From the NCBI GenBank assembly GCA_017561055.1, contig JAFZDT010000063.1:1-50213 (forward strand): a DNA stretch of 50,213 nucleotides, read 5' to 3'. This DNA is from Erysipelotrichaceae bacterium (lineage in GTDB: Bacteria > Bacillota_I > Bacilli_A > Erysipelotrichales > Erysipelotrichaceae). This document shows positions 1 to 50,213 of this stretch, piece after piece. Both the position numbers and the translations under genes were made by a program. The first letter of the stretch is position 1; each line of letters opens with the position of its first letter. Below the pieces are notes generated by a model, which had not been told where the DNA came from, made no database searches, and saw only the letters and a list, made by a program, of their open reading frames with translations.

Positions 1-543
1 ACCATCAAAAGTATCATAAATCGCTAAAGGTTGAAGATATGTCGCAATATTCCCACTACTATCACTAGCATTCACAGGCACAAAATGCACACCAATATAA
101 TTCATATCTTGTTTAGCCATTGTAAGCGAAGTTGTGACATCACCCTCATAAGCATCATTTGCACTAAAATAAGGGAAATCTACCTTTTCTTCTTGAAGTG
201 TATATACCACTTTTTCAAACGATGGAGTAATCATAGGAGCACTCAAGTCCTTAACAACAACCTTACGTTCTAATGATTTTGTTACATTTCCAAAAGAAAC
301 TTCATATTTTACAAGATATTCACCTAATACATTTGTATTAACAGAATCTTCTACAATCACTTTATCCGAAATATCAAAACCAAACACAGTTGCTGTAGCA
401 TTTTCTTCTATATACTCTTGTTGATAATCCAATTCAATTATTTCTTCACCATTAACATGCAATTCCAATTGCGGAAAGAAATATACCCAAACACCAATTA
501 CTACTGCTAGAATTGGAAAAATTAGCCACCAAAACTTCTTCAT
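1..543 (-). CDS. Membrane-anchored protein with Ig-like repeats (3' part outside window)
   Basis: The first 181 codons are visible. The ATG at 543 follows a GGAGG-type ribosome site, and the gene runs off the left edge. The N-terminus has a short basic start and one hydrophobic segment (about residues 4-22), a signal anchor. Two beta-rich modules follow. The second reads like a DUF5011/HYR-type Ig fold: it opens with a D-x-S-A-P motif, passes through a NDAYEGDVT-like segment and has V-x-V-x-A-x-D-S-S-G-N near its end. Such modules usually precede an exported hydrolase or binding domain, which would lie outside the window. Overall function is unknown. Confidence 0.8.
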   Translation of the reverse strand, partial: MKKFWWLIFPILAVVIGVWVYFFPQLELHVNGEEIIELDYQQEYIEENATATVFGFDISDKVIVEDSVNTNVLGEYLVKYEVSFGNVTKSLERKVVVKDLSAPMITPSFEKVVYTLQEEKVDFPYFSANDAYEGDVTTSLTMAKQDMNYIGVHFVPVNASDSSGNIATYLQPLAIYDTFDG

Positions 544-653
544 AATACATCCTCCAAAAAAGACATTTCAATTATAACATCTTTTTGATATTTATTAAAA
601 GTTCTTATTGAAATTTAAATTTTACGATGCTATAATACTAAAGCATTATAAAT

Positions 654-729
654 GACTTCTTAGCTCAGCTGGCAGAGCAACTGACTCTTAATCAGTGGGT
701 CCAGGGTTCGAATCCCTGAGAGGTCACCA
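654..729 (+). tRNA. tRNA-Lys (anticodon CTT)
   Basis: A full cloverleaf can be drawn. The acceptor GACTTCT pairs with AGAGGTC through G-U pairs, the D-arm is GCTC/GAGC, and the anticodon stem ACTGA/TCAGT encloses loop CTCTTAA with CTT at positions 34-36. The T-arm contains GGTTCGAATCC and CCA is encoded. A TATAAT-like element lies about 20 bases upstream. Confidence 0.95.
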
Positions 730-732
730 TTT

Positions 733-806
733 GCGGATGTAGTTCAATGGTAGAACTTCAGCCTTCCAAGCTGACTACGCGAGTTCGATTCTCGTCATCC
801 GCTCCA
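733..806 (+). tRNA. tRNA-Gly (anticodon TCC)
   Basis: The acceptor GCGGATG/CATCCGC is perfect and the anticodon loop CTTCCAA gives TCC. The T-arm has GTTCGATTC and CCA is encoded. It follows tRNA-Lys by 3 bases, so the two are probably co-transcribed and end at the next hairpin. Confidence 0.95.
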
Positions 807-819
807 TGTTAAAAGTTAA

Positions 820-845
820 ACGTCTCTAATTAGAGACGTTTTTTA
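820..845. terminator. Terminator shared by tRNA-Gly and the C45 gene
   Basis: The perfect inverted repeat ACGTCTCTAA/TTAGAGACGT (820-839) is followed by a T-run on the plus strand and an A-rich flank. It sits between convergent units and can serve both. Confidence 0.85.
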
Positions 846-1829
846 TTTATTAAATACTAATTTTCCATCTGTTACATAAACATCTAAAATTACTTCATCC
901 AACTCTGTATCCAAAGTAATATTAGTCAAAGTAATATTCGCTGTACTCTTATCTTGATAAATCGAAGTATCATTATCACCACTATGATAATCTAAAATAC
1001 CCTTAAATACTTCTTTCGTATATTCTGTACCTAACAATTCTTTTGCTTTTTCCAAACGAAATACACTATTACTACCTTCATCCACCTTAGGATCTTCACC
1101 ATGCTGATTATGAAGGTAATGATTCGTATGTACATACACAGTTTCAATTGGAAGTACACTCATGCCATCACTATACACTTCAATAGAAATCGCTTCTTGT
1201 TTATGAATATCTAATGCAATCACATGAAAACCACTAGCAACTTTCATTTCTTTACAGCGCTGAATCACATCCTCAAGCGAACAAGCCTCCGAAATATGTC
1301 GTTGTAAAAAATAACGAGAGAAAGCATCTAAATTTACATTCTCATCATGACAATAATTAATCGTTTTTACAATCCCATAGCTATTCCAACTAAAACCATT
1401 ACCAAATGGCATATTTAACATATCATTTGTCATAAACCAATGTTCATCATCAAACCACACCTTTGATAAACAAAAATTACCATCAATATAAATATCATCT
1501 TCATTATGACTTAATACATAATACCCATTATCCTTCTTACCAATAATAGACGTACAATGTTCAACACTATAATTATTTATCTCAGGACACAAACAAGTAA
1601 AATACTCCAAAACATCTAAACAAAGACCATCCGCCTTACCTTTTACTTCTTCGTAATATCTTGGATATTCTTTTTGTAATCGATCCAACAAAAACTTACA
1701 TTTATCTATGTTTTTAAGATTTAAATACGACTGTACATCTTCCTTTTTCACTTGTTGAGAAAAATATGTTCCAGACACTTTGCCATTTTCATATGCACTA
1801 TTTTTTAAATCTAATATTGTTGTTTTCAT
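843..1829 (-). CDS. C45-family autoproteolytic acyltransferase/hydrolase
   Basis: The 328-residue Ntn-hydrolase resembles peptidase family C45 (acyl-CoA:6-aminopenicillanate acyltransferase-like). The likely nucleophile is Cys92 in HCTS, which becomes N-terminal after self-cleavage. Sixteen residues later comes the family HNED motif (108-111). The substrate is not known; homologues process N-acyl amides or peptides. There is no signal peptide. The start codon overlaps the stop of the upstream comB-like gene (ATGA), so the two are translationally coupled. The family call is fairly safe; the activity is not predicted. Confidence 0.85.
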   Translation of the reverse strand: MKTTILDLKNSAYENGKVSGTYFSQQVKKEDVQSYLNLKNIDKCKFLLDRLQKEYPRYYEEVKGKADGLCLDVLEYFTCLCPEINNYSVEHCTSIIGKKDNGYYVLSHNEDDIYIDGNFCLSKVWFDDEHWFMTNDMLNMPFGNGFSWNSYGIVKTINYCHDENVNLDAFSRYFLQRHISEACSLEDVIQRCKEMKVASGFHVIALDIHKQEAISIEVYSDGMSVLPIETVYVHTNHYLHNQHGEDPKVDEGSNSVFRLEKAKELLGTEYTKEVFKGILDYHSGDNDTSIYQDKSTANITLTNITLDTELDEVILDVYVTDGKLVFNK

Positions 1830-2512
1830 AATACATCCACCCGTTTCATATATGGTAAATCATCTTTCACAACTTCTAATACAAAATCAAAGACATTGAG
1901 CTGTGTACAATACGCAAAATCCTCCATAGGAAAATCTATTTGTGTTTCATCAAAAAATTTAGCACCAGAAGTATATCGTAATTGTAATATTTCCTCGGTA
2001 ATATTCAATTCATTTCCTAATAATAAAGACTCTATATATTTCGCACACAATGTATCCTCCTCAGTTTCCTCAACTCCACCAAGTCCCATACAAACTAATG
2101 ACACATCCTCAAACTTATTGTTTAAAATATATTGTGCTATAGCCTTTGCATTTACCAATGCACCTGTAATAATTGTATCTGCACATTTAGCATTCATAAT
2201 ACCTTGAGTACCAGCACTTGTTGTGTGTAAGATGGTCTTATTTGTAAAATCTATCTTATCTACATCTGAAGGAGAATTTCCAAAATCAAATCCTGGAAGG
2301 ATTTTACCATTTCTTTCTCCTATCAAAACAACATCAGGATGTACATGTTTATAAGAATAAACAAAATCTACATCCCCCACAGGAATAATCTTATAGGCAT
2401 GATTTTTCATTAAATACGTTTCCACAGTAAATGCTCGAAATACATCAATAATTACAGCAACACCTTTTGCTTGTTTAGCTCCTTCAATTCCTTGTAATAT
2501 ATTAACTTTCAT
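1826..2512 (-). CDS. ComB-family protein (2-phosphosulfolactate phosphatase-like)
   Basis: The 228-residue protein carries ComB motifs: IIDVFRA (21-27), GER (65-67), PGFDFGNSP (73-81) and a TTSAGTQG loop. ComB hydrolyses 2-phosphosulfolactate, a Mg-dependent step towards coenzyme M in methanogens. In Firmicutes isolated ComB homologues have no proven substrate, and no comA or comC partner is visible here. The ATG at 2512 follows AGGTGATTTGA. It forms a two-gene operon with the C45 enzyme, so a joint role on a small acidic metabolite is possible but unproven. Confidence 0.8.
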   Translation of the reverse strand: MKVNILQGIEGAKQAKGVAVIIDVFRAFTVETYLMKNHAYKIIPVGDVDFVYSYKHVHPDVVLIGERNGKILPGFDFGNSPSDVDKIDFTNKTILHTTSAGTQGIMNAKCADTIITGALVNAKAIAQYILNNKFEDVSLVCMGLGGVEETEEDTLCAKYIESLLLGNELNITEEILQLRYTSGAKFFDETQIDFPMEDFAYCTQLNVFDFVLEVVKDDLPYMKRVDVL

Positions 2513-2553
2513 TCAAATCACCTACTAAAGGCTAAATAATAAACTATTCAGTA

Positions 2554-3012
2554 CTAGAAAGGTCTTTTCCCACAAATCTTACAATACATAGAATCTGAGT
2601 CTACTAATGAACCACAGTTCTTACATGTAATCTTTTTAGTTGTTCCAGCAAACATTGATGGATCTACTTTTGTATCACTACCAAAAACATCTTTTACTGC
2701 TTGCGCTTTTGCACGAGTCTTTTCAGCTTCTACTTCACCTTGCATTCTTGCTAAGTCTTTAAAAGATTCTCCGTGTTCTTCATATAAATCTTTTTGCATT
2801 TCTGTCAAATTTGTAACCATGTCTTTTAAATTATTAGACATACCACCATTGCCATCTGTCAAACCATCTGTCATTGTCTTCATAGTTTTCATAGCATGAT
2901 TCATCATTCTTTTTTGAGTACGTCCTGTAAACATACCTACCATATTAAACATCATAAAAACAAATACAGCTCCAAAAATCAATAATGGAACAATCATCAT
3001 AAAATTAAACAT
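2554..3012 (-). CDS. Small membrane protein with C-terminal zinc ribbon
   Basis: The protein has about 152 residues. An N-terminal transmembrane helix (about 3-24) leads into a Met/Asp-rich, probably helical cytoplasmic region. The C-terminus is a zinc ribbon of two CxxC pairs (CKNC ... CKIC). I chose the ATG at 3012 because GGAG lies 8 bases upstream; the ATG at 3018 is only 2 bases from it. A longer in-frame start at 3126 would run into rubrerythrin. It is separated from rubrerythrin by a terminator. No specific family is recognised; the zinc ribbon suggests a scaffold or metal-dependent regulator. Confidence 0.75.
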   Translation of the reverse strand: MFNFMMIVPLLIFGAVFVFMMFNMVGMFTGRTQKRMMNHAMKTMKTMTDGLTDGNGGMSNNLKDMVTNLTEMQKDLYEEHGESFKDLARMQGEVEAEKTRAKAQAVKDVFGSDTKVDPSMFAGTTKKITCKNCGSLVDSDSMYCKICGKRPF

Positions 3013-3043
3013 ATACATCTCTCCTCTTTTTAACCATATTGTA

Positions 3044-3070
3044 TAATAAAAAAGGCTACTTGCGTAGCCT
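3044..3070 (-). terminator. Terminator after rubrerythrin
   Basis: On the minus strand AGGCTAC-GCAA-GTAGCCT is followed by TTTTTTATT. It ends the perR-rubrerythrin transcript before the zinc-ribbon gene. Confidence 0.85.
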
Positions 3071-3079
3071 AAGTTTATC

Positions 3080-3619
3080 CTAATAATTTTCTTCTTTAAT
3101 ACGGAAGTATCCACGATCATGGTCACATACTGGACATTTCATTGGAGCTTTTTTAGCAACATGTAAGTGTCCACAGTTTCCACACTTCCATACAACTACT
3201 TCATCTCTTTCAAATACAATACCATCAGCGATATTTTGAGCTAATTTTAAATATCTTTCTTCATGAGCTTTTTCAACAGCAGCTACACCTTCAAATGCTT
3301 TTGCGATTTCTTCAAAACCTTCTTCACGAGCTTCTTTAGCCATTCTTACATACATATCTTCATGTTCATAGTTTTCACCTGCAGCCGCATCTTTTAAGTT
3401 TTCTAATGTTGTAGGTACACCATCATGTAATAATTTGAACCACATTTCAGCATGTTCTTTTTCATTTGCAGCTGTTTCAGCAAAAATTTCAGACATTTGT
3501 ACATATCCTTCTTTTTTAGCTTTACTAGCATAGAAAGTATATTTATTTCTAGCCATTGATTCTCCAGCGAAAGCTTCTAATAAATTTTGTTCAGTTTTTG
3601 TTCCTTTTAAGTTTGCCAT
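3080..3619 (-). CDS. rbr: Rubrerythrin
   Basis: The 179-residue protein has the two canonical parts. A four-helix di-iron domain includes Glu20 and the ANEKEHAE ligand motif (Glu53, His56). A C-terminal rubredoxin domain has WKCGNCG and MKCPVC pairs. Rubrerythrin reduces hydrogen peroxide to water in anaerobes, taking electrons from rubredoxin-type donors. It lies 21 bases downstream of a PerR-like gene with its own GAGG site, so it is the likely target of that peroxide sensor. Length is normal for the family. Confidence 0.97.
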
Positions 3620-3640
3620 TGTTAATTTCCTCTTTCTACA

Positions 3641-4018
3641 TTATTCCGTACAATTCTTACATAATCCTTCTAATAGAACGTGATATGAACTCATTTGGAA
3701 TCCATATTCCTCAGCCATTGCTTGTTGTGCCTTTTCAAGTGCTAGTGGAATATCCAATATTGCTCCACACTTCTTACACACTGCATGACTATGTTCACTC
3801 ACATCCCCATCAAAAATGAAAATTCCCTGAGGTAATACCACCTTTTGAATTACTCCCTCTGCTACTAATTCATGTAAATTACGATATACCGTACTTTTAC
3901 TAGCAGATGAATCCTTTTCTTTCACAAAGCCATACACTTCCTCAGCCGTTGGATGCGTACGATGCTCCAACACCGCTTGTTTGATTTCTTCTCTTTGTTT
4001 TGAATAATTCTTTCTCAT
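3641..4018 (-). CDS. perR: Fur-family peroxide regulator (PerR-like)
   Basis: The 125-residue protein has a winged helix (TAEEVYGFV ... SKSTVYRNL) and a dimerisation domain. Structural zinc ligands are CKKC and a C-terminal CKNC. The ATG at 4018 has TGGAGG 8 bases upstream; a longer in-frame start at 4045 would lie between its own promoter and ribosome site. It heads the operon with rubrerythrin, and a Per-box-like palindrome covers its promoter. This supports PerR over Fur or Zur, although the residues alone do not settle the sensed signal. Confidence 0.88.
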   Translation of the reverse strand: MRKNYSKQREEIKQAVLEHRTHPTAEEVYGFVKEKDSSASKSTVYRNLHELVAEGVIQKVVLPQGIFIFDGDVSEHSHAVCKKCGAILDIPLALEKAQQAMAEEYGFQMSSYHVLLEGLCKNCTE

Positions 4019-4035
4019 AAGTAGCCCTCCAAAAC

Positions 4036-4083
4036 TAGAAATCATTTCTACTTTTATTATACTTACACATAAAACTTTGTCAA
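4036..4083 (-). promoter_or_regulatory. perR promoter with Per-box-like operator
   Basis: On the minus strand a consensus TTGACA (4083-4078) and TATAAT (4061-4056) are 16 bases apart. Just downstream, TAGAAATCATTTCTA (4036-4050) is a perfect 7-1-7 inverted repeat, the layout of Fur/PerR boxes. Its position over the start region predicts autorepression. Confidence 0.8.
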
Positions 4084-4185
4084 TATAAAAATGAAAATAA
4101 TTCCTATTTTTTTATTAGGCATACATATTTATCAATTCTTTTCCATTTCATAGTATAGATTAGGCTATGCCTATAGGAGGAACAT

Positions 4186-4578
4186 ATGACAACAAATAAT
4201 CGTAATAGAAATGAAGACTTTGAATGCAATGATCACGTTCATGAAGTAACAGGCTCCACCTCTTTTGTAGATGAACGTTGCGAAGAACCACATAACCACC
4301 GTTTCGCAACCATTAGCTCAACTGCCATTCGTACCGGAAATTCCCACGTACATGAAGTAGAATTCACTACCGATACACACGAAAACCATGAACATGAATT
4401 CTGTGGTAGAACCTCTACAGCCATCGCTGTTGGACAAAATCGCCACACCCACTTCTTACAAGGAAGAACTACTAGAAATGATGGTCATACCCATGAATTT
4501 AGAACAACTGCTTTGATTGAAAATCCTACTCGCCGTTCTTTTCGAGACATTGATAATGATCGAGATCGAAGATTCTAA
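4186..4578 (+). CDS. YmaF-like His-rich repeat protein
   Basis: The 130-residue soluble protein is built from four or five short repeats with an H-x-H-E/x-F/V core (HVHEV, HNHRF, HVHEVEF, HEHEF, HTHFL, HTHEF). This is characteristic of the YmaF family (Bacillus). The ends are Arg/Asp/Asn-rich. Its role is unknown; the repeated His pairs could bind metal. The start follows AGGAGGAACAT. It is monocistronic, divergent from perR, and ends at a strong terminator. Confidence 0.8.
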   Translation: MTTNNRNRNEDFECNDHVHEVTGSTSFVDERCEEPHNHRFATISSTAIRTGNSHVHEVEFTTDTHENHEHEFCGRTSTAIAVGQNRHTHFLQGRTTRNDGHTHEFRTTALIENPTRRSFRDIDNDRDRRF

Positions 4579-4599
4579 TGCACGAAAGTGCATTTTTTT
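4578..4599 (+). terminator. Terminator of the YmaF-like gene
   Basis: ATGCAC-GAAA-GTGCAT is followed by seven T. The hairpin begins inside the stop codon. Confidence 0.9.
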
Positions 4600-4719
4600 A
4601 TATTAACCACTTTTTAGGTAGGATTTTTCCTCAAATTTGAAGAATAGATATAGTAGAAGCACTTGTGAGGGGAGGTAAGAACAAATACTTCAAAATACAA
4701 GTATAGGAGAAAACATAAT

Positions 4720-4809
4720 ATGTATTTTGAATACATCATTCTTTTGGATTTTATGTACAAACATTATTTTCTCATAAAAGAATGTCTAAAGTTATTATGG
4801 ATAAAATAA
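4720..4809 (+). CDS. Candidate type I toxin-like peptide (29 aa)
   Basis: The short ORF has AGGAG (4705-4709) 10 bases before ATG. It encodes a hydrophobic, aromatic-rich peptide (MYFEYIILLDFMYKHYFLIK start) with a basic end. The start is embedded in RNA structure: TTCAAAATAC (4689-4698) is perfectly complementary to GTATTTTGAA (4722-4731), which pairs with the G of the start codon. A second 9-bp inverted repeat (4737-4745/4776-4784) lies in the ORF. No family is recognised. The call rests on structure and the adjacent antisense element. Confidence 0.35.
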   Translation: MYFEYIILLDFMYKHYFLIKECLKLLWIK

Positions 4810-4841
4810 TAATGTAAGAATTATGTTGTGCTCCCCATAAC

Positions 4842-4873
4842 GAAAGCCCAGTGTCCGACAACACTGGGCTTTC
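4842..4873. terminator. 13-bp symmetric hairpin between the toxin-like ORF and cotJC
   Basis: GAAAGCCCAGTGT (4842-4854) and ACACTGGGCTTTC (4861-4873) form a perfect 13-bp stem with a 6-base loop. The stem is flanked by short T runs on both strands. It could terminate transcripts arriving from both sides. Confidence 0.7.
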
Positions 4874-4897
4874 TAAATTGTATAGGAGATATATACA
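4842..4897 (-). ncRNA. Candidate antisense RNA (antitoxin-like)
   Basis: On the minus strand an extended -10, TGGTATAAT (4911-4903), would start a transcript near 4897. Its first bases contain TCTCCTATAC (4889-4880), the exact complement of GTATAGGAGA at 4701-4710, the ribosome site of the 29-aa ORF. It then enters the 13-bp hairpin. Convergent transcripts sharing a terminator with a repeated ribosome-site sequence is the logic of par/Fst loci. The -35 is poor. Confidence 0.33.
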
Positions 4898-4955
4898 AAC
4901 GTATTATACCATACCCAACAAACTATTTTGTCTCAGATTTCCTGAGTTTTCCACA

Positions 4956-5546
4956 TCATTTCAATGCAGGATTATAAGCATAGAAGTTTTCTTCATTCAA
5001 ACGACATTTCACTAATTCTAGCGCTTCCGCAAATCGTTGATAATGCACAATTTCTCTTTGACGCAAGAAACGAAGAACACTTAGAACATCTTCATCATCG
5101 GTCATCATCATTAGATTTTCATAAGTGGTACGAGCCTTTTGTTCAGCTGCCATATCTTCAGTTAAATCCGTTATTGGATCTCCTTTCGATTGGAAAGCTA
5201 ATGCATGAAATGGATTACCCGTCGCATCTTGTGGATATACACCGAGTGTATGTTCCACAAAATTAGCTGCATAATCTTCACGCACTTCACGAGTAGTTAC
5301 TCCTTGAGTTAATTGATAAATCATAGTAGCTACGATTTCCGCATGTGCCATTTCTTCCGTTCCAATATCAGTTAATAACGCTTTAATTTCAGAATATGGC
5401 ATCGCATATCGTTGGTGCAAATAACGATTTGAAGCTCCTAGTTCTCCATCAGCACCACCCAATTGTGTAACAATCAATTTCGCCAATCGAGGATTTTTAT
5501 TACGAATATTCACTGGAAACTGTAAACGTTTTTCATATTTCCACAT
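4956..5546 (-). CDS. cotJC: Spore coat protein CotJC (manganese catalase family)
   Basis: The 196-residue ferritin-like protein is related to Mn catalase. Conserved ligand motifs include GGADGELGASNRY (30-42), GTEEMAHAE (62-70) and DMAAEQKA. Its length matches CotJC. In Bacillus it is the inner-coat component of the CotJ complex, made in the mother cell; catalase activity is inferred from family only. Its ATG touches the stop of cotJB, so the three cotJ genes are coupled. Confidence 0.95.
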   Translation of the reverse strand: MWKYEKRLQFPVNIRNKNPRLAKLIVTQLGGADGELGASNRYLHQRYAMPYSEIKALLTDIGTEEMAHAEIVATMIYQLTQGVTTREVREDYAANFVEHTLGVYPQDATGNPFHALAFQSKGDPITDLTEDMAAEQKARTTYENLMMMTDDEDVLSVLRFLRQREIVHYQRFAEALELVKCRLNEENFYAYNPALK

Positions 5547-5794
5547 TAGAATTCACTTCCTTCCCAAGGCCAAGGCGATGTTACCCATGCCCATTCACCA
5601 AATAAGTTAGTTTCATTCATTAATGGTCCATATAATTCTTCATATTCCACTTTTAAACATTCTAACTCTTCTTGATAACAACAATAATATTCCAAAGCAC
5701 ATTCATCACATGGATGTGTATCTAAAAATAAAACAATTTCTTGTAGTACAAAATCTAATTCATGAATCTTTTGTAATAATTCACATCTAGTCAC
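5546..5794 (-). CDS. cotJB: Spore coat protein CotJB
   Basis: The 82-residue protein has the CotJB pattern: an N-terminal helical leader (LLQKIHELDFVLQEIVLFLDTHP), a central Cys-containing segment (CDECALEYYCCY) and the Trp-rich tail GEWAWVTSPWPWEG. It overlaps cotJA by 8 bases and touches cotJC. It assembles with CotJC in the coat. Confidence 0.93.
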   Translation of the reverse strand: MTRCELLQKIHELDFVLQEIVLFLDTHPCDECALEYYCCYQEELECLKVEYEELYGPLMNETNLFGEWAWVTSPWPWEGSEF

Positions 5795-5984
5795 GACCTT
5801 TTCCTCCTCTTTCCCTTACTGGCATATCCAAAATTGGAAATAGAGTACCACGTCTTAATGCTTCACTTGTTTCATATATACAATCTTCTTCTGGCCACTC
5901 TTGCATACGAATACTTGAAATTCCAATATCATTAGTATCATACCTACTAGTTGTATAGGTATTACCTCTTCTGCGTCTTGCCAA
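5787..5984 (-). CDS. cotJA: Spore coat-associated protein CotJA
   Basis: The small, basic-headed protein carries the CotJA signature EALRRGTLFPILDMP near its C-terminus. The start is uncertain. GTG at 5993 is adjacent to the AAAGGAA ribosome site with no room for a spacer, whereas TTG at 5984 is 8-10 bases from it and gives a MARRRR-type N-terminus, so I used 5984. It is first in the cotJABC operon. Confidence 0.85.
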   Translation of the reverse strand: MARRRRGNTYTTSRYDTNDIGISSIRMQEWPEEDCIYETSEALRRGTLFPILDMPVRERGGKGRD

Positions 5985-6007
5985 CGTTTTCACTTCCTTT
6001 CAAACAT

Positions 6008-6043
6008 TATTATGCAAATAAAAAACCTCGTATATGGGCAAAC
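6008..6043 (-). promoter_or_regulatory. Possible sigma-E-type promoter of cotJABC
   Basis: On the minus strand CATATA and CATAATAAT are spaced by about 17 bases upstream of cotJA. This resembles the sigma-E consensus (ATA, 16-18 bases, CATACA-T). It overlaps the terminator of the preceding gene, and the match is loose. Confidence 0.35.
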
Positions 6044-6049
6044 GAGGTT
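6019..6049 (-). terminator. Terminator of the phospholipase C-like gene
   Basis: On the minus strand AACCTCG (6049-6043), a 12-base loop and CGAGGTT (6030-6024) are followed by TTTTATT. The stop codon (6050-6048) lies in the 5' arm. Confidence 0.8.
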
Positions 6050-7001
6050 ATTTTACTAAATCAAAATATTTCATATTATCCGGTTCTTCTAAACCTGTAT
6101 GGAAATTCTTTTTACCAACCATTTTTAAGGCTTCTTCTAATGAAAGTTCATTGTTTAGATATTGCTCAAAACATCTAAATACATCTTTCGCAATTTCTAA
6201 TCCCTGATTATACATATCCATAAATGTATCATGTCTTTCTTCATTAGTTTGTGGATGATGCCACAAACGACGTTTTTCATTCATTACATCCCAATCAGGA
6301 TTCTCCTTAGTCGGAATCATCATATTTGTTGCATAACCTTCCACTTTTAAAGGTTTCTCCAACCAACGAACAAAATGTACTCTTCTTCCATACGGATCAT
6401 ATAAGAAACGTTCTACACGGTCGATGTCAATCATTCCTTGTTTAACATCCTCTTTTTTCAATTCCGCATTCCACCCTTTTTTTAATACAGCAGAATACAA
6501 ATCATAAATAGGTTCATGAGTTGTTTTATTGTATTTCACAACATCATAAGGTTTTAGTTGTTTGTAGGTAATTTGTCTACGATCCATCATTGCTCGATCA
6601 ATCATCGCCTCAAAAAAGCGATGTGGATCATCACCTAATCCAGTTTGATTAAACACATACGGATGTGCTTGATGGTCCAAACACCAGTGTGCTAATACAC
6701 CAGCTGTATAACTAATATACTCAGGATTCAGTGCTTCTTTACACATGGTATACATCGTTTGAAATAATACATCAATTTTTTCATGATGCATCCAACTACC
6801 AAATTTATGGAAATTACGTGATTTCTCTCTATTTCTCCATGGCCATACACCATAAAAGAAGAAGAAATCTGGCCCACTACTACCAATAGAATACAACTCA
6901 AATGCTTGTTGAATGGCAGACTTTACTTTTCCATTATGTAAATTTGCTAAAATATCATCCGCAAACAAACGATGCGTAATCATACTAGGCACAAACATCA
7001 C
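6048..7001 (-). CDS. Zinc-dependent phospholipase C-family protein
   Basis: The 317-residue protein matches the bacterial zinc-dependent phospholipase C / S1-P1-like fold. Motifs include THRLFADDIL near the N-terminus, SSGPDFFFFYG, FHKFGSWMHHEK and GVLAHWCLDHQAHPY; the His and Asp residues would bind three zinc ions. No signal peptide is visible, unlike the secreted alpha-toxin, so it is probably intracellular. It is monocistronic with its own terminator. The substrate is unknown and toxin function should not be assumed. Confidence 0.85.
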   Translation of the reverse strand: MMFVPSMITHRLFADDILANLHNGKVKSAIQQAFELYSIGSSGPDFFFFYGVWPWRNREKSRNFHKFGSWMHHEKIDVLFQTMYTMCKEALNPEYISYTAGVLAHWCLDHQAHPYVFNQTGLGDDPHRFFEAMIDRAMMDRRQITYKQLKPYDVVKYNKTTHEPIYDLYSAVLKKGWNAELKKEDVKQGMIDIDRVERFLYDPYGRRVHFVRWLEKPLKVEGYATNMMIPTKENPDWDVMNEKRRLWHHPQTNEERHDTFMDMYNQGLEIAKDVFRCFEQYLNNELSLEEALKMVGKKNFHTGLEEPDNMKYFDLVK

Positions 7002-7055
7002 CTCTAGAGAATATTATACAACTTACAAATTTTAATTTCATCTGACAAAACCCTT

Positions 7056-9575
7056 TTATTGTAAAGCACGCATCGCATTTAGAATCGCTAATAATGCAAC
7101 CCCAACATCCGCAAATACAGCTAACCACATATTAGCTATACCAAAAGCACCTAATATCATAACTAACACTTTCACAGCTAATGCAAATAGAATATTTTGT
7201 TTTACAATTGCCATCGTCTTATGTGCTAATTTCTTCAATACTAATAACTTATCTAAAGCATCTTGCATAATAATGATATCAGCCACTTCAATCGCTGCAT
7301 CACTACCTCTTTGCCCCATCGCAATACCTACATGGCTTCTAGCAAGAACTGGCGCATCATTCATTCCATCCCCAACAAAGGCAACAGTTTTACCACTAGC
7401 AATTAATTCTTCTACCTTATGTACTTTATCTTGTGGTAATAATTCACCATAATACTCAGTAATACCAACTTCTTGTCCTACACTTTGTACAATCGCATTC
7501 GCATCACCACTTAACATAACACTTTCAATACCATGACTATGTAATGATGAAATCATATCTTTACTTTCTTGCTTAATAACATCTTTAATCACAAAATATC
7601 CTAAGAATTGATGATCATATCCTACATAAACAATCGTTCCCACTGTATCTACATTAGGATACTCAATATGATATTCTTTCATCAATTTCTCATTACCAAC
7701 TACTAACTCTTTATCATCATAGATACCTACTAATCCATGACCTTGTTTTTCTTGCATATTGGAAATTTTAGTTCCATCTACTTCTTTTCCATAAGCTTTC
7801 ACAATAGACTTCGCAATTGGATGTAAAGAATAACTTTCTAAATGTGCACACATAGCAAGCATATCTTCATTTTCACCAATAATTTCACTTACCGCAAAAT
7901 TACCTGTTGTAATCGTACCCGTTTTATCAAAGACAAATGTATCCACCTTTGTCATCATCTCTAAGTAGTTTCCACCTTTTAATAAGATACCCTTACGACT
8001 TGCTCCACCAATTCCACCAAAGAAACTTAGCGGAATCGAAATAACCAATGCACATGGACAAGAAACGACTAAGAAAATACATGCACGATACATCGTTTCA
8101 GTAAAGGTTAGTGAAGATATTAAAGGTAAAACAAACCCAATCACTAACGCAATACCTACAACAATCGGTGTATAATAACGCGCAAACTTCGTAATAAACT
8201 TCTCTGCTTCTGCTTTTTGACTCGATGCATTTTCTACTAAATCTAGAATTTTACTTGCTGTAGATTCTTCATACAATTTAGTAACACGAATCGTTAATAC
8301 CGATTGTAAATTGATACTTCCACTCAACACTTCATCATTAACACTCTTTTCTTGTGGTAAAGATTCTCCCGTCAACATGGACATATCCAATGTAGAAGAA
8401 CCTTCAACAATTACACCATCAACCGCAATCTTCTCTGATGGATACACAACAATCACATCATCCACTTTTAACACTTCTGGATGTACAGTATGTACATGAT
8501 CACCATGTTTCAAATTCGCACTATCTGGTTTTAAATCCAATAAAGAAGTAATCGAATGACGAGAACGTTTTACTGCTAAATCTTGGAAATATTCCCCAAC
8601 TTGATAAAACAACATAACCCCTACTGCTTCATGGAACTCTTGTACATAAAAAGCTCCAAATGTCGCAATCATCATCAAGAAATTCTCATCCATCCAATTT
8701 CCTTTAGCTATATTTTTAATTGAACGTAAAATAATATCATAACCAATCACTAGATAACCTAATATTGCAAAATACAATCCATATGCTTCAAACACAAAAG
8801 AAGCTAATAAACATAATCCCGCAACCACAATACGCAATACCATATAATTCTTAGCTTCATGATGTTCATGCACTTCTTCAAATGCTTGAATCATCACACC
8901 TGGTTCTACAGCATCCGCAACCTTTTGCATACTCATAATCACATGTTTTTCATCTAATTTCGAATCATACACAATCTTTTGTCCCATAAAATCAATGGTA
9001 ACATTTGTAACATCTTCAATTTTTTGTAATTCACGTTCTAATTTCGCAGCACAATTTGCACAATCCAAACCAACTACTTTTAACTTCTTACTTCCATGAT
9101 GGTGATGTTCTTTGTGATGTTCATGTTTATGATCATGACCACATTCGCAGTGTTCATGATTATGTTCATAATTATGTTCACAATCACAATGTTCTTCATG
9201 ATTATGTTCGTGATGATGCCCACAACCACATTCTTCATGCTTATGTTCATGTTTGTGATTATGGTGATGATCACATTCGCAATGTTCTTCATGATGGTGA
9301 TGACCACATTCGCAATGTTTGTGATCGTGATCATGATGATGGTCATGTTTATGTCCATGGTGATGCATACATGAAATAATTACACCCTCTTCAACTGTAT
9401 CCGTTACTTCTTGCAATCTATGTAACAATTCATGTTCATCCATTTCTGATTCACATATAATTTTTTGTCCCATAAAATCTACAGTTAACGCTTTTACTCC
9501 ATCAACCTTTTGTAATTCATGTTCCAATTTTGCCGCACAATGTGCACAATCTAAACCTGTAACTTTAAATTTCAT
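7056..9575 (-). CDS. zntA: Zn/Cd/Pb-type P1B ATPase with His/Cys-rich linker
   Basis: The 839-residue metal exporter has two HMA domains (about 1-66 with CAHC 10-13; 164-230 with CANC 172-175). Between them lies a 90-residue His/Cys-rich segment (69-160) with five CxC motifs. The ATPase core has the ion-binding CPC (506-508), the phosphorylation site DKTGT (Asp550) and GDGMNDAP (Asp736). The class fits Zn2+/Cd2+/Pb2+ transport. The ATG at 9575 is preferred over GTG at 9584 because AGGTGA is correctly spaced. It follows the ArsR gene directly, so it is metal-induced. Confidence 0.93.
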   Translation of the reverse strand: MKFKVTGLDCAHCAAKLEHELQKVDGVKALTVDFMGQKIICESEMDEHELLHRLQEVTDTVEEGVIISCMHHHGHKHDHHHDHDHKHCECGHHHHEEHCECDHHHNHKHEHKHEECGCGHHHEHNHEEHCDCEHNYEHNHEHCECGHDHKHEHHKEHHHHGSKKLKVVGLDCANCAAKLERELQKIEDVTNVTIDFMGQKIVYDSKLDEKHVIMSMQKVADAVEPGVMIQAFEEVHEHHEAKNYMVLRIVVAGLCLLASFVFEAYGLYFAILGYLVIGYDIILRSIKNIAKGNWMDENFLMMIATFGAFYVQEFHEAVGVMLFYQVGEYFQDLAVKRSRHSITSLLDLKPDSANLKHGDHVHTVHPEVLKVDDVIVVYPSEKIAVDGVIVEGSSTLDMSMLTGESLPQEKSVNDEVLSGSINLQSVLTIRVTKLYEESTASKILDLVENASSQKAEAEKFITKFARYYTPIVVGIALVIGFVLPLISSLTFTETMYRACIFLVVSCPCALVISIPLSFFGGIGGASRKGILLKGGNYLEMMTKVDTFVFDKTGTITTGNFAVSEIIGENEDMLAMCAHLESYSLHPIAKSIVKAYGKEVDGTKISNMQEKQGHGLVGIYDDKELVVGNEKLMKEYHIEYPNVDTVGTIVYVGYDHQFLGYFVIKDVIKQESKDMISSLHSHGIESVMLSGDANAIVQSVGQEVGITEYYGELLPQDKVHKVEELIASGKTVAFVGDGMNDAPVLARSHVGIAMGQRGSDAAIEVADIIIMQDALDKLLVLKKLAHKTMAIVKQNILFALAVKVLVMILGAFGIANMWLAVFADVGVALLAILNAMRALQ

Positions 9576-9584
9576 ATCTTTCAC

Positions 9585-9935
9585 CTACTCATTCACATGT
9601 TCTAATCCTTGTTGATAAATCGTAAATACATGTTTATCTTTTAATGAATAATAAATCGTTTTCCCATCTCTTCTAAAATTCACCAAATCTGCTTGTTTTA
9701 AAATACGCAATTGATGAGAAATAGCACTTTGTGTCATATTTGTGACTTGCGCAATATCACATACACACATTTCATGTTCAAACAAAGCACATAAGATTTT
9801 AATACGTGTAAAGTCTCCAAACACTTTAAATAAATCTGCTAAATCATATAATACTTCTTCACTAGGAAGTTTTTCTTTTACTGTTTCTACAATATCATGA
9901 TGATGTTTCTCTTCACATACTGCTATACGTTCCAT
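9585..9935 (-). CDS. ArsR/SmtB-family metal-sensing repressor
   Basis: The 116-residue winged-helix repressor has the recognition helix TQSAISHQLRILKQA. It carries two potential metal sites. The alpha-5 zinc site is D100-x-H102-x10-H113-x2-E116, as in SmtB/CzrA. A CadC-like set is Cys7, Cys57 and Cys59 (EMCVCD) with HHH at 11-13. The ATG at 9935 follows GGAGGTATCAAT. It is co-transcribed with the ATPase, and a perfect operator overlaps the promoter. It probably releases DNA on Zn or Cd; which metal is not resolved. Confidence 0.93.
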   Translation of the reverse strand: MERIAVCEEKHHHDIVETVKEKLPSEEVLYDLADLFKVFGDFTRIKILCALFEHEMCVCDIAQVTNMTQSAISHQLRILKQADLVNFRRDGKTIYYSLKDKHVFTIYQQGLEHVNE

Positions 9936-9947
9936 ATTGATACCTCC

Positions 9948-10002
9948 AACATATGAACATCTGTTCATATGTTATTATATTCCTCCTCCCTTTCATATTC
10001 AA
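9948..10002 (-). promoter_or_regulatory. Promoter and 12-2-12 operator of the metal efflux operon
   Basis: AACATATGAACA (9948-9959) and TGTTCATATGTT (9962-9973) form a perfect 12-2-12 palindrome, the classical ArsR/SmtB operator. It abuts the -10 TATAAT (9979-9974). The -35 TTGAAT (10002-9997) is 17 bases further upstream on the minus strand. Confidence 0.92.
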
Positions 10003-10052
10003 TAAAAACACTTGAAATATTCTAAAATTTCTATATACTAATATATGCATTT

Positions 10053-10127
10053 GCCGGTTTAGCTCAGGGGCAGAGCACTTCCATGGTAAGGAAGGGGTCG
10101 CAAGTTCAAATCTTGCATCCGGCACCA
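10053..10127 (+). tRNA. tRNA-Thr (anticodon GGT)
   Basis: The anticodon stem CTTCC/GGAAG encloses loop ATGGTAA with GGT. The D-arm is GCTC/GAGC, the T-arm GCAAG/CTTGC, and CCA is encoded. The acceptor GCCGGTT/ATCCGGC has one T-T mismatch at pair 6-67. Confidence 0.93.
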
Positions 10128-10140
10128 GAATAAACCCTTT

Positions 10141-10165
10141 AAGAACCTTAACAGGTTCTTTTTTT
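10141..10165 (+). terminator. Terminator after tRNA-Thr
   Basis: AAGAACC-TTAACA-GGTTCTT is followed by a run of T. Confidence 0.9.
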
Positions 10166-10204
10166 GTACCATTTTGGTATAATTGATTGCATGGAGGGGA
10201 AAAT

Positions 10205-11005
10205 ATGAAAACTGTTGTCATTACGGGAAGTGCAAGAGGTTTAGGGTTTGAGATGGCAAAACTATTTAAACAAAACAATTTAAATGTTGTCATCAGTGAT
10301 TTAAAAGAAGAAAACCTAAAGAACACAAAAAAAGAATTAGATAAAATATCTAGTTCATCAAAAGTAGAATACTGCGTATGTGATGTTACCAATTCTACAG
10401 ATTTACAAAATTTAGTTACATTCACAAAAGAAAGATTTGGAAGTATTGATATTTGGATCAATAATGCCGGTGTAAACCAACCAGACAAAGCTATTTGGGA
10501 ATTAACAGAACAAGAAATCGATTTAGTCTTCGATGTCGATTTAAAAGGTGCTGTTATGGGTAGTAAAATTGCTATGGAATACATGTTACAACAAGGACAT
10601 GGTGCTATCTATAACTTAGAAGGTTATGGTTCCAATGATGCGAAAATGCTAGGTTTAAGTATTTATGGCACAAGCAAACGTGCAATTACTTATTTCACTG
10701 AAGCTTTAGCTAAAGAAAATGAAGAAAGAAAAACAAATATTATCATTGGTAAATTAAGTCCAGGAATTATGATTACTGACTTTATTACCAATGCATTAGG
10801 AAACAAAGAAAAAATTGAACTACCAGAAAAAACAAAGAAAGTCTATAACATTTTAGGAGATTATCCTGATGTGGTAGCCAAATTCTTAGTTGAAGGCATG
10901 CTAAAGAATACCAAGAACAACGCTAAGATTGAATGGTTAACATCTTCAAAAGCCGCATGGCGCTTTATGACAGCCGGCTTTAATAAACGCGACTTCTTTA
11001 AATAA
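10205..11005 (+). CDS. Short-chain dehydrogenase/reductase
   Basis: The 266-residue classical-type SDR has the dinucleotide motif TGSARGLG (7-14), a DV pair at 60-61, NNAG (86-89) and the active-site Y154-GTS-K158. A serine at 143 is the probable third catalytic residue, slightly offset from the usual spacing. The substrate is unknown. The start follows GGAGGGG; an upstream in-frame ATG at 10187 would precede the ribosome site. An extended -10 TTGGTATAAT lies about 20 bases before it. It is monocistronic, ahead of the asnS T-box. Confidence 0.88.
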   Translation: MKTVVITGSARGLGFEMAKLFKQNNLNVVISDLKEENLKNTKKELDKISSSSKVEYCVCDVTNSTDLQNLVTFTKERFGSIDIWINNAGVNQPDKAIWELTEQEIDLVFDVDLKGAVMGSKIAMEYMLQQGHGAIYNLEGYGSNDAKMLGLSIYGTSKRAITYFTEALAKENEERKTNIIIGKLSPGIMITDFITNALGNKEKIELPEKTKKVYNILGDYPDVVAKFLVEGMLKNTKNNAKIEWLTSSKAAWRFMTAGFNKRDFFK

Positions 11006-11019
11006 GATTGACAGTCCAT

Positions 11020-11296
11020 TTTATTTAGAGTAAGATACATCTATCAACGAAGAATGGAACAAGTACTATATAGGAAGAAACTAGCGAGTTAGGTATGGTG
11101 GAAGCTAACATTTGAAATATATAGGAATAACACCCAGGAGTTAGTGTTTCGAATTCATAGTAGATACACTCGGAAGTAAACCGTTATCTGATTACTATGC
11201 CTCTAGGGCAAAAGAGGGATCAATTTTCGAATTGATAAATAAGGTGGCACCGCGGATACCAGTATTCGTCCTTAATTAGGAAGTACTGGTTTTTTA
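11020..11296 (+). promoter_or_regulatory. T-box riboswitch of asnS
   Basis: The conserved T-box AAGGTGGCACCGCGG (11241-11255) and terminator ACCAGTA/TACTGGT plus T-run (11258-11295) are clear. Upstream is Stem I sequence with GGTATGGTGGAAGC. The bulge UGGC would pair with a tRNA ending in GCCA. The tRNA-Asn in this window (30286-30361) has discriminator G and ends in exactly that. A candidate AAC specifier lies at 11129-11131, with lower certainty. Confidence 0.93.
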
Positions 11297-11317
11297 TATG
11301 GTTAAAGGAGAACAAAA

Positions 11318-12697
11318 ATGGAATTAAAAACAATTTTAGGCCAATATCAAGACTATATTGGCAAAGAAGTTACAATCTCAGGTTGGATTCGTAACCACCG
11401 CAAACAAAAAGAATTTGGTTTTATTGATTTACATGATGGTTCATGTTTCAAAACTATTCAATGCGTATACGCAAACGAATTAGAAAACTTCGCAGACATT
11501 CAAACATACCGTGTAGGTTCAACACTTGAAATTACAGGTACATTATTAGAATCACCTGCAAAAGGTCAAACAGTAGAATTACAAGCAACAAAAGTTACTT
11601 TATTAGGTGACTGCTTAGAAAACTACCCTATTCAACCAAAACGTCATACACGTGAATTCTTACGTGAACAAGCTTACCTTCGTCCAAGAACAAACTTGTT
11701 CCAAGCAGTATTCCGCGTACGCAGTGTTATTTCAATGGCAATTCATAACTATTTCCAAGAAAGAAATTATGTATATGTAACTACACCATTATTAACTACT
11801 GCAGATTGTGAAGGTAGTGATCAAATGTTTAAAGTCACAACTTTAAATATGCATGATATTCCAAAAACAGAAGATGGAAAATGCGACTTTAAAGAAGACT
11901 TATTCCGTAAAGAAACATTCATTACAGGTACAGGACAATTACATGGTGAAGCATTCGCTATGGCATTTAGAAACATCTATACATTCGGTCCAACATTCCG
12001 TACAGAAAAATCAAATACTAAGATTCACGCAAATGAATTCTGGATGATTGAACCAGAAATCGCATTCTGTGACTTAGAAGGATTAATGGACATCGAAGAA
12101 GAATTCTTAAAATATGTAATCCAATATGTAATTGATAAATGTCCAGAAGAAATGGCATTCTTTGATTCATTTGTAGAAAAAGGCTTATTAGCAAAATTAC
12201 GCAATGTATTAGATTCTAAGTTCGTTAGAATCGATCACAAAGATTGCATCGATTTATTATTAAACTCAGGTAAAGATTGGGAATTCACTCCTGATTATGA
12301 AGGCGATATTGCTAAAGAACACGAAAAATTCTTAACAGACCACTTCGGTGGACCGGTATTCATTACAAACTGGCCAAAAGACATTAAAGCTTGGTACATG
12401 AAATTAAATGAAGATGGTAAAACAGTAGCCGCTGTAGACTTAGTTGTTCCAGCAGCTGGTGAATTAATGGGTGGTTCTCAACGTGAAGAAGACTACGAAA
12501 AATTAATGAAACGTATCGAAGAAATGGAAGTAGACAAAACTCCTATTGAATGGTACTGCAACTTAAGAGCATATGGTACATGTGTACACGCAGGATTCGG
12601 TATGGGACTTGAACGTTTAGTTATGTACTTAACAGGTATCGATAACATTCGTGATGCTATTCCATTCGCAAGAACTCCTGGCAGCTGCGATTACTAA
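11318..12697 (+). CDS. asnS: Asparaginyl-tRNA synthetase
   Basis: The 459-residue class IIb synthetase has an N-terminal OB-fold anticodon-binding domain (about 15-110) and a catalytic domain. Motif 2 lies around FRTEKSN and motif 3 at GFGMGLERLVMYLTG near the C-terminus. The GGSQREED segment is typical of AsnS rather than AspS. It charges tRNA-Asn in the cytoplasm. Transcription is controlled by the upstream T-box in response to uncharged tRNA-Asn. The start follows AAAGGAG. Confidence 0.97.
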   Translation: MELKTILGQYQDYIGKEVTISGWIRNHRKQKEFGFIDLHDGSCFKTIQCVYANELENFADIQTYRVGSTLEITGTLLESPAKGQTVELQATKVTLLGDCLENYPIQPKRHTREFLREQAYLRPRTNLFQAVFRVRSVISMAIHNYFQERNYVYVTTPLLTTADCEGSDQMFKVTTLNMHDIPKTEDGKCDFKEDLFRKETFITGTGQLHGEAFAMAFRNIYTFGPTFRTEKSNTKIHANEFWMIEPEIAFCDLEGLMDIEEEFLKYVIQYVIDKCPEEMAFFDSFVEKGLLAKLRNVLDSKFVRIDHKDCIDLLLNSGKDWEFTPDYEGDIAKEHEKFLTDHFGGPVFITNWPKDIKAWYMKLNEDGKTVAAVDLVVPAAGELMGGSQREEDYEKLMKRIEEMEVDKTPIEWYCNLRAYGTCVHAGFGMGLERLVMYLTGIDNIRDAIPFARTPGSCDY

Positions 12698-12710
12698 TAT
12701 AAACAAAGGA

Positions 12711-12735
12711 CGATAGATCATTCTATCGCCCTTTT
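12711..12735. terminator. Terminator between asnS and maf
   Basis: CGATAGA-TCAT-TCTATCG is followed by CCCTTTTT. It lies between convergent genes. Confidence 0.85.
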
Positions 12736-13298
12736 TAGTATCCTAGCTCTTGTAAATGTTTATATACTAAATGCACAGGTAAACCAACAATTGTATAATA
12801 ATCACCAGTAATACCTGAAATATAAATAGCTGCTTCCCCTTGTAAAGCATATGCTCCTGCTTTGTCATAAGGTTCTTCTTTAGAAATATAATCCTCTATC
12901 TCAGCTTCACTCATTTCACTAAATGTTACATCCGCTACACTTGCAAACATTCTCGTTTCTTCTTTACACATCAAACATACACCTGTAATCACTTGATGCG
13001 TTTTACCACTTAATAGATGCATCATTCTTCTAGCATCCTCTTTATCCTTTGGTTTACCTAAAATTTCATTACCAATAGCTACAATCGTATCTGATCCTAA
13101 CACCAAAGCTTCAGCATTACGACTAAATACTTCTTCTGCTTTTTGTTTCGCAACTAGTGCAATCGCATCAGTTAAAGGTAAACTACGATCAATTACTTCA
13201 TTAGCTTTTGATACTTCTACTGTAAAAGGCACCTTACACAATTTCAACAATTCTTGTCTTCTTGGAGATGCACTTGCTAAAATTAAATTTCTTTTCAT
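12735..13298 (-). CDS. maf: Maf-family nucleoside triphosphate pyrophosphatase
   Basis: The 187-residue protein carries LASASPRRQELL (about 6-17), a VLGSDTIV segment, GKPKDKEDA and EPYDKAGAYALQG. All are hallmarks of Maf proteins, which hydrolyse modified or canonical NTPs (dTTP/UTP type in YhdE/Maf) to the monophosphate. It is cytoplasmic. The ATG at 13298 follows a GGTGAG site; in-frame upstream starts precede it without a ribosome site. It is divergent from the next gene. Confidence 0.93.
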   Translation of the reverse strand: MKRNLILASASPRRQELLKLCKVPFTVEVSKANEVIDRSLPLTDAIALVAKQKAEEVFSRNAEALVLGSDTIVAIGNEILGKPKDKEDARRMMHLLSGKTHQVITGVCLMCKEETRMFASVADVTFSEMSEAEIEDYISKEEPYDKAGAYALQGEAAIYISGITGDYYTIVGLPVHLVYKHLQELGY

Positions 13299-13379
13299 AC
13301 TCTCACCATCCTCGCTTATTATATCAAATTTAAAGAATAAAACATCTATAATTTCACATACTAGTATTGAGGTGAAAGT

Positions 13380-13802
13380 ATGCAAGAATACACAGAACTA
13401 TATTCCCTATTATCAACCAGTCGTATTGGTATTGAATTCTTCGCGGACTTATTAAAAAAGAGTGAACATGATAGTCAAAGAGATCGAATCTTTACCGCCT
13501 TTGAAATGTGTAAACATCATATCCAAGCAATCAATCATCATTTCGAGGTATTAAATATTGAAAAACAAGAATGTGACATCAAAAGTACCATGATGTCATT
13601 AATTGAAAAGATTAAAAATCTTACACTTGATAGTCGTTATGAAATTGATATTGCATGTATGGAATTTTTACAAGAAGGTATTCAAAGAATTGAAGATTTA
13701 CAAGAACATGATGACTTACCCAAACTAACAATCACTCTATATAATGCTATCCATCACGACTATTTATTAACCCAAGAATTGTTCCAAGAATGTTTGAACT
13801 AG
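13380..13802 (+). CDS. Small all-helical protein of unknown function
   Basis: The 140 residues carry no signal peptide or membrane segment and look like four amphipathic helices. The helices contain scattered His/Glu (KHHIQAINHH about 46-55; IHHDY near the C-terminus). That pattern recalls ferritin-like or hemerythrin-type bundles, but I do not recognise a family. The start follows TGAGGTGAAAGT. It has its own terminator and lies between maf (divergent) and feoAB. Confidence 0.7.
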   Translation: MQEYTELYSLLSTSRIGIEFFADLLKKSEHDSQRDRIFTAFEMCKHHIQAINHHFEVLNIEKQECDIKSTMMSLIEKIKNLTLDSRYEIDIACMEFLQEGIQRIEDLQEHDDLPKLTITLYNAIHHDYLLTQELFQECLN

Positions 13803-13821
13803 CGCCTAATGGTGCTTTTTT
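13801..13821 (+). terminator. Terminator before feoA
   Basis: AGCGCC-TAAT-GGTGCT is followed by six T, starting within the stop codon of the preceding gene. Confidence 0.85.
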
Positions 13822-13823
13822 CA

Positions 13824-13852
13824 TTGACTCTAACTAAAATACATACTATACT
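13824..13852 (+). promoter_or_regulatory. feoAB promoter
   Basis: TTGACT and TATACT are separated by 17 bases. No clear Fur-type palindrome was seen in or next to it. Confidence 0.75.
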
Positions 13853-13877
13853 TTTCGAGTAAGGAGTGACTAACTGT

Positions 13878-14099
13878 ATGACATTAGATGAATTAGCAAT
13901 CGGGCAAGAAGCCACAATCGTGACTGTTGGTGGCGAAAAAATATTGCGTAGAAGATTATTAGATATGGGACTAACACCTAGAACCAAAGTTATGATTCGT
14001 AAGGTTGCGCCATTAGGAGACCCTATTGAATTACGTTTGCGTGGTTACTTATTAACCATTCGTAAAGAAGACGCTAAACAAATTGAGGTAAGCTTATGA
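13878..14099 (+). CDS. feoA: Ferrous iron transport protein FeoA
   Basis: The 73-residue SH3-like FeoA domain has the typical LRRRLLDMGLTPRTKV and PIELRLRGYLLTIRKEDA motifs. It is a small cytoplasmic partner that supports FeoB. The ATG at 13878 is preferred over GTG at 13866, which abuts the AAGGAG site; the ATG spacing is 11 bases. It overlaps feoB by 4 bases (ATGA). Confidence 0.95.
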   Translation: MTLDELAIGQEATIVTVGGEKILRRRLLDMGLTPRTKVMIRKVAPLGDPIELRLRGYLLTIRKEDAKQIEVSL

Positions 14100-16093
14100 G
14101 ATATGCATTAGTTGGTAACCAAAACTGTGGTAAAACCACACTATTTAATCAACTAACTGGTTCCAATCAACATGTTGGTAACTTCCCTGGAGTTACAGTT
14201 GATAGTAAAGAAGGAACCATTAAAGATACGCAAGATACAGTAGTAGATTTACCTGGCATTTATTCCTTGTCTCCTTATTCTAATGAAGAAATAGTTACTC
14301 GCGATTTTATTATTAATCAAAAACCAGATGCAATTGTAAATATTATAGATGCGACTAATATTGAAAGAAATTTATATCTAAGTTTACAACTTATGGAACT
14401 ACATGTTCCAATGGTTATTGCGGCCAATATGATGGATGAAGTCATTGAAAGTAAAACATCTATTGATGTTAAGAAATTATCTGAAGAACTAGGTGTGAAA
14501 GTCATTCCTATTTCTGCAATTCATAATGAAGGTATTGATGACTTATTACAAGCGATGCATAAAGTCGCAACTAAAAAAATCTATCCTTCAAAATACGATT
14601 TCTGTACTGGTCCAGTACACAGAGCCATTCATGGTATTACCCACTTAATTGAAGACCATGCCCAAGCCATTGATGTACAACCACGTTTTGCTGCAACTAA
14701 ATTAGTTGAAGGCGATGAACCTATGCAAAAAGCATTACGTTTAACAGAAAATGAATTAGATATGATTGAACACAGTGTTGTAGAAATGGAAGAACAACTA
14801 CAAACTGATAGGGAAGCTGCTTTAGCGGATATGCGTTATAACTATATTGAACAAGTTATTGCGAAAACCGTTAAAAAATCAGGTGAATCTAAAGCTTATT
14901 TACGTTCTGTCGCAATTGATGCAATCTTAACACATAAATACTTTGCGATTCCTATTTTCCTAGGTATCATGTTATCCATTTTCTATCTAACATTTAATGT
15001 TTTTGGAGCACTATTAAGTGATGCATTAGCTTATATTGTAGATATGATTACAGTCTCTGTAGATACTGCATTAACTGCTTTCGGTATGAACCCAGTTGTT
15101 CATTCCTTGATTATTGATGGTATCTTTGCAGGTGTTGGTAGTGTATTATCTTTCTTACCAATTATTGTAGTCCTATTCTTCTTCCTATCTATTTTAGAAG
15201 ATAGTGGATACATGGCACGTGTTGCCTTTGTAATGGATAAATTGTTACGTAAAATTGGATTAAGTGGTAGAAGTATTGTTCCAATGTTAATTGGCTTTGG
15301 CTGTACAGTACCAGCCGTTATGGCAACTCGTACGCTATCAAGTGAACGTGATCGTAAGATGACTATTTTCTTAACACCATTTATGAGTTGTAGTGCTAAA
15401 TTACCAATTTATTCGGTATTTACGTATGCCTTTTTCCCTAAATATCAAGCATGGGTAATGATTTTATTGTATGTATTAGGAATTGTAATTGGTATTCTAT
15501 TCGGTTTACTATTCAAAGTAACTGCCTTTAAAGGACAACCAACACCATTTGTATTAGAACTACCAAACTATCGTATGCCAAGTGCTAAGAGTGTTATGTT
15601 ATTGATGTGGGATAAAGCAAAAGACTTCTTAACAAGAGCCTTTACGGTTATCTTTATTGGTTCTATGCTTATTTGGTTCTTACAAACATTTGATTTTAGA
15701 TTCAATACTGTTGAAAGTACCCAAAGTATGTTAGCTTATATTGGTAAATGGATTGCGCCATTATTTGCGCCACTAGGATTCAATGATTGGCGTGTGGCGA
15801 CAGCTTTAATTTCAGGATTCACTGCTAAAGAAGCTGTAGTAAGTACATTAGCTGTTTTATTATCTACAACATCTAGTGCACTATCAGAAACACTACCAAC
15901 AATCTTTACACCATTATCTGCTTTTAGTTTCTTGATTTTCACATTATTGTATACACCATGTGTAGCCGCAATTGGAGCGGTTAAACAAGAATTAAATTCA
16001 GGATTCTTAACCTTATGCTTTGTTATTTTACAATGTGTCATTGCATGGTTATGTGCTGTATGTTTCTATCAAATAGGATGTATCTTCCTATGA
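14096..16093 (+). CDS. feoB: Ferrous iron transporter FeoB
   Basis: The 665-residue protein has an N-terminal GTPase domain: G1 GNQNCGKTTLFN (7-18), DLPG for G3 and a NMMD element for G4. A helical spacer and a multi-helix membrane domain follow, with the Gate motif around GFGCTVPAVMATRT and a second copy near the C-terminus (YTPCVAAIGAV). It imports Fe2+ across the cytoplasmic membrane. Length is at the lower end for FeoB. It is coupled to feoA and to the small Cys-rich gene downstream. Confidence 0.97.
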   Translation: MRYALVGNQNCGKTTLFNQLTGSNQHVGNFPGVTVDSKEGTIKDTQDTVVDLPGIYSLSPYSNEEIVTRDFIINQKPDAIVNIIDATNIERNLYLSLQLMELHVPMVIAANMMDEVIESKTSIDVKKLSEELGVKVIPISAIHNEGIDDLLQAMHKVATKKIYPSKYDFCTGPVHRAIHGITHLIEDHAQAIDVQPRFAATKLVEGDEPMQKALRLTENELDMIEHSVVEMEEQLQTDREAALADMRYNYIEQVIAKTVKKSGESKAYLRSVAIDAILTHKYFAIPIFLGIMLSIFYLTFNVFGALLSDALAYIVDMITVSVDTALTAFGMNPVVHSLIIDGIFAGVGSVLSFLPIIVVLFFFLSILEDSGYMARVAFVMDKLLRKIGLSGRSIVPMLIGFGCTVPAVMATRTLSSERDRKMTIFLTPFMSCSAKLPIYSVFTYAFFPKYQAWVMILLYVLGIVIGILFGLLFKVTAFKGQPTPFVLELPNYRMPSAKSVMLLMWDKAKDFLTRAFTVIFIGSMLIWFLQTFDFRFNTVESTQSMLAYIGKWIAPLFAPLGFNDWRVATALISGFTAKEAVVSTLAVLLSTTSSALSETLPTIFTPLSAFSFLIFTLLYTPCVAAIGAVKQELNSGFLTLCFVILQCVIAWLCAVCFYQIGCIFL

Positions 16094-16218
16094 GCTTTAT
16101 TGATTATTTCGCTCTAGCAATCATTGCTGGGCTTGTGATACTTGCAATTCGACATCACCGAAAACATCCAACTTGTTGTCAGGATTGTAAAACATGTAAA
16201 AAGTCTTGTCAGAAATGA
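16090..16218 (+). CDS. FeoB-associated Cys-rich membrane protein
   Basis: The 42-residue protein has one transmembrane helix (about 6-22), a basic RHHRKH stretch and a CCQDCKTCKKSC tail. This matches the FeoB-associated Cys-rich family. Its ATG overlaps the feoB stop codon (ATGA), so it is the third member of the iron operon. The tail may bind iron or an iron-sulfur cluster. The stop codon lies inside the terminator hairpin. Confidence 0.9.
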   Translation: MSFIDYFALAIIAGLVILAIRHHRKHPTCCQDCKTCKKSCQK

Positions 16219-16230
16219 CAAGACTTTTAT
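16201..16230. terminator. Bidirectional terminator between feoB operon and the rRNA methyltransferase
   Basis: AAGTCTTGTCA-GAAA-TGACAAGACTT is a perfect 11-bp stem, followed by TTTAT on the plus strand. It contains the stop codon of the Cys-rich gene. Confidence 0.9.
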
Positions 16231-17420
16231 ATTATTTGGAAAATATAGAATTTTAAATATGAAGTTTCTTCCATCGTCCAAAGAATTGGATGATCATGAT
16301 TTTGTTGTGTAATTGATACTTGCTTTAATGTAACATTCGCTTCTAACGCCGCTTCACGTAACATCTTTTCAAAGTTATCAATCTCCATAAAACGTGAACA
16401 TGTACAAGTAATTAAATATCCACCTGGTTCTAATAATTCCATCGCTTGTTTATTAATGTACTTATAGCCATTATATGCCGCATTTACTGTTTTTCTAGAT
16501 TTCGTAAATGCAGGTGGATCTAAAACAATAATATCAAATTGACCACGCTTAGAATTTTCTAAATATTTGAAAACATCCGCTTCCACAAAAGAAATACGAT
16601 CTTCAATATGATTCAATACCGCATTACGATATCCTTGATCCAAAGCCGTTTGTGATACATCCACTGCTGTAACTGCCTTCGCATTACCAAATGCCGCATT
16701 CAATGCAAAACCACCTGTATGAGAAAAACAATCCAATACACGTTTACCATGCGCAATATGTCTTAATAATACACGATTGCTCTTTTGATCTAAGAAATAT
16801 CCTGTTTTTTGCCCGTTTTCAACATCCACATGTAATTTCAAACCATTTTCATCAATAATGGTTTTTGTAGGCAAATCCGCATTTCTCCAATAGCCTTTAT
16901 ACATTTCAAGACCTTCTTTAACACGAACTTGAATATCATTACGCTCATAAATACCTTTAACATCTTGCCCATCGTTTTGTAATACTTCTAACAACACTTC
17001 ATAAATCATATCTTTACGAATATCCAATCCATAAGAACTAATTTGTGTTACTAAAATATCATTATAACGATCCACAGTTAATCCAGGTAATAAATCCGCT
17101 TCACCAAAGATTAAACGACAATTCGTTAAATTATTAAGTTCTACGGTTTTACGATAATCATAGGCAAATTGAATACGTTTCTTAAAGAATTCTCTATCCA
17201 ATTCTTCATTTCTATTTTTAGTAAAAATACGAACCACAACATGACTTAAAGTAGACACAAATCCACTACCCATATATTGTCCATCTTCCGTATGAATATC
17301 AACAACATCTCCATTTTGAATGCTATCATCCATACGTACTAAATTATTACGATACATCCATGTTTGACCCTTCTCAAGCCACTTTGCACCTTCGTTTGAT
17401 ATAACAACAATTCCTCGCAT
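16227..17420 (-). CDS. RlmI/RlmK-type class I SAM-dependent rRNA methyltransferase
   Basis: The 397-residue protein has an N-terminal PUA domain (about 1-75) followed by a Rossmann methyltransferase. SAM-binding VLDCFSHTGGFALNAA and catalytic IIVLDPPAFTKS are clear, and a late CSRFME region carries the Cys typical of m5C enzymes. E. coli RlmI makes m5C1962 in 23S rRNA; the exact target here is inferred. The ATG at 17420 follows GGAGGGTATT. The frame stays open upstream to 17537, but that part is a structured leader with a terminator, not a protein extension. Confidence 0.92.
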   Translation of the reverse strand: MRGIVVISNEGAKWLEKGQTWMYRNNLVRMDDSIQNGDVVDIHTEDGQYMGSGFVSTLSHVVVRIFTKNRNEELDREFFKKRIQFAYDYRKTVELNNLTNCRLIFGEADLLPGLTVDRYNDILVTQISSYGLDIRKDMIYEVLLEVLQNDGQDVKGIYERNDIQVRVKEGLEMYKGYWRNADLPTKTIIDENGLKLHVDVENGQKTGYFLDQKSNRVLLRHIAHGKRVLDCFSHTGGFALNAAFGNAKAVTAVDVSQTALDQGYRNAVLNHIEDRISFVEADVFKYLENSKRGQFDIIVLDPPAFTKSRKTVNAAYNGYKYINKQAMELLEPGGYLITCTCSRFMEIDNFEKMLREAALEANVTLKQVSITQQNHDHPILWTMEETSYLKFYIFQII

Positions 17421-17439
17421 AATACCCTCCATTTTATAA

Positions 17440-17461
17440 CAAAAGCACTCCTTTGAGTGCT
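17440..17461 (-). terminator. Attenuator-like terminator in the methyltransferase leader
   Basis: On the minus strand AGCACTC-AAAG-GAGTGCT is followed by TTTGTT. It lies after the leader ORF stop and 20 bases before the methyltransferase start codon, the position expected for a transcription attenuator. Confidence 0.75.
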
Positions 17462-17464
17462 CTA

Positions 17465-17539
17465 TTACAAATTTAGCCAAGGCTGGTGTGTCATTCCCAG
17501 CTTCTCTTTTTTTAACCACTTGGGTGTGTAGCGACACAT
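17465..17539 (-). CDS. Leader peptide (24 aa) upstream of the methyltransferase
   Basis: The short ORF starts at ATG 17539, 5 bases after AGAGGT, and encodes 24 residues with the core YTPKWLKKEKLGMTHQPW. Its codons are unusual for this AT-rich genome (CTG, CAG, CGC, CCC). They are constrained by RNA pairing: CCAAG/CTTGG outside and GCTGG/CCAGC inside. The stop is followed at once by the attenuator hairpin. This layout suggests that translation of the peptide controls readthrough into the methyltransferase gene. I cannot confirm conservation without a search. Confidence 0.55.
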   Translation of the reverse strand: MCRYTPKWLKKEKLGMTHQPWLNL

Positions 17540-17562
17540 TTTCTACCTCTTGGCTTATCTAT

Positions 17563-17591
17563 ATTATATACTTCATACACCTTTCAAGCAA
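17563..17591 (-). promoter_or_regulatory. Promoter of the leader-methyltransferase transcript
   Basis: On the minus strand TTGCTT (17591-17586) and TATAAT (17568-17563) are 17 bases apart. The predicted start is near 17556, about 17 bases before the leader ORF. Confidence 0.65.
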
Positions 17592-17645
17592 TTCTTTTTC
17601 GACTTTTGATAAATCATTTGATTCATTACAATACTTACCTTAACA

Positions 17646-17678
17646 ATAAAAAAAGATATGAACTTACATTCATATCTT
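17646..17678 (-). terminator. Terminator of the eight-gene operon
   Basis: On the minus strand AAGATATGAA-TGTAAG-TTCATATCTT runs into TTTTTATT. It overlaps the stop codon of the TM2 gene. Confidence 0.9.
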
Positions 17679-18021
17679 AATAAAGTTTATTTACTAGTGA
17701 ATAAAATAATCGGTAATTGTACTCTTTTGTTAGTTTAACAATCATTATCCAATCAAATAAAGTCCAAAGACCAAATAATCCCATCGTAAAGAATTTAATT
17801 AGTCCATTTTTTGTTTCACCTAGTAAGAAACGATCCAATCCCCACATTCCAAAAAGGAAAGAAACCACAAACATAATTATAGGATTACGATATGAAATCT
17901 TTTCATATAAGAAACCATCATTCTCTAGGGATAATAATGTATCTCTTACTTTCACTAAATCTGTCTCAGTAAAATATTTACCAAAATGAATAATATATTC
18001 ATCTACTCTTGCATATTCCAT
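17677..18021 (-). CDS. TM2-domain membrane protein
   Basis: The 114-residue protein has a soluble N-terminal half and a TM2 domain (about 42-97). In TM2, two hydrophobic helices flank the FGMWGLDRFLLGETKNGLIKF segment, which carries the conserved G-x-x-D/H-R-F motif. Its function is unknown; TM2 proteins often sit with membrane stress genes. The ATG at 18021 starts 2 bases after the TPM-gene stop and uses a GGAGGAGG site inside that gene's Gly-rich 3' end. It is the last gene of the operon. Confidence 0.85.
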   Translation of the reverse strand: MEYARVDEYIIHFGKYFTETDLVKVRDTLLSLENDGFLYEKISYRNPIIMFVVSFLFGMWGLDRFLLGETKNGLIKFFTMGLFGLWTLFDWIMIVKLTKEYNYRLFYSLVNKLY

Positions 18022-18022
18022 A

Positions 18023-18865
18023 TTATCTTCTTCCTCCTCCAAAACCACGACTAGAGCCACCACGACTTCTTGAACCTATAGAACTACGAGAAATACTCGA
18101 AGAACGTGATGGTGTAAATGTAGAACGTGATGGTCGTGAACTCACTGATGGGCGATAACTTGGTGTGGAACGAATCACAGTTCTAGGCGCATAATACGGT
18201 CTAGTACGATACGTTGGTGTACGATAACGATGCGTTCTTCTTGTTTGTGGATATCTTGGTTTTGAAAGCATAATCGATATCAAAATAACCACAATCAAAA
18301 CCAATACGATTAAAAATAGAATCATCGCAAAATCAACACCAGCGTCAGTAGTATTCGATTGTACATTTGGTACACCATAAATATCTACCAATTCTTCATA
18401 TAACACATCAAATGTATTAACAATCGCAGTCTCAAACTGTTCATTATCAAAATACGGTTCAAAATACGTTTCTAATATTTCATCAATACGCGCAGCACTA
18501 ATCTGACTTTCTAAGCCACGTCCAACCATGACATAATACTTTTCTTCTTGAATAACAGCTAGTAATAAAATTCCATTATCCTTTTCACTAGAACCAATAC
18601 CCCACTCATTAAACATCGTATAGGCATAATTCAAAATATCACTATGAATATAATCCACAGCTACAACTTCAATATACGCACCACTATGGCGATCCATATA
18701 GTAATTCTTCTCAGAAATATCATATTCTACATCTTCTGATAACACATTAGCTGGATCGTAGTAATAAGTATCTACACTTTCAGGTACATCAATGGCATAG
18801 ATTGGTAATACAAAAGATACCAACAATACCAATATCATACCCAATGTCATAATATACTTTCTCAT
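18023..18865 (-). CDS. TPM-domain (YgcG-like) secreted membrane protein
   Basis: The 280-residue protein has a signal peptide (about 1-24), then an extracellular TPM domain (about 30-160) with YYYDPANVLSEDV, GIGSSEKDNGILLLAV and YVMVGRGLE. One membrane helix (about 175-197) and a low-complexity Arg/Ser/Thr tail ending in SSRGFGGGRR follow. TPM proteins act at the cell surface, often with LemA proteins. Its ATG overlaps the LemA-like gene by 4 bases, which reinforces that pairing. Confidence 0.9.
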   Translation of the reverse strand: MRKYIMTLGMILVLLVSFVLPIYAIDVPESVDTYYYDPANVLSEDVEYDISEKNYYMDRHSGAYIEVVAVDYIHSDILNYAYTMFNEWGIGSSEKDNGILLLAVIQEEKYYVMVGRGLESQISAARIDEILETYFEPYFDNEQFETAIVNTFDVLYEELVDIYGVPNVQSNTTDAGVDFAMILFLIVLVLIVVILISIMLSKPRYPQTRRTHRYRTPTYRTRPYYAPRTVIRSTPSYRPSVSSRPSRSTFTPSRSSSISRSSIGSRSRGGSSRGFGGGRR

Positions 18866-19395
18866 CTAAAATACTCCACATCTTTTGCGAATATCTTTAA
18901 AACATTCCCAATCAAACCAGATGTTTCTTTTTCATATTCCGCAACCAATGTATTATATGGATCCAAAGAAATCGTATTTTGCGCATTTTCAAAGATAGAT
19001 ACTTGTTCCTTTAAACTTTTAGCATTTGTCGATGTTAAAGATACATTTTGTAATTGTTGAACCAACGATTGAATTTCAACATTCAAACTTTGATTACAAA
19101 CATATTTATCATGAATACTATCTACTTGATCAAACACTTGAACAGCCGCATTCGCTCTTGTAGTGTTAATATCATACTTATTCGCTAATGTCACAATATT
19201 TCTAGCACACTCAATACGAGTATCTAAATCATGTTGAATGGACAAACCATCTTTTTTCTCACCCACTAAAAACTCTTGATAAATGTCATCTGCCATGCGA
19301 TTCAATTTAGAAACACCCGCAAACAAAGAACTTGATACTATCAAGACAAGCATCACAAGAATCATTAATGTTTTATTTTCTAAATGATTCATCAT
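18862..19395 (-). CDS. LemA-like membrane protein
   Basis: The protein has about 177 residues: an N-terminal transmembrane helix (about 9-27) and a helical extracytoplasmic domain ending in the LemA-like PYNTLVAEYEKE ... KIFAKDVEYF segment. It is divergent from classical LemA, so the call leans on topology, the PYN motif and the overlapping TPM gene, its usual partner. The start is among GTG/ATG/ATG at 19398-19392; the first ATG has AAGG 7 bases upstream. Confidence 0.75.
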   Translation of the reverse strand: MMNHLENKTLMILVMLVLIVSSSLFAGVSKLNRMADDIYQEFLVGEKKDGLSIQHDLDTRIECARNIVTLANKYDINTTRANAAVQVFDQVDSIHDKYVCNQSLNVEIQSLVQQLQNVSLTSTNAKSLKEQVSIFENAQNTISLDPYNTLVAEYEKETSGLIGNVLKIFAKDVEYFR

Positions 19396-19409
19396 CACAC
19401 ATCCTTTTC

Positions 19410-20540
19410 TTAGGCATTAATTTCTAATAATTTAGCCTTAATTTCTCCCTCAATACGAGCCAATTCATGTTCAGCTTCTTGACGTTTTGTACGTCCTTCT
19501 TCTTGAATCTTTAATACTTCATCTAAAGTTTCAATTAATGCTTGGTTTGTATGTTTCAATGTTTCAATTTCAACAATACCCTTTTCAGCTTCTTTTGCTG
19601 TATCAATAGTAGCTTGTTTTAAAGTTTGCGCATTTTTCTTTAATAAGCTATTTGTTAATTCACTAACTGCTTGTTGCGCTTCAATTGCTTGTTTAGAATG
19701 GTTGATACCCAACGCTAAAACCATTTGTGATTTCCATAAAGGAATCGTATTCACCAATGTAGATTGAATCTTTTCAGTCATCAATGTATCGTTATTTTGT
19801 ACTAAACGAATTTGAGGTCCCATTTGTAATGCAATATTACGAGTTAATTCTAAATCATACAATTTCTTTTCAAAACGATCACATAATTGAGCTAAATCAT
19901 TGGCAGCTTGAGAATCTTCTGCTAAACCACTTACTTCTGCTTTCTTAACTAAAGCAGGTAAATCAACAGTACGAACTTCTTGCAATTTCTTTTTACCAGC
20001 TAAAATGTACATTGTTAATTCTTTAAAGTTTAACAAGTTCTTTTCATACATTTCATCTAAAATCGCAATATCTTTCATCAATTGAATTTGATGAGACTCT
20101 AAAGCAGACGCAATCTTATTTACATTCAACTCCGCTTTATCAAAGCGAGCTTTCATAGATTGTACTTTATTACTACCTTTTTTGAATAAGCCAGCTAACC
20201 CTTTTTCTTCAGGTTCTGCATCAAAACCTTTTAATTCCACAACAAGGTCACCTAACATGTCACCAACTTCACCCAAGTCTTTTGTACGAACATTATTTAA
20301 TGTACTTTCAGAAAAACTAGAGATTTTCTTTTGAGCTGCTGCACCATATTGTAAAATTACGTTAGATTGTGTTAAATCAATTTGTTTCGCAAAATCTTCT
20401 ACTTGTTTCTTTTCTTCTTCTGTTAATGTGCTATCATTCACATACACAGGAGTTACTTCAGGTTTTGCTTCTTCAACTACAACCTCTTCCACTTTTTCTT
20501 CTTCTGCATTTAATGTTAAAGTAATTTTATCTTCTGACAT
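19410..20540 (-). CDS. TelA/YceH-family toxic-anion resistance protein
   Basis: The 376-residue cytoplasmic, highly helical protein belongs to the TelA family (tellurite and other toxic-anion tolerance, also linked to cell-envelope antimicrobials). Features are the FAKQIDLTQSN segment, KMKARFDKA-like central helices, and the QMGPQIRLVQ / LWKSQMVLALG region typical of TelA. The N-terminus is acidic. The ATG at 20540 follows GGGAGG at the end of xpaC. XpaC and TelA are frequent neighbours; how they work biochemically is not established. Confidence 0.9.
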   Translation of the reverse strand: MSEDKITLTLNAEEEKVEEVVVEEAKPEVTPVYVNDSTLTEEEKKQVEDFAKQIDLTQSNVILQYGAAAQKKISSFSESTLNNVRTKDLGEVGDMLGDLVVELKGFDAEPEEKGLAGLFKKGSNKVQSMKARFDKAELNVNKIASALESHQIQLMKDIAILDEMYEKNLLNFKELTMYILAGKKKLQEVRTVDLPALVKKAEVSGLAEDSQAANDLAQLCDRFEKKLYDLELTRNIALQMGPQIRLVQNNDTLMTEKIQSTLVNTIPLWKSQMVLALGINHSKQAIEAQQAVSELTNSLLKKNAQTLKQATIDTAKEAEKGIVEIETLKHTNQALIETLDEVLKIQEEGRTKRQEAEHELARIEGEIKAKLLEINA

Positions 20541-20541
20541 G

Positions 20542-21195
20542 TTATTTTTCCTCCCCACTTGTCACAAAGCCTTGTGATGCTAATAAACTTTCCATCACTT
20601 TAATATCACTAGAAATATCCAACGCTTCATCATCATATAAACGATCCAATTGTTCTTTAAATGCTTTCTCAACTTGCGCAAGCATATTTTCAATTTTCTT
20701 CTTCGATGATTTCACATTTTCACTTTCAAAAGTTTCATTTTCTAATTCTGTATAATAATCCAACATCTTCGAAATTGTTGGTAGATAGTAGGAAATGAAT
20801 TTACGAATTTCTTGTACTTTCTTAGGATACTCTTGTACTCTATTTAAAATATTTTGCGATACTTTTACAATATCATCAATATCTTTTGAGACTTCTACAT
20901 TTTGAATCTTATTATTCGCTTGCACTAAACGATTCAAATAATGTTGACCCTCATTGATTACATCTTGTACTTCTAAATTTTCAAAAGGAATTTCCTCTTC
21001 ATATTGTATCACGATATCTTTAAATACCTTAAACTTTCTCATAGCTAAATACGCAAAGATATCAATTCCAGCAATTAATAAATAACTACTTAATTTATAC
21101 ATTGGGAATACAAATGCTAGAATTGCCCATAAAATACCACAAACCAAATATGGTTTACTAGAAGGAACATTCTTTGTACGAATATGTGTTTTCAT
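20542..21195 (-). CDS. XpaC-family membrane protein
   Basis: The 217-residue protein has two hydrophobic segments near the N-terminus (about 16-32 and 36-50), then a helical cytoplasmic domain with YYLPTISKMLDYYTELEN and a final IKVMESLLASQGF. This pattern identifies the XpaC (5-bromo-4-chloroindolyl phosphate hydrolysis) family. The named activity is historical; a TelA-linked membrane role is more plausible. It shares its C-terminal signature with the operon's first gene (23810-24715). Confidence 0.88.
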   Translation of the reverse strand: MKTHIRTKNVPSSKPYLVCGILWAILAFVFPMYKLSSYLLIAGIDIFAYLAMRKFKVFKDIVIQYEEEIPFENLEVQDVINEGQHYLNRLVQANNKIQNVEVSKDIDDIVKVSQNILNRVQEYPKKVQEIRKFISYYLPTISKMLDYYTELENETFESENVKSSKKKIENMLAQVEKAFKEQLDRLYDDEALDISSDIKVMESLLASQGFVTSGEEK

Positions 21196-21205
21196 TGTAT
21201 CACCC

Positions 21206-23269
21206 CTATTCTACAAATGATGAATCATCTAATACAAAGTCTTTTAAACAAAGCTCATCCAACTTCGCATCCACCTCTTTAACAACTCTACGAGATTGTT
21301 GTAAAATAGCTTCTTCTACTTTATTTCTAGCTAAACGACCATTACCACTAATCTTTGAATCATCTTTTTGTACTTTATCAAAATACGCTAATAATGGTTC
21401 ATCACATTCAGGTAAAATCGTATATTCCTTACTCTTCGCAATGGATTTCGCAATCAATAACAATTCCTCAGCTGTATAATCCTTGAAATGTATTACATTA
21501 GGGAAACGAGATTTCAAACCAGAGTTACTTGTTAAGAATACTTCCATTTCCTTTTTATATCCAGCTAATATTACGATAACATCATCACGATAATCTTCCA
21601 TACCTTTAACTAAGGTATCAATACACTCTAAGCCAAAGTTATCATCTTTACCACGATACAATGCATACGCTTCATCAATGAACAATACACCACCCAAGGC
21701 TGATTTGATAACTTGCATCGTTAATGGAGCTGTATGCCCAACATAACGACCTACCAAATCTGCACGAGTTACTTCCACTAATTGTCCACCACTCAATACA
21801 CCAATTGCACGTAAATACTTCGAAATAATACGAGCAATCGTTGTTTTACCTGTACCAGGATTTCCAGTAAAGATCATATGCTTCGCTACTTCAGATGTTT
21901 TCAAACCTCTTTGTTCACGAATCTTTTGTACTTTGAAATGATCTTCTAAAGACAATACATATTCTTTTACATCATCCAATCCAACAATTTCATCCAATTC
22001 TTTTTTGATACTTTCCATCTCTAAAGAATCTTGTTGAACACAACTAGAATATGGGACCACTTGTTCACCAAGTACCATTTCCCATTCCGCATTTCTACGC
22101 AATGTTACTTCTAACACACCATTAAATGCATGTTCCAATTGGTATTGACTCATCATAGCCAAACATTCTTCTTGCATATGTTTTAAACTGTAGAACCCTT
22201 GATTTGCTAAATAGTGTTCTAAGAAATATGTTTTCACACTCTCATCAACGGTTACTTTAATATTCAATTGATGACTTGCATCCACTAATTCTACAATTGC
22301 CTTATCTACTAATGCCACAACATCTTCATGCGCAAAAGCCTTAGTTTCAACAATGTCTCCAAAACTCTTAACCACTTCCGCCCCTAATAAATCAATGACT
22401 TTGCTTTTCTTTAGTCCTGTTAAGAAAACTAAATATTTATCATTTGCAGTTAATTCACTGATTGTTTGTTGCATAAGTGCATTATTGGTATCCATTAATT
22501 GATTATTATTCATCACATAACGTTTCTTTAATGGTAATACACCCTTTGTTAATAAATCAGAAATCATTACCAAATATGCAGGATAACAATACTCAACATT
22601 TTCAAATACAACCACTTCATCTTCACTACGCAAAGCTGTAAACAAATCTTGCAATAATAATTTCTCATCTTCTTGTGTTGTATATAATCCTAAATCCAAA
22701 GTAGAAACACCATTACGTTTTAACACCTGTTCTTCAAATAAATGATTTACTACTTCATGTAAGGCAAAATGCTTCCCAGTTCCTTTAGAACCCATAACTA
22801 ACATCGTATTCTTTGTAGGATTGCCATTATCCATTACATACGGTCTACGAAAACTTAATACCAATTTACGAACAAAGTCTTCTTGTCCAATTACATTTTT
22901 ATTCACTTCTGTAATTACTTTTTGTGCAACTTCATCCGTAAAGAAAACTAAACTTTTTGTTTGTAAACTAGATGTATCATCATAATCTACAGATACACCA
23001 AAATCTTTTTCAATTTCTTTTTTTAATTTATCCAAATCAATCTCTGTTGTAAGAGAATTCGTCATGCGTTCTAACTCTACTAAATTCGCTTGTAGTTGTT
23101 CATTAAGTTTTTGATCAACAACTTCCATCTCTTCTAATTGCTTTTCAGTATTTCTAGCTTGTTGTAACATTTCATTACTATCCACCATGAAAGTACGTTT
23201 AGGCGCATTCTTCCCAAACACTTTTTCTTGCAATTCCTTAATTTCATCTGCACGAGATTTTCTAGCCAT
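21206..23269 (-). CDS. Double-AAA ATPase: degenerate ClpB-like module plus CbbX/SpoVK module
   Basis: The 687-residue cytoplasmic protein has a coiled N-terminus (30-90). A first AAA module starts at VIGQEDFVRKLVLSFRRP (ClpA/B D2-like), with an altered Walker A GSKGTGKH (160-167) and Walker B VVVFENVE, probably weakened or inactive. The second, CbbX/SpoVK-like module is intact: Walker A GNPGTGKT (469-476), Walker B LFIDE (Asp532-Glu533) and the sensor/arginine region LKSRFPNVIHF. It may remodel a protein partner encoded in the operon. The start follows GGAGGTTTAGTT. Confidence 0.85.
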   Translation of the reverse strand: MARKSRADEIKELQEKVFGKNAPKRTFMVDSNEMLQQARNTEKQLEEMEVVDQKLNEQLQANLVELERMTNSLTTEIDLDKLKKEIEKDFGVSVDYDDTSSLQTKSLVFFTDEVAQKVITEVNKNVIGQEDFVRKLVLSFRRPYVMDNGNPTKNTMLVMGSKGTGKHFALHEVVNHLFEEQVLKRNGVSTLDLGLYTTQEDEKLLLQDLFTALRSEDEVVVFENVEYCYPAYLVMISDLLTKGVLPLKKRYVMNNNQLMDTNNALMQQTISELTANDKYLVFLTGLKKSKVIDLLGAEVVKSFGDIVETKAFAHEDVVALVDKAIVELVDASHQLNIKVTVDESVKTYFLEHYLANQGFYSLKHMQEECLAMMSQYQLEHAFNGVLEVTLRRNAEWEMVLGEQVVPYSSCVQQDSLEMESIKKELDEIVGLDDVKEYVLSLEDHFKVQKIREQRGLKTSEVAKHMIFTGNPGTGKTTIARIISKYLRAIGVLSGGQLVEVTRADLVGRYVGHTAPLTMQVIKSALGGVLFIDEAYALYRGKDDNFGLECIDTLVKGMEDYRDDVIVILAGYKKEMEVFLTSNSGLKSRFPNVIHFKDYTAEELLLIAKSIAKSKEYTILPECDEPLLAYFDKVQKDDSKISGNGRLARNKVEEAILQQSRRVVKEVDAKLDELCLKDFVLDDSSFVE

Positions 23270-23280
23270 AACTAAACCTC

Positions 23281-23820
23281 CTACTTAATTGCGTCCATAA
23301 CGGTATCGTATACCAACTTCATCATTTCATTTTTTGATTTACGTAAAGCCTTATCTACCAAACGTAACCCATCTAAATATCCTTGTGAATATAAAGAAGG
23401 ATGCTGTGTTTGACGAGTTTGAGAAATTTCTTGCTTTAACGTTTTTTCCACGATTTGTAAGTTATTACGATTCAATTCTGCTTTATCAATATAACGCTCC
23501 AAAGCCGCCATATGCCCTGTCTTATAATACCCACGATAACGTGAATCATAAGTTACATTATCCAAAGATTGAATAAAATAATCATAACGTGACATACAAC
23601 CTTCTACATTACTCAAAGATGGTTTCTTACTAGTAGCCACTGTATTTATTCTTACTTCACCATCTACCAAATCTTCCAATGAATCATATCCACGCTCATT
23701 CGCTGCCTTATGAATGGATTCAACCACTTTCTTACCAAAAGCATCCACCGTTTCTTCAATAGCTTCTCCATTTACATATTTCTTCAATAATTCATCTACA
23801 TGATTGTTCTTATTTACCAT
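23281..23820 (-). CDS. Unknown protein of the AAA/TelA operon
   Basis: The 179-residue protein is soluble and mainly helical, with no signal peptide. Notable segments are RYDYFIQSLDNVTYDSRYRG, GHMAALERYIDKAELNRNNL and a C-terminal YLDGLRLVDKALRKSKNEMM. I recognise no family. The ATG at 23820 lies inside the 3' end of the upstream gene with AAGGTGAG spaced 5-7 bases away. Its place directly before the AAA ATPase makes it a candidate adaptor or substrate. Confidence 0.8.
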   Translation of the reverse strand: MVNKNNHVDELLKKYVNGEAIEETVDAFGKKVVESIHKAANERGYDSLEDLVDGEVRINTVATSKKPSLSNVEGCMSRYDYFIQSLDNVTYDSRYRGYYKTGHMAALERYIDKAELNRNNLQIVEKTLKQEISQTRQTQHPSLYSQGYLDGLRLVDKALRKSKNEMMKLVYDTVMDAIK

Positions 23821-24715
23821 CAGCACTCACCTTTTTCGCAAATGGACTATCATCAATCAATCCATCCTTACGCAACAACATTTCTAATGTACTCATATTC
23901 GCATTCATCGCCATAAACTCTTCTTGGCAAACAGTTGTACAAATTGTTTTCAATGCTTCATTAATTAAAATAATTGTTTTAATCAATTTATCTTCAGCCG
24001 CTTTAAATTCTTCATGTGATTGTACACTCACACTCATCTTCTTATAGTCTTCCAAAATACCAACTAAAATCGGCAAATAATATTGCGAAACCTTCATCAA
24101 TTTATCCTGACTCTTTGGAAAGTTTTTCTCAATCAATTCAATTTGTTTTAAATATGCACAAATTTGATATAAACCATTTGAAATCTCTTCATGTTCAATT
24201 TCAATATTCTTTTGATTAATAATTTCAATAAAATCCGCAATCGTTGATTGCTTCACTTCTTCTTTTACTTCTTCTTTTACAACTTCTTTTTTAACAAACT
24301 CTTTTTTATCCAAATACGCAAACTTTACTAATAAGTCCAACACTTTGTGATACATATCTTTATACTTACGTTCAAATTCTTGAAAACCAGCAACACAATC
24401 TTCCCCATAGTATACTTGTAAATCTTTTAAAGACACATATTTTCCACTCTTAGGTCTAAGATTAATTTCTCCAGTCACCACTAAACGATCATTTTCTTCA
24501 AAATATTCTCTCAAGCTTTCTTGAATTTTAGCTCTTTCGCTTGTTGATAAATATGGCTGTTCCTCTTTTTTTACTTCTGGTTGTACTTGTTTGTGTGAAT
24601 CACCAAAAATTAAATATTTAAACAAAACATACAAAAAAAGCACAGGAAAAAAACTGCCAAGACTAAATATGGTTAAAAAGAATAAAATAATTAAGGTTTT
24701 ATCTTTTTTATTCAC
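23810..24715 (-). CDS. XpaC-like membrane protein (second copy, first gene of operon)
   Basis: The 301-residue protein has one N-terminal membrane segment (about 9-37), a charged linker, a middle region and a KKEVVKEEVKEEVKQ acidic/basic stretch (about 141-160). The C-terminal helical domain has YYLPILVGILEDYKKM and MSTLEMLLRKDGL, matching the end of XpaC at 20542-21195. It starts with GTG, 10 bases after AGGAG; the overlapping ATG is out of frame. An extended -10 TGTTATAAT lies about 30 bases upstream. The homology call is from motif pattern only. Confidence 0.75.
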   Translation of the reverse strand: MNKKDKTLIILFFLTIFSLGSFFPVLFLYVLFKYLIFGDSHKQVQPEVKKEEQPYLSTSERAKIQESLREYFEENDRLVVTGEINLRPKSGKYVSLKDLQVYYGEDCVAGFQEFERKYKDMYHKVLDLLVKFAYLDKKEFVKKEVVKEEVKEEVKQSTIADFIEIINQKNIEIEHEEISNGLYQICAYLKQIELIEKNFPKSQDKLMKVSQYYLPILVGILEDYKKMSVSVQSHEEFKAAEDKLIKTIILINEALKTICTTVCQEEFMAMNANMSTLEMLLRKDGLIDDSPFAKKVSADGK

Positions 24716-24753
24716 ATCTGATCAACTCCTATACTTTTTTATTATAACATAAA

Positions 24754-24788
24754 CTAAAAAAATACAGCGACTTTTTATAAGCCGCTGT
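24754..24788 (-). terminator. Terminator between DHHW gene and the XpaC/AAA/TelA operon
   Basis: On the minus strand ACAGCGGC, a short AT-rich loop and GTCGCTGT are followed by ATTTTTTTAG. It isolates the two operons. Confidence 0.85.
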
Positions 24789-25865
24789 CTATTTTCGTAA
24801 CGTTTGACTATTATTTATCACAGGAATGCTATATAAGAACAATACATCCTGATTTTCAATTGTCATATATTCAGTAATCATACTAGGATACATATATCTA
24901 GCATCCACTAAAGTAATCTTTTGATATGCTTCTACTAGTAATGGAGCCAAACTACTACCAAATGAATCTCTAAAAATAATCAATTCTTTATCCGTAGTCG
25001 CATTAGGATTTTCAATCACAGTAAAAGCTGTAGCACCTGATAAGAAAACATCATAACTATCCATGCCTGTTAAAGTTGCTGTATCATAAATACTTGTTAC
25101 ACTTGGCTTTTCAAGATTGGTTACAATCGCTTCTTTTAAGATATCATTTTCTAAATACACCAATGTATCTGGTTCAACTTTTTGTCCCCATTGACCAGCA
25201 TAAGCGCCATAGAACTGATCATAACTTTGTGATTGATACATACCCTCAATTTCAACATCATAATGCTGTGCAATACGATTTACTACTAAATCCAAATACT
25301 CTTGGCGATAATGTAAATCCGTACGATAATAACTTTCACTAGATAAACAATCACGCAAATCAATTGTATCTACATCTAGATGTTCATCAATATAAGCATA
25401 AATCTTATCATAATCCAAACGTAAATGATCATCATCTTCTAAATAATAATTCTTATCTGGAATGATTGCTAAATACATTTTATTATCTTCAGAAAACATC
25501 GATTGGATACTTTCAATTACTTCCACAAAATGTCGAATAGAGCCTTCATTTACTTTATAGTCCATCTTATAGATGACACCATCTTTCATAAATAAACCAT
25601 TGGTATCTTTTTGTTGTAATAAGACATTACGCATAAAGCTTTGTACACTCCCCATAAAATCTCTTCCAACAAATTGATCATTGGCATAATCTTCAAAATC
25701 ATCCATCCAATCACCTGATAAAATATTCTCAACACTTATTTCAGGAAATTGTGTTAACGGTCTACGTTCTGTACTAGACACTTCTACATCCTTCGCAAAC
25801 AAATTGATTACAAACATTCCACAAAGCATCACCATAAAGGCAATTGTTAATAATTTATTCTTCAT
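24789..25865 (-). CDS. DHHW-family (AlgX/AlgJ-like) exported protein
   Basis: The 358-residue protein has an N-terminal membrane or signal segment (about 6-24). The body is SGNH-like, with ERRPLTQFPE, the DKNYYLE region, a DLHY motif (YYRTDLHYRQE) and IIFRDSFGSSLAP. These are the DHHW/AlgX pattern that places Ser/His/Asp for acyl transfer outside the membrane. It lies 11 bases after the MBOAT gene, its usual partner; together they probably O-acetylate a surface polymer. The polymer is unknown. Confidence 0.88.
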   Translation of the reverse strand: MKNKLLTIAFMVMLCGMFVINLFAKDVEVSSTERRPLTQFPEISVENILSGDWMDDFEDYANDQFVGRDFMGSVQSFMRNVLLQQKDTNGLFMKDGVIYKMDYKVNEGSIRHFVEVIESIQSMFSEDNKMYLAIIPDKNYYLEDDDHLRLDYDKIYAYIDEHLDVDTIDLRDCLSSESYYRTDLHYRQEYLDLVVNRIAQHYDVEIEGMYQSQSYDQFYGAYAGQWGQKVEPDTLVYLENDILKEAIVTNLEKPSVTSIYDTATLTGMDSYDVFLSGATAFTVIENPNATTDKELIIFRDSFGSSLAPLLVEAYQKITLVDARYMYPSMITEYMTIENQDVLFLYSIPVINNSQTLRK

Positions 25866-25876
25866 ACAACTACCTC

Positions 25877-27262
25877 CTAAAATCTAAAGTATAAGAATGG
25901 ATTGAAAGACGCATGTACTAACGATGCAGTTATAAAGAAGAATAACCCCAATAACATCACGACTTCAATAACATCATATACTTTATGTATTTCTAAACGA
26001 TCCACCCATTGAGTAAGTGTTTGTTTTGGTAATGGTGTACAAGCAAATAACGCAATCACAAACAACACTAAATAACTTTGTACATAATAAAGCGCTTCCG
26101 TTGTATATAGTGGAATGGACAATGAGAACATACCTTGTAATTGTGCAAACAACATCGATAAATCTTCTTGTCTAAAAATAACAAAACTAATCACCACTAA
26201 ATACTGTGTTGTTACCCAACCCAATACTGGATGCTTTTGTAAATATTTGCCATAGACAAATTTCTCCAATAACAATAATCCACCAAAATAACATCCCCAA
26301 ATCATATAGTTCCAGTTCGCACCATGCCAAAAACCAGTTAAAAACCAAACTACTAAAATATTACGAATATGTTTCGCAACAGATACACGATTACCACCTA
26401 ATGGAATATATACATAATCTCTAAACCAACCAGATAATGTCATATGCCATCTACGCCAAAACTCCGTTACACTTTTGGCAATAAATGGATAATTAAAGTT
26501 TTCTGGGAATTTAAATCCAAAGATAGAACCCAAACCAATCGCCATGTCACTATACCCAGCAAAATCAAAGAAAATTTGCATTGCATAAGCAATCGCTTGT
26601 ACCCAATACGACAATACACTCACTGGTAAACCTGTTAAAACATCAACCAATTCACCAAGCATATTCGCCAATAATACTTTTTTACCTAAACCAATAATGA
26701 AACGTTTTACACCATAACCAAATAGATCATAACTATGTGTACGTGTTTCCAATTCAATCGCTACATCACTATAACGAACAATAGGACCAGCTACTAATTG
26801 CGGAAATAAGCATACATAGGTAGAATAATCCAACAAGGAATGTGCCACTTGCACATTACCCATATATACATCCGCCACATAACTCATCGTTTGGAAGGTA
26901 AAGAAACTAATTCCAATTGGCATAACCACACGCAAATATGGGACATCCACAAAATTACGAGCAATGTCCAAAAAGAAACCAGCATACTTGTAATACACCA
27001 AGAAACCAAATTCTACTAAGATAGCAAACAACAATAATGCCTTACGATACTTTGGAAATTTCTCCATAAAAAGTCCGGCATAATAACTCACTACACAGCT
27101 AACCAATAACAACCAAATAACCTTTGGCTCTCCATATGCATAGAATAATAAACTCGCAACGAATAATACTACATTCTTTCCCTTATTTTTTGGCACAATA
27201 AAATATACAACCAATAATATTGCGAAAAAATAATACAAAAAGGAAATACTAGAAAATAACAT
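25877..27262 (-). CDS. MBOAT-family O-acyltransferase (AlgI/DltB-like)
   Basis: The 461-residue polytopic membrane protein has the AlgI-type motifs FWRRWHMTLSGWFRDYVYIP and the catalytic-His region TGFWHGANWNYMIWG. About ten or eleven helices are visible. It moves acyl groups across the membrane to the DHHW partner encoded next. The start follows AAGGAGGATATCT. The preceding lipoprotein gene completes a common three-gene cassette. Confidence 0.92.
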   Translation of the reverse strand: MLFSSISFLYYFFAILLVVYFIVPKNKGKNVVLFVASLLFYAYGEPKVIWLLLVSCVVSYYAGLFMEKFPKYRKALLLFAILVEFGFLVYYKYAGFFLDIARNFVDVPYLRVVMPIGISFFTFQTMSYVADVYMGNVQVAHSLLDYSTYVCLFPQLVAGPIVRYSDVAIELETRTHSYDLFGYGVKRFIIGLGKKVLLANMLGELVDVLTGLPVSVLSYWVQAIAYAMQIFFDFAGYSDMAIGLGSIFGFKFPENFNYPFIAKSVTEFWRRWHMTLSGWFRDYVYIPLGGNRVSVAKHIRNILVVWFLTGFWHGANWNYMIWGCYFGGLLLLEKFVYGKYLQKHPVLGWVTTQYLVVISFVIFRQEDLSMLFAQLQGMFSLSIPLYTTEALYYVQSYLVLFVIALFACTPLPKQTLTQWVDRLEIHKVYDVIEVVMLLGLFFFITASLVHASFNPFLYFRF

Positions 27263-27273
27263 AGATATCCTCC

Positions 27274-27304
27274 TTAAGAAAAAATCTTCGCTAAAGCGAA
27301 GATT
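27274..27304 (-). terminator. Terminator between the DUF4358 and MBOAT genes
   Basis: On the minus strand AATCTTCGC-TTTA-GCGAAGATT is followed by TTTTTC. It may act as a partial terminator within the cassette, reducing MBOAT expression. Confidence 0.8.
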
Positions 27305-27307
27305 TAA

Positions 27308-27799
27308 CTATTTCAAATTTTTGAAATTTTCATGAATTGTTTGAGCGTGAGTATTTTCCATAATTAATACGATTAAATCACCACGGTTATCAACAATTAC
27401 GTTCTTTTCGTCTTCAACGCCTACACAAATCCATTTTCTAGGATTTACATTGTCTTTAATTGCTTTTTTAGCAGCTTCAACATCAGCGCCTTCTTCCATA
27501 CGAACTAATAATACTGTATGAGCAATAGCACTAATCATTGGTTCACTAACTAAAGCTTCTTTAACACCATCAACAGTGAAACCTTCTTCTGTTCCTAAAA
27601 TCCAAGCAAAAGTTTCATCAGTAACTTCCATTTGACCTAACATTGGTAAATTTTCAGCATCAATTCCAGCATATAATTCTGTCATTAATGTTGGTAAATC
27701 ACCTTCAACATTTCCACCAGCATTGTTAGAGTTTCCTCCACAAGCAGCTAATGAAACAACCATAAATACTAATAATAAACTAAGTAATAACTTTTTCAT
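27308..27799 (-). CDS. DUF4358-type lipoprotein
   Basis: The 163-residue lipoprotein has a signal with lipobox VSLAAC (Cys about 20) and a GGNSNNAGGN linker. One domain matches the DUF4358 pattern (TDETFAWILGTEEGF and ... DNRGDLIVLIMEN). Such lipoproteins commonly lie next to MBOAT/DHHW pairs, so it may help surface acylation; this is inference. The start at 27799 has AAGGAG 7 bases upstream, better than the ATG at 27805. Confidence 0.8.
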   Translation of the reverse strand: MKKLLLSLLLVFMVVSLAACGGNSNNAGGNVEGDLPTLMTELYAGIDAENLPMLGQMEVTDETFAWILGTEEGFTVDGVKEALVSEPMISAIAHTVLLVRMEEGADVEAAKKAIKDNVNPRKWICVGVEDEKNVIVDNRGDLIVLIMENTHAQTIHENFKNLK

Positions 27800-27851
27800 T
27801 TCCATTCTCCTTCTCGTAAATAGTATCATATATTTCTCTAAAAATATACAA

Positions 27852-28472
27852 TTACTTTTTGACAGTTACTCCCAATAAATTGGCTAAACTCACTGCCTGT
27901 TGTTCACTAATAATACTTCCCCTTATACTATCCACATCCATACGAATATTGGATAAATCACAAGTAGAAATATCTACATTTACCAAAGACACTTTATACC
28001 AATCCGCATCCAATAAATTACAATCCTCTAACACCCAATCTTTTTGTGTAAGATTGTATAAACGAGAGTCTTGCAAATCACAAGAAAGCATCGATACCGT
28101 CTTTAGATTTGAATCAACCATATTAAGATAACATAACTGACAGTCTTTGAAAAGCACATCTTGCAATAAACTATCAGAAATATCCCAACCCAATAATTTA
28201 CAGTCTTTAAACTCACAACGAATCATCGAACCCGCACTCATTTGTAAATTACTTAAGTTACAATGTTCAAATACACAATCTAAAAACTCATCTTGTTCAA
28301 TTTGACAAAAACTAAAATCCACATGATCAAAACGACATCCATCCCATCTACGTTCATTCACCATACAAGGTTCCATAACCATAGATACAATTTCCTTATT
28401 CACTAAATTATCATCTAGCGAATCATTCTTTGACCACATATCCAATTGTTTAACTAACTTTGGTTTTTTCAT
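27852..28472 (-). CDS. Pentapeptide-repeat protein
   Basis: The 206-residue cytoplasmic protein is made of tandem A(D/N)LxX-like pentapeptides (for example CSNLQM, CKLLGWDIS, SNLKTV, CNLLDADW), forming a right-handed quadrilateral beta helix. The repeats have frequent Cys and Asp. The family includes Qnr-like topoisomerase-protecting proteins, but this does not show resistance here. The start overlaps the VanZ-like gene stop by 4 bases. Confidence 0.87.
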   Translation of the reverse strand: MKKPKLVKQLDMWSKNDSLDDNLVNKEIVSMVMEPCMVNERRWDGCRFDHVDFSFCQIEQDEFLDCVFEHCNLSNLQMSAGSMIRCEFKDCKLLGWDISDSLLQDVLFKDCQLCYLNMVDSNLKTVSMLSCDLQDSRLYNLTQKDWVLEDCNLLDADWYKVSLVNVDISTCDLSNIRMDVDSIRGSIISEQQAVSLANLLGVTVKK

Positions 28473-29164
28473 ACCTTTTCTCCCATTAACCATTTCATAA
28501 ATCTTTGTAAAAACGGTAATTTCAATACAATAAACATCAAACACGCACCTACTAAGTTTAAGAAAATATCATCCACATCAAAATAGCCACGCATCGTAAT
28601 TGCTTGAGCAACTTCAATCATCAGTATCATTACTAATACAATACTCACAAACTTAACAAACTTTGCATACTTTTTATTTAAGATAGGTAAAAAGAAACCC
28701 ATAGGCATCATAATTACTACATTACCACCCATATTCATAATAAATTGTTCAAGCGTAATCACTTCATTTTGATACCCATTCCAATATAGTTGAATCATAT
28801 ATAAAGGCTTAAAATTCGCAGTTTCTTTAATATATTCTCTAATATTATGAAAATTCATAGCTAACGAAGTATTTCTACCCAAAACAGGATCCAATAACGT
28901 TAACTGCACAATCGTAAATACATAAAGAATAAATAAAATTAAAAATGTCCCATAGAACCAAAATCTACGAACCTTACACCTAGAATCCTTCACCAATACA
29001 TAAGACCCTACATACAACAATATACTCATACAAGAAACATAAAACATTCTAGCCCATACACTCATATATTGTTCCGTTGAAATGTCCACTTGCACATAAT
29101 GAATACAAATTAATGCAAATAACGCATAGCATACACATGCATATAAAAACTTTTTCGTAGACAT
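28469..29164 (-). CDS. VanZ-family membrane protein
   Basis: The 231-residue protein has five or six predicted helices. The VanZ pattern NMGGNVVIMMPMGFFLPIL and the later VDDIFLNLVGACLMF are clear. VanZ confers low-level teicoplanin resistance in enterococci; chromosomal homologues are widespread with unknown role, so no resistance claim is made. Start codons TTG/GTG/ATG occur in a row at 29170-29162; I used the ATG. Confidence 0.85.
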   Translation of the reverse strand: MSTKKFLYACVCYALFALICIHYVQVDISTEQYMSVWARMFYVSCMSILLYVGSYVLVKDSRCKVRRFWFYGTFLILFILYVFTIVQLTLLDPVLGRNTSLAMNFHNIREYIKETANFKPLYMIQLYWNGYQNEVITLEQFIMNMGGNVVIMMPMGFFLPILNKKYAKFVKFVSIVLVMILMIEVAQAITMRGYFDVDDIFLNLVGACLMFIVLKLPFLQRFMKWLMGEKV

Positions 29165-29244
29165 CACCAACTTTCAGGCGTTTATAATATCATATATACC
29201 CCAATATCTCAAGATACAAGAAAGCATACAGAAAACTGCATGCT

Positions 29245-29937
29245 TTAATCACTTAATAAATACTTTAATTCCTCTATCTTCTCATAGTAGGAATTATCAT
29301 TAGAATCTTTAAACCTACGAACATCATTTCCAATCCAAATCTTTTCTCTTTCATCTGTTACTATGACGCAAAATAATACATATGGTCTATGAAAAGTTTG
29401 CAAAAGATGTATCAATGATTCACCATATTCATCTACGATAACAATAACTATCGCTCTCACTTTAAATCTATCATAAGATTTATTACGTTGTTCTTTTTTT
29501 CCACAAATTATACCAATAAACTTTTTATATGTTTCTCTCGCCTCATATTGAAATTCATCTACGTATCTACTATGAACGCCAAACGAAGAACTTCTAGTAG
29601 AATACAAAGTTACATACTCAGCACGATACCAATTAGCTCGGTAAATTCCTATAACACTTTCTGGATATGGTTCGTCTGTTTTAGAATACACCCACAATTT
29701 TTCATATGGCGGATGATTAATATCATATTCTTCAACATCAAGAGTATTTAAAGTATGTTCATGAATATATCCTAACTCAGCGGCTTTTTGTTTAATACGC
29801 TCCATAAACAATACATCACAAATATAATTACTATCTAAATTCCTAAATCCTTTGTCATGTATTGTTCTTCCTCTTTCATCATAATCTTTTTCCCATTTGA
29901 CAGCACTCAAATTCAACAAATAATCATTTTCATTCAT
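29245..29937 (-). CDS. Hypothetical protein, 230 aa
   Basis: The cytoplasmic protein has no recognised domain. It begins MNENDYLLNLSAVKWEKDYD, is rich in Tyr/Glu/Arg, and has a beta-rich core (VRAIVIVIVDEYGESLIHLL ... VLFCVIVTDE). Ribosome site and start are adequate (GGGAG before ATG 29937). It is flanked by VanZ and tRNA-Glu with no operon partner. It may be a lineage-specific gene. Confidence 0.65.
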   Translation of the reverse strand: MNENDYLLNLSAVKWEKDYDERGRTIHDKGFRNLDSNYICDVLFMERIKQKAAELGYIHEHTLNTLDVEEYDINHPPYEKLWVYSKTDEPYPESVIGIYRANWYRAEYVTLYSTRSSSFGVHSRYVDEFQYEARETYKKFIGIICGKKEQRNKSYDRFKVRAIVIVIVDEYGESLIHLLQTFHRPYVLFCVIVTDEREKIWIGNDVRRFKDSNDNSYYEKIEELKYLLSD

Positions 29938-29994
29938 AAATAATTACTCCCGTGATCTATACATCTTTATTTTAACACACATTCACTTTTAAAC

Positions 29995-30022
29995 ACAAAA
30001 AAAGCCTTGTTACCAAGGCTTT
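29995..30022 (-). terminator. Terminator after tRNA-Glu
   Basis: On the minus strand AAAGCCTTG-GTAA-CAAGGCTTT is followed by TTTTGTG. Confidence 0.9.
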
Positions 30023-30033
30023 GAACATTCAAA

Positions 30034-30110
30034 TGGTGACTCGTACGGGATTCGAACCCGTGAATGACGCCGTGAAAGGGCGCTGTGTTAAGCCGCTTCA
30101 CCAACGAGCC
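30034..30110 (-). tRNA. tRNA-Glu (anticodon TTC)
   Basis: The acceptor GGCTCGT/ACGAGTC is followed by discriminator A and CCA. The anticodon loop CTTTCAC gives TTC. The T-arm has CGGGTTCGAATCCCG. Confidence 0.94.
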
Positions 30111-30285
30111 ATATATGTGAATCGAGAAGTGAATGTTATCTTCCCGAACGCTTAATAAATATACCATAAGCAATTTCTTATGTCAACAACTTTTTTAAAT
30201 TTTTTTAATTTTTTTAAAAAAGTTTTTTAAGCATATATTCACAAAATAAAACGAACCAATTTGATTGATTCGTTATTTAACAAAA
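30111..30285. other. AT-rich spacer between tRNA-Glu and tRNA-Asn
   Basis: The spacer is very A/T-rich, with runs of T and A near 30185-30230, and no coding potential. It holds the tRNA-Glu promoter region and, at 30245-30274, the terminator of tRNA-Asn. Confidence 0.7.
30245..30274 (-). terminator. Terminator after tRNA-Asn
   Basis: On the minus strand AACGAATCAAT-CAA-ATTGGTTCGTT (one G-U) is followed by TTATTTTG. Confidence 0.85.
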
Positions 30286-30361
30286 TGGCGCCTGAGCATG
30301 GACTCGAACCAAGGACCCACTGGTTAACAGCCAGTTGCTCTACCTACTGAGCTACTCAGGC
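30286..30361 (-). tRNA. tRNA-Asn (anticodon GTT)
   Basis: The acceptor GCCTGAG/CTCAGGC has discriminator G and encoded CCA, so the 3' end is GCCA. The anticodon loop CTGTTAA gives GTT. The T-stem CTTGG/CCATG has one T-T mismatch. The GCCA end matches the UGGC bulge of the asnS T-box in this window. Confidence 0.94.
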
Positions 30362-30419
30362 ACTGCTCAATTATAATACCAAAGCGCATCCACATTGTCA
30401 ACACATTTTTTAAACTTTT

Positions 30420-31793
30420 TTAATTTTCTATTACATTTTCTTCAGCTAAGTTATTTAACCAAGTTTCTTTACGAACTAAGCCATAAGAAATAATTAACTT
30501 CACAATATCCGTACATTGACCAACAATATATAAAACAAAAATATTTGCACTTGTAAAATAAGCAATTGCCGCAACTAATGGGATATTAGCTGTCCACATA
30601 TACATACTGTCCATAAGTAATGTTTTCTTTGTTTCCCCACCAGCACGTAGTATGAAATAACATTGGCAATTCGCCATATAAATCCAGAACAACAAACTCA
30701 TAATACGCAAGAATGTAGATGCTAATTCTTTTGTTTCTAAAGACACACTATAGAAATGTGGAACAATAAAACTAGATCCAAACATAAATACTGCAAATAC
30801 AAGTGCTAATTTAATACTAAACCCAATCAAATAGTAACCATTATCTCTAGCTTCATCAATTTTACCAGCACCTAAACGATGAGAAATCATAACTGTAGTC
30901 GCTACAGCCATACCACCAAATAGTGTAAAGAAGATATCACTCGTTGTACTTGCGATGGAATAACCACTCAATACATGAGATCCACGTGTCGCATACAATT
31001 TAAACAATGTCGCATTTCCACTCGCCCACATAACTTCATTTAACACTAAAGGCAATGCTTTTACTGTAATACGTTTAATTAATGCACCATCAATCGCTAA
31101 CAATTGATGAATCTTTGTTGAGAATGGCATATGATTCAATGTCATAGATACCATATACAATACCATTTCAAATACACGAGCTACAATTGTACCATAAGCA
31201 GCCCCAACAATACCCATAGCTGGTAAACCAAAGGCACCAAACATAAAGATATAGTTAAATGTCGCATTCGTAAAAATAGCTACGACACTAATCGCAAATG
31301 GAATCTTTGTTTTCCCTAAAGCACGATATGCATTTGAAATCGCTAATGAAATACCTAATGGTACAAACGAAATCACTACATTCTTTAAATACAATGCCCC
31401 AGCTTCTACTGTCGCAACATCATCAGTAAAGAAACTTAAAATCGCATCTGGAAAACAATATCCCAATACCATAATCGGTAACAACAATACAAATATAGAT
31501 GTTAACATATAACGGAAACTTTGTTTCATATGATTTTCATCATTCGCGCCAAAGAATTGTGCTAAGAAAATACTAGCTGTTGCCATAAGTCCCATCATAC
31601 CAAAGTTCGCAATCATATAATAACGATTGGCTGCCGCAACACCACTTAGTGCCACATCCCCAAGTTGACCAACCATAACATTATCTACCAAATTTACACA
31701 ACTAGTGATAACTTGTTGTAACATCATAGGAACTGCTACAGCTAACGCTTCTTTTTCAAACTCTTTAGGACCAAAAAACTTTTTCAAATCCAT
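30420..31793 (-). CDS. MATE-family efflux transporter
   Basis: The 457-residue, 12-helix transporter has the MATE arrangement of two six-helix halves. Motifs are PMMLQQVITSCVNLVDNVMVGQ and, in the second half, LSGYSIASTTSDIF. It exports cationic or amphipathic compounds by Na+ or H+ antiport; substrates are not predictable. The ATG at 31793 has AAGGTGG 7 bases upstream. It lies about 40 bases after the small multidrug export gene and may share its transcript. Confidence 0.92.
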   Translation of the reverse strand: MDLKKFFGPKEFEKEALAVAVPMMLQQVITSCVNLVDNVMVGQLGDVALSGVAAANRYYMIANFGMMGLMATASIFLAQFFGANDENHMKQSFRYMLTSIFVLLLPIMVLGYCFPDAILSFFTDDVATVEAGALYLKNVVISFVPLGISLAISNAYRALGKTKIPFAISVVAIFTNATFNYIFMFGAFGLPAMGIVGAAYGTIVARVFEMVLYMVSMTLNHMPFSTKIHQLLAIDGALIKRITVKALPLVLNEVMWASGNATLFKLYATRGSHVLSGYSIASTTSDIFFTLFGGMAVATTVMISHRLGAGKIDEARDNGYYLIGFSIKLALVFAVFMFGSSFIVPHFYSVSLETKELASTFLRIMSLLFWIYMANCQCYFILRAGGETKKTLLMDSMYMWTANIPLVAAIAYFTSANIFVLYIVGQCTDIVKLIISYGLVRKETWLNNLAEENVIEN

Positions 31794-31832
31794 ATTCACA
31801 CCACCTTATAAAAAAAGACAAAATAATTTGTC

Positions 31833-32333
31833 TTATAAAATGAAATCTAATAAACCATAGGACAATACTGTCATAATAAATCCAGCAACCAATACACCGG
31901 CAAATACAGACAACATCGCCTTTTTCACATCCATCTCCAACAACGCAGCTACTAAAGAACCTGTCCAAGCACCTGTCCCTGGTAAAGGAATTGCTACAAA
32001 AAGCATTAAACCAAACACTTCATATTTTGTAACTTCACTTGACTTAGATTGACCTCTAGCTTCAATCCAATCAACTAGCTTAACCAAAATACCATGTTTT
32101 CTCATGAATGCTAATACTTTTTTAATAAAAAATAAAATAAATGGAACAGGGATTACATTCGCAATTACTGCTACCACTAAATTTCTTAACCAAGGTAAGC
32201 CTAATAAATAACCAGCAATAATACCACCACGTAATTCAATTGTTGGAATCAATGAAATAATAAATACAATAAGTTCTTTCATTTGAATGCCTGATAATAA
32301 TTCTAATAATGTATGTACCATTTGTTCAGCCAT
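31833..32333 (-). CDS. COG2426 small multi-drug export protein
   Basis: The 166-residue protein has four or five helices. The family signature SLIPTIELRGGIIAGYLLG, with VAIPLPGTGAWTGSLVAALLEM further on, is distinctive. Transport activity is inferred from the family name only. GGAGG is 8 bases before the ATG at 32333; the ATG at 32339 is too close. Confidence 0.88.
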   Translation of the reverse strand: MAEQMVHTLLELLSGIQMKELIVFIISLIPTIELRGGIIAGYLLGLPWLRNLVVAVIANVIPVPFILFFIKKVLAFMRKHGILVKLVDWIEARGQSKSSEVTKYEVFGLMLFVAIPLPGTGAWTGSLVAALLEMDVKKAMLSVFAGVLVAGFIMTVLSYGLLDFIL

Positions 32334-32461
32334 TTTCATATCCTCCTTCAAAATAACGTTTATACTTTATCATTTTTTATCTCTTCTTTCAATGTATTGG
32401 AAAACTTTTCCTAGAATAGCTAGACACATTTATCTCAAACTAGGATTACGGAGGTGTAATG

Positions 32462-32623
32462 ATGGAAAATAAACAATTTCGCCCTGGTGAAAACTGTCCT
32501 AAAACTGGTAAATATACCGAATATTCTTCAAAAGGAAAAATTATCTTAGAAGATATCGATGTTGAAGAAGGACACCGTTTTCCTCCAGCTAGAGAAAAAG
32601 GTTCATATTACGTAGAAGAATAA
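32462..32623 (+). CDS. YjzC-like small protein
   Basis: The 53-residue protein opens with a FRPGENCPKTGKYTEY core and ends with a FPPAREKGSYYVEE segment. This resembles the YjzC family (short beta-rich proteins of unknown function seen in spore formers). Two consecutive ATGs exist; GGAGG is 7 bases before the second. It is monocistronic and ends in a shared hairpin. Confidence 0.8.
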   Translation: MENKQFRPGENCPKTGKYTEYSSKGKIILEDIDVEEGHRFPPAREKGSYYVEE

Positions 32624-32631
32624 ATAAAACA

Positions 32632-32649
32632 GGGACGATTATTCGTCCC
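32632..32649. terminator. Shared hairpin between YjzC-like gene and the 92-aa gene
   Basis: GGGACGA-TTAT-TCGTCCC lies between convergent genes. The minus-strand side has a TTTTATT tail; the plus side has only TTAATT. Confidence 0.7.
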
Positions 32650-32917
32650 TTAATTGCGTCAATTGTTGTTCATAACTTTCAATTTCCATTAACAATGTCT
32701 CAATCATTTGAAATAACTGTATGACATATTCATCTTCAACTACTCTTTTAGAGCTATATAAGTATTCCCCTAATCTTTCATATTCCAAAACTACTTCTTC
32801 TTTTCTCTGTTTCATCAAACTATTTATTTCCGATATACTTGCTAATCGTTTTACTTCATTTCGTATTCCTTTTGTAATTCCTTTACATACACCAATTATA
32901 ATCACAAGAAAACGCAT
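32639..32917 (-). CDS. Small hypothetical protein, 92 aa
   Basis: The N-terminus is short and hydrophobic (MRFLVIIIGVCKGI), followed by a long charged helix likely to form a coiled coil (about 30-92). The ATG at 32917 has GGAG 9 bases upstream; the longer start at 32932 precedes that site. No family is recognised. It follows the tyrosine phosphatase gene by 40 bases and may be co-transcribed with it. Confidence 0.6.
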   Translation of the reverse strand: MRFLVIIIGVCKGITKGIRNEVKRLASISEINSLMKQRKEEVVLEYERLGEYLYSSKRVVEDEYVIQLFQMIETLLMEIESYEQQLTQLRDE

Positions 32918-32957
32918 CGTACCACTCTCCATTACAGTATACGATGCGCTATTTTCA

Positions 32958-33734
32958 TTATTCCAAATAGAAATCTTTTAAATCTTTTAACACAGTTTCA
33001 TCAATGCCATATTCTTCACGATAATAATCACTCTTTGTTGGATATTTCTTCAAAATAGCATCAAATGCTACTTCAAGATACATTTCTTGTACCCCAACTG
33101 TTTTCCATACAACATCAATCAATTCAGGATCGGTAATATTTTTAAGTTTTAACTGTCCTTCTACATATCCATCTCCACCAATGAATTGATTAGACATCAT
33201 ATAATGTTCCATTAAATCTTTCCAACTTACTCCTAATATATCCATAATTAGAGCTGCCATAAGTCCTGTACGATCCTTTCCACCTGCACAATGGAATACG
33301 ATTGGATATTTATGTTCTTTCATAAGATTGAATACTCGCTTAAATGCTTCATTATCAAATGGCATAATGGTATATGCTTCTTTTAAGAAAGAATTTGAAG
33401 CAATAACTTCTTCCTTGGTCATCCAATTTTGTAATAAGTCAAAGAAATTTAGTGTTTGACTTTGGGTATATTCATTTTCTACTAATGCTGGAATCGTATA
33501 GTGACATACTCCTTCAGGTAAAATATCTGGACGATTCACAAATTCATGACTTTCTCTAAAATCAACTACATATTGAATTTGTAATTCTTTTAATATCTCA
33601 ATATCCTCTTGTGTACAACGATTAAAGCCTGCTGAACGATATAATAATCCTTCTTTAATCTTTCTACCATCTTGGGTTACATAACCACCAAGACCCCTAA
33701 AATTCTTTACATGTGGTAATTTTATTACATTCAT
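32958..33734 (-). CDS. Tyrosine-protein phosphatase
   Basis: The 258-residue protein has the catalytic P-loop HCAGGKDRTG (Cys149, Arg155) and the N-terminal FRGLGGY / YRSAGF segments of the bacterial Y_phosphatase3 group (IphP/LipA type). It hydrolyses phosphotyrosine and sometimes phosphoinositides. There is no signal peptide. The start follows AGGAGAATTTTTT. Confidence 0.92.
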   Translation of the reverse strand: MNVIKLPHVKNFRGLGGYVTQDGRKIKEGLLYRSAGFNRCTQEDIEILKELQIQYVVDFRESHEFVNRPDILPEGVCHYTIPALVENEYTQSQTLNFFDLLQNWMTKEEVIASNSFLKEAYTIMPFDNEAFKRVFNLMKEHKYPIVFHCAGGKDRTGLMAALIMDILGVSWKDLMEHYMMSNQFIGGDGYVEGQLKLKNITDPELIDVVWKTVGVQEMYLEVAFDAILKKYPTKSDYYREEYGIDETVLKDLKDFYLE

Positions 33735-33790
33735 AAAAAATTCTCCTAACTACTTTAATAGTTTAGTCAAATCAACTATAAATGTAAAGA

Positions 33791-34381
33791 TTATCGTAAC
33801 GTTTTATTCAACCATTCTTCCATATTACTTTCGATAACTCTAGCTGGAATTCCAACAACTGTTGTATATGGTAAAACATCTTTAGTTACCACACTACCCG
33901 CACCAATAATTGCACCCTTACCCACAACTACTCCACTTAATACTGTCGCATTAGCACCTATCAATACATCATCCTCAATCGTAACACCAACCTCCTCAAC
34001 AGGCTCCAAACAACCCGCAATCACCGCATTAGCACCAATATGACACCTTTTACCAATACAAGCACCAGAACCAATTACCGCTCCCATATCAATCATTGTA
34101 TCTTCATCTATACTTGCTCCAATATTAATAATACACCCCATCATCAAAACACACCGCTTACCAATATATGTTTCTTCTCGCACATAACAACCCGGTTCCA
34201 CTCGTACACTCTCATCAAAAACTTGTAACATTTTAATTTTCGAATTTTGATAACATCGTTCGACATATGCATTTGCTAAAGTAGAATCATATTCATTTTT
34301 TAGTATTACCCGTTCACCATCATACACTTTCCATAACGACTTTTTATTTCTTGTCATAAACAACGATTGCCATTCTTTCAT
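33791..34381 (-). CDS. DapH-like tetrahydrodipicolinate N-acetyltransferase
   Basis: The 196-residue left-handed beta-helix acyltransferase has hexapeptide repeats and the DapH signature GCIINIGASIDEDTMIDMGAV, then GSGACIGKRCHIGANAVIAG. The N-terminal region is shorter and more divergent than in typical DapH (about 235 aa). DapH acetylates tetrahydrodipicolinate in the acetylase lysine/DAP route. Its head-to-head neighbour is an M20 deacetylase that could act later in that route. The ATG at 34381 follows GGGAGG. Confidence 0.82.
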   Translation of the reverse strand: MKEWQSLFMTRNKKSLWKVYDGERVILKNEYDSTLANAYVERCYQNSKIKMLQVFDESVRVEPGCYVREETYIGKRCVLMMGCIINIGASIDEDTMIDMGAVIGSGACIGKRCHIGANAVIAGCLEPVEEVGVTIEDDVLIGANATVLSGVVVGKGAIIGAGSVVTKDVLPYTTVVGIPARVIESNMEEWLNKTLR

Positions 34382-34422
34382 AGTTATCCTCCCATACAAA
34401 GTATTCAGAAAGGAATTTGCCT

Positions 34423-35475
34423 ATGCAAAAAACACTAACCTATCATTACCAAAATCTACACCAAATACCAGAACTAGATAACCAACTTCCTAAAACCCAA
34501 GAATATATATTGTCACATTTACCAGATTGTGAAATCACAATCATCGAAAACGGTGGAATATTAGCTTACTATCACAAAAAACAAGAAACAACCATAGCTT
34601 TACGCTGTGAAATGGATGCGCTACCCATACAAGAACAAACCAATCTCCCCTATCAATCCACCCATACAAATTGTATGCATGCCTGTGCACATGATGCTCA
34701 TATGGCCATTCTATTAACACTTGCACAACAAATTCCTTATATAGAAAGCACAAGTAACATTTTATTCATCTTCGAATATGCTGAAGAAACCTATGGAGGT
34801 GCTAAATACATTATTCAACATCCCAAATACCAAGATTATAATATTCATTCTATCTATGGATTACACATATGGCCAAACCTTCCAAAGAAAATCATAACCA
34901 GTCAACACCTAATGGCCACATCATGTGAAGTGATGATTACCATACACGGTACATCCTCACATATCGCAAATATTGATAATCAAATGGACGCTAACGAAAT
35001 TGCTTGTCATTTCCTAAAACAAGCTTCCATTCAACAAAAAAATTTCATCATTCGTTTTGGTATTATAAAAGGAGGCACTGCCCCCAACATCATATCCAAT
35101 CAAACCACTTTACACGGTTCCATACGTGCTTTAACCATAGAACACCTAGAATTTGCTAAAAAATATTTATGGCAACTTTCCACCCTATATATGATGCGCT
35201 ACTCCAACATCATTGAAATTAACTTTACAGAAGGCTATCCACCACTCATTAATACCTTAGAACTCGTACCTCCAAATATAGATATCCTTCCGCTATCCTA
35301 CTTTACAGCTGAAAGCTTTGGATACTATCTACAAAATAAAAAAGGACTATATGTATTACTTGGAACTGCACAAGATATCTCTTTGCATTCCCCACAATTC
35401 ATAGTCCCTTTAGACATTCTTTCTATTGGTTATCAATACTTTTTACAGCTTATCAAGGCTGAGGTTGCCCTGTAA
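34423..35475 (+). CDS. M20-family amidohydrolase, candidate N-acetyl-diaminopimelate deacetylase
   Basis: The 350-residue enzyme has the M20D metal-binding HACAHDAHMA (87-96; usually HACGHD), the EEtyGGAKY segment (Glu121/122) and a dimerisation domain. Next to a DapH-like gene, it is a good candidate for the DapL-type deacetylase that releases meso-DAP. Hippurate hydrolase-like activity is the alternative. Only 41 bases separate it from the DapH start. Codons are unusually C-rich for this window. It overlaps the convergent GNAT gene by 23 bases. Confidence 0.82.
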   Translation: MQKTLTYHYQNLHQIPELDNQLPKTQEYILSHLPDCEITIIENGGILAYYHKKQETTIALRCEMDALPIQEQTNLPYQSTHTNCMHACAHDAHMAILLTLAQQIPYIESTSNILFIFEYAEETYGGAKYIIQHPKYQDYNIHSIYGLHIWPNLPKKIITSQHLMATSCEVMITIHGTSSHIANIDNQMDANEIACHFLKQASIQQKNFIIRFGIIKGGTAPNIISNQTTLHGSIRALTIEHLEFAKKYLWQLSTLYMMRYSNIIEINFTEGYPPLINTLELVPPNIDILPLSYFTAESFGYYLQNKKGLYVLLGTAQDISLHSPQFIVPLDILSIGYQYFLQLIKAEVAL

Positions 35476-35893
35476 TATACCAATAATACGTTTCCTTAAA
35501 TTCTGGATGATTATAACCACCCAAACTTTCATATAACTTACGAGCAGGCGCAAAACTAGTCCCCGTCAACAAGAACACATAATGCAACTTTTCTTGTTTC
35601 GCATACTCTAACATATGCGTAACTAATTTTCTAGCAATCCCTTGTCTACGATATTCTTCCAACACAAATAAATGATAGATTTGTAAAATATCACTACCAT
35701 TATCCATTCTAGGCAAACGATATGCTAAACAATAGCCAACCGCTTTACCTTGATCCATACAAACATAAGTAATCGTTGCAGGATGTTGAATAAAAGCCAA
35801 CGCTTTTTCTTCTTCAATTTCTTGATGTCTAAATACTTCAACAATCGATTGTAAACACTCTACATTTTGTTCATGTATTTCAATATATTCCAT
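35453..35893 (-). CDS. GNAT-family N-acetyltransferase
   Basis: The 146-residue GNAT has the acetyl-CoA loop EEYRRQGIARKLVTHML and a C-terminal PARKLYESLGGY. The acceptor substrate is unknown. The start is 12 bases after the RluA gene with AAGGGAG. Its 3' end overlaps the convergent M20 gene. Confidence 0.88.
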   Translation of the reverse strand: MEYIEIHEQNVECLQSIVEVFRHQEIEEEKALAFIQHPATITYVCMDQGKAVGYCLAYRLPRMDNGSDILQIYHLFVLEEYRRQGIARKLVTHMLEYAKQEKLHYVFLLTGTSFAPARKLYESLGGYNHPEFKETYYWYITGQPQP

Positions 35894-35904
35894 AAGCTCC
35901 CTTT

Positions 35905-36771
35905 CTAGAAAGCACAAGGTATAGCCACCTGAACTCTTTCATTTGTAAGTGGATGATCAAATACCACTTTGTATGCTTGTAATCCCATTTCTAAATGATC
36001 ATAATCCTCACCATACAATACATCCGCCACAATTGGATGTCCAATATGTGCTAAATGCACACGAATTTGATGAGTTCTACCAGTATCCAATACACATTCC
36101 AATAAAGTAAATTTCTTTTGATTACGCACAACTTTATAATGTGTTAATGCATATTTACCCGTTTTAGATACTCTAAACTTTTTCGCATCATGACGATCTC
36201 TACCAATAGGAGCCTCAATCTTACCATCTTGTTCAACAATACCTTCAACAAACGCATAATAATGACGCTTAATTTTCTTTTCTTTCAACATTTTATCTAA
36301 CAAAGGTTGGAAGAAACTGCATTTAGAAAAGATAACTAAACCTGTAGTATCCGTATCCAAACGATGAATTGGACGAACACTAGTCATAATACCCTTTTCT
36401 TGATAGTAATTCGCCACAAGATTTGCTAAAGTACCACCCTTTTCTTTACTATCCGGATGCACCATAATACCTCTAGGCTTATTTACAACCAACAACAAAT
36501 CATCTTCATATACAACTTCAAGATCACCTTTTTCCGCGATAAAATCAATTTCTTGAGGCTCAAACGCCTTAATTTGAATCGTATCGCCCTCTTTCATTAA
36601 AGTATCTTTATTCACCACTCTACGATTCAATAAAATCTTTTTATCACGCATAAATTCTTCTTGTACACTTTCAGAAACCCCAAAAGCATCCAACAATTCC
36701 TTCATACGATATAAGTGATACTTCTTATCACACAACAATAATAGCCACTCTTTTTGTCTTACATATTTCAT
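35905..36771 (-). CDS. RluA-family 23S rRNA pseudouridine synthase
   Basis: The 288-residue protein has a short N-terminal S4-like region and catalytic HRLDTDTTG (Asp139). Conserved RTHQIRVHLAHIGHPIVAD follows. It isomerises uridines in 23S rRNA; RluD-like specificity is plausible but unproven. The start codon is only 3 bases after the YitT-like gene stop, with weak ribosome site, so translation is probably coupled. Confidence 0.92.
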   Translation of the reverse strand: MKYVRQKEWLLLLCDKKYHLYRMKELLDAFGVSESVQEEFMRDKKILLNRRVVNKDTLMKEGDTIQIKAFEPQEIDFIAEKGDLEVVYEDDLLLVVNKPRGIMVHPDSKEKGGTLANLVANYYQEKGIMTSVRPIHRLDTDTTGLVIFSKCSFFQPLLDKMLKEKKIKRHYYAFVEGIVEQDGKIEAPIGRDRHDAKKFRVSKTGKYALTHYKVVRNQKKFTLLECVLDTGRTHQIRVHLAHIGHPIVADVLYGEDYDHLEMGLQAYKVVFDHPLTNERVQVAIPCAF

Positions 36772-36774
36772 ACA

Positions 36775-37632
36775 CTAATCCAACGGTTTTTGGTAATAGT
36801 TACCAACAATCCTTTCTGTTTTTGAGATATTAATAAATACTTTAGGATCCACTTGACGAATCGCCTTAACAACTTCTTGTAATTGATACGCATTAATTGT
36901 CATATACAACAATTTCTTATCTAATTTAGAATAAGCACCCTTACCCTCTAAAACCGTAATACCATGACGCACTGTTTTAAAAATCGCTTCACTAACCATA
37001 TCCGCATCTTCCGTAACAATCATCAAAGTAACCAATTTATAACGATTATGGAACGTATTCACCACTTGCGTAGAACAGAATTGATAAACAATAGAATATA
37101 AAGCCGTATTCCAACCATATAAATATCCAGCAATCAACAAGATACACATATTACAAGCCATTACATAATTCCAAGTAGAAATATTAAATTTATTACCAAA
37201 ATAGATAGCCAAGAAATCCGTTCCACCACTACTAGCATTTTGACGCAATGCAATAGAAATACCAGCACCGCCCAAAATACCACCAAACACCGCAATCAAT
37301 AACATATCTTCAGTTAAAGGGAAACTTGGTAATACTTCCACAAAGAAACTAACCAACACAAATTGAATAATTGAAAAAATAGTAAAACGACGACCCACAT
37401 AATTAAAAACCAAGAAAGTAGGCAAAGCATTTAAAATAAAATAGATAATACTGAAACTAATAGATATTCCCGTAAATTGATATAACACTTGTGATAACAA
37501 ACGAGACAACCCAGAAAAACCTCCTGGATACAAGTTTCCAGCTTCAACAAAAGCCTTCATCGCAAGAGCATACACAAATGCCGAAACAACTATCATAAAA
37601 AATGTCTTTATATCTTTTTTCGTAATCTTCAT
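36775..37632 (-). CDS. YitT-family membrane protein (DUF161/DUF2179)
   Basis: The 285-residue protein has five or six helices in the first two thirds (FVYALAMKAFVEAGNLYPGGFSG and GGTDFLAIYF are typical) and a soluble C-terminal DUF2179 domain (about 205-285). Function is unknown; transport has been proposed. It lies between trkH and the RluA gene in a compact run. Confidence 0.9.
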   Translation of the reverse strand: MKITKKDIKTFFMIVVSAFVYALAMKAFVEAGNLYPGGFSGLSRLLSQVLYQFTGISISFSIIYFILNALPTFLVFNYVGRRFTIFSIIQFVLVSFFVEVLPSFPLTEDMLLIAVFGGILGGAGISIALRQNASSGGTDFLAIYFGNKFNISTWNYVMACNMCILLIAGYLYGWNTALYSIVYQFCSTQVVNTFHNRYKLVTLMIVTEDADMVSEAIFKTVRHGITVLEGKGAYSKLDKKLLYMTINAYQLQEVVKAIRQVDPKVFINISKTERIVGNYYQKPLD

Positions 37633-37643
37633 AAGTTACCCCT

Positions 37644-39086
37644 CTACTTACCAAACTTATATAATGCTGGTGAAAATAACAACAACATTGGGAAAATTTC
37701 CAACCTTCCTAATAACATAATTAAAGACAATACCGTTTTCGCAAAATTCGAAAATCCAGAGAAATTACATATTGGACCCACCATACCAAAACCAGGACCA
37801 ACATTATTGATACAAGTAATTACTGCAGTCAATGATGTTTCAAACGATACACCATCCAAAGACACAAGCAACGTACCCACAACAAGTAATACTACATATA
37901 CCATCATAAAACTATACACATCACGTGTTACATCTTCTTCAACCGCTTTACCATCCATCGTTACCACATGCACACTTCTTGGATTCAACATTCTAGAAAT
38001 ATCACGAGTCATTTGTTTAAACATCAATATCAATCTAGAAACCTTAATTCCACCACCTGTAGAACCACCACAAGCACCACAGAACATCAATAATAAGATA
38101 ATATTACGACTAAAAGCCGGCCACAACTCATAATTGGTAATTACAAAACCAGTTGTAGAAATTGTAGACGCAACTGTAAATGAAGTCACATGTAACGCAT
38201 CCCAAAAACCATTAAACATGTGCCAACTATTCCACATAAGTAAAGCAATTGCCCCAATAATAACCACAAAATACCAACGAATTTCTTCAGAAATTATTTG
38301 TTTCCATTGTTTTAAGTATAAAAAGAAATAGAAATTAAAGTTTACACCAAACAAAATCATAAAGATTGTACAAACAACATCCACACCAACACTATGATAA
38401 TAAGCAACACTCTCATTATAAATCATAAAGCCACCAGTACCCGCAGTAGCCATTGTCGTTGTAATCGCATCAAATAAAGGCAAACGACAACACAATAAAC
38501 AAATTAACATAATGATAGATAATACCACATACGTAATTACCGAAATCTTCATGTTATCACGCAACTTAGGTTTTAATTTACCAACAGAAGGCCCTGGCAT
38601 TTCCGCTTTTAACATATAAATATTTCTTTGATCCGCCAATGGAATCAAAGCCACCATAAATACCAGAATACCCAATCCACCAATAAAATGCGTTTCTGCA
38701 CGCCAAAACAAAATAGACTTAGGCAAAGAATCAATTTCATTTAAAATTGAAGCACCCGTAGTTGTAAAACCAGATGCTGATTCAAAAATACAATCAAAGA
38801 AATTAGGAATCGCACCACTAAAATAAAATGGTAACGCTCCAATAATTGTAATCAACAACCAACTTAAACCTACAACTAAAAAACCTGATTTCGTTGAATG
38901 CTTCGCATCCGTATCCTTAAACAACGAAAACACATAAGATATAATCATCAAAGACACAACAATAGCCAAAAACACCTTAGCTTCCGCCTCAGCATATATC
39001 AATCCAATAATCAATGGAAATACCAACGTAACAGCAGTCACCATCAATACCGATGATAAGACTTTTAATATCTGATTCCTACTCAT
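37644..39086 (-). CDS. trkH: Potassium uptake protein TrkH/KtrB
   Basis: The 480-residue, multi-helix channel has four pore loops with filter-like segments (SGFTTTGASI, AGTGGF, STISTTGFV, NVGPGF). It passes K+ across the membrane and needs the TrkA ring that is encoded 8 bases upstream. The ATG follows a GTAGGTAG site. About two-thirds of its C-terminus, including GGCSTGGGIKVSR-like GACGGSTGGG, matches the family. Confidence 0.94.
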   Translation of the reverse strand: MSRNQILKVLSSVLMVTAVTLVFPLIIGLIYAEAEAKVFLAIVVSLMIISYVFSLFKDTDAKHSTKSGFLVVGLSWLLITIIGALPFYFSGAIPNFFDCIFESASGFTTTGASILNEIDSLPKSILFWRAETHFIGGLGILVFMVALIPLADQRNIYMLKAEMPGPSVGKLKPKLRDNMKISVITYVVLSIIMLICLLCCRLPLFDAITTTMATAGTGGFMIYNESVAYYHSVGVDVVCTIFMILFGVNFNFYFFLYLKQWKQIISEEIRWYFVVIIGAIALLMWNSWHMFNGFWDALHVTSFTVASTISTTGFVITNYELWPAFSRNIILLLMFCGACGGSTGGGIKVSRLILMFKQMTRDISRMLNPRSVHVVTMDGKAVEEDVTRDVYSFMMVYVVLLVVGTLLVSLDGVSFETSLTAVITCINNVGPGFGMVGPICNFSGFSNFAKTVLSLIMLLGRLEIFPMLLLFSPALYKFGK

Positions 39087-39093
39087 ACGCTAC

Positions 39094-40452
39094 CTACTTC
39101 GCAAAGATGTCTGAAACATCTTGTAATCCTTCTTGTGTAGTAACCACAATGATATGGTCATCCGTTAAGATAACATCATTCCCCTTAGGATAAATAATCT
39201 CACCATTACGAACAATACAACCAACCAATAAATTCTTCTTAAACTTTAAATTCATCAACGGAATATTAATAAACGGCATATTACGCTTAACTACAAATTC
39301 CAACGCTTCAACCTTACCAGAGACAATTTTACTCATTGCCTCAACATTAGAACCAAAACTATTTTGCATAGCACGTACATAAGACACAATCTTATTCGCC
39401 GTAACATCCTTCGGAGAAATATACGTATCAATACCCAAAGTATACAACGTTGAATTCTCACGAATATGATGCACCTTAGTAATTACTTTTTTAACTTTAG
39501 CTTGTAATGCATTTAAGGCCAAAATGATATTTTCTTCATCAATACCCGTCAACGCCACAAACGCATCCATTTCCTTAAATCCTTCTTCATCTAAAATATC
39601 AGAATCCGTACCATCACCCTCAAGCACCATCACTTTTGGTAAGGCCAACGCAAGCTCTTTACAACGTTCTTCATTCATTTCAATAATCTTAACTTGCATC
39701 TTCGTTTTACTTAAATCCATACCTAAATAGTAAGAAATCTTCCCACCACCAACAATCATGACTTTTTGAACAGGACGAGGCAATGTTCCAACATTTTCAA
39801 TAAAATGTTCTACATCCGCTAACTTACCAATGATATGAATACGATCATTTGCTTGCAAAACAAAATCCCCTGCAGGAATTGTAACTTCACCATTACGATC
39901 TACCGCACAAACTAAGATATTTGAACGGAATCGTTTTCTTAAATCTTTCAACGCACATCCAACCAACGGACTTTTTTCTTCTACTTTTCCTTCCACAATA
40001 TCTACTTTTCCAGCACAAAAACTTTCCATATGAATCGCAGATGGGAAACGCAAAATTTTAGATATTTCACGAGCAGCTTCAAGCTCAGGATTGATATGCA
40101 TACTCAACCCCAACTCGTTACGATACAAATACAAATCTTTTGCATATTGAGGGTTTCTTACACGCGCAATCGTATTAGTAGCACCAAGTTTCTTAGCAAT
40201 TAAACAACACAATAAGTTCGCTTCATCACTACTAGTAACCGCAATACACAAATCCGCACTCTCAACACCAGCTTCAACCAATGTATCCGCACTAGTTCCG
40301 TTACCTAATAATGTCATAACATCCAATGTGTCACGCATTTTAGACAACACCTTCGCATTTTGTTCAACGACAATAATGTCATGCTTTTCTTTTGCTAAAG
40401 CAATCGCAATACTTCTACCAACTTTTCCTTGTCCTACAATAATTATTTTCAT
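39094..40452 (-). CDS. trkA: Trk system regulatory protein TrkA
   Basis: The 452-residue cytoplasmic protein has two RCK repeats. Each has a Rossmann NAD-binding domain (MKIIIVGQGKVGRSIAIAL at 1; VMIVGGGKISYYLG in the second) and a TrkA-C domain. It gates TrkH in response to nucleotides. The ATG at 40452 follows GAGGTATTTTAT; a longer in-frame start at 40476 is not supported. Confidence 0.95.
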   Translation of the reverse strand: MKIIIVGQGKVGRSIAIALAKEKHDIIVVEQNAKVLSKMRDTLDVMTLLGNGTSADTLVEAGVESADLCIAVTSSDEANLLCCLIAKKLGATNTIARVRNPQYAKDLYLYRNELGLSMHINPELEAAREISKILRFPSAIHMESFCAGKVDIVEGKVEEKSPLVGCALKDLRKRFRSNILVCAVDRNGEVTIPAGDFVLQANDRIHIIGKLADVEHFIENVGTLPRPVQKVMIVGGGKISYYLGMDLSKTKMQVKIIEMNEERCKELALALPKVMVLEGDGTDSDILDEEGFKEMDAFVALTGIDEENIILALNALQAKVKKVITKVHHIRENSTLYTLGIDTYISPKDVTANKIVSYVRAMQNSFGSNVEAMSKIVSGKVEALEFVVKRNMPFINIPLMNLKFKKNLLVGCIVRNGEIIYPKGNDVILTDDHIIVVTTQEGLQDVSDIFAK

Positions 40453-40513
40453 ATAAAATACCTCATAAATACGCAATTTTATTATAACTCGATTTATAAT
40501 TAAGTAAAGATAA

Positions 40514-40975
40514 CTACAAAGAACAACTTACAGATTTTTCATACTTTTTATAATACAAATCAAAGACAATTTGTCTTCTATCCGTTGTTTTCACATCATT
40601 TTCAACATCAGACAGCGATATCTTCGTAAAATCCACCACCCTATACGGATTGATAATTCCATTCGTCGCATAATAAGGAGCCAACGAAGAATACCCTTCG
40701 CCCATATATCCACGAAATACATAATCATCCATCAAATCATAAAAAACTTGTTCAACATCCACACCAATACTTTCATAATACGAAAAAGGAAGATATTCAT
40801 ACTCAATCAACTTCACCAACAAACCTTCCCTAACAAAATACACCCTCTCTACATATTTATCTTCATATTTCACATCCACATCTCTACAACGAATATATTC
40901 ATCCATCCGCTCATACACCGGCTCTTGCAAAGCAAACCCCAACACCATCAACATCACAAATAATGATTTCTTCAT
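40514..40975 (-). CDS. Secreted protein of the LytTR locus (paralogue of 42868-43380)
   Basis: The 153-residue protein has an N-terminal signal (MKKSLFVMLMVLGFALQ). The mature part is Tyr/Asp/Val-rich and includes a SLAPYYATNGIINPYRVVDF segment. That aligns with MPYYELDRIVYPYYILDYTD of the product at 42868-43380, so the two appear to be diverged paralogues. No family is recognised. The start follows AGGAGTTATGT. It is downstream of the disrupted kinase gene. Confidence 0.7.
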   Translation of the reverse strand: MKKSLFVMLMVLGFALQEPVYERMDEYIRCRDVDVKYEDKYVERVYFVREGLLVKLIEYEYLPFSYYESIGVDVEQVFYDLMDDYVFRGYMGEGYSSLAPYYATNGIINPYRVVDFTKISLSDVENDVKTTDRRQIVFDLYYKKYEKSVSCSL

Positions 40976-40984
40976 ACATAACTC

Positions 40985-41197
40985 CTATAAAACAAATGTT
41001 AGCTCACAAAACCCATCTACAAAGCGTCGACTATACACATTTTCAAAAGGAACATCTACATCATATTCATCATTACAAGAAAACACACATTTCAAAACAT
41101 CAACATTATATAAATGATAACTAGAAAACATCATACTTCGCATACCATTAACACTTGTACAAGCCGCAATTCCATACTCAACCAACTTAGTAAATAG
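40985..41197 (-). pseudogene. C-terminal fragment of the LytTR-locus sensor kinase
   Basis: This segment is in the same frame as the kinase ORF, directly after its TAA. Read through, it gives LFTKLVEYGIAACTSV, which has the spacing of a GHKL N-box (L-x-x-L-x-x-x-I-x-A-C) though the Asn is replaced. It then runs 60 residues to TAG and lacks Gly-rich ATP-lid boxes. A TTG at 41185 could restart it, but no ribosome site is evident. It is most likely the detached end of a degraded kinase. Confidence 0.6.
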
Positions 41198-42106
41198 TTA
41201 CTCACAAAAAGAAGAATGCCAAATTTGCATATCACTATGCACCTCAATCTGCCATTCCCCTAATTTCTTTTGATATTTCACCAACACACTACGCAACGGT
41301 ATACAATCCGTTTGTGTATTATAAAACTGTTGAAACAAAACACAACACAATTCATCCAAACCCGCATGCAATTCACTATCATCATTTTTTAATTTAAATA
41401 TCTTACGCGTAACTTCATGTAAAAAACTACAATTCGATGCATACAAATCATGCAAAGAATGATATTTGTCATCCAAGAAAGCATACTCCTGTTTCAACAT
41501 ATATAACTCCACCATTTGTCGATACAAAAACAAAACAATAAGATTCGCAAAAAAGATACCAGCCAACGCAACAATCACCAACTCATCAAATACAAACATC
41601 AAAAACAAATCTTTCATATTCAAAAACAACACAAGACTACACACAGGCAATACACACACCATCCACATATGCTTCATCCAACACTTCTTCTTATACACAT
41701 AAAGCATTTGATACGCCATATACAACAAGATAAACAACATCAAAAATGTAACACACAAAAGCAACGTATATAACCCCGTCCCATAATCATACATACGTAA
41801 ACCTTCCAACTGATAAAACACACTTGCACAAAGCCATTCACACAAACTTATACAACCAAAATACACACACAATACCAACATTTGAAACTGCTTATCTGCT
41901 ATATACTTACTACACACATACCAAGTACATACCACAATAACAAGCAACACTCTCAACCACACAAAACCACAATAACTACTAACACATAACATTACAAATA
42001 CAAGAATTTCATGAACATAATGATGATATTTTCTTGACATCAGCCCATGAGCGAACCACCACAAACAGATAACCATCAATAAGTTACACAACAAAATATT
42101 AATCAT
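41198..42106 (-). CDS. Membrane sensor of a LytTR two-component pair, truncated by in-frame TAA
   Basis: The 302-residue protein has about six N-terminal membrane helices (Cys/Trp/Tyr-rich, AgrC/ComD-like). A linker helix and a dimerisation region (SFLHEVTRKIFKLKND) hold the only plausible phosphoacceptor His. The reading frame stops at TAA (41200-41198) just where a GHKL ATPase domain should begin. As it stands, it has no ATP-binding domain. It overlaps the response regulator stop by 4 bases. It could be a pseudogene or a degenerate sensor acting without kinase activity. Confidence 0.75.
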   Translation of the reverse strand: MINILLCNLLMVICLWWFAHGLMSRKYHHYVHEILVFVMLCVSSYCGFVWLRVLLVIVVCTWYVCSKYIADKQFQMLVLCVYFGCISLCEWLCASVFYQLEGLRMYDYGTGLYTLLLCVTFLMLFILLYMAYQMLYVYKKKCWMKHMWMVCVLPVCSLVLFLNMKDLFLMFVFDELVIVALAGIFFANLIVLFLYRQMVELYMLKQEYAFLDDKYHSLHDLYASNCSFLHEVTRKIFKLKNDDSELHAGLDELCCVLFQQFYNTQTDCIPLRSVLVKYQKKLGEWQIEVHSDMQIWHSSFCE

Positions 42107-42804
42107 AAAATCCTCCGCAACAATTCAAAATACACACCATCTATTTCTTTACGGAAATTACGTGACAATGGTATATCCACACCTTTATGCAAATGCACAT
42201 TCCAATCATCATAGTCCGAAACATATTTCATATTCACCAAATACGATTTATACGTTTGTACAAACAAATGATCTTGCAACAATTCCTTCCAATGCTTCAA
42301 AGAATCAAAACGACTCAACACCCTTCCATCACTCATATACAACCAAATTTTACGATTATAATACTGCACATACATAATATCTTTATAATAGATCTTCTTA
42401 GGATACATATCCGTATCCACAAAACCCTCATAAATCTCTAAATAATCCTTCATCAAGGACGCAAACTCCTTCATAAATACATCCCTTTTCAAAGGTTTCA
42501 AAAAATACCGATTCGCACTTGCACGATATCCATCCAAAGCATACTTAGAAAAACGCGTCACAAAACATATCAACAACTCCTTATTCAAACGACGCATCAT
42601 CTCCGCAACCTTAACCCCATTCTCATTCAAACCTTCAATATCCAAAAACACAACATCCGCACGATCCACCTCATCATACATACGATAAGAATGCGTATAT
42701 ACTTTCACCTCGTACTTTATCTTCCTCTCATGAAAAAACTCCCGCAAATAATACTTCAAAAGCTTTACATCATCTTCATTATCTTCATAAATTACAATCC
42801 TCAT
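42103..42804 (-). CDS. LytTR-family response regulator (AgrA/ComE-like)
   Basis: The 233-residue regulator has a receiver domain (acidic IYEDNEDD near the N-terminus, phospho-Asp in VVFLDIEG, Lys in FLKPLKR). A C-terminal LytTR DNA-binding domain (about 130-233) has YVQYYNRKIWLYMSDG and FVQTYKSYLVNMKYV. LytTR proteins bind tandem 9-bp direct repeats with 12-13-bp spacers. Such repeats precede the first secreted gene of this locus. The ATG at 42804 has GGAGG 7 bases upstream. Confidence 0.92.
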   Translation of the reverse strand: MRIVIYEDNEDDVKLLKYYLREFFHERKIKYEVKVYTHSYRMYDEVDRADVVFLDIEGLNENGVKVAEMMRRLNKELLICFVTRFSKYALDGYRASANRYFLKPLKRDVFMKEFASLMKDYLEIYEGFVDTDMYPKKIYYKDIMYVQYYNRKIWLYMSDGRVLSRFDSLKHWKELLQDHLFVQTYKSYLVNMKYVSDYDDWNVHLHKGVDIPLSRNFRKEIDGVYFELLRRIL

Positions 42805-42837
42805 AACCATACCTCCAAGCCAATCATACCATGAGAA

Positions 42838-42859
42838 AAGAAGAGCCTACACTCTTCTT
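42838..42859 (-). terminator. Partial terminator inside the LytTR locus
   Basis: On the minus strand AAGAAGAG-TGTAGG-CTCTTCTT is followed by TTCTC. The T-run is weak, so readthrough into the regulator gene is likely. Confidence 0.65.
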
Positions 42860-42867
42860 TATTTCAT

Positions 42868-43380
42868 CTATTTCTCCAACGTACAAACAAAGCCATCCAA
42901 CACACCATTTTGTTGTATATACTCCCAATACAACTCAAAATCAATGCTCTTACCATCCTCTGTACGCACCTGTGTAGGCACTTCTGTTTCTGTATATTTT
43001 CCTAAATCTGTGTAATCTAATATGTAATACGGATAAACAATCCTGTCTAGTTCATAATATGGCATAATGGCAGTAACATTTGAATCTTCATCAAGTTCTA
43101 ATAAATATGAATCTTGTAACAAATTCATATAATTTTCATATTCTTTTTGCGAGGAAAAAGAGTTACGCATATATTCTCTAACATGGACAATCCGATTTAG
43201 TTTACCATCCATAACTACATAACCAGCAATATAATTACCAGCATACATCTTGCCATCTTGGTCTTTTATAGACATTTCTTTTTTACAAATCCAAGTTTCC
43301 TGTACACTTTCTTGTGGTTTATCATTTGCACTATAAGAAAATAGACAAAACATTATAAGACATACCATTATCAATTTCAC
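42868..43380 (-). CDS. Secreted protein of the LytTR locus
   Basis: The 170-residue protein has a signal sequence (about 1-19, MKLIMVCLIMFCLFSYSAND). The mature part contains the MPYYELDRIVYPYYILDYTD stretch shared with the product at 40514-40975. The start is GTG, about 10 bases after AAGGGAT. It lies 19 bases behind the gene at 43400, with which it should be co-transcribed. It has no known domain. Confidence 0.7.
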   Translation of the reverse strand: MKLIMVCLIMFCLFSYSANDKPQESVQETWICKKEMSIKDQDGKMYAGNYIAGYVVMDGKLNRIVHVREYMRNSFSSQKEYENYMNLLQDSYLLELDEDSNVTAIMPYYELDRIVYPYYILDYTDLGKYTETEVPTQVRTEDGKSIDFELYWEYIQQNGVLDGFVCTLEK

Positions 43381-43399
43381 AGATTATCATCCCTTTTTA

Positions 43400-43963
43400 C
43401 TAACTTACTACTACTGTTAATACTAACATATTATGGTAATCACAAGTTACTTGTAATTCTACAAATCTTGCGAAATCTACAATATCAGAACTTACTGCTG
43501 TACCAAAAATTCTAGCCGGTCTACTTGTTGTCGCTGTATAAGGATTAATCACCGGACCATTAACCACTGCACAATTCTCAATCACAATATTATAAGGCTC
43601 TCTTGGGAAATATGGGTATTGGTTTGCTTCTAGTGGACATGTGACTTTAAAAGTCCAGCCAAAACGCATCGTTTTATTATTTGATGTATTGGTATATTTA
43701 TAACTAATTGAACGTGTCCATGTGCCATGTCCCAATTCCTCTGTACTTCTAGGTTGTGGTACATCTTCTACATTGGAAATCGTGATTTCTACAAGATCAC
43801 CATTGTCTAATTCGAATGTTTCACTTGTGCCTGCCCATTGATCTGCAGGAATTGCAATTTCTAATGTTTCTGGTGTTGTTTCTTCATTATTAGCATATAC
43901 AGGAGCATTTGCCATTATGCATAATGTAAGGATTGCTAATAAAGATGTGCATAGTTTTTTCAT
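43400..43963 (-). CDS. Secreted protein, first gene of the LytTR locus
   Basis: The 187-residue protein has a clear signal peptide (MKKLCTSLLAILTLCIMA, cleavage probably after PVYA). The beta-rich mature domain has an ETFELDNGDLVEITI segment, a GHGTWT motif and three Cys. It loosely recalls small Ig-like or DUF5626-type exported proteins. The ATG at 43963 follows AAGGAAGGAAAAATC; the ATG at 44002 is the alternative. Its promoter carries the 21-bp-spaced repeats. Confidence 0.75.
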   Translation of the reverse strand: MKKLCTSLLAILTLCIMANAPVYANNEETTPETLEIAIPADQWAGTSETFELDNGDLVEITISNVEDVPQPRSTEELGHGTWTRSISYKYTNTSNNKTMRFGWTFKVTCPLEANQYPYFPREPYNIVIENCAVVNGPVINPYTATTSRPARIFGTAVSSDIVDFARFVELQVTCDYHNMLVLTVVVS

Positions 43964-44027
43964 GATTTTTCCTTCCTTTCTTTTTTGTTTTTCTTTCATG
44001 GTTTTACACCTTCCTTTCTTGGTAAAC

Positions 44028-44056
44028 ACTATAATAGTAAGGAAAAATTTATACAA
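44028..44056 (-). promoter_or_regulatory. Promoter of the LytTR-regulated secreted genes
   Basis: On the minus strand TTGTAT (44056-44051) and TATAGT are separated by 17 bases. The direct repeats begin 5 bases upstream of the -35. Confidence 0.7.
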
Positions 44057-44061
44057 TTTAC

Positions 44062-44092
44062 ATTGTCACATGTGGTCATTTTATTGTCACAT
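44062..44092 (-). promoter_or_regulatory. Tandem direct repeats, probable LytTR binding site
   Basis: ATTGTCACAT occurs at 44062-44071 and 44083-44092, an exact 10-bp direct repeat with starts 21 bases apart (two helical turns). LytTR regulators bind this kind of tandem site upstream of the -35. The regulator encoded four kilobases or less downstream is the natural candidate. Confidence 0.7.
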
Positions 44093-44097
44093 TAGGC

Positions 44098-44130
44098 ATA
44101 AAAAAACGGAGCAGCTTTACTTCTCCGTTT
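44098..44130 (-). terminator. Terminator of the DeoR-family gene
   Basis: On the minus strand AAACGGAG, an 11-base loop and CTCCGTTT are followed by TTTATG. The stop codon of the DeoR gene lies in the loop. Confidence 0.85.
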
Positions 44131-44866
44131 CGATAATTTTTACACCTTTTATTTCAATTCCTTTTGGAACATAGTCGGTAATTAAAACATCAAATTCTTC
44201 AAATTTTGCATATTGATATTTTGCGTCTTTAGTAAATTTGGTATTGTCAGAAATTAATACATTGCGTTTAGAACGTCTCATTACATGTCTATTGATGTTT
44301 CTAGCATCTTCAATAATAGTTGCTGGCCCATCAATTCCCGCACAACCATCCATACCAATGAAAGCCACATCATATGATAAAGAATCAATCATATCAATAG
44401 CATAACTTCCTTCTGTACGTTTTCCTAAACGAGAATACACACCACCTAAGAAAATGACTTTGTGATCTGTACTAGCAATAATTAATAACAAATCATAGCT
44501 ATTAGTAATAATCGTTAAGTTTTTGCGTAAGCGCAACAATCTTCCCAACGTGAAAGCTGTACTACTAGAATCAATAAACACGAAATCATCATCTTTTACA
44601 TAATTAATAGCTTCATATGATATTTTACGTTTTTGTTCCGTACGTTCTTTTTTACGAATTTCCATTGGGGTTTCGTTATTGTACATACGAATAACAGCGC
44701 CACCATGTGTTCTATGTAAGACACCTTTTTGTTCTAATAATGCTAAATCCGTACGAATTGTCTCAGGAGTAACATCAAACATTTTCGCTAATTCATTAAC
44801 TTGTGCCTCTTCATTTACGAATATATATTTTTCAATTTCTTCTCTACGAATTTCTCCGGCCTTCAT
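44117..44866 (-). CDS. DeoR/GlpR-family transcriptional regulator
   Basis: The 249-residue protein has an N-terminal DeoR helix-turn-helix (REEIEKYIFVNEEAQVNELAKMF, TPETIRTDLALLE) and a sugar-phosphate-binding domain (IDSSSTAFTLGRLL, FIGMDGCAGIDGP). It normally represses a sugar catabolic operon, but no such gene is adjacent. The target and effector are unknown. It is monocistronic. Confidence 0.92.
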   Translation of the reverse strand: MKAGEIRREEIEKYIFVNEEAQVNELAKMFDVTPETIRTDLALLEQKGVLHRTHGGAVIRMYNNETPMEIRKKERTEQKRKISYEAINYVKDDDFVFIDSSSTAFTLGRLLRLRKNLTIITNSYDLLLIIASTDHKVIFLGGVYSRLGKRTEGSYAIDMIDSLSYDVAFIGMDGCAGIDGPATIIEDARNINRHVMRRSKRNVLISDNTKFTKDAKYQYAKFEEFDVLITDYVPKGIEIKGVKIIETEK

Positions 44867-44905
44867 TTTACATCACCGTATTTCATTATAGACCCATTTA
44901 GACAT

Positions 44906-44930
44906 AAAAAAAAGCCTTTTTCAAGGCTTT
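44906..44930 (-). terminator. Terminator after tRNA-Ala
   Basis: On the minus strand AAAGCCTT-GAAA-AAGGCTTT is followed by TTTTTATG. Confidence 0.9.
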
Positions 44931-44941
44931 ACTTATCTATA

Positions 44942-45017
44942 TGGTGGAGCGTATCGGGATCGAACCGATGACCCCCTGCGTGCAAGGCAGGTGCTCTCCC
45001 AGCTGAGCTAACGCCCC
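44942..45017 (-). tRNA. tRNA-Ala (anticodon TGC)
   Basis: The acceptor GGGGCGT/ACGCTCC (one G-U), anticodon loop CTTGCAC with TGC, T-arm ATCGGTTCGATCCCGAT and encoded CCA are all present. Confidence 0.95.
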
Positions 45018-45036
45018 ATGTATATTAACGGTGAAT

Positions 45037-45113
<77 letters not shown>

Positions 45114-45199
45114 GCATCACCGAATGCTTATATACTATACCACCGTGAAATCGTACTGTCAACAACTTTTTTAAAAAAATTTAATTTTTTTTATTTTTT

Positions 45200-45844
45200 T
45201 TATTTCTTACTCTTATATTCCAAGATTCCGGTACAAATAGCATATGCCAACTTCTCTTGATACTGAGGTTGTTGAAGCTGTTTTCTTTCATCAACATTCG
45301 ATAAAAAACCACATTCCACGATTACTCCTATAGTATCAGATTCATTTAAAATATAATAGTCCCCAATTTTAGAAATAAATTTAGAATTATTTAATTTTTT
45401 TAGTTTTGCTTGAATGGTATCCGCTAACAATATCGATTCTTCTTTCTCACTAGAAAAAACTTGTGAACCGTGCACACTACTTTCTGCAATGTTCATATGA
45501 ATACTCACAAAAAGATTCCCTGTATTCATCAATTCTACTCTTCTTTTCAAATCTTCTCTTTTACGATTGTCACTAGTAGGACTTGCTAGATCGACATCTG
45601 AAGTTCTTGTCATAATTACAGTCACATCCTGTGATTCAAGAAATTGTTTTAGATATAGTGCAACTTGGAAATTTAAATCTTCTTCATATATCTGTTCTCT
45701 TGAAGCTCCTTGATCCCATCCTCCATGACCAGGATCAATAACAACTACATATTTTTCATACACATTTTGTTCTTTGGAATGTATTTTGTAAACAGTACCA
45801 ATACACGCTAATAGAATTATTACTATCACTTTCTTATATTTCAT
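45200..45844 (-). CDS. cwlD: CwlD-like N-acetylmuramoyl-L-alanine amidase
   Basis: The 214-residue Amidase_3 enzyme has an N-terminal membrane or signal segment (about 5-18). Zinc ligands are DPGHGG (His40), Glu in YEEDLN and SIHMN, and the catalytic Glu lies in VIVECGFLSN. In spore formers CwlD removes peptide side chains so that muramic lactam forms in the cortex. The length and single-domain form fit CwlD. A general cell-wall amidase remains possible. A TTTTTTATTTTTTTTA-type AT-rich tail follows the stop. Confidence 0.85.
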   Translation of the reverse strand: MKYKKVIVIILLACIGTVYKIHSKEQNVYEKYVVVIDPGHGGWDQGASREQIYEEDLNFQVALYLKQFLESQDVTVIMTRTSDVDLASPTSDNRKREDLKRRVELMNTGNLFVSIHMNIAESSVHGSQVFSSEKEESILLADTIQAKLKKLNNSKFISKIGDYYILNESDTIGVIVECGFLSNVDERKQLQQPQYQEKLAYAICTGILEYKSKK

Positions 45845-45972
45845 AGAATCACCATTACAATATATGACAACAATAAAGTTTCATTCTATGTTTTTCATAA
45901 ATTCTAAATCACACAGTTAACAAAACCACAACTATCATTTTTGTGCTAATATGAATATACGAGGTGATATAT

Positions 45973-47076
45973 ATGTTAAATCATAGTTTAATAGAAAAAA
46001 TCGCAAAACAATTACAACAAGATGATGTAGCAGCACTTTTAGTAGCACCTAGTCATGATCTTATGTTTTTAGTCAATCACAAACCTTATTTGTGTGAACG
46101 ATTTCAAGCATTCGTTATTACTGCTAACAAAGATGTTTTCTATATTTGTAATCAATTAACCGAATTAGAAGCACAAGGCTTTATGGAAAATCATCCAGTC
46201 TATGCATGGAAAGATAGTGATGGATTTGTTGAAGTAGTTAGAAAAGCATTTGAACGATATAATTTATTAGGCAAACGTATTGCAGTAAATGGAGCTGTTC
46301 GTGCCTTTAATTTAGTTAAATTAATGGACGCAATGGAATTTACACCAACTAATGGTAAAGATTATTTGGAATTAACACGTATTATCAAAACAAGTGAAGA
46401 GTTAGATAATTTACGTAAATCTAGCGCAATTGTGGATAAAGTGTTTGAAGATTTAATTCATTTTATTCAACCGGGTATGACTGAGGGTGATGTGAACAAT
46501 GAAATCATTCGCTTGTGTGCATTATATGGTGGAGAAGATTGTCATGGTGGTATTGTTGCTGTTGATGCCAATGCCGCAAATCCACATTACTTTGGTACTA
46601 GTGGTGTGATTGGTGAACATGCAGTTGTTGAAATGGATTTTGGTTGTACATACAAAGGCATGTATAGTGATATTACACGTACGGTTATTGTAGGAGAAGC
46701 TACAGAACGAGAAAAAGAAATCTACAACCTAGTTTTACAAGCTAATTTAGCTGGGGAAGCCGCTGCTAAAAAAGGCGCATGGATTCCAGATGTTGATTTA
46801 GCCGCACGAAAAGTGATTGAAGATGCTGGTTATGGCAATGAATTTAATCATCGTTTAGGACACGGAATTGGCTATGCAGGACATGAAGCCCCATATATTC
46901 ATGGAGATTATAAAATGCATTTAGATTGTGGCATGGCATTTACCGTGGAACCAGGTATTTATATTCCAAATGAAATCGGTATCCGCATTGAAGATGTAGT
47001 TATTATTAATGAACAGGGAGAAACCGAAATACTTAATAAATGCACAAAAGAACTTATAGAAATCAAAAGAGACTAA
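45973..47076 (+). CDS. M24-family Xaa-Pro peptidase
   Basis: The 367-residue protein has an N-terminal creatinase-like domain (about 1-130) and a pita-bread catalytic domain with five metal ligands: MDFGCTYKGMYSDITRT (two Asp), HRLGHGIG (His), VEPGIYIP (Glu) and RIEDVVII (Glu). It removes or cleaves at residues before proline (PepP/PepQ-like). It is cytoplasmic. The ATG at 45973 follows GAGGTGATATAT; the GTG at 45964 lies in the ribosome site. Confidence 0.93.
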   Translation: MLNHSLIEKIAKQLQQDDVAALLVAPSHDLMFLVNHKPYLCERFQAFVITANKDVFYICNQLTELEAQGFMENHPVYAWKDSDGFVEVVRKAFERYNLLGKRIAVNGAVRAFNLVKLMDAMEFTPTNGKDYLELTRIIKTSEELDNLRKSSAIVDKVFEDLIHFIQPGMTEGDVNNEIIRLCALYGGEDCHGGIVAVDANAANPHYFGTSGVIGEHAVVEMDFGCTYKGMYSDITRTVIVGEATEREKEIYNLVLQANLAGEAAAKKGAWIPDVDLAARKVIEDAGYGNEFNHRLGHGIGYAGHEAPYIHGDYKMHLDCGMAFTVEPGIYIPNEIGIRIEDVVIINEQGETEILNKCTKELIEIKRD

Positions 47077-47091
47077 TCAATAGTCTCTTTT
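47065..47091. terminator. Shared terminator between the M24 and MazG-like genes
   Basis: AAAAGAGACTA and TAGTCTCTTTT form a perfect 11-bp stem between convergent genes that overlap by 4 bases. It covers both stop codons. Confidence 0.88.
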
Positions 47092-47405
47092 ATAAATTCT
47101 TCCAAATTTCTTTCATGGTGATACTTCAAAGCAGCCTTCTTATCCTTTTCTAGAATAAACTGATTCAAATCAATATGATTAATTGCCGCAATAGCCACCG
47201 CATAATGAATCACATCCACAAGCTCATTTGCCAACTGTTCTTGCAAATCATCACCATCTACCGCTTTTCTACCAGCACGCTTATTCAAAATTTCCGCAAC
47301 TTCACCCATTTCTTCAACTAGCTTCATAAACATTCCCGTTTCATGACCTCTAGTACCATATTGTTCATACAAATAGTTTTGTAAATCTTTTATTCTAACA
47401 TCCAT
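47073..47405 (-). CDS. MazG-like nucleotide pyrophosphohydrolase
   Basis: The 110-residue all-helical protein has the Mg-binding ExxxE (KLVEEMGEVAEIL) and later ExxD (NELVDVIHYAV). It hydrolyses (d)NTPs to monophosphates, a housecleaning role. Its start is 1 base after the MATE gene stop with no good ribosome site, implying translational coupling. Confidence 0.9.
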   Translation of the reverse strand: MDVRIKDLQNYLYEQYGTRGHETGMFMKLVEEMGEVAEILNKRAGRKAVDGDDLQEQLANELVDVIHYAVAIAAINHIDLNQFILEKDKKAALKYHHERNLEEFIKETID

Positions 47406-47406
47406 A

Positions 47407-48771
47407 CTACACAGTCGCTTCCTTCATTAATTTCTTATAACAATATACCCATAAGATTCCTAAGATAATACTTGTGATTGTCCAACTCACAGGGAAACAC
47501 ATATAAATTGCTTCCAATGTGCGATGTGTTAAGAAATATGTTCCCAACCATAAGAAACGAATTCCACAAATACCTACAATCATAACAATAGTTGGGAATG
47601 TTGAATGTCCCATACCACGCATTGAACAAATAAAGATATCCAAAATACCATTCAAAATTAATGGTAATGCTACCCAAGTCAATCGAATCATTCCTACTTC
47701 AATTACTAATGGTTCATTTGTATACAATCCCAAGAAGAAATCACCAAAATACCACACACCAAAACCTAACGTTAAACTTCCAATACAACTTAACAACATC
47801 GTAATGTACATAATACTTTTTACACGACCAAAGTTTTTAGCACCTACATTTTGTCCAGTAAAGGTAATTGCCGCTTGAGAGAAAGCCATCATCCCAATAT
47901 AAACAAATCCCTCAACACTATTACCAGCACTATTACCAGCCACAATTGTACTAGAATTAAAGGAATTAATACTTGATTGAATGACTACATTACTCAAAGA
48001 GAACACCATCCCTTGAATGCCAGCAGGAACACCAATACGAATAATTTCCCATGCAATATGTGTATCAATACCCAATTTCTTCAAATCAAGATGCGTTACA
48101 TCTTGATCCTTCATCAAACGAGCACAAGTTAAACAAGCAGCTACTGCTTGTGAAATAACCGTCGCAATCGCAACACCTGCTACACTAATCTTCAAAACAA
48201 CGACAAAGAAAACATTTAATGCAACATTCAAAGCACCACTAATCGCTAAATAGTACATAGGACGCTTCGTATCACCTTTAGAACGTAAAATTGAACTTCC
48301 AAAATTATACACAAACATAAATATGCATCCAACAAAATATAAACGCATATACAATGTACTTAAATCAATAATATCACCAGGAGTTGCCATCATATGCAAC
48401 ATCGGTTTCGCCAAAAAGAAACCAACAAACGCCATTAAAACACCACCAACAGTAGCCATTGTAATAGACGTATGAACTGCCTTTTGCACACCTTCTTCAT
48501 CCTGTTTACCAAGCAAAGTCGCAATCACAACATTACTACCACCACTCAAACCATTAAACAACGAAACCAACAAAAAACACAAAGAACCTGTAGCACCTAC
48601 AGCAGCTAAAGCTAATTCTCCCGCAAATTTTCCTACAATAATAGTATCCGCTGCACTAAACATCATTTGAAGCATAGACGCCAACATCATAGGTACCGCA
48701 AATTCAATTATATTTTTAAGTAATGGACCATGAACCATATCCATCTGTAAAGACTTCTTATCACTCATCAT
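47407..48771 (-). CDS. MATE-family efflux transporter
   Basis: The 454-residue, 12-helix protein has the N-half MLASMLQMMFSAADTIIVGKF and the C-half SAGNSVEGFVYIGMMAFSQA, typical of the bacterial NorM/DinF-like group. It differs clearly from the MATE protein at 30420. The start follows GAAGG; three in-frame start codons are adjacent. It heads a two-gene operon with the MazG-like gene. Confidence 0.92.
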   Translation of the reverse strand: MMSDKKSLQMDMVHGPLLKNIIEFAVPMMLASMLQMMFSAADTIIVGKFAGELALAAVGATGSLCFLLVSLFNGLSGGSNVVIATLLGKQDEEGVQKAVHTSITMATVGGVLMAFVGFFLAKPMLHMMATPGDIIDLSTLYMRLYFVGCIFMFVYNFGSSILRSKGDTKRPMYYLAISGALNVALNVFFVVVLKISVAGVAIATVISQAVAACLTCARLMKDQDVTHLDLKKLGIDTHIAWEIIRIGVPAGIQGMVFSLSNVVIQSSINSFNSSTIVAGNSAGNSVEGFVYIGMMAFSQAAITFTGQNVGAKNFGRVKSIMYITMLLSCIGSLTLGFGVWYFGDFFLGLYTNEPLVIEVGMIRLTWVALPLILNGILDIFICSMRGMGHSTFPTIVMIVGICGIRFLWLGTYFLTHRTLEAIYMCFPVSWTITSIILGILWVYCYKKLMKEATV

Positions 48772-48883
48772 CAAAACCTTCTTTCATACTTGTTATACAT
48801 GATACCACAAAAATAATATTTCAGATGAAAAAAATATACATATCAAGTATAATACCTTTGTAATAACAATATGGAGGTTTCCC

Positions 48884-49663
48884 ATGAGAAGAATCGACTA
48901 TCATTTACATACCTATTATTCAGCAGACAGTAAAGCTAAACCAGAAGAACACATTCTAAAAGCCATCGAAGAAGGACTAGAAGAAATTTGCTTTACTGAT
49001 CATCATGACTGTTTAGATGGATGGAGACTTAAATATGAACCATACTTTGAAGAATTATTACCATTAAAAGAAAAATACAAAGATCAAATCAAAGTAAAAA
49101 TTGGTATTGAAATTGGTATCGATATGGATGGATTTGAAGAATCAAATACTACAGCACTCAATGCGCCTTACGATTTTGTAATCGGCTCAATTCACACTAT
49201 CAATCTACAAGACATTACACAAGACAGTTTCTATGGAACAATGACCAAAGATGAAGCACACGCAAATTACTTTAATGTCATATTAAACTGTGTTAAAAAT
49301 ATTGATAATTTCGATGTATTAGGACATCTAGACTATGCTAGACGTTATGGTCCATATGAAAATAGAGATATCGATTATGCAAAACATCAAGATATCATCG
49401 ACGAAATCTTTAAAACATTAATTTCAAAAGGAAAAGGTATTGAAATCAATTTATCAGGTATTCGTAGATTTGGACAAAGCTTACCAGGATATGACCAATT
49501 AAAACGTTATTATGATTTAGGAGGCCGTATCATTACTATCGGTACTGATTCTCATGATACAGAATTTGTAGGTATGCATGTTGATAAAGCCATTGAAATG
49601 TTACAAGAAATCGGCTTTACAGAAGTCGCAACATTCACACAAAGAAAAAGAGATATTCAATAA
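48884..49663 (+). CDS. PHP-domain histidinol-phosphatase (HisJ family)
   Basis: The 259-residue PHP-fold phosphoesterase has metal-binding HLHTYYS (7-13), FTDHHD, GSIHT, GHLDYARRYG and GTDSHD. HisJ-type enzymes dephosphorylate histidinol phosphate; no other his gene is in the window, so another phosphoester substrate is possible. The start follows GGAGGTTTCCC. Confidence 0.9.
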   Translation: MRRIDYHLHTYYSADSKAKPEEHILKAIEEGLEEICFTDHHDCLDGWRLKYEPYFEELLPLKEKYKDQIKVKIGIEIGIDMDGFEESNTTALNAPYDFVIGSIHTINLQDITQDSFYGTMTKDEAHANYFNVILNCVKNIDNFDVLGHLDYARRYGPYENRDIDYAKHQDIIDEIFKTLISKGKGIEINLSGIRRFGQSLPGYDQLKRYYDLGGRIITIGTDSHDTEFVGMHVDKAIEMLQEIGFTEVATFTQRKRDIQ

Positions 49664-49679
49664 GAATATCTCTTTATTT
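49647..49679. terminator. Terminator after the PHP gene
   Basis: AAAGAGATATTC-AATAA-GAATATCTCTTT is followed by ATTTTTTATTT. The PHP stop codon lies in the loop. Confidence 0.9.
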
Positions 49680-49680
49680 T

Positions 49681-49983
49681 TTATTTCACAGGAGAAACTT
49701 CAATTACTAAATCACTCAATGGGAATGTACAACAAGGATGGATATATCCATAAATCAAGTCTGCTTCTCTTCTTCCATCTACAGACTTTGATGTGTATAC
49801 TTCACAACTAATTAAGTGAGAATGACACCAACCACATTCACCACTTCTACAATGTGCTAAAGATTTAATACCATTCTTTTCTAAAGAACGCAAAATAGAA
49901 TCATTTGCTTTAGCAGTATTTGCAGCCGCAGACAAACCACCATTACTAGCACCAACAACAATTACATCATATTGTTTTTTCAT
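49681..49983 (-). CDS. Remnant flavoprotein: FAD-binding N-terminus joined to [2Fe-2S] domain
   Basis: The 100-residue ORF reads as two pieces. Residues 1-25 (MKKQYDVIVVGASNGGLSAA...) are the first strand-GxGxxG-helix of an FAD Rossmann fold, then it stops being one. Residues about 33-98 are a plant-type ferredoxin domain: CRSGECGWC, a fourth Cys in HPCC, ending SDLVIEV. The middle, several hundred residues in related oxidoreductases, is missing, so an in-frame internal deletion is likely. Start and ribosome site (GGAGGGGTATA) are intact, so it may still be made. Confidence 0.75.
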   Translation of the reverse strand: MKKQYDVIVVGASNGGLSAAANTAKANDSILRSLEKNGIKSLAHCRSGECGWCHSHLISCEVYTSKSVDGRREADLIYGYIHPCCTFPLSDLVIEVSPVK

Positions 49984-50059
49984 TATACCCCTCCTATTAT
50001 TTTATGGAATTTTAACCAGTATTACACCATTTGTGAATTTAAGCACAAGGTTAAATATT

Positions 50060-50090
50060 AAAAAGACGGTAAGTTTAATAACCTACCGCC
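50060..50090 (-). terminator. Terminator of the surface-protein gene at the right edge
   Basis: On the minus strand GGCGGTAGG, an 8-base loop and CTTACCGTC (G-U pairs) are followed by TTTTTAAT. Confidence 0.75.
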
Positions 50091-50104
50091 TATAATAGAT
50101 ATTT

Positions 50105-50213
50105 TTATCCGCGATTATATCTTCTTCTTACAACGAAGAAACCTAATCCAGCGATTAAACTTGATAATAATCCAATCATCCAACCTGTGCTATTTGATTC
50201 ATCTGCAGTACCA
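50105..50213 (-). CDS. C-terminal membrane anchor of a surface protein (5' part outside window)
   Basis: Only the last 35 residues are visible: a short Glu/Ser-rich segment, a 20-residue hydrophobic helix (WMIGLLSSLIAGLGFFVV) and the basic tail RRRYNRG. This is the standard end of a cell-wall-anchored protein. A sortase motif would lie just beyond the window edge and is not seen. Confidence 0.7.
   Translation of the reverse strand, partial: GTADESNSTGWMIGLLSSLIAGLGFFVVRRRYNRG

Follow-up and report, generated by a model that had tools for sequence, protein, structure and literature searches.

An XpaC-TelA-LemA-TPM operon joined to a two-domain AAA+ protein that tracks TelA in one order of Bacilli

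The stretch of DNA analyzed here (the window; 50,213 nucleotides from an Erysipelotrichaceae bacterium) carries an eight-gene operon that encodes TelA, two XpaC-family proteins, LemA-like, TPM and TM2 proteins, a helical protein that we call Unk, and a two-domain AAA+ protein. Because this AAA+ protein is found almost only where TelA is, it probably assembles or dismantles a TelA complex. We give about an even chance to the reading that the operon is an XpaC-TelA(-LemA-TPM) envelope-stress module plus a dedicated AAA+ chaperone; its role would most likely be the ATP-driven remodeling of a sub-membrane TelA-XpaC assembly in envelope stress. The physical interaction, the identity of the substrate and the phenotype of the module are all things that we infer.

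The eight leftward, tightly packed genes described in an earlier note are real, and the operon has terminators at both ends. All eight open reading frames lie on the minus strand (as do all features given below), spanning 24715 to 17677, and neighboring genes overlap slightly or are at most about 17 bases apart, depending on the starts chosen. XpaC1 and Unk overlap; 11 bases separate Unk from AAA, 10 separate AAA from XpaC2, 1 separates XpaC2 from TelA (ATG at 20540), and 11 to 17 separate TelA from LemA, according to the start chosen. LemA and TPM overlap by 4 bases, and a single base lies between TPM and TM2 (ATG at 18021). The intrinsic terminator at the end of the operon (17648..17679; -11 kcal/mol, z = -4.9) reads GATATGAA...TTCATATC and then a T-run. 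The DHHW/MBOAT acyltransferase unit upstream has an intrinsic terminator of its own (24764..24788; z = -5.1), which sets the operon apart; no terminator above chance was found inside the operon. Upstream lies an extended -10 promoter-like box, TGT-TATAAT (24741..24749; a consensus reading only), with no good candidate for a -35 box to pair with it.

In profile searches, the labels that the earlier note had given to the genes hold overall, except that the first AAA of its “double-AAA” protein is a degenerate Clp-D2-type domain. XpaC2 (20542..21195) is a short XpaC with an N-terminal membrane hairpin and matches PF10112 (1.4e-22), and the soluble TelA (19410..20540) matches PF05816 (1e-123) and has no significant match among solved structures; PF10112 XpaC and TelA are each present as a single copy in this genome. 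The divergent LemA-family protein (18862..19392), with one N-terminal membrane segment, has no direct Pfam match, and its syntenic homologue at locus L141 passes the PF04011 curated cut-off (3.7e-6). The TPM protein (18023..18865; PF04536, 2e-26) is laid out as a signal peptide, a TPM domain, a membrane segment and a basic Arg/Ser/Gly tail, and the TM2-domain protein (17677..18021; PF05154, 1e-13) is encoded by a gene that joins the operon only in the window's genus. At the other end of the operon, XpaC1 (23810..24715), a long XpaC-family protein with an N-terminal membrane segment and an extra region of ~80 amino acids, has no match in Pfam; iterated HMM searches and alignment show it to be a homologue of XpaC2. 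Unk (23281..23820; ~180 amino acids, soluble and predicted to be all-helical), encoded between XpaC1 and AAA, has no convincing family match in profile searches, and its AlphaFold model (pLDDT 79) gave zero PDB matches at E <= 0.001.

The two-domain AAA+ protein (21206..23269) combines a degenerate N-domain with an intact C-terminal AAA. The latter (about residues 415 to 680) is of the CbbX/SpoVK type: it matches the CbbX model (4e-78), EccA (1e-74) and also SpoVK models, and its Walker A (GNPGTGKT), Walker B (FIDEAY) and Sensor-1 (AGY) motifs place it in the SpoVK/CbbX/EccA clade. The N-domain (about residues 95 to 400) is a degenerate ClpE/ClpC/ClpB-D2-type domain (2.6e-20 to ClpE) that in the window reads GSKGTGKH and FEN, where a competent Clp/Hsp100 D2 would have GxxxxGKT as Walker A and DE in Walker B. 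Walker A and B of the CbbX-type domain are intact in 45 of 45 orthologues; among the N-domains of the aligned orthologues, the DE pair of Walker B is present in none and the Walker A Thr/Ser is missing in almost all. Judged by these motifs, the N-domain is catalytically dead and the CbbX-type domain is the working motor. The protein scores under the curated cut-offs of the SpoVK equivalog (TIGR02881; 306 bits versus 422.95), the CbbX equivalog (TIGR02880; 235 bits versus 459.25) and TIGR03922, and we assign it to none of them. Members of the SpoVK/CbbX/EccA clade are dedicated chaperones recruited through variable N-domains (PMC10659427); the window protein differs by its dead Clp-D2-type N-domain, which is absent from the N-domains in the text of that paper.

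The distribution of this protein follows that of TelA. In 295 sampled genomes of one Bacilli order, the two-domain AAA is present in 151; 145 genomes have both it and TelA, 6 have the AAA only, 23 have TelA only and 121 have neither (p ~2e-50, with shared ancestry corrected only in part, at genus level). TelA is present in 24 of 24 AAA-bearing genera versus 11 of 55 (p 4e-12), and removal of the two largest genera leaves 66 genomes with both, none with the AAA only, 19 with TelA only and 121 with neither. The Cas1 control gave a null or slightly negative association and no positive one. In a phylum sample of 392 genomes, TelA is present in 19 of the 19 that have the two-domain AAA. Among Clostridia, the AAA was found in 1 of 249 genomes (Lachnospiraceae YSD2013), where it nests inside the Bacilli clade and the same genome carries XpaC-TelA; this apparent transfer rules out restriction to a single order, although the protein is nearly confined to one. 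Two of the six genomes with the AAA and no TelA match (G134 and G239) are at least 90% complete, and the 23 genomes with TelA and no two-domain AAA imply that TelA is able to work without it.

How do the genes themselves travel? In relatives, the genes for XpaC1 and AAA occur as a pair, and the triple XpaC1-Unk-AAA is stably conserved and frequently stands alone; in some genomes XpaC1 or Unk is missing beside the AAA, and in many the AAA module is located away from TelA. AAA-TelA adjacency nonetheless recurs across many genera. The complete set of eight genes occurs only in the window's genus (g1), and we reject the eight as a conserved unit: TM2 is genus-restricted, and in many genomes the AAA module is apart from TelA. 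The earlier note's linking of the AAA and the unknown gene with TelA/XpaC is borne out, and a lack of linkage in relatives is not what we find, because the AAA tracks TelA across genomes and the triple is stable. Could chance alone have put a housekeeping AAA next to a generic stress operon with which it has no functional tie? The limitation of the complete set to one genus would fit such a juxtaposition, but the co-occurrence and the null Cas1 control, with the conserved triple and the conserved adjacency in many genera, make this a disfavored and highly improbable account.

In the 134 genomes with listed positions, the AAA and TelA lie on the same contig in 60 and on different contigs in 74, so their link is more than an inherited neighborhood. 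The same separation, together with the frequency of solitary triples and the fact that SpoVK and EccA work on envelope-biosynthesis clients (PMC10659427), would also suit an AAA that serves another client (e.g., a cell wall synthesis enzyme, like SpoVK on MurG), with TelA/XpaC as a parallel stress arm that shares its niche without contact. We regard this alternative as rather unlikely given that TelA is present in 145 of the 151 AAA genomes, that direct AAA-TelA adjacency recurs, that an XpaC paralogue sits inside the AAA triple, and that there is an independent second type of TelA-AAA operon.

This second type belongs to a second TelA clade and has the order SBP/vWA-XpaC-SBP-TelA-AAA, with a different CbbX-type AAA adjoining TelA. 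Neither its TelA nor its CbbX-type domain belongs to the clade of the window's counterpart. The N-domain of its AAA has an AAA-like fold in a modest AlphaFold model (pTM 0.49), and the sequence similarity between the N-domains of the second type and the window type is not significant. From these two distinct TelA-AAA associations, we tentatively suggest that TelA systems have at least twice gained a dedicated, unfoldase-like chaperone of one plan (a dead “pseudo-AAA” ring stacked on a CbbX-type motor). On this reading, TelA/XpaC would form a dynamic polymer or scaffold beneath the membrane, and ATP would drive its assembly or stripping.

Which part of the operon is new? Adjacent, co-directional PF10112 and PF05816 genes are shared with the known XpaC-TelA envelope-stress pairs, such as Lactococcus llmg_1115-telA1 (a CesSR-linked response), Listeria lmo1966-lmo1967 and Bacillus subtilis xpaC-yaaN, whereas the longer XpaC, the unknown helical protein and the two-domain AAA+ protein are extra. 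In the CesSR-linked set, XpaC is induced 10.3-fold and telA 3.4-fold under envelope stress (PMC3139573), and a telA mutant is 4-fold more sensitive to nisin (PMC12791056). The envelope-stress role raised earlier is consistent with the literature on XpaC-TelA (PMC3139573, PMC12791056, PMC7864038), which favors cationic peptides and cell wall drugs over tellurite. Operons of Oscillospiraceae and other Clostridia (loci L128, L133, L141, L160, L163, L167 and L174) have XpaC-TelA-LemA-TPM in an order identical to the window's and, unlike the window, lack AAA, Unk and TM2; across 80 named TelA loci, XpaC-TelA-LemA-TPM or XpaC-TelA-TPM operons are common. The joining of the TelA-XpaC and LemA-TPM pairs is not new, since XpaC-TelA-LemA-TPM is ordinary in many Clostridia. 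The new part is the partner module XpaC1-Unk-AAA.

The operon shares TelA with the Ter (tellurium/stress) systems, in which TelA occurs together with TerD and TerC, and a vWA protein is encoded in the clostridial cousin operon. TerD is absent from the window genome and 30 relatives (31 genomes searched), and the operon is therefore not a Ter system. TelA in Ter systems has been described as a sub-membrane component that blocks entry (PMC7824862), and the distribution of the module is patchy inside the order; one might thus imagine a phage- or plasmid-exclusion defense in which AAA-powered, TelA-type sub-membrane structures bar phage or xenobiotics. We consider this improbable: TerD is missing, TelA presence is stable inside genera, phage or mobile neighbors were not seen at the examined loci, and the PADLOC matches, weak and generic for the AAA and marginal for Unk (to PbeC), identify no known anti-phage system.

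Returning to the remodeling of a TelA-XpaC assembly, we envision that XpaC2 and XpaC1 at the inner face of the membrane would hold TelA in a sub-membrane assembly, with LemA and the TPM protein as membrane and outer-face components. The AAA would form a stacked ring and dock onto the TelA/XpaC assembly through its dead Clp-type N-domain, and XpaC1 and Unk may provide its membrane anchor and adaptor. ATP hydrolysis by the CbbX-type domain would then activate TelA/XpaC, rearrange it or recycle it, by analogy with CbbX reactivating Rubisco, SpoVK activating MurG and EccA serving type VII secretion. The end result would be tolerance of membrane- and wall-active agents.

Envelope-stress regulons of Gram-positive bacteria repeatedly include TelA and XpaC, which influence bacteriocin tolerance. 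XpaC, TelA, LemA and TPM make up a known, poorly understood membrane-stress module, which in this gut-type Bacilli genome seems to come with an ATP-driven chaperone of its own. A TelA-tracking ATPase, linked or unlinked, offers a handle on the TelA/XpaC mechanism, with client and ATP dependence assayable in vitro. The CbbX/SpoVK chaperone clade, in turn, would be extended by one client system and by a pseudo-Clp-D2 type of N-domain that appears to be unreported. If true, a TelA scaffold assembled or stripped by ATP would be a function of TelA not described in the literature searched.

The most telling feature of this operon, on which the earlier note was silent, is a dead Clp-type domain joined to a CbbX-type motor in its two-domain AAA+ protein (AAA; 21206..23269, - strand). 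In a profile of eight orthologues, the C-terminal half matches solved CbbX (4e-78), and the N-terminal half matches the D2 end of ClpE, ClpC, and ClpB (2.6e-20 to ClpE). G.PGTGKT and [IV]DEAY are conserved in the C-terminal motor of 45/45 orthologues, whereas in the aligned N-domains only two readable rows retain the Walker A Thr/Ser, the others mostly having His in its place, and no row retains the acidic pair of Walker B; the window's own N-domain reads GSKGTGKH at Walker A and VVFENV at Walker B. By these motifs, the protein is a fusion between a pseudo-AAA domain and a CbbX-type motor that is still intact. Since it reaches none of the SpoVK, CbbX, or EccA equivalog cut-offs, it falls in the SpoVK/CbbX/EccA clade but outside those three families. 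The study that defined this clade describes dedicated, narrow-client chaperones with recruitment by variable N-domains (PMC10659427). Its text makes no mention of TelA, XpaC, or a pseudo-Clp N-domain; because our comparison covers that text, we regard the pseudo-Clp plus CbbX-type architecture as new only provisionally. Elsewhere, L044:6281-8773 (a locus of genome G018) encodes an 830-aa protein that contains a tandem pair of SpoVK/CbbX-type AAA domains; TelA is encoded elsewhere in G018. At loci L005 (G020:C21) and L008 (G005:C4), the ends of some AAA matches run across one or two in-frame stops, probably as match extension beyond the stop.

The eight-gene unit is a real operon, its ORFs sharing a strand with tight spacing, as first described. 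Its start is marked by an extended -10 box with the sequence TGT-TATAAT (24749-24741, -), which closely follows the terminator (24788-24764, -; z -5.1) of the preceding acyltransferase genes; a terminator belonging to the unit itself (17679-17648, -; -11 kcal/mol, z -4.9) closes it. The operon strand holds a single internal terminator-like site, within chance expectation, and the window's GC content is 33%. Directly upstream lies a DHHW/SGNH-like and MBOAT acyltransferase pair (24789-27262, -) with a strong terminator at its end; the DHHW gene also adjoins XpaC1, the long XpaC-family protein, in close relatives (L031, L032). Near the envelope genes, at 27852-29170 (-), a pentapeptide-repeat and a VanZ-like protein are encoded in tandem.

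Does the AAA gene belong with TelA? Among 43 loci of the two-domain AAA, sampled at one to a few per genus, the same run holds XpaC1 in 32, the ~180-aa Unk gene in 25, and TelA in 21; the complete set of eight is confined to three members of the genus to which the window belongs. A search of 295 genomes of the order gave 158 AAA matches, 151 of them two-domain (7 being single-domain by coverage and score), and Pfam found TelA in 168. With shared ancestry controlled only in part, 145 genomes have both, 6 AAA only, 23 TelA only, and 121 neither; when the two largest genera are omitted, these counts become 66, 0, 19, and 121. TelA is present in 24/24 genera with AAA and 11/55 without, and in a phylum sample of 392 genomes it is present in all 19 bearing the two-domain AAA. 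As a control, Cas1, which is patchily distributed in those 295 genomes, showed no positive association. Where both positions are listed, the genes share a contig in 60/134 genomes and lie on different contigs in 74/134, bearing in mind that draft assemblies can separate true neighbours. Because co-occurrence persists without linkage, it argues for a functional tie between AAA and TelA rather than inherited gene order. Linkage in relatives and co-occurrence across genomes thus bear out the earlier note's view that the AAA and Unk genes belong with TelA/XpaC. The window's AAA type occurs in 1/249 Clostridia genomes, Lachnospiraceae YSD2013, where it nests within the Bacilli clade of the AAA tree; that genome also carries XpaC-TelA.

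Pfam supports XpaC2 (the short XpaC), AAA, TelA, TPM, and TM2. Since iterated profiles from XpaC1 and XpaC2 converge on a single family and both share an I...YYLP...GL core, XpaC1 is a longer, diverged XpaC. The LemA-like protein falls below Pfam detection; a homologue at the same position in a clostridial XpaC-TelA-LemA-TPM operon clears the LemA cut-off. For Unk, Pfam, NCBIfam, and PDB yielded no relatives, and structure prediction gives a helical bundle that has no structural match. By hydropathy, XpaC1, XpaC2, LemA, TPM, and TM2 have single or paired membrane segments; Unk, AAA, and TelA have none.

Joining the TelA-XpaC and LemA-TPM pairs, which had been thought unusual, is not: of 80 named TelA loci from other Firmicutes, 27 have XpaC-TelA alone, 14 add TPM, and 9 add LemA and TPM. 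In L039:13529-14155 (f2 genome G033), a YbjQ-family, putative heavy-metal-binding protein follows TPM in place of TM2; in L131, L136, L143, L166, and other Lachnospiraceae loci, the XpaC adjoining TelA contains an extra region and, at 330-460 aa, is roughly double the usual size. Another operon type among the 80 carries two periplasmic binding-protein genes, one with a vWA domain, and ten or eleven such operons have, next to TelA or in its vicinity, a CbbX-type AAA some 520-590 aa long. The order SBP/vWA-XpaC-SBP-like-TelA-AAA is seen in uncultured rumen and gut Bacilli/Clostridia (L096-L105, L111). This operon appears to be a separate kind of TelA system, one equipped with a paired extracellular binding module. 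In the AlphaFold model of this second AAA, the N-terminal 260 residues match in strand/helix order the AAA domain behind them, and the whole aligns with the two-ring enzymes Rix7, p97, and ClpC; sequence similarity between its N-domain and the window's is not significant. In the TelA tree, these TelAs and that of the window fall in separate clades (100% support); the two motors are likewise set apart in the AAA tree. Given the AAA-like N-domain model and these separate TelA clades and motors, a pseudo-AAA plus CbbX motor came together with TelA at least twice.

What might the motor act on? The Ter system was rejected because no TerD is detectable in the window's genome (85.8% complete). In a Lactococcus CesSR envelope-stress study, XpaC was induced 10.3x and telA 3.4x (PMC3139573); a telA mutant of Listeria shows a 4-fold higher sensitivity to nisin and a 2-fold higher sensitivity to tellurite (PMC12791056); XpaC changes are a repeated finding in bacteriocin and daptomycin resistance (PMC7864038); and a published proposal has TelA forming structures beneath the membrane (PMC7824862). 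The main rival, in which the chaperone would serve a different envelope client during the same stress, seems to us rather unlikely. Drawing on the induction, mutant sensitivity, resistance changes, and proposed TelA structures, we posit, with about even confidence, that the AAA module would be a dedicated remodeller acting on a TelA-XpaC sub-membrane assembly, of which LemA and TPM would be the membrane and outer parts.
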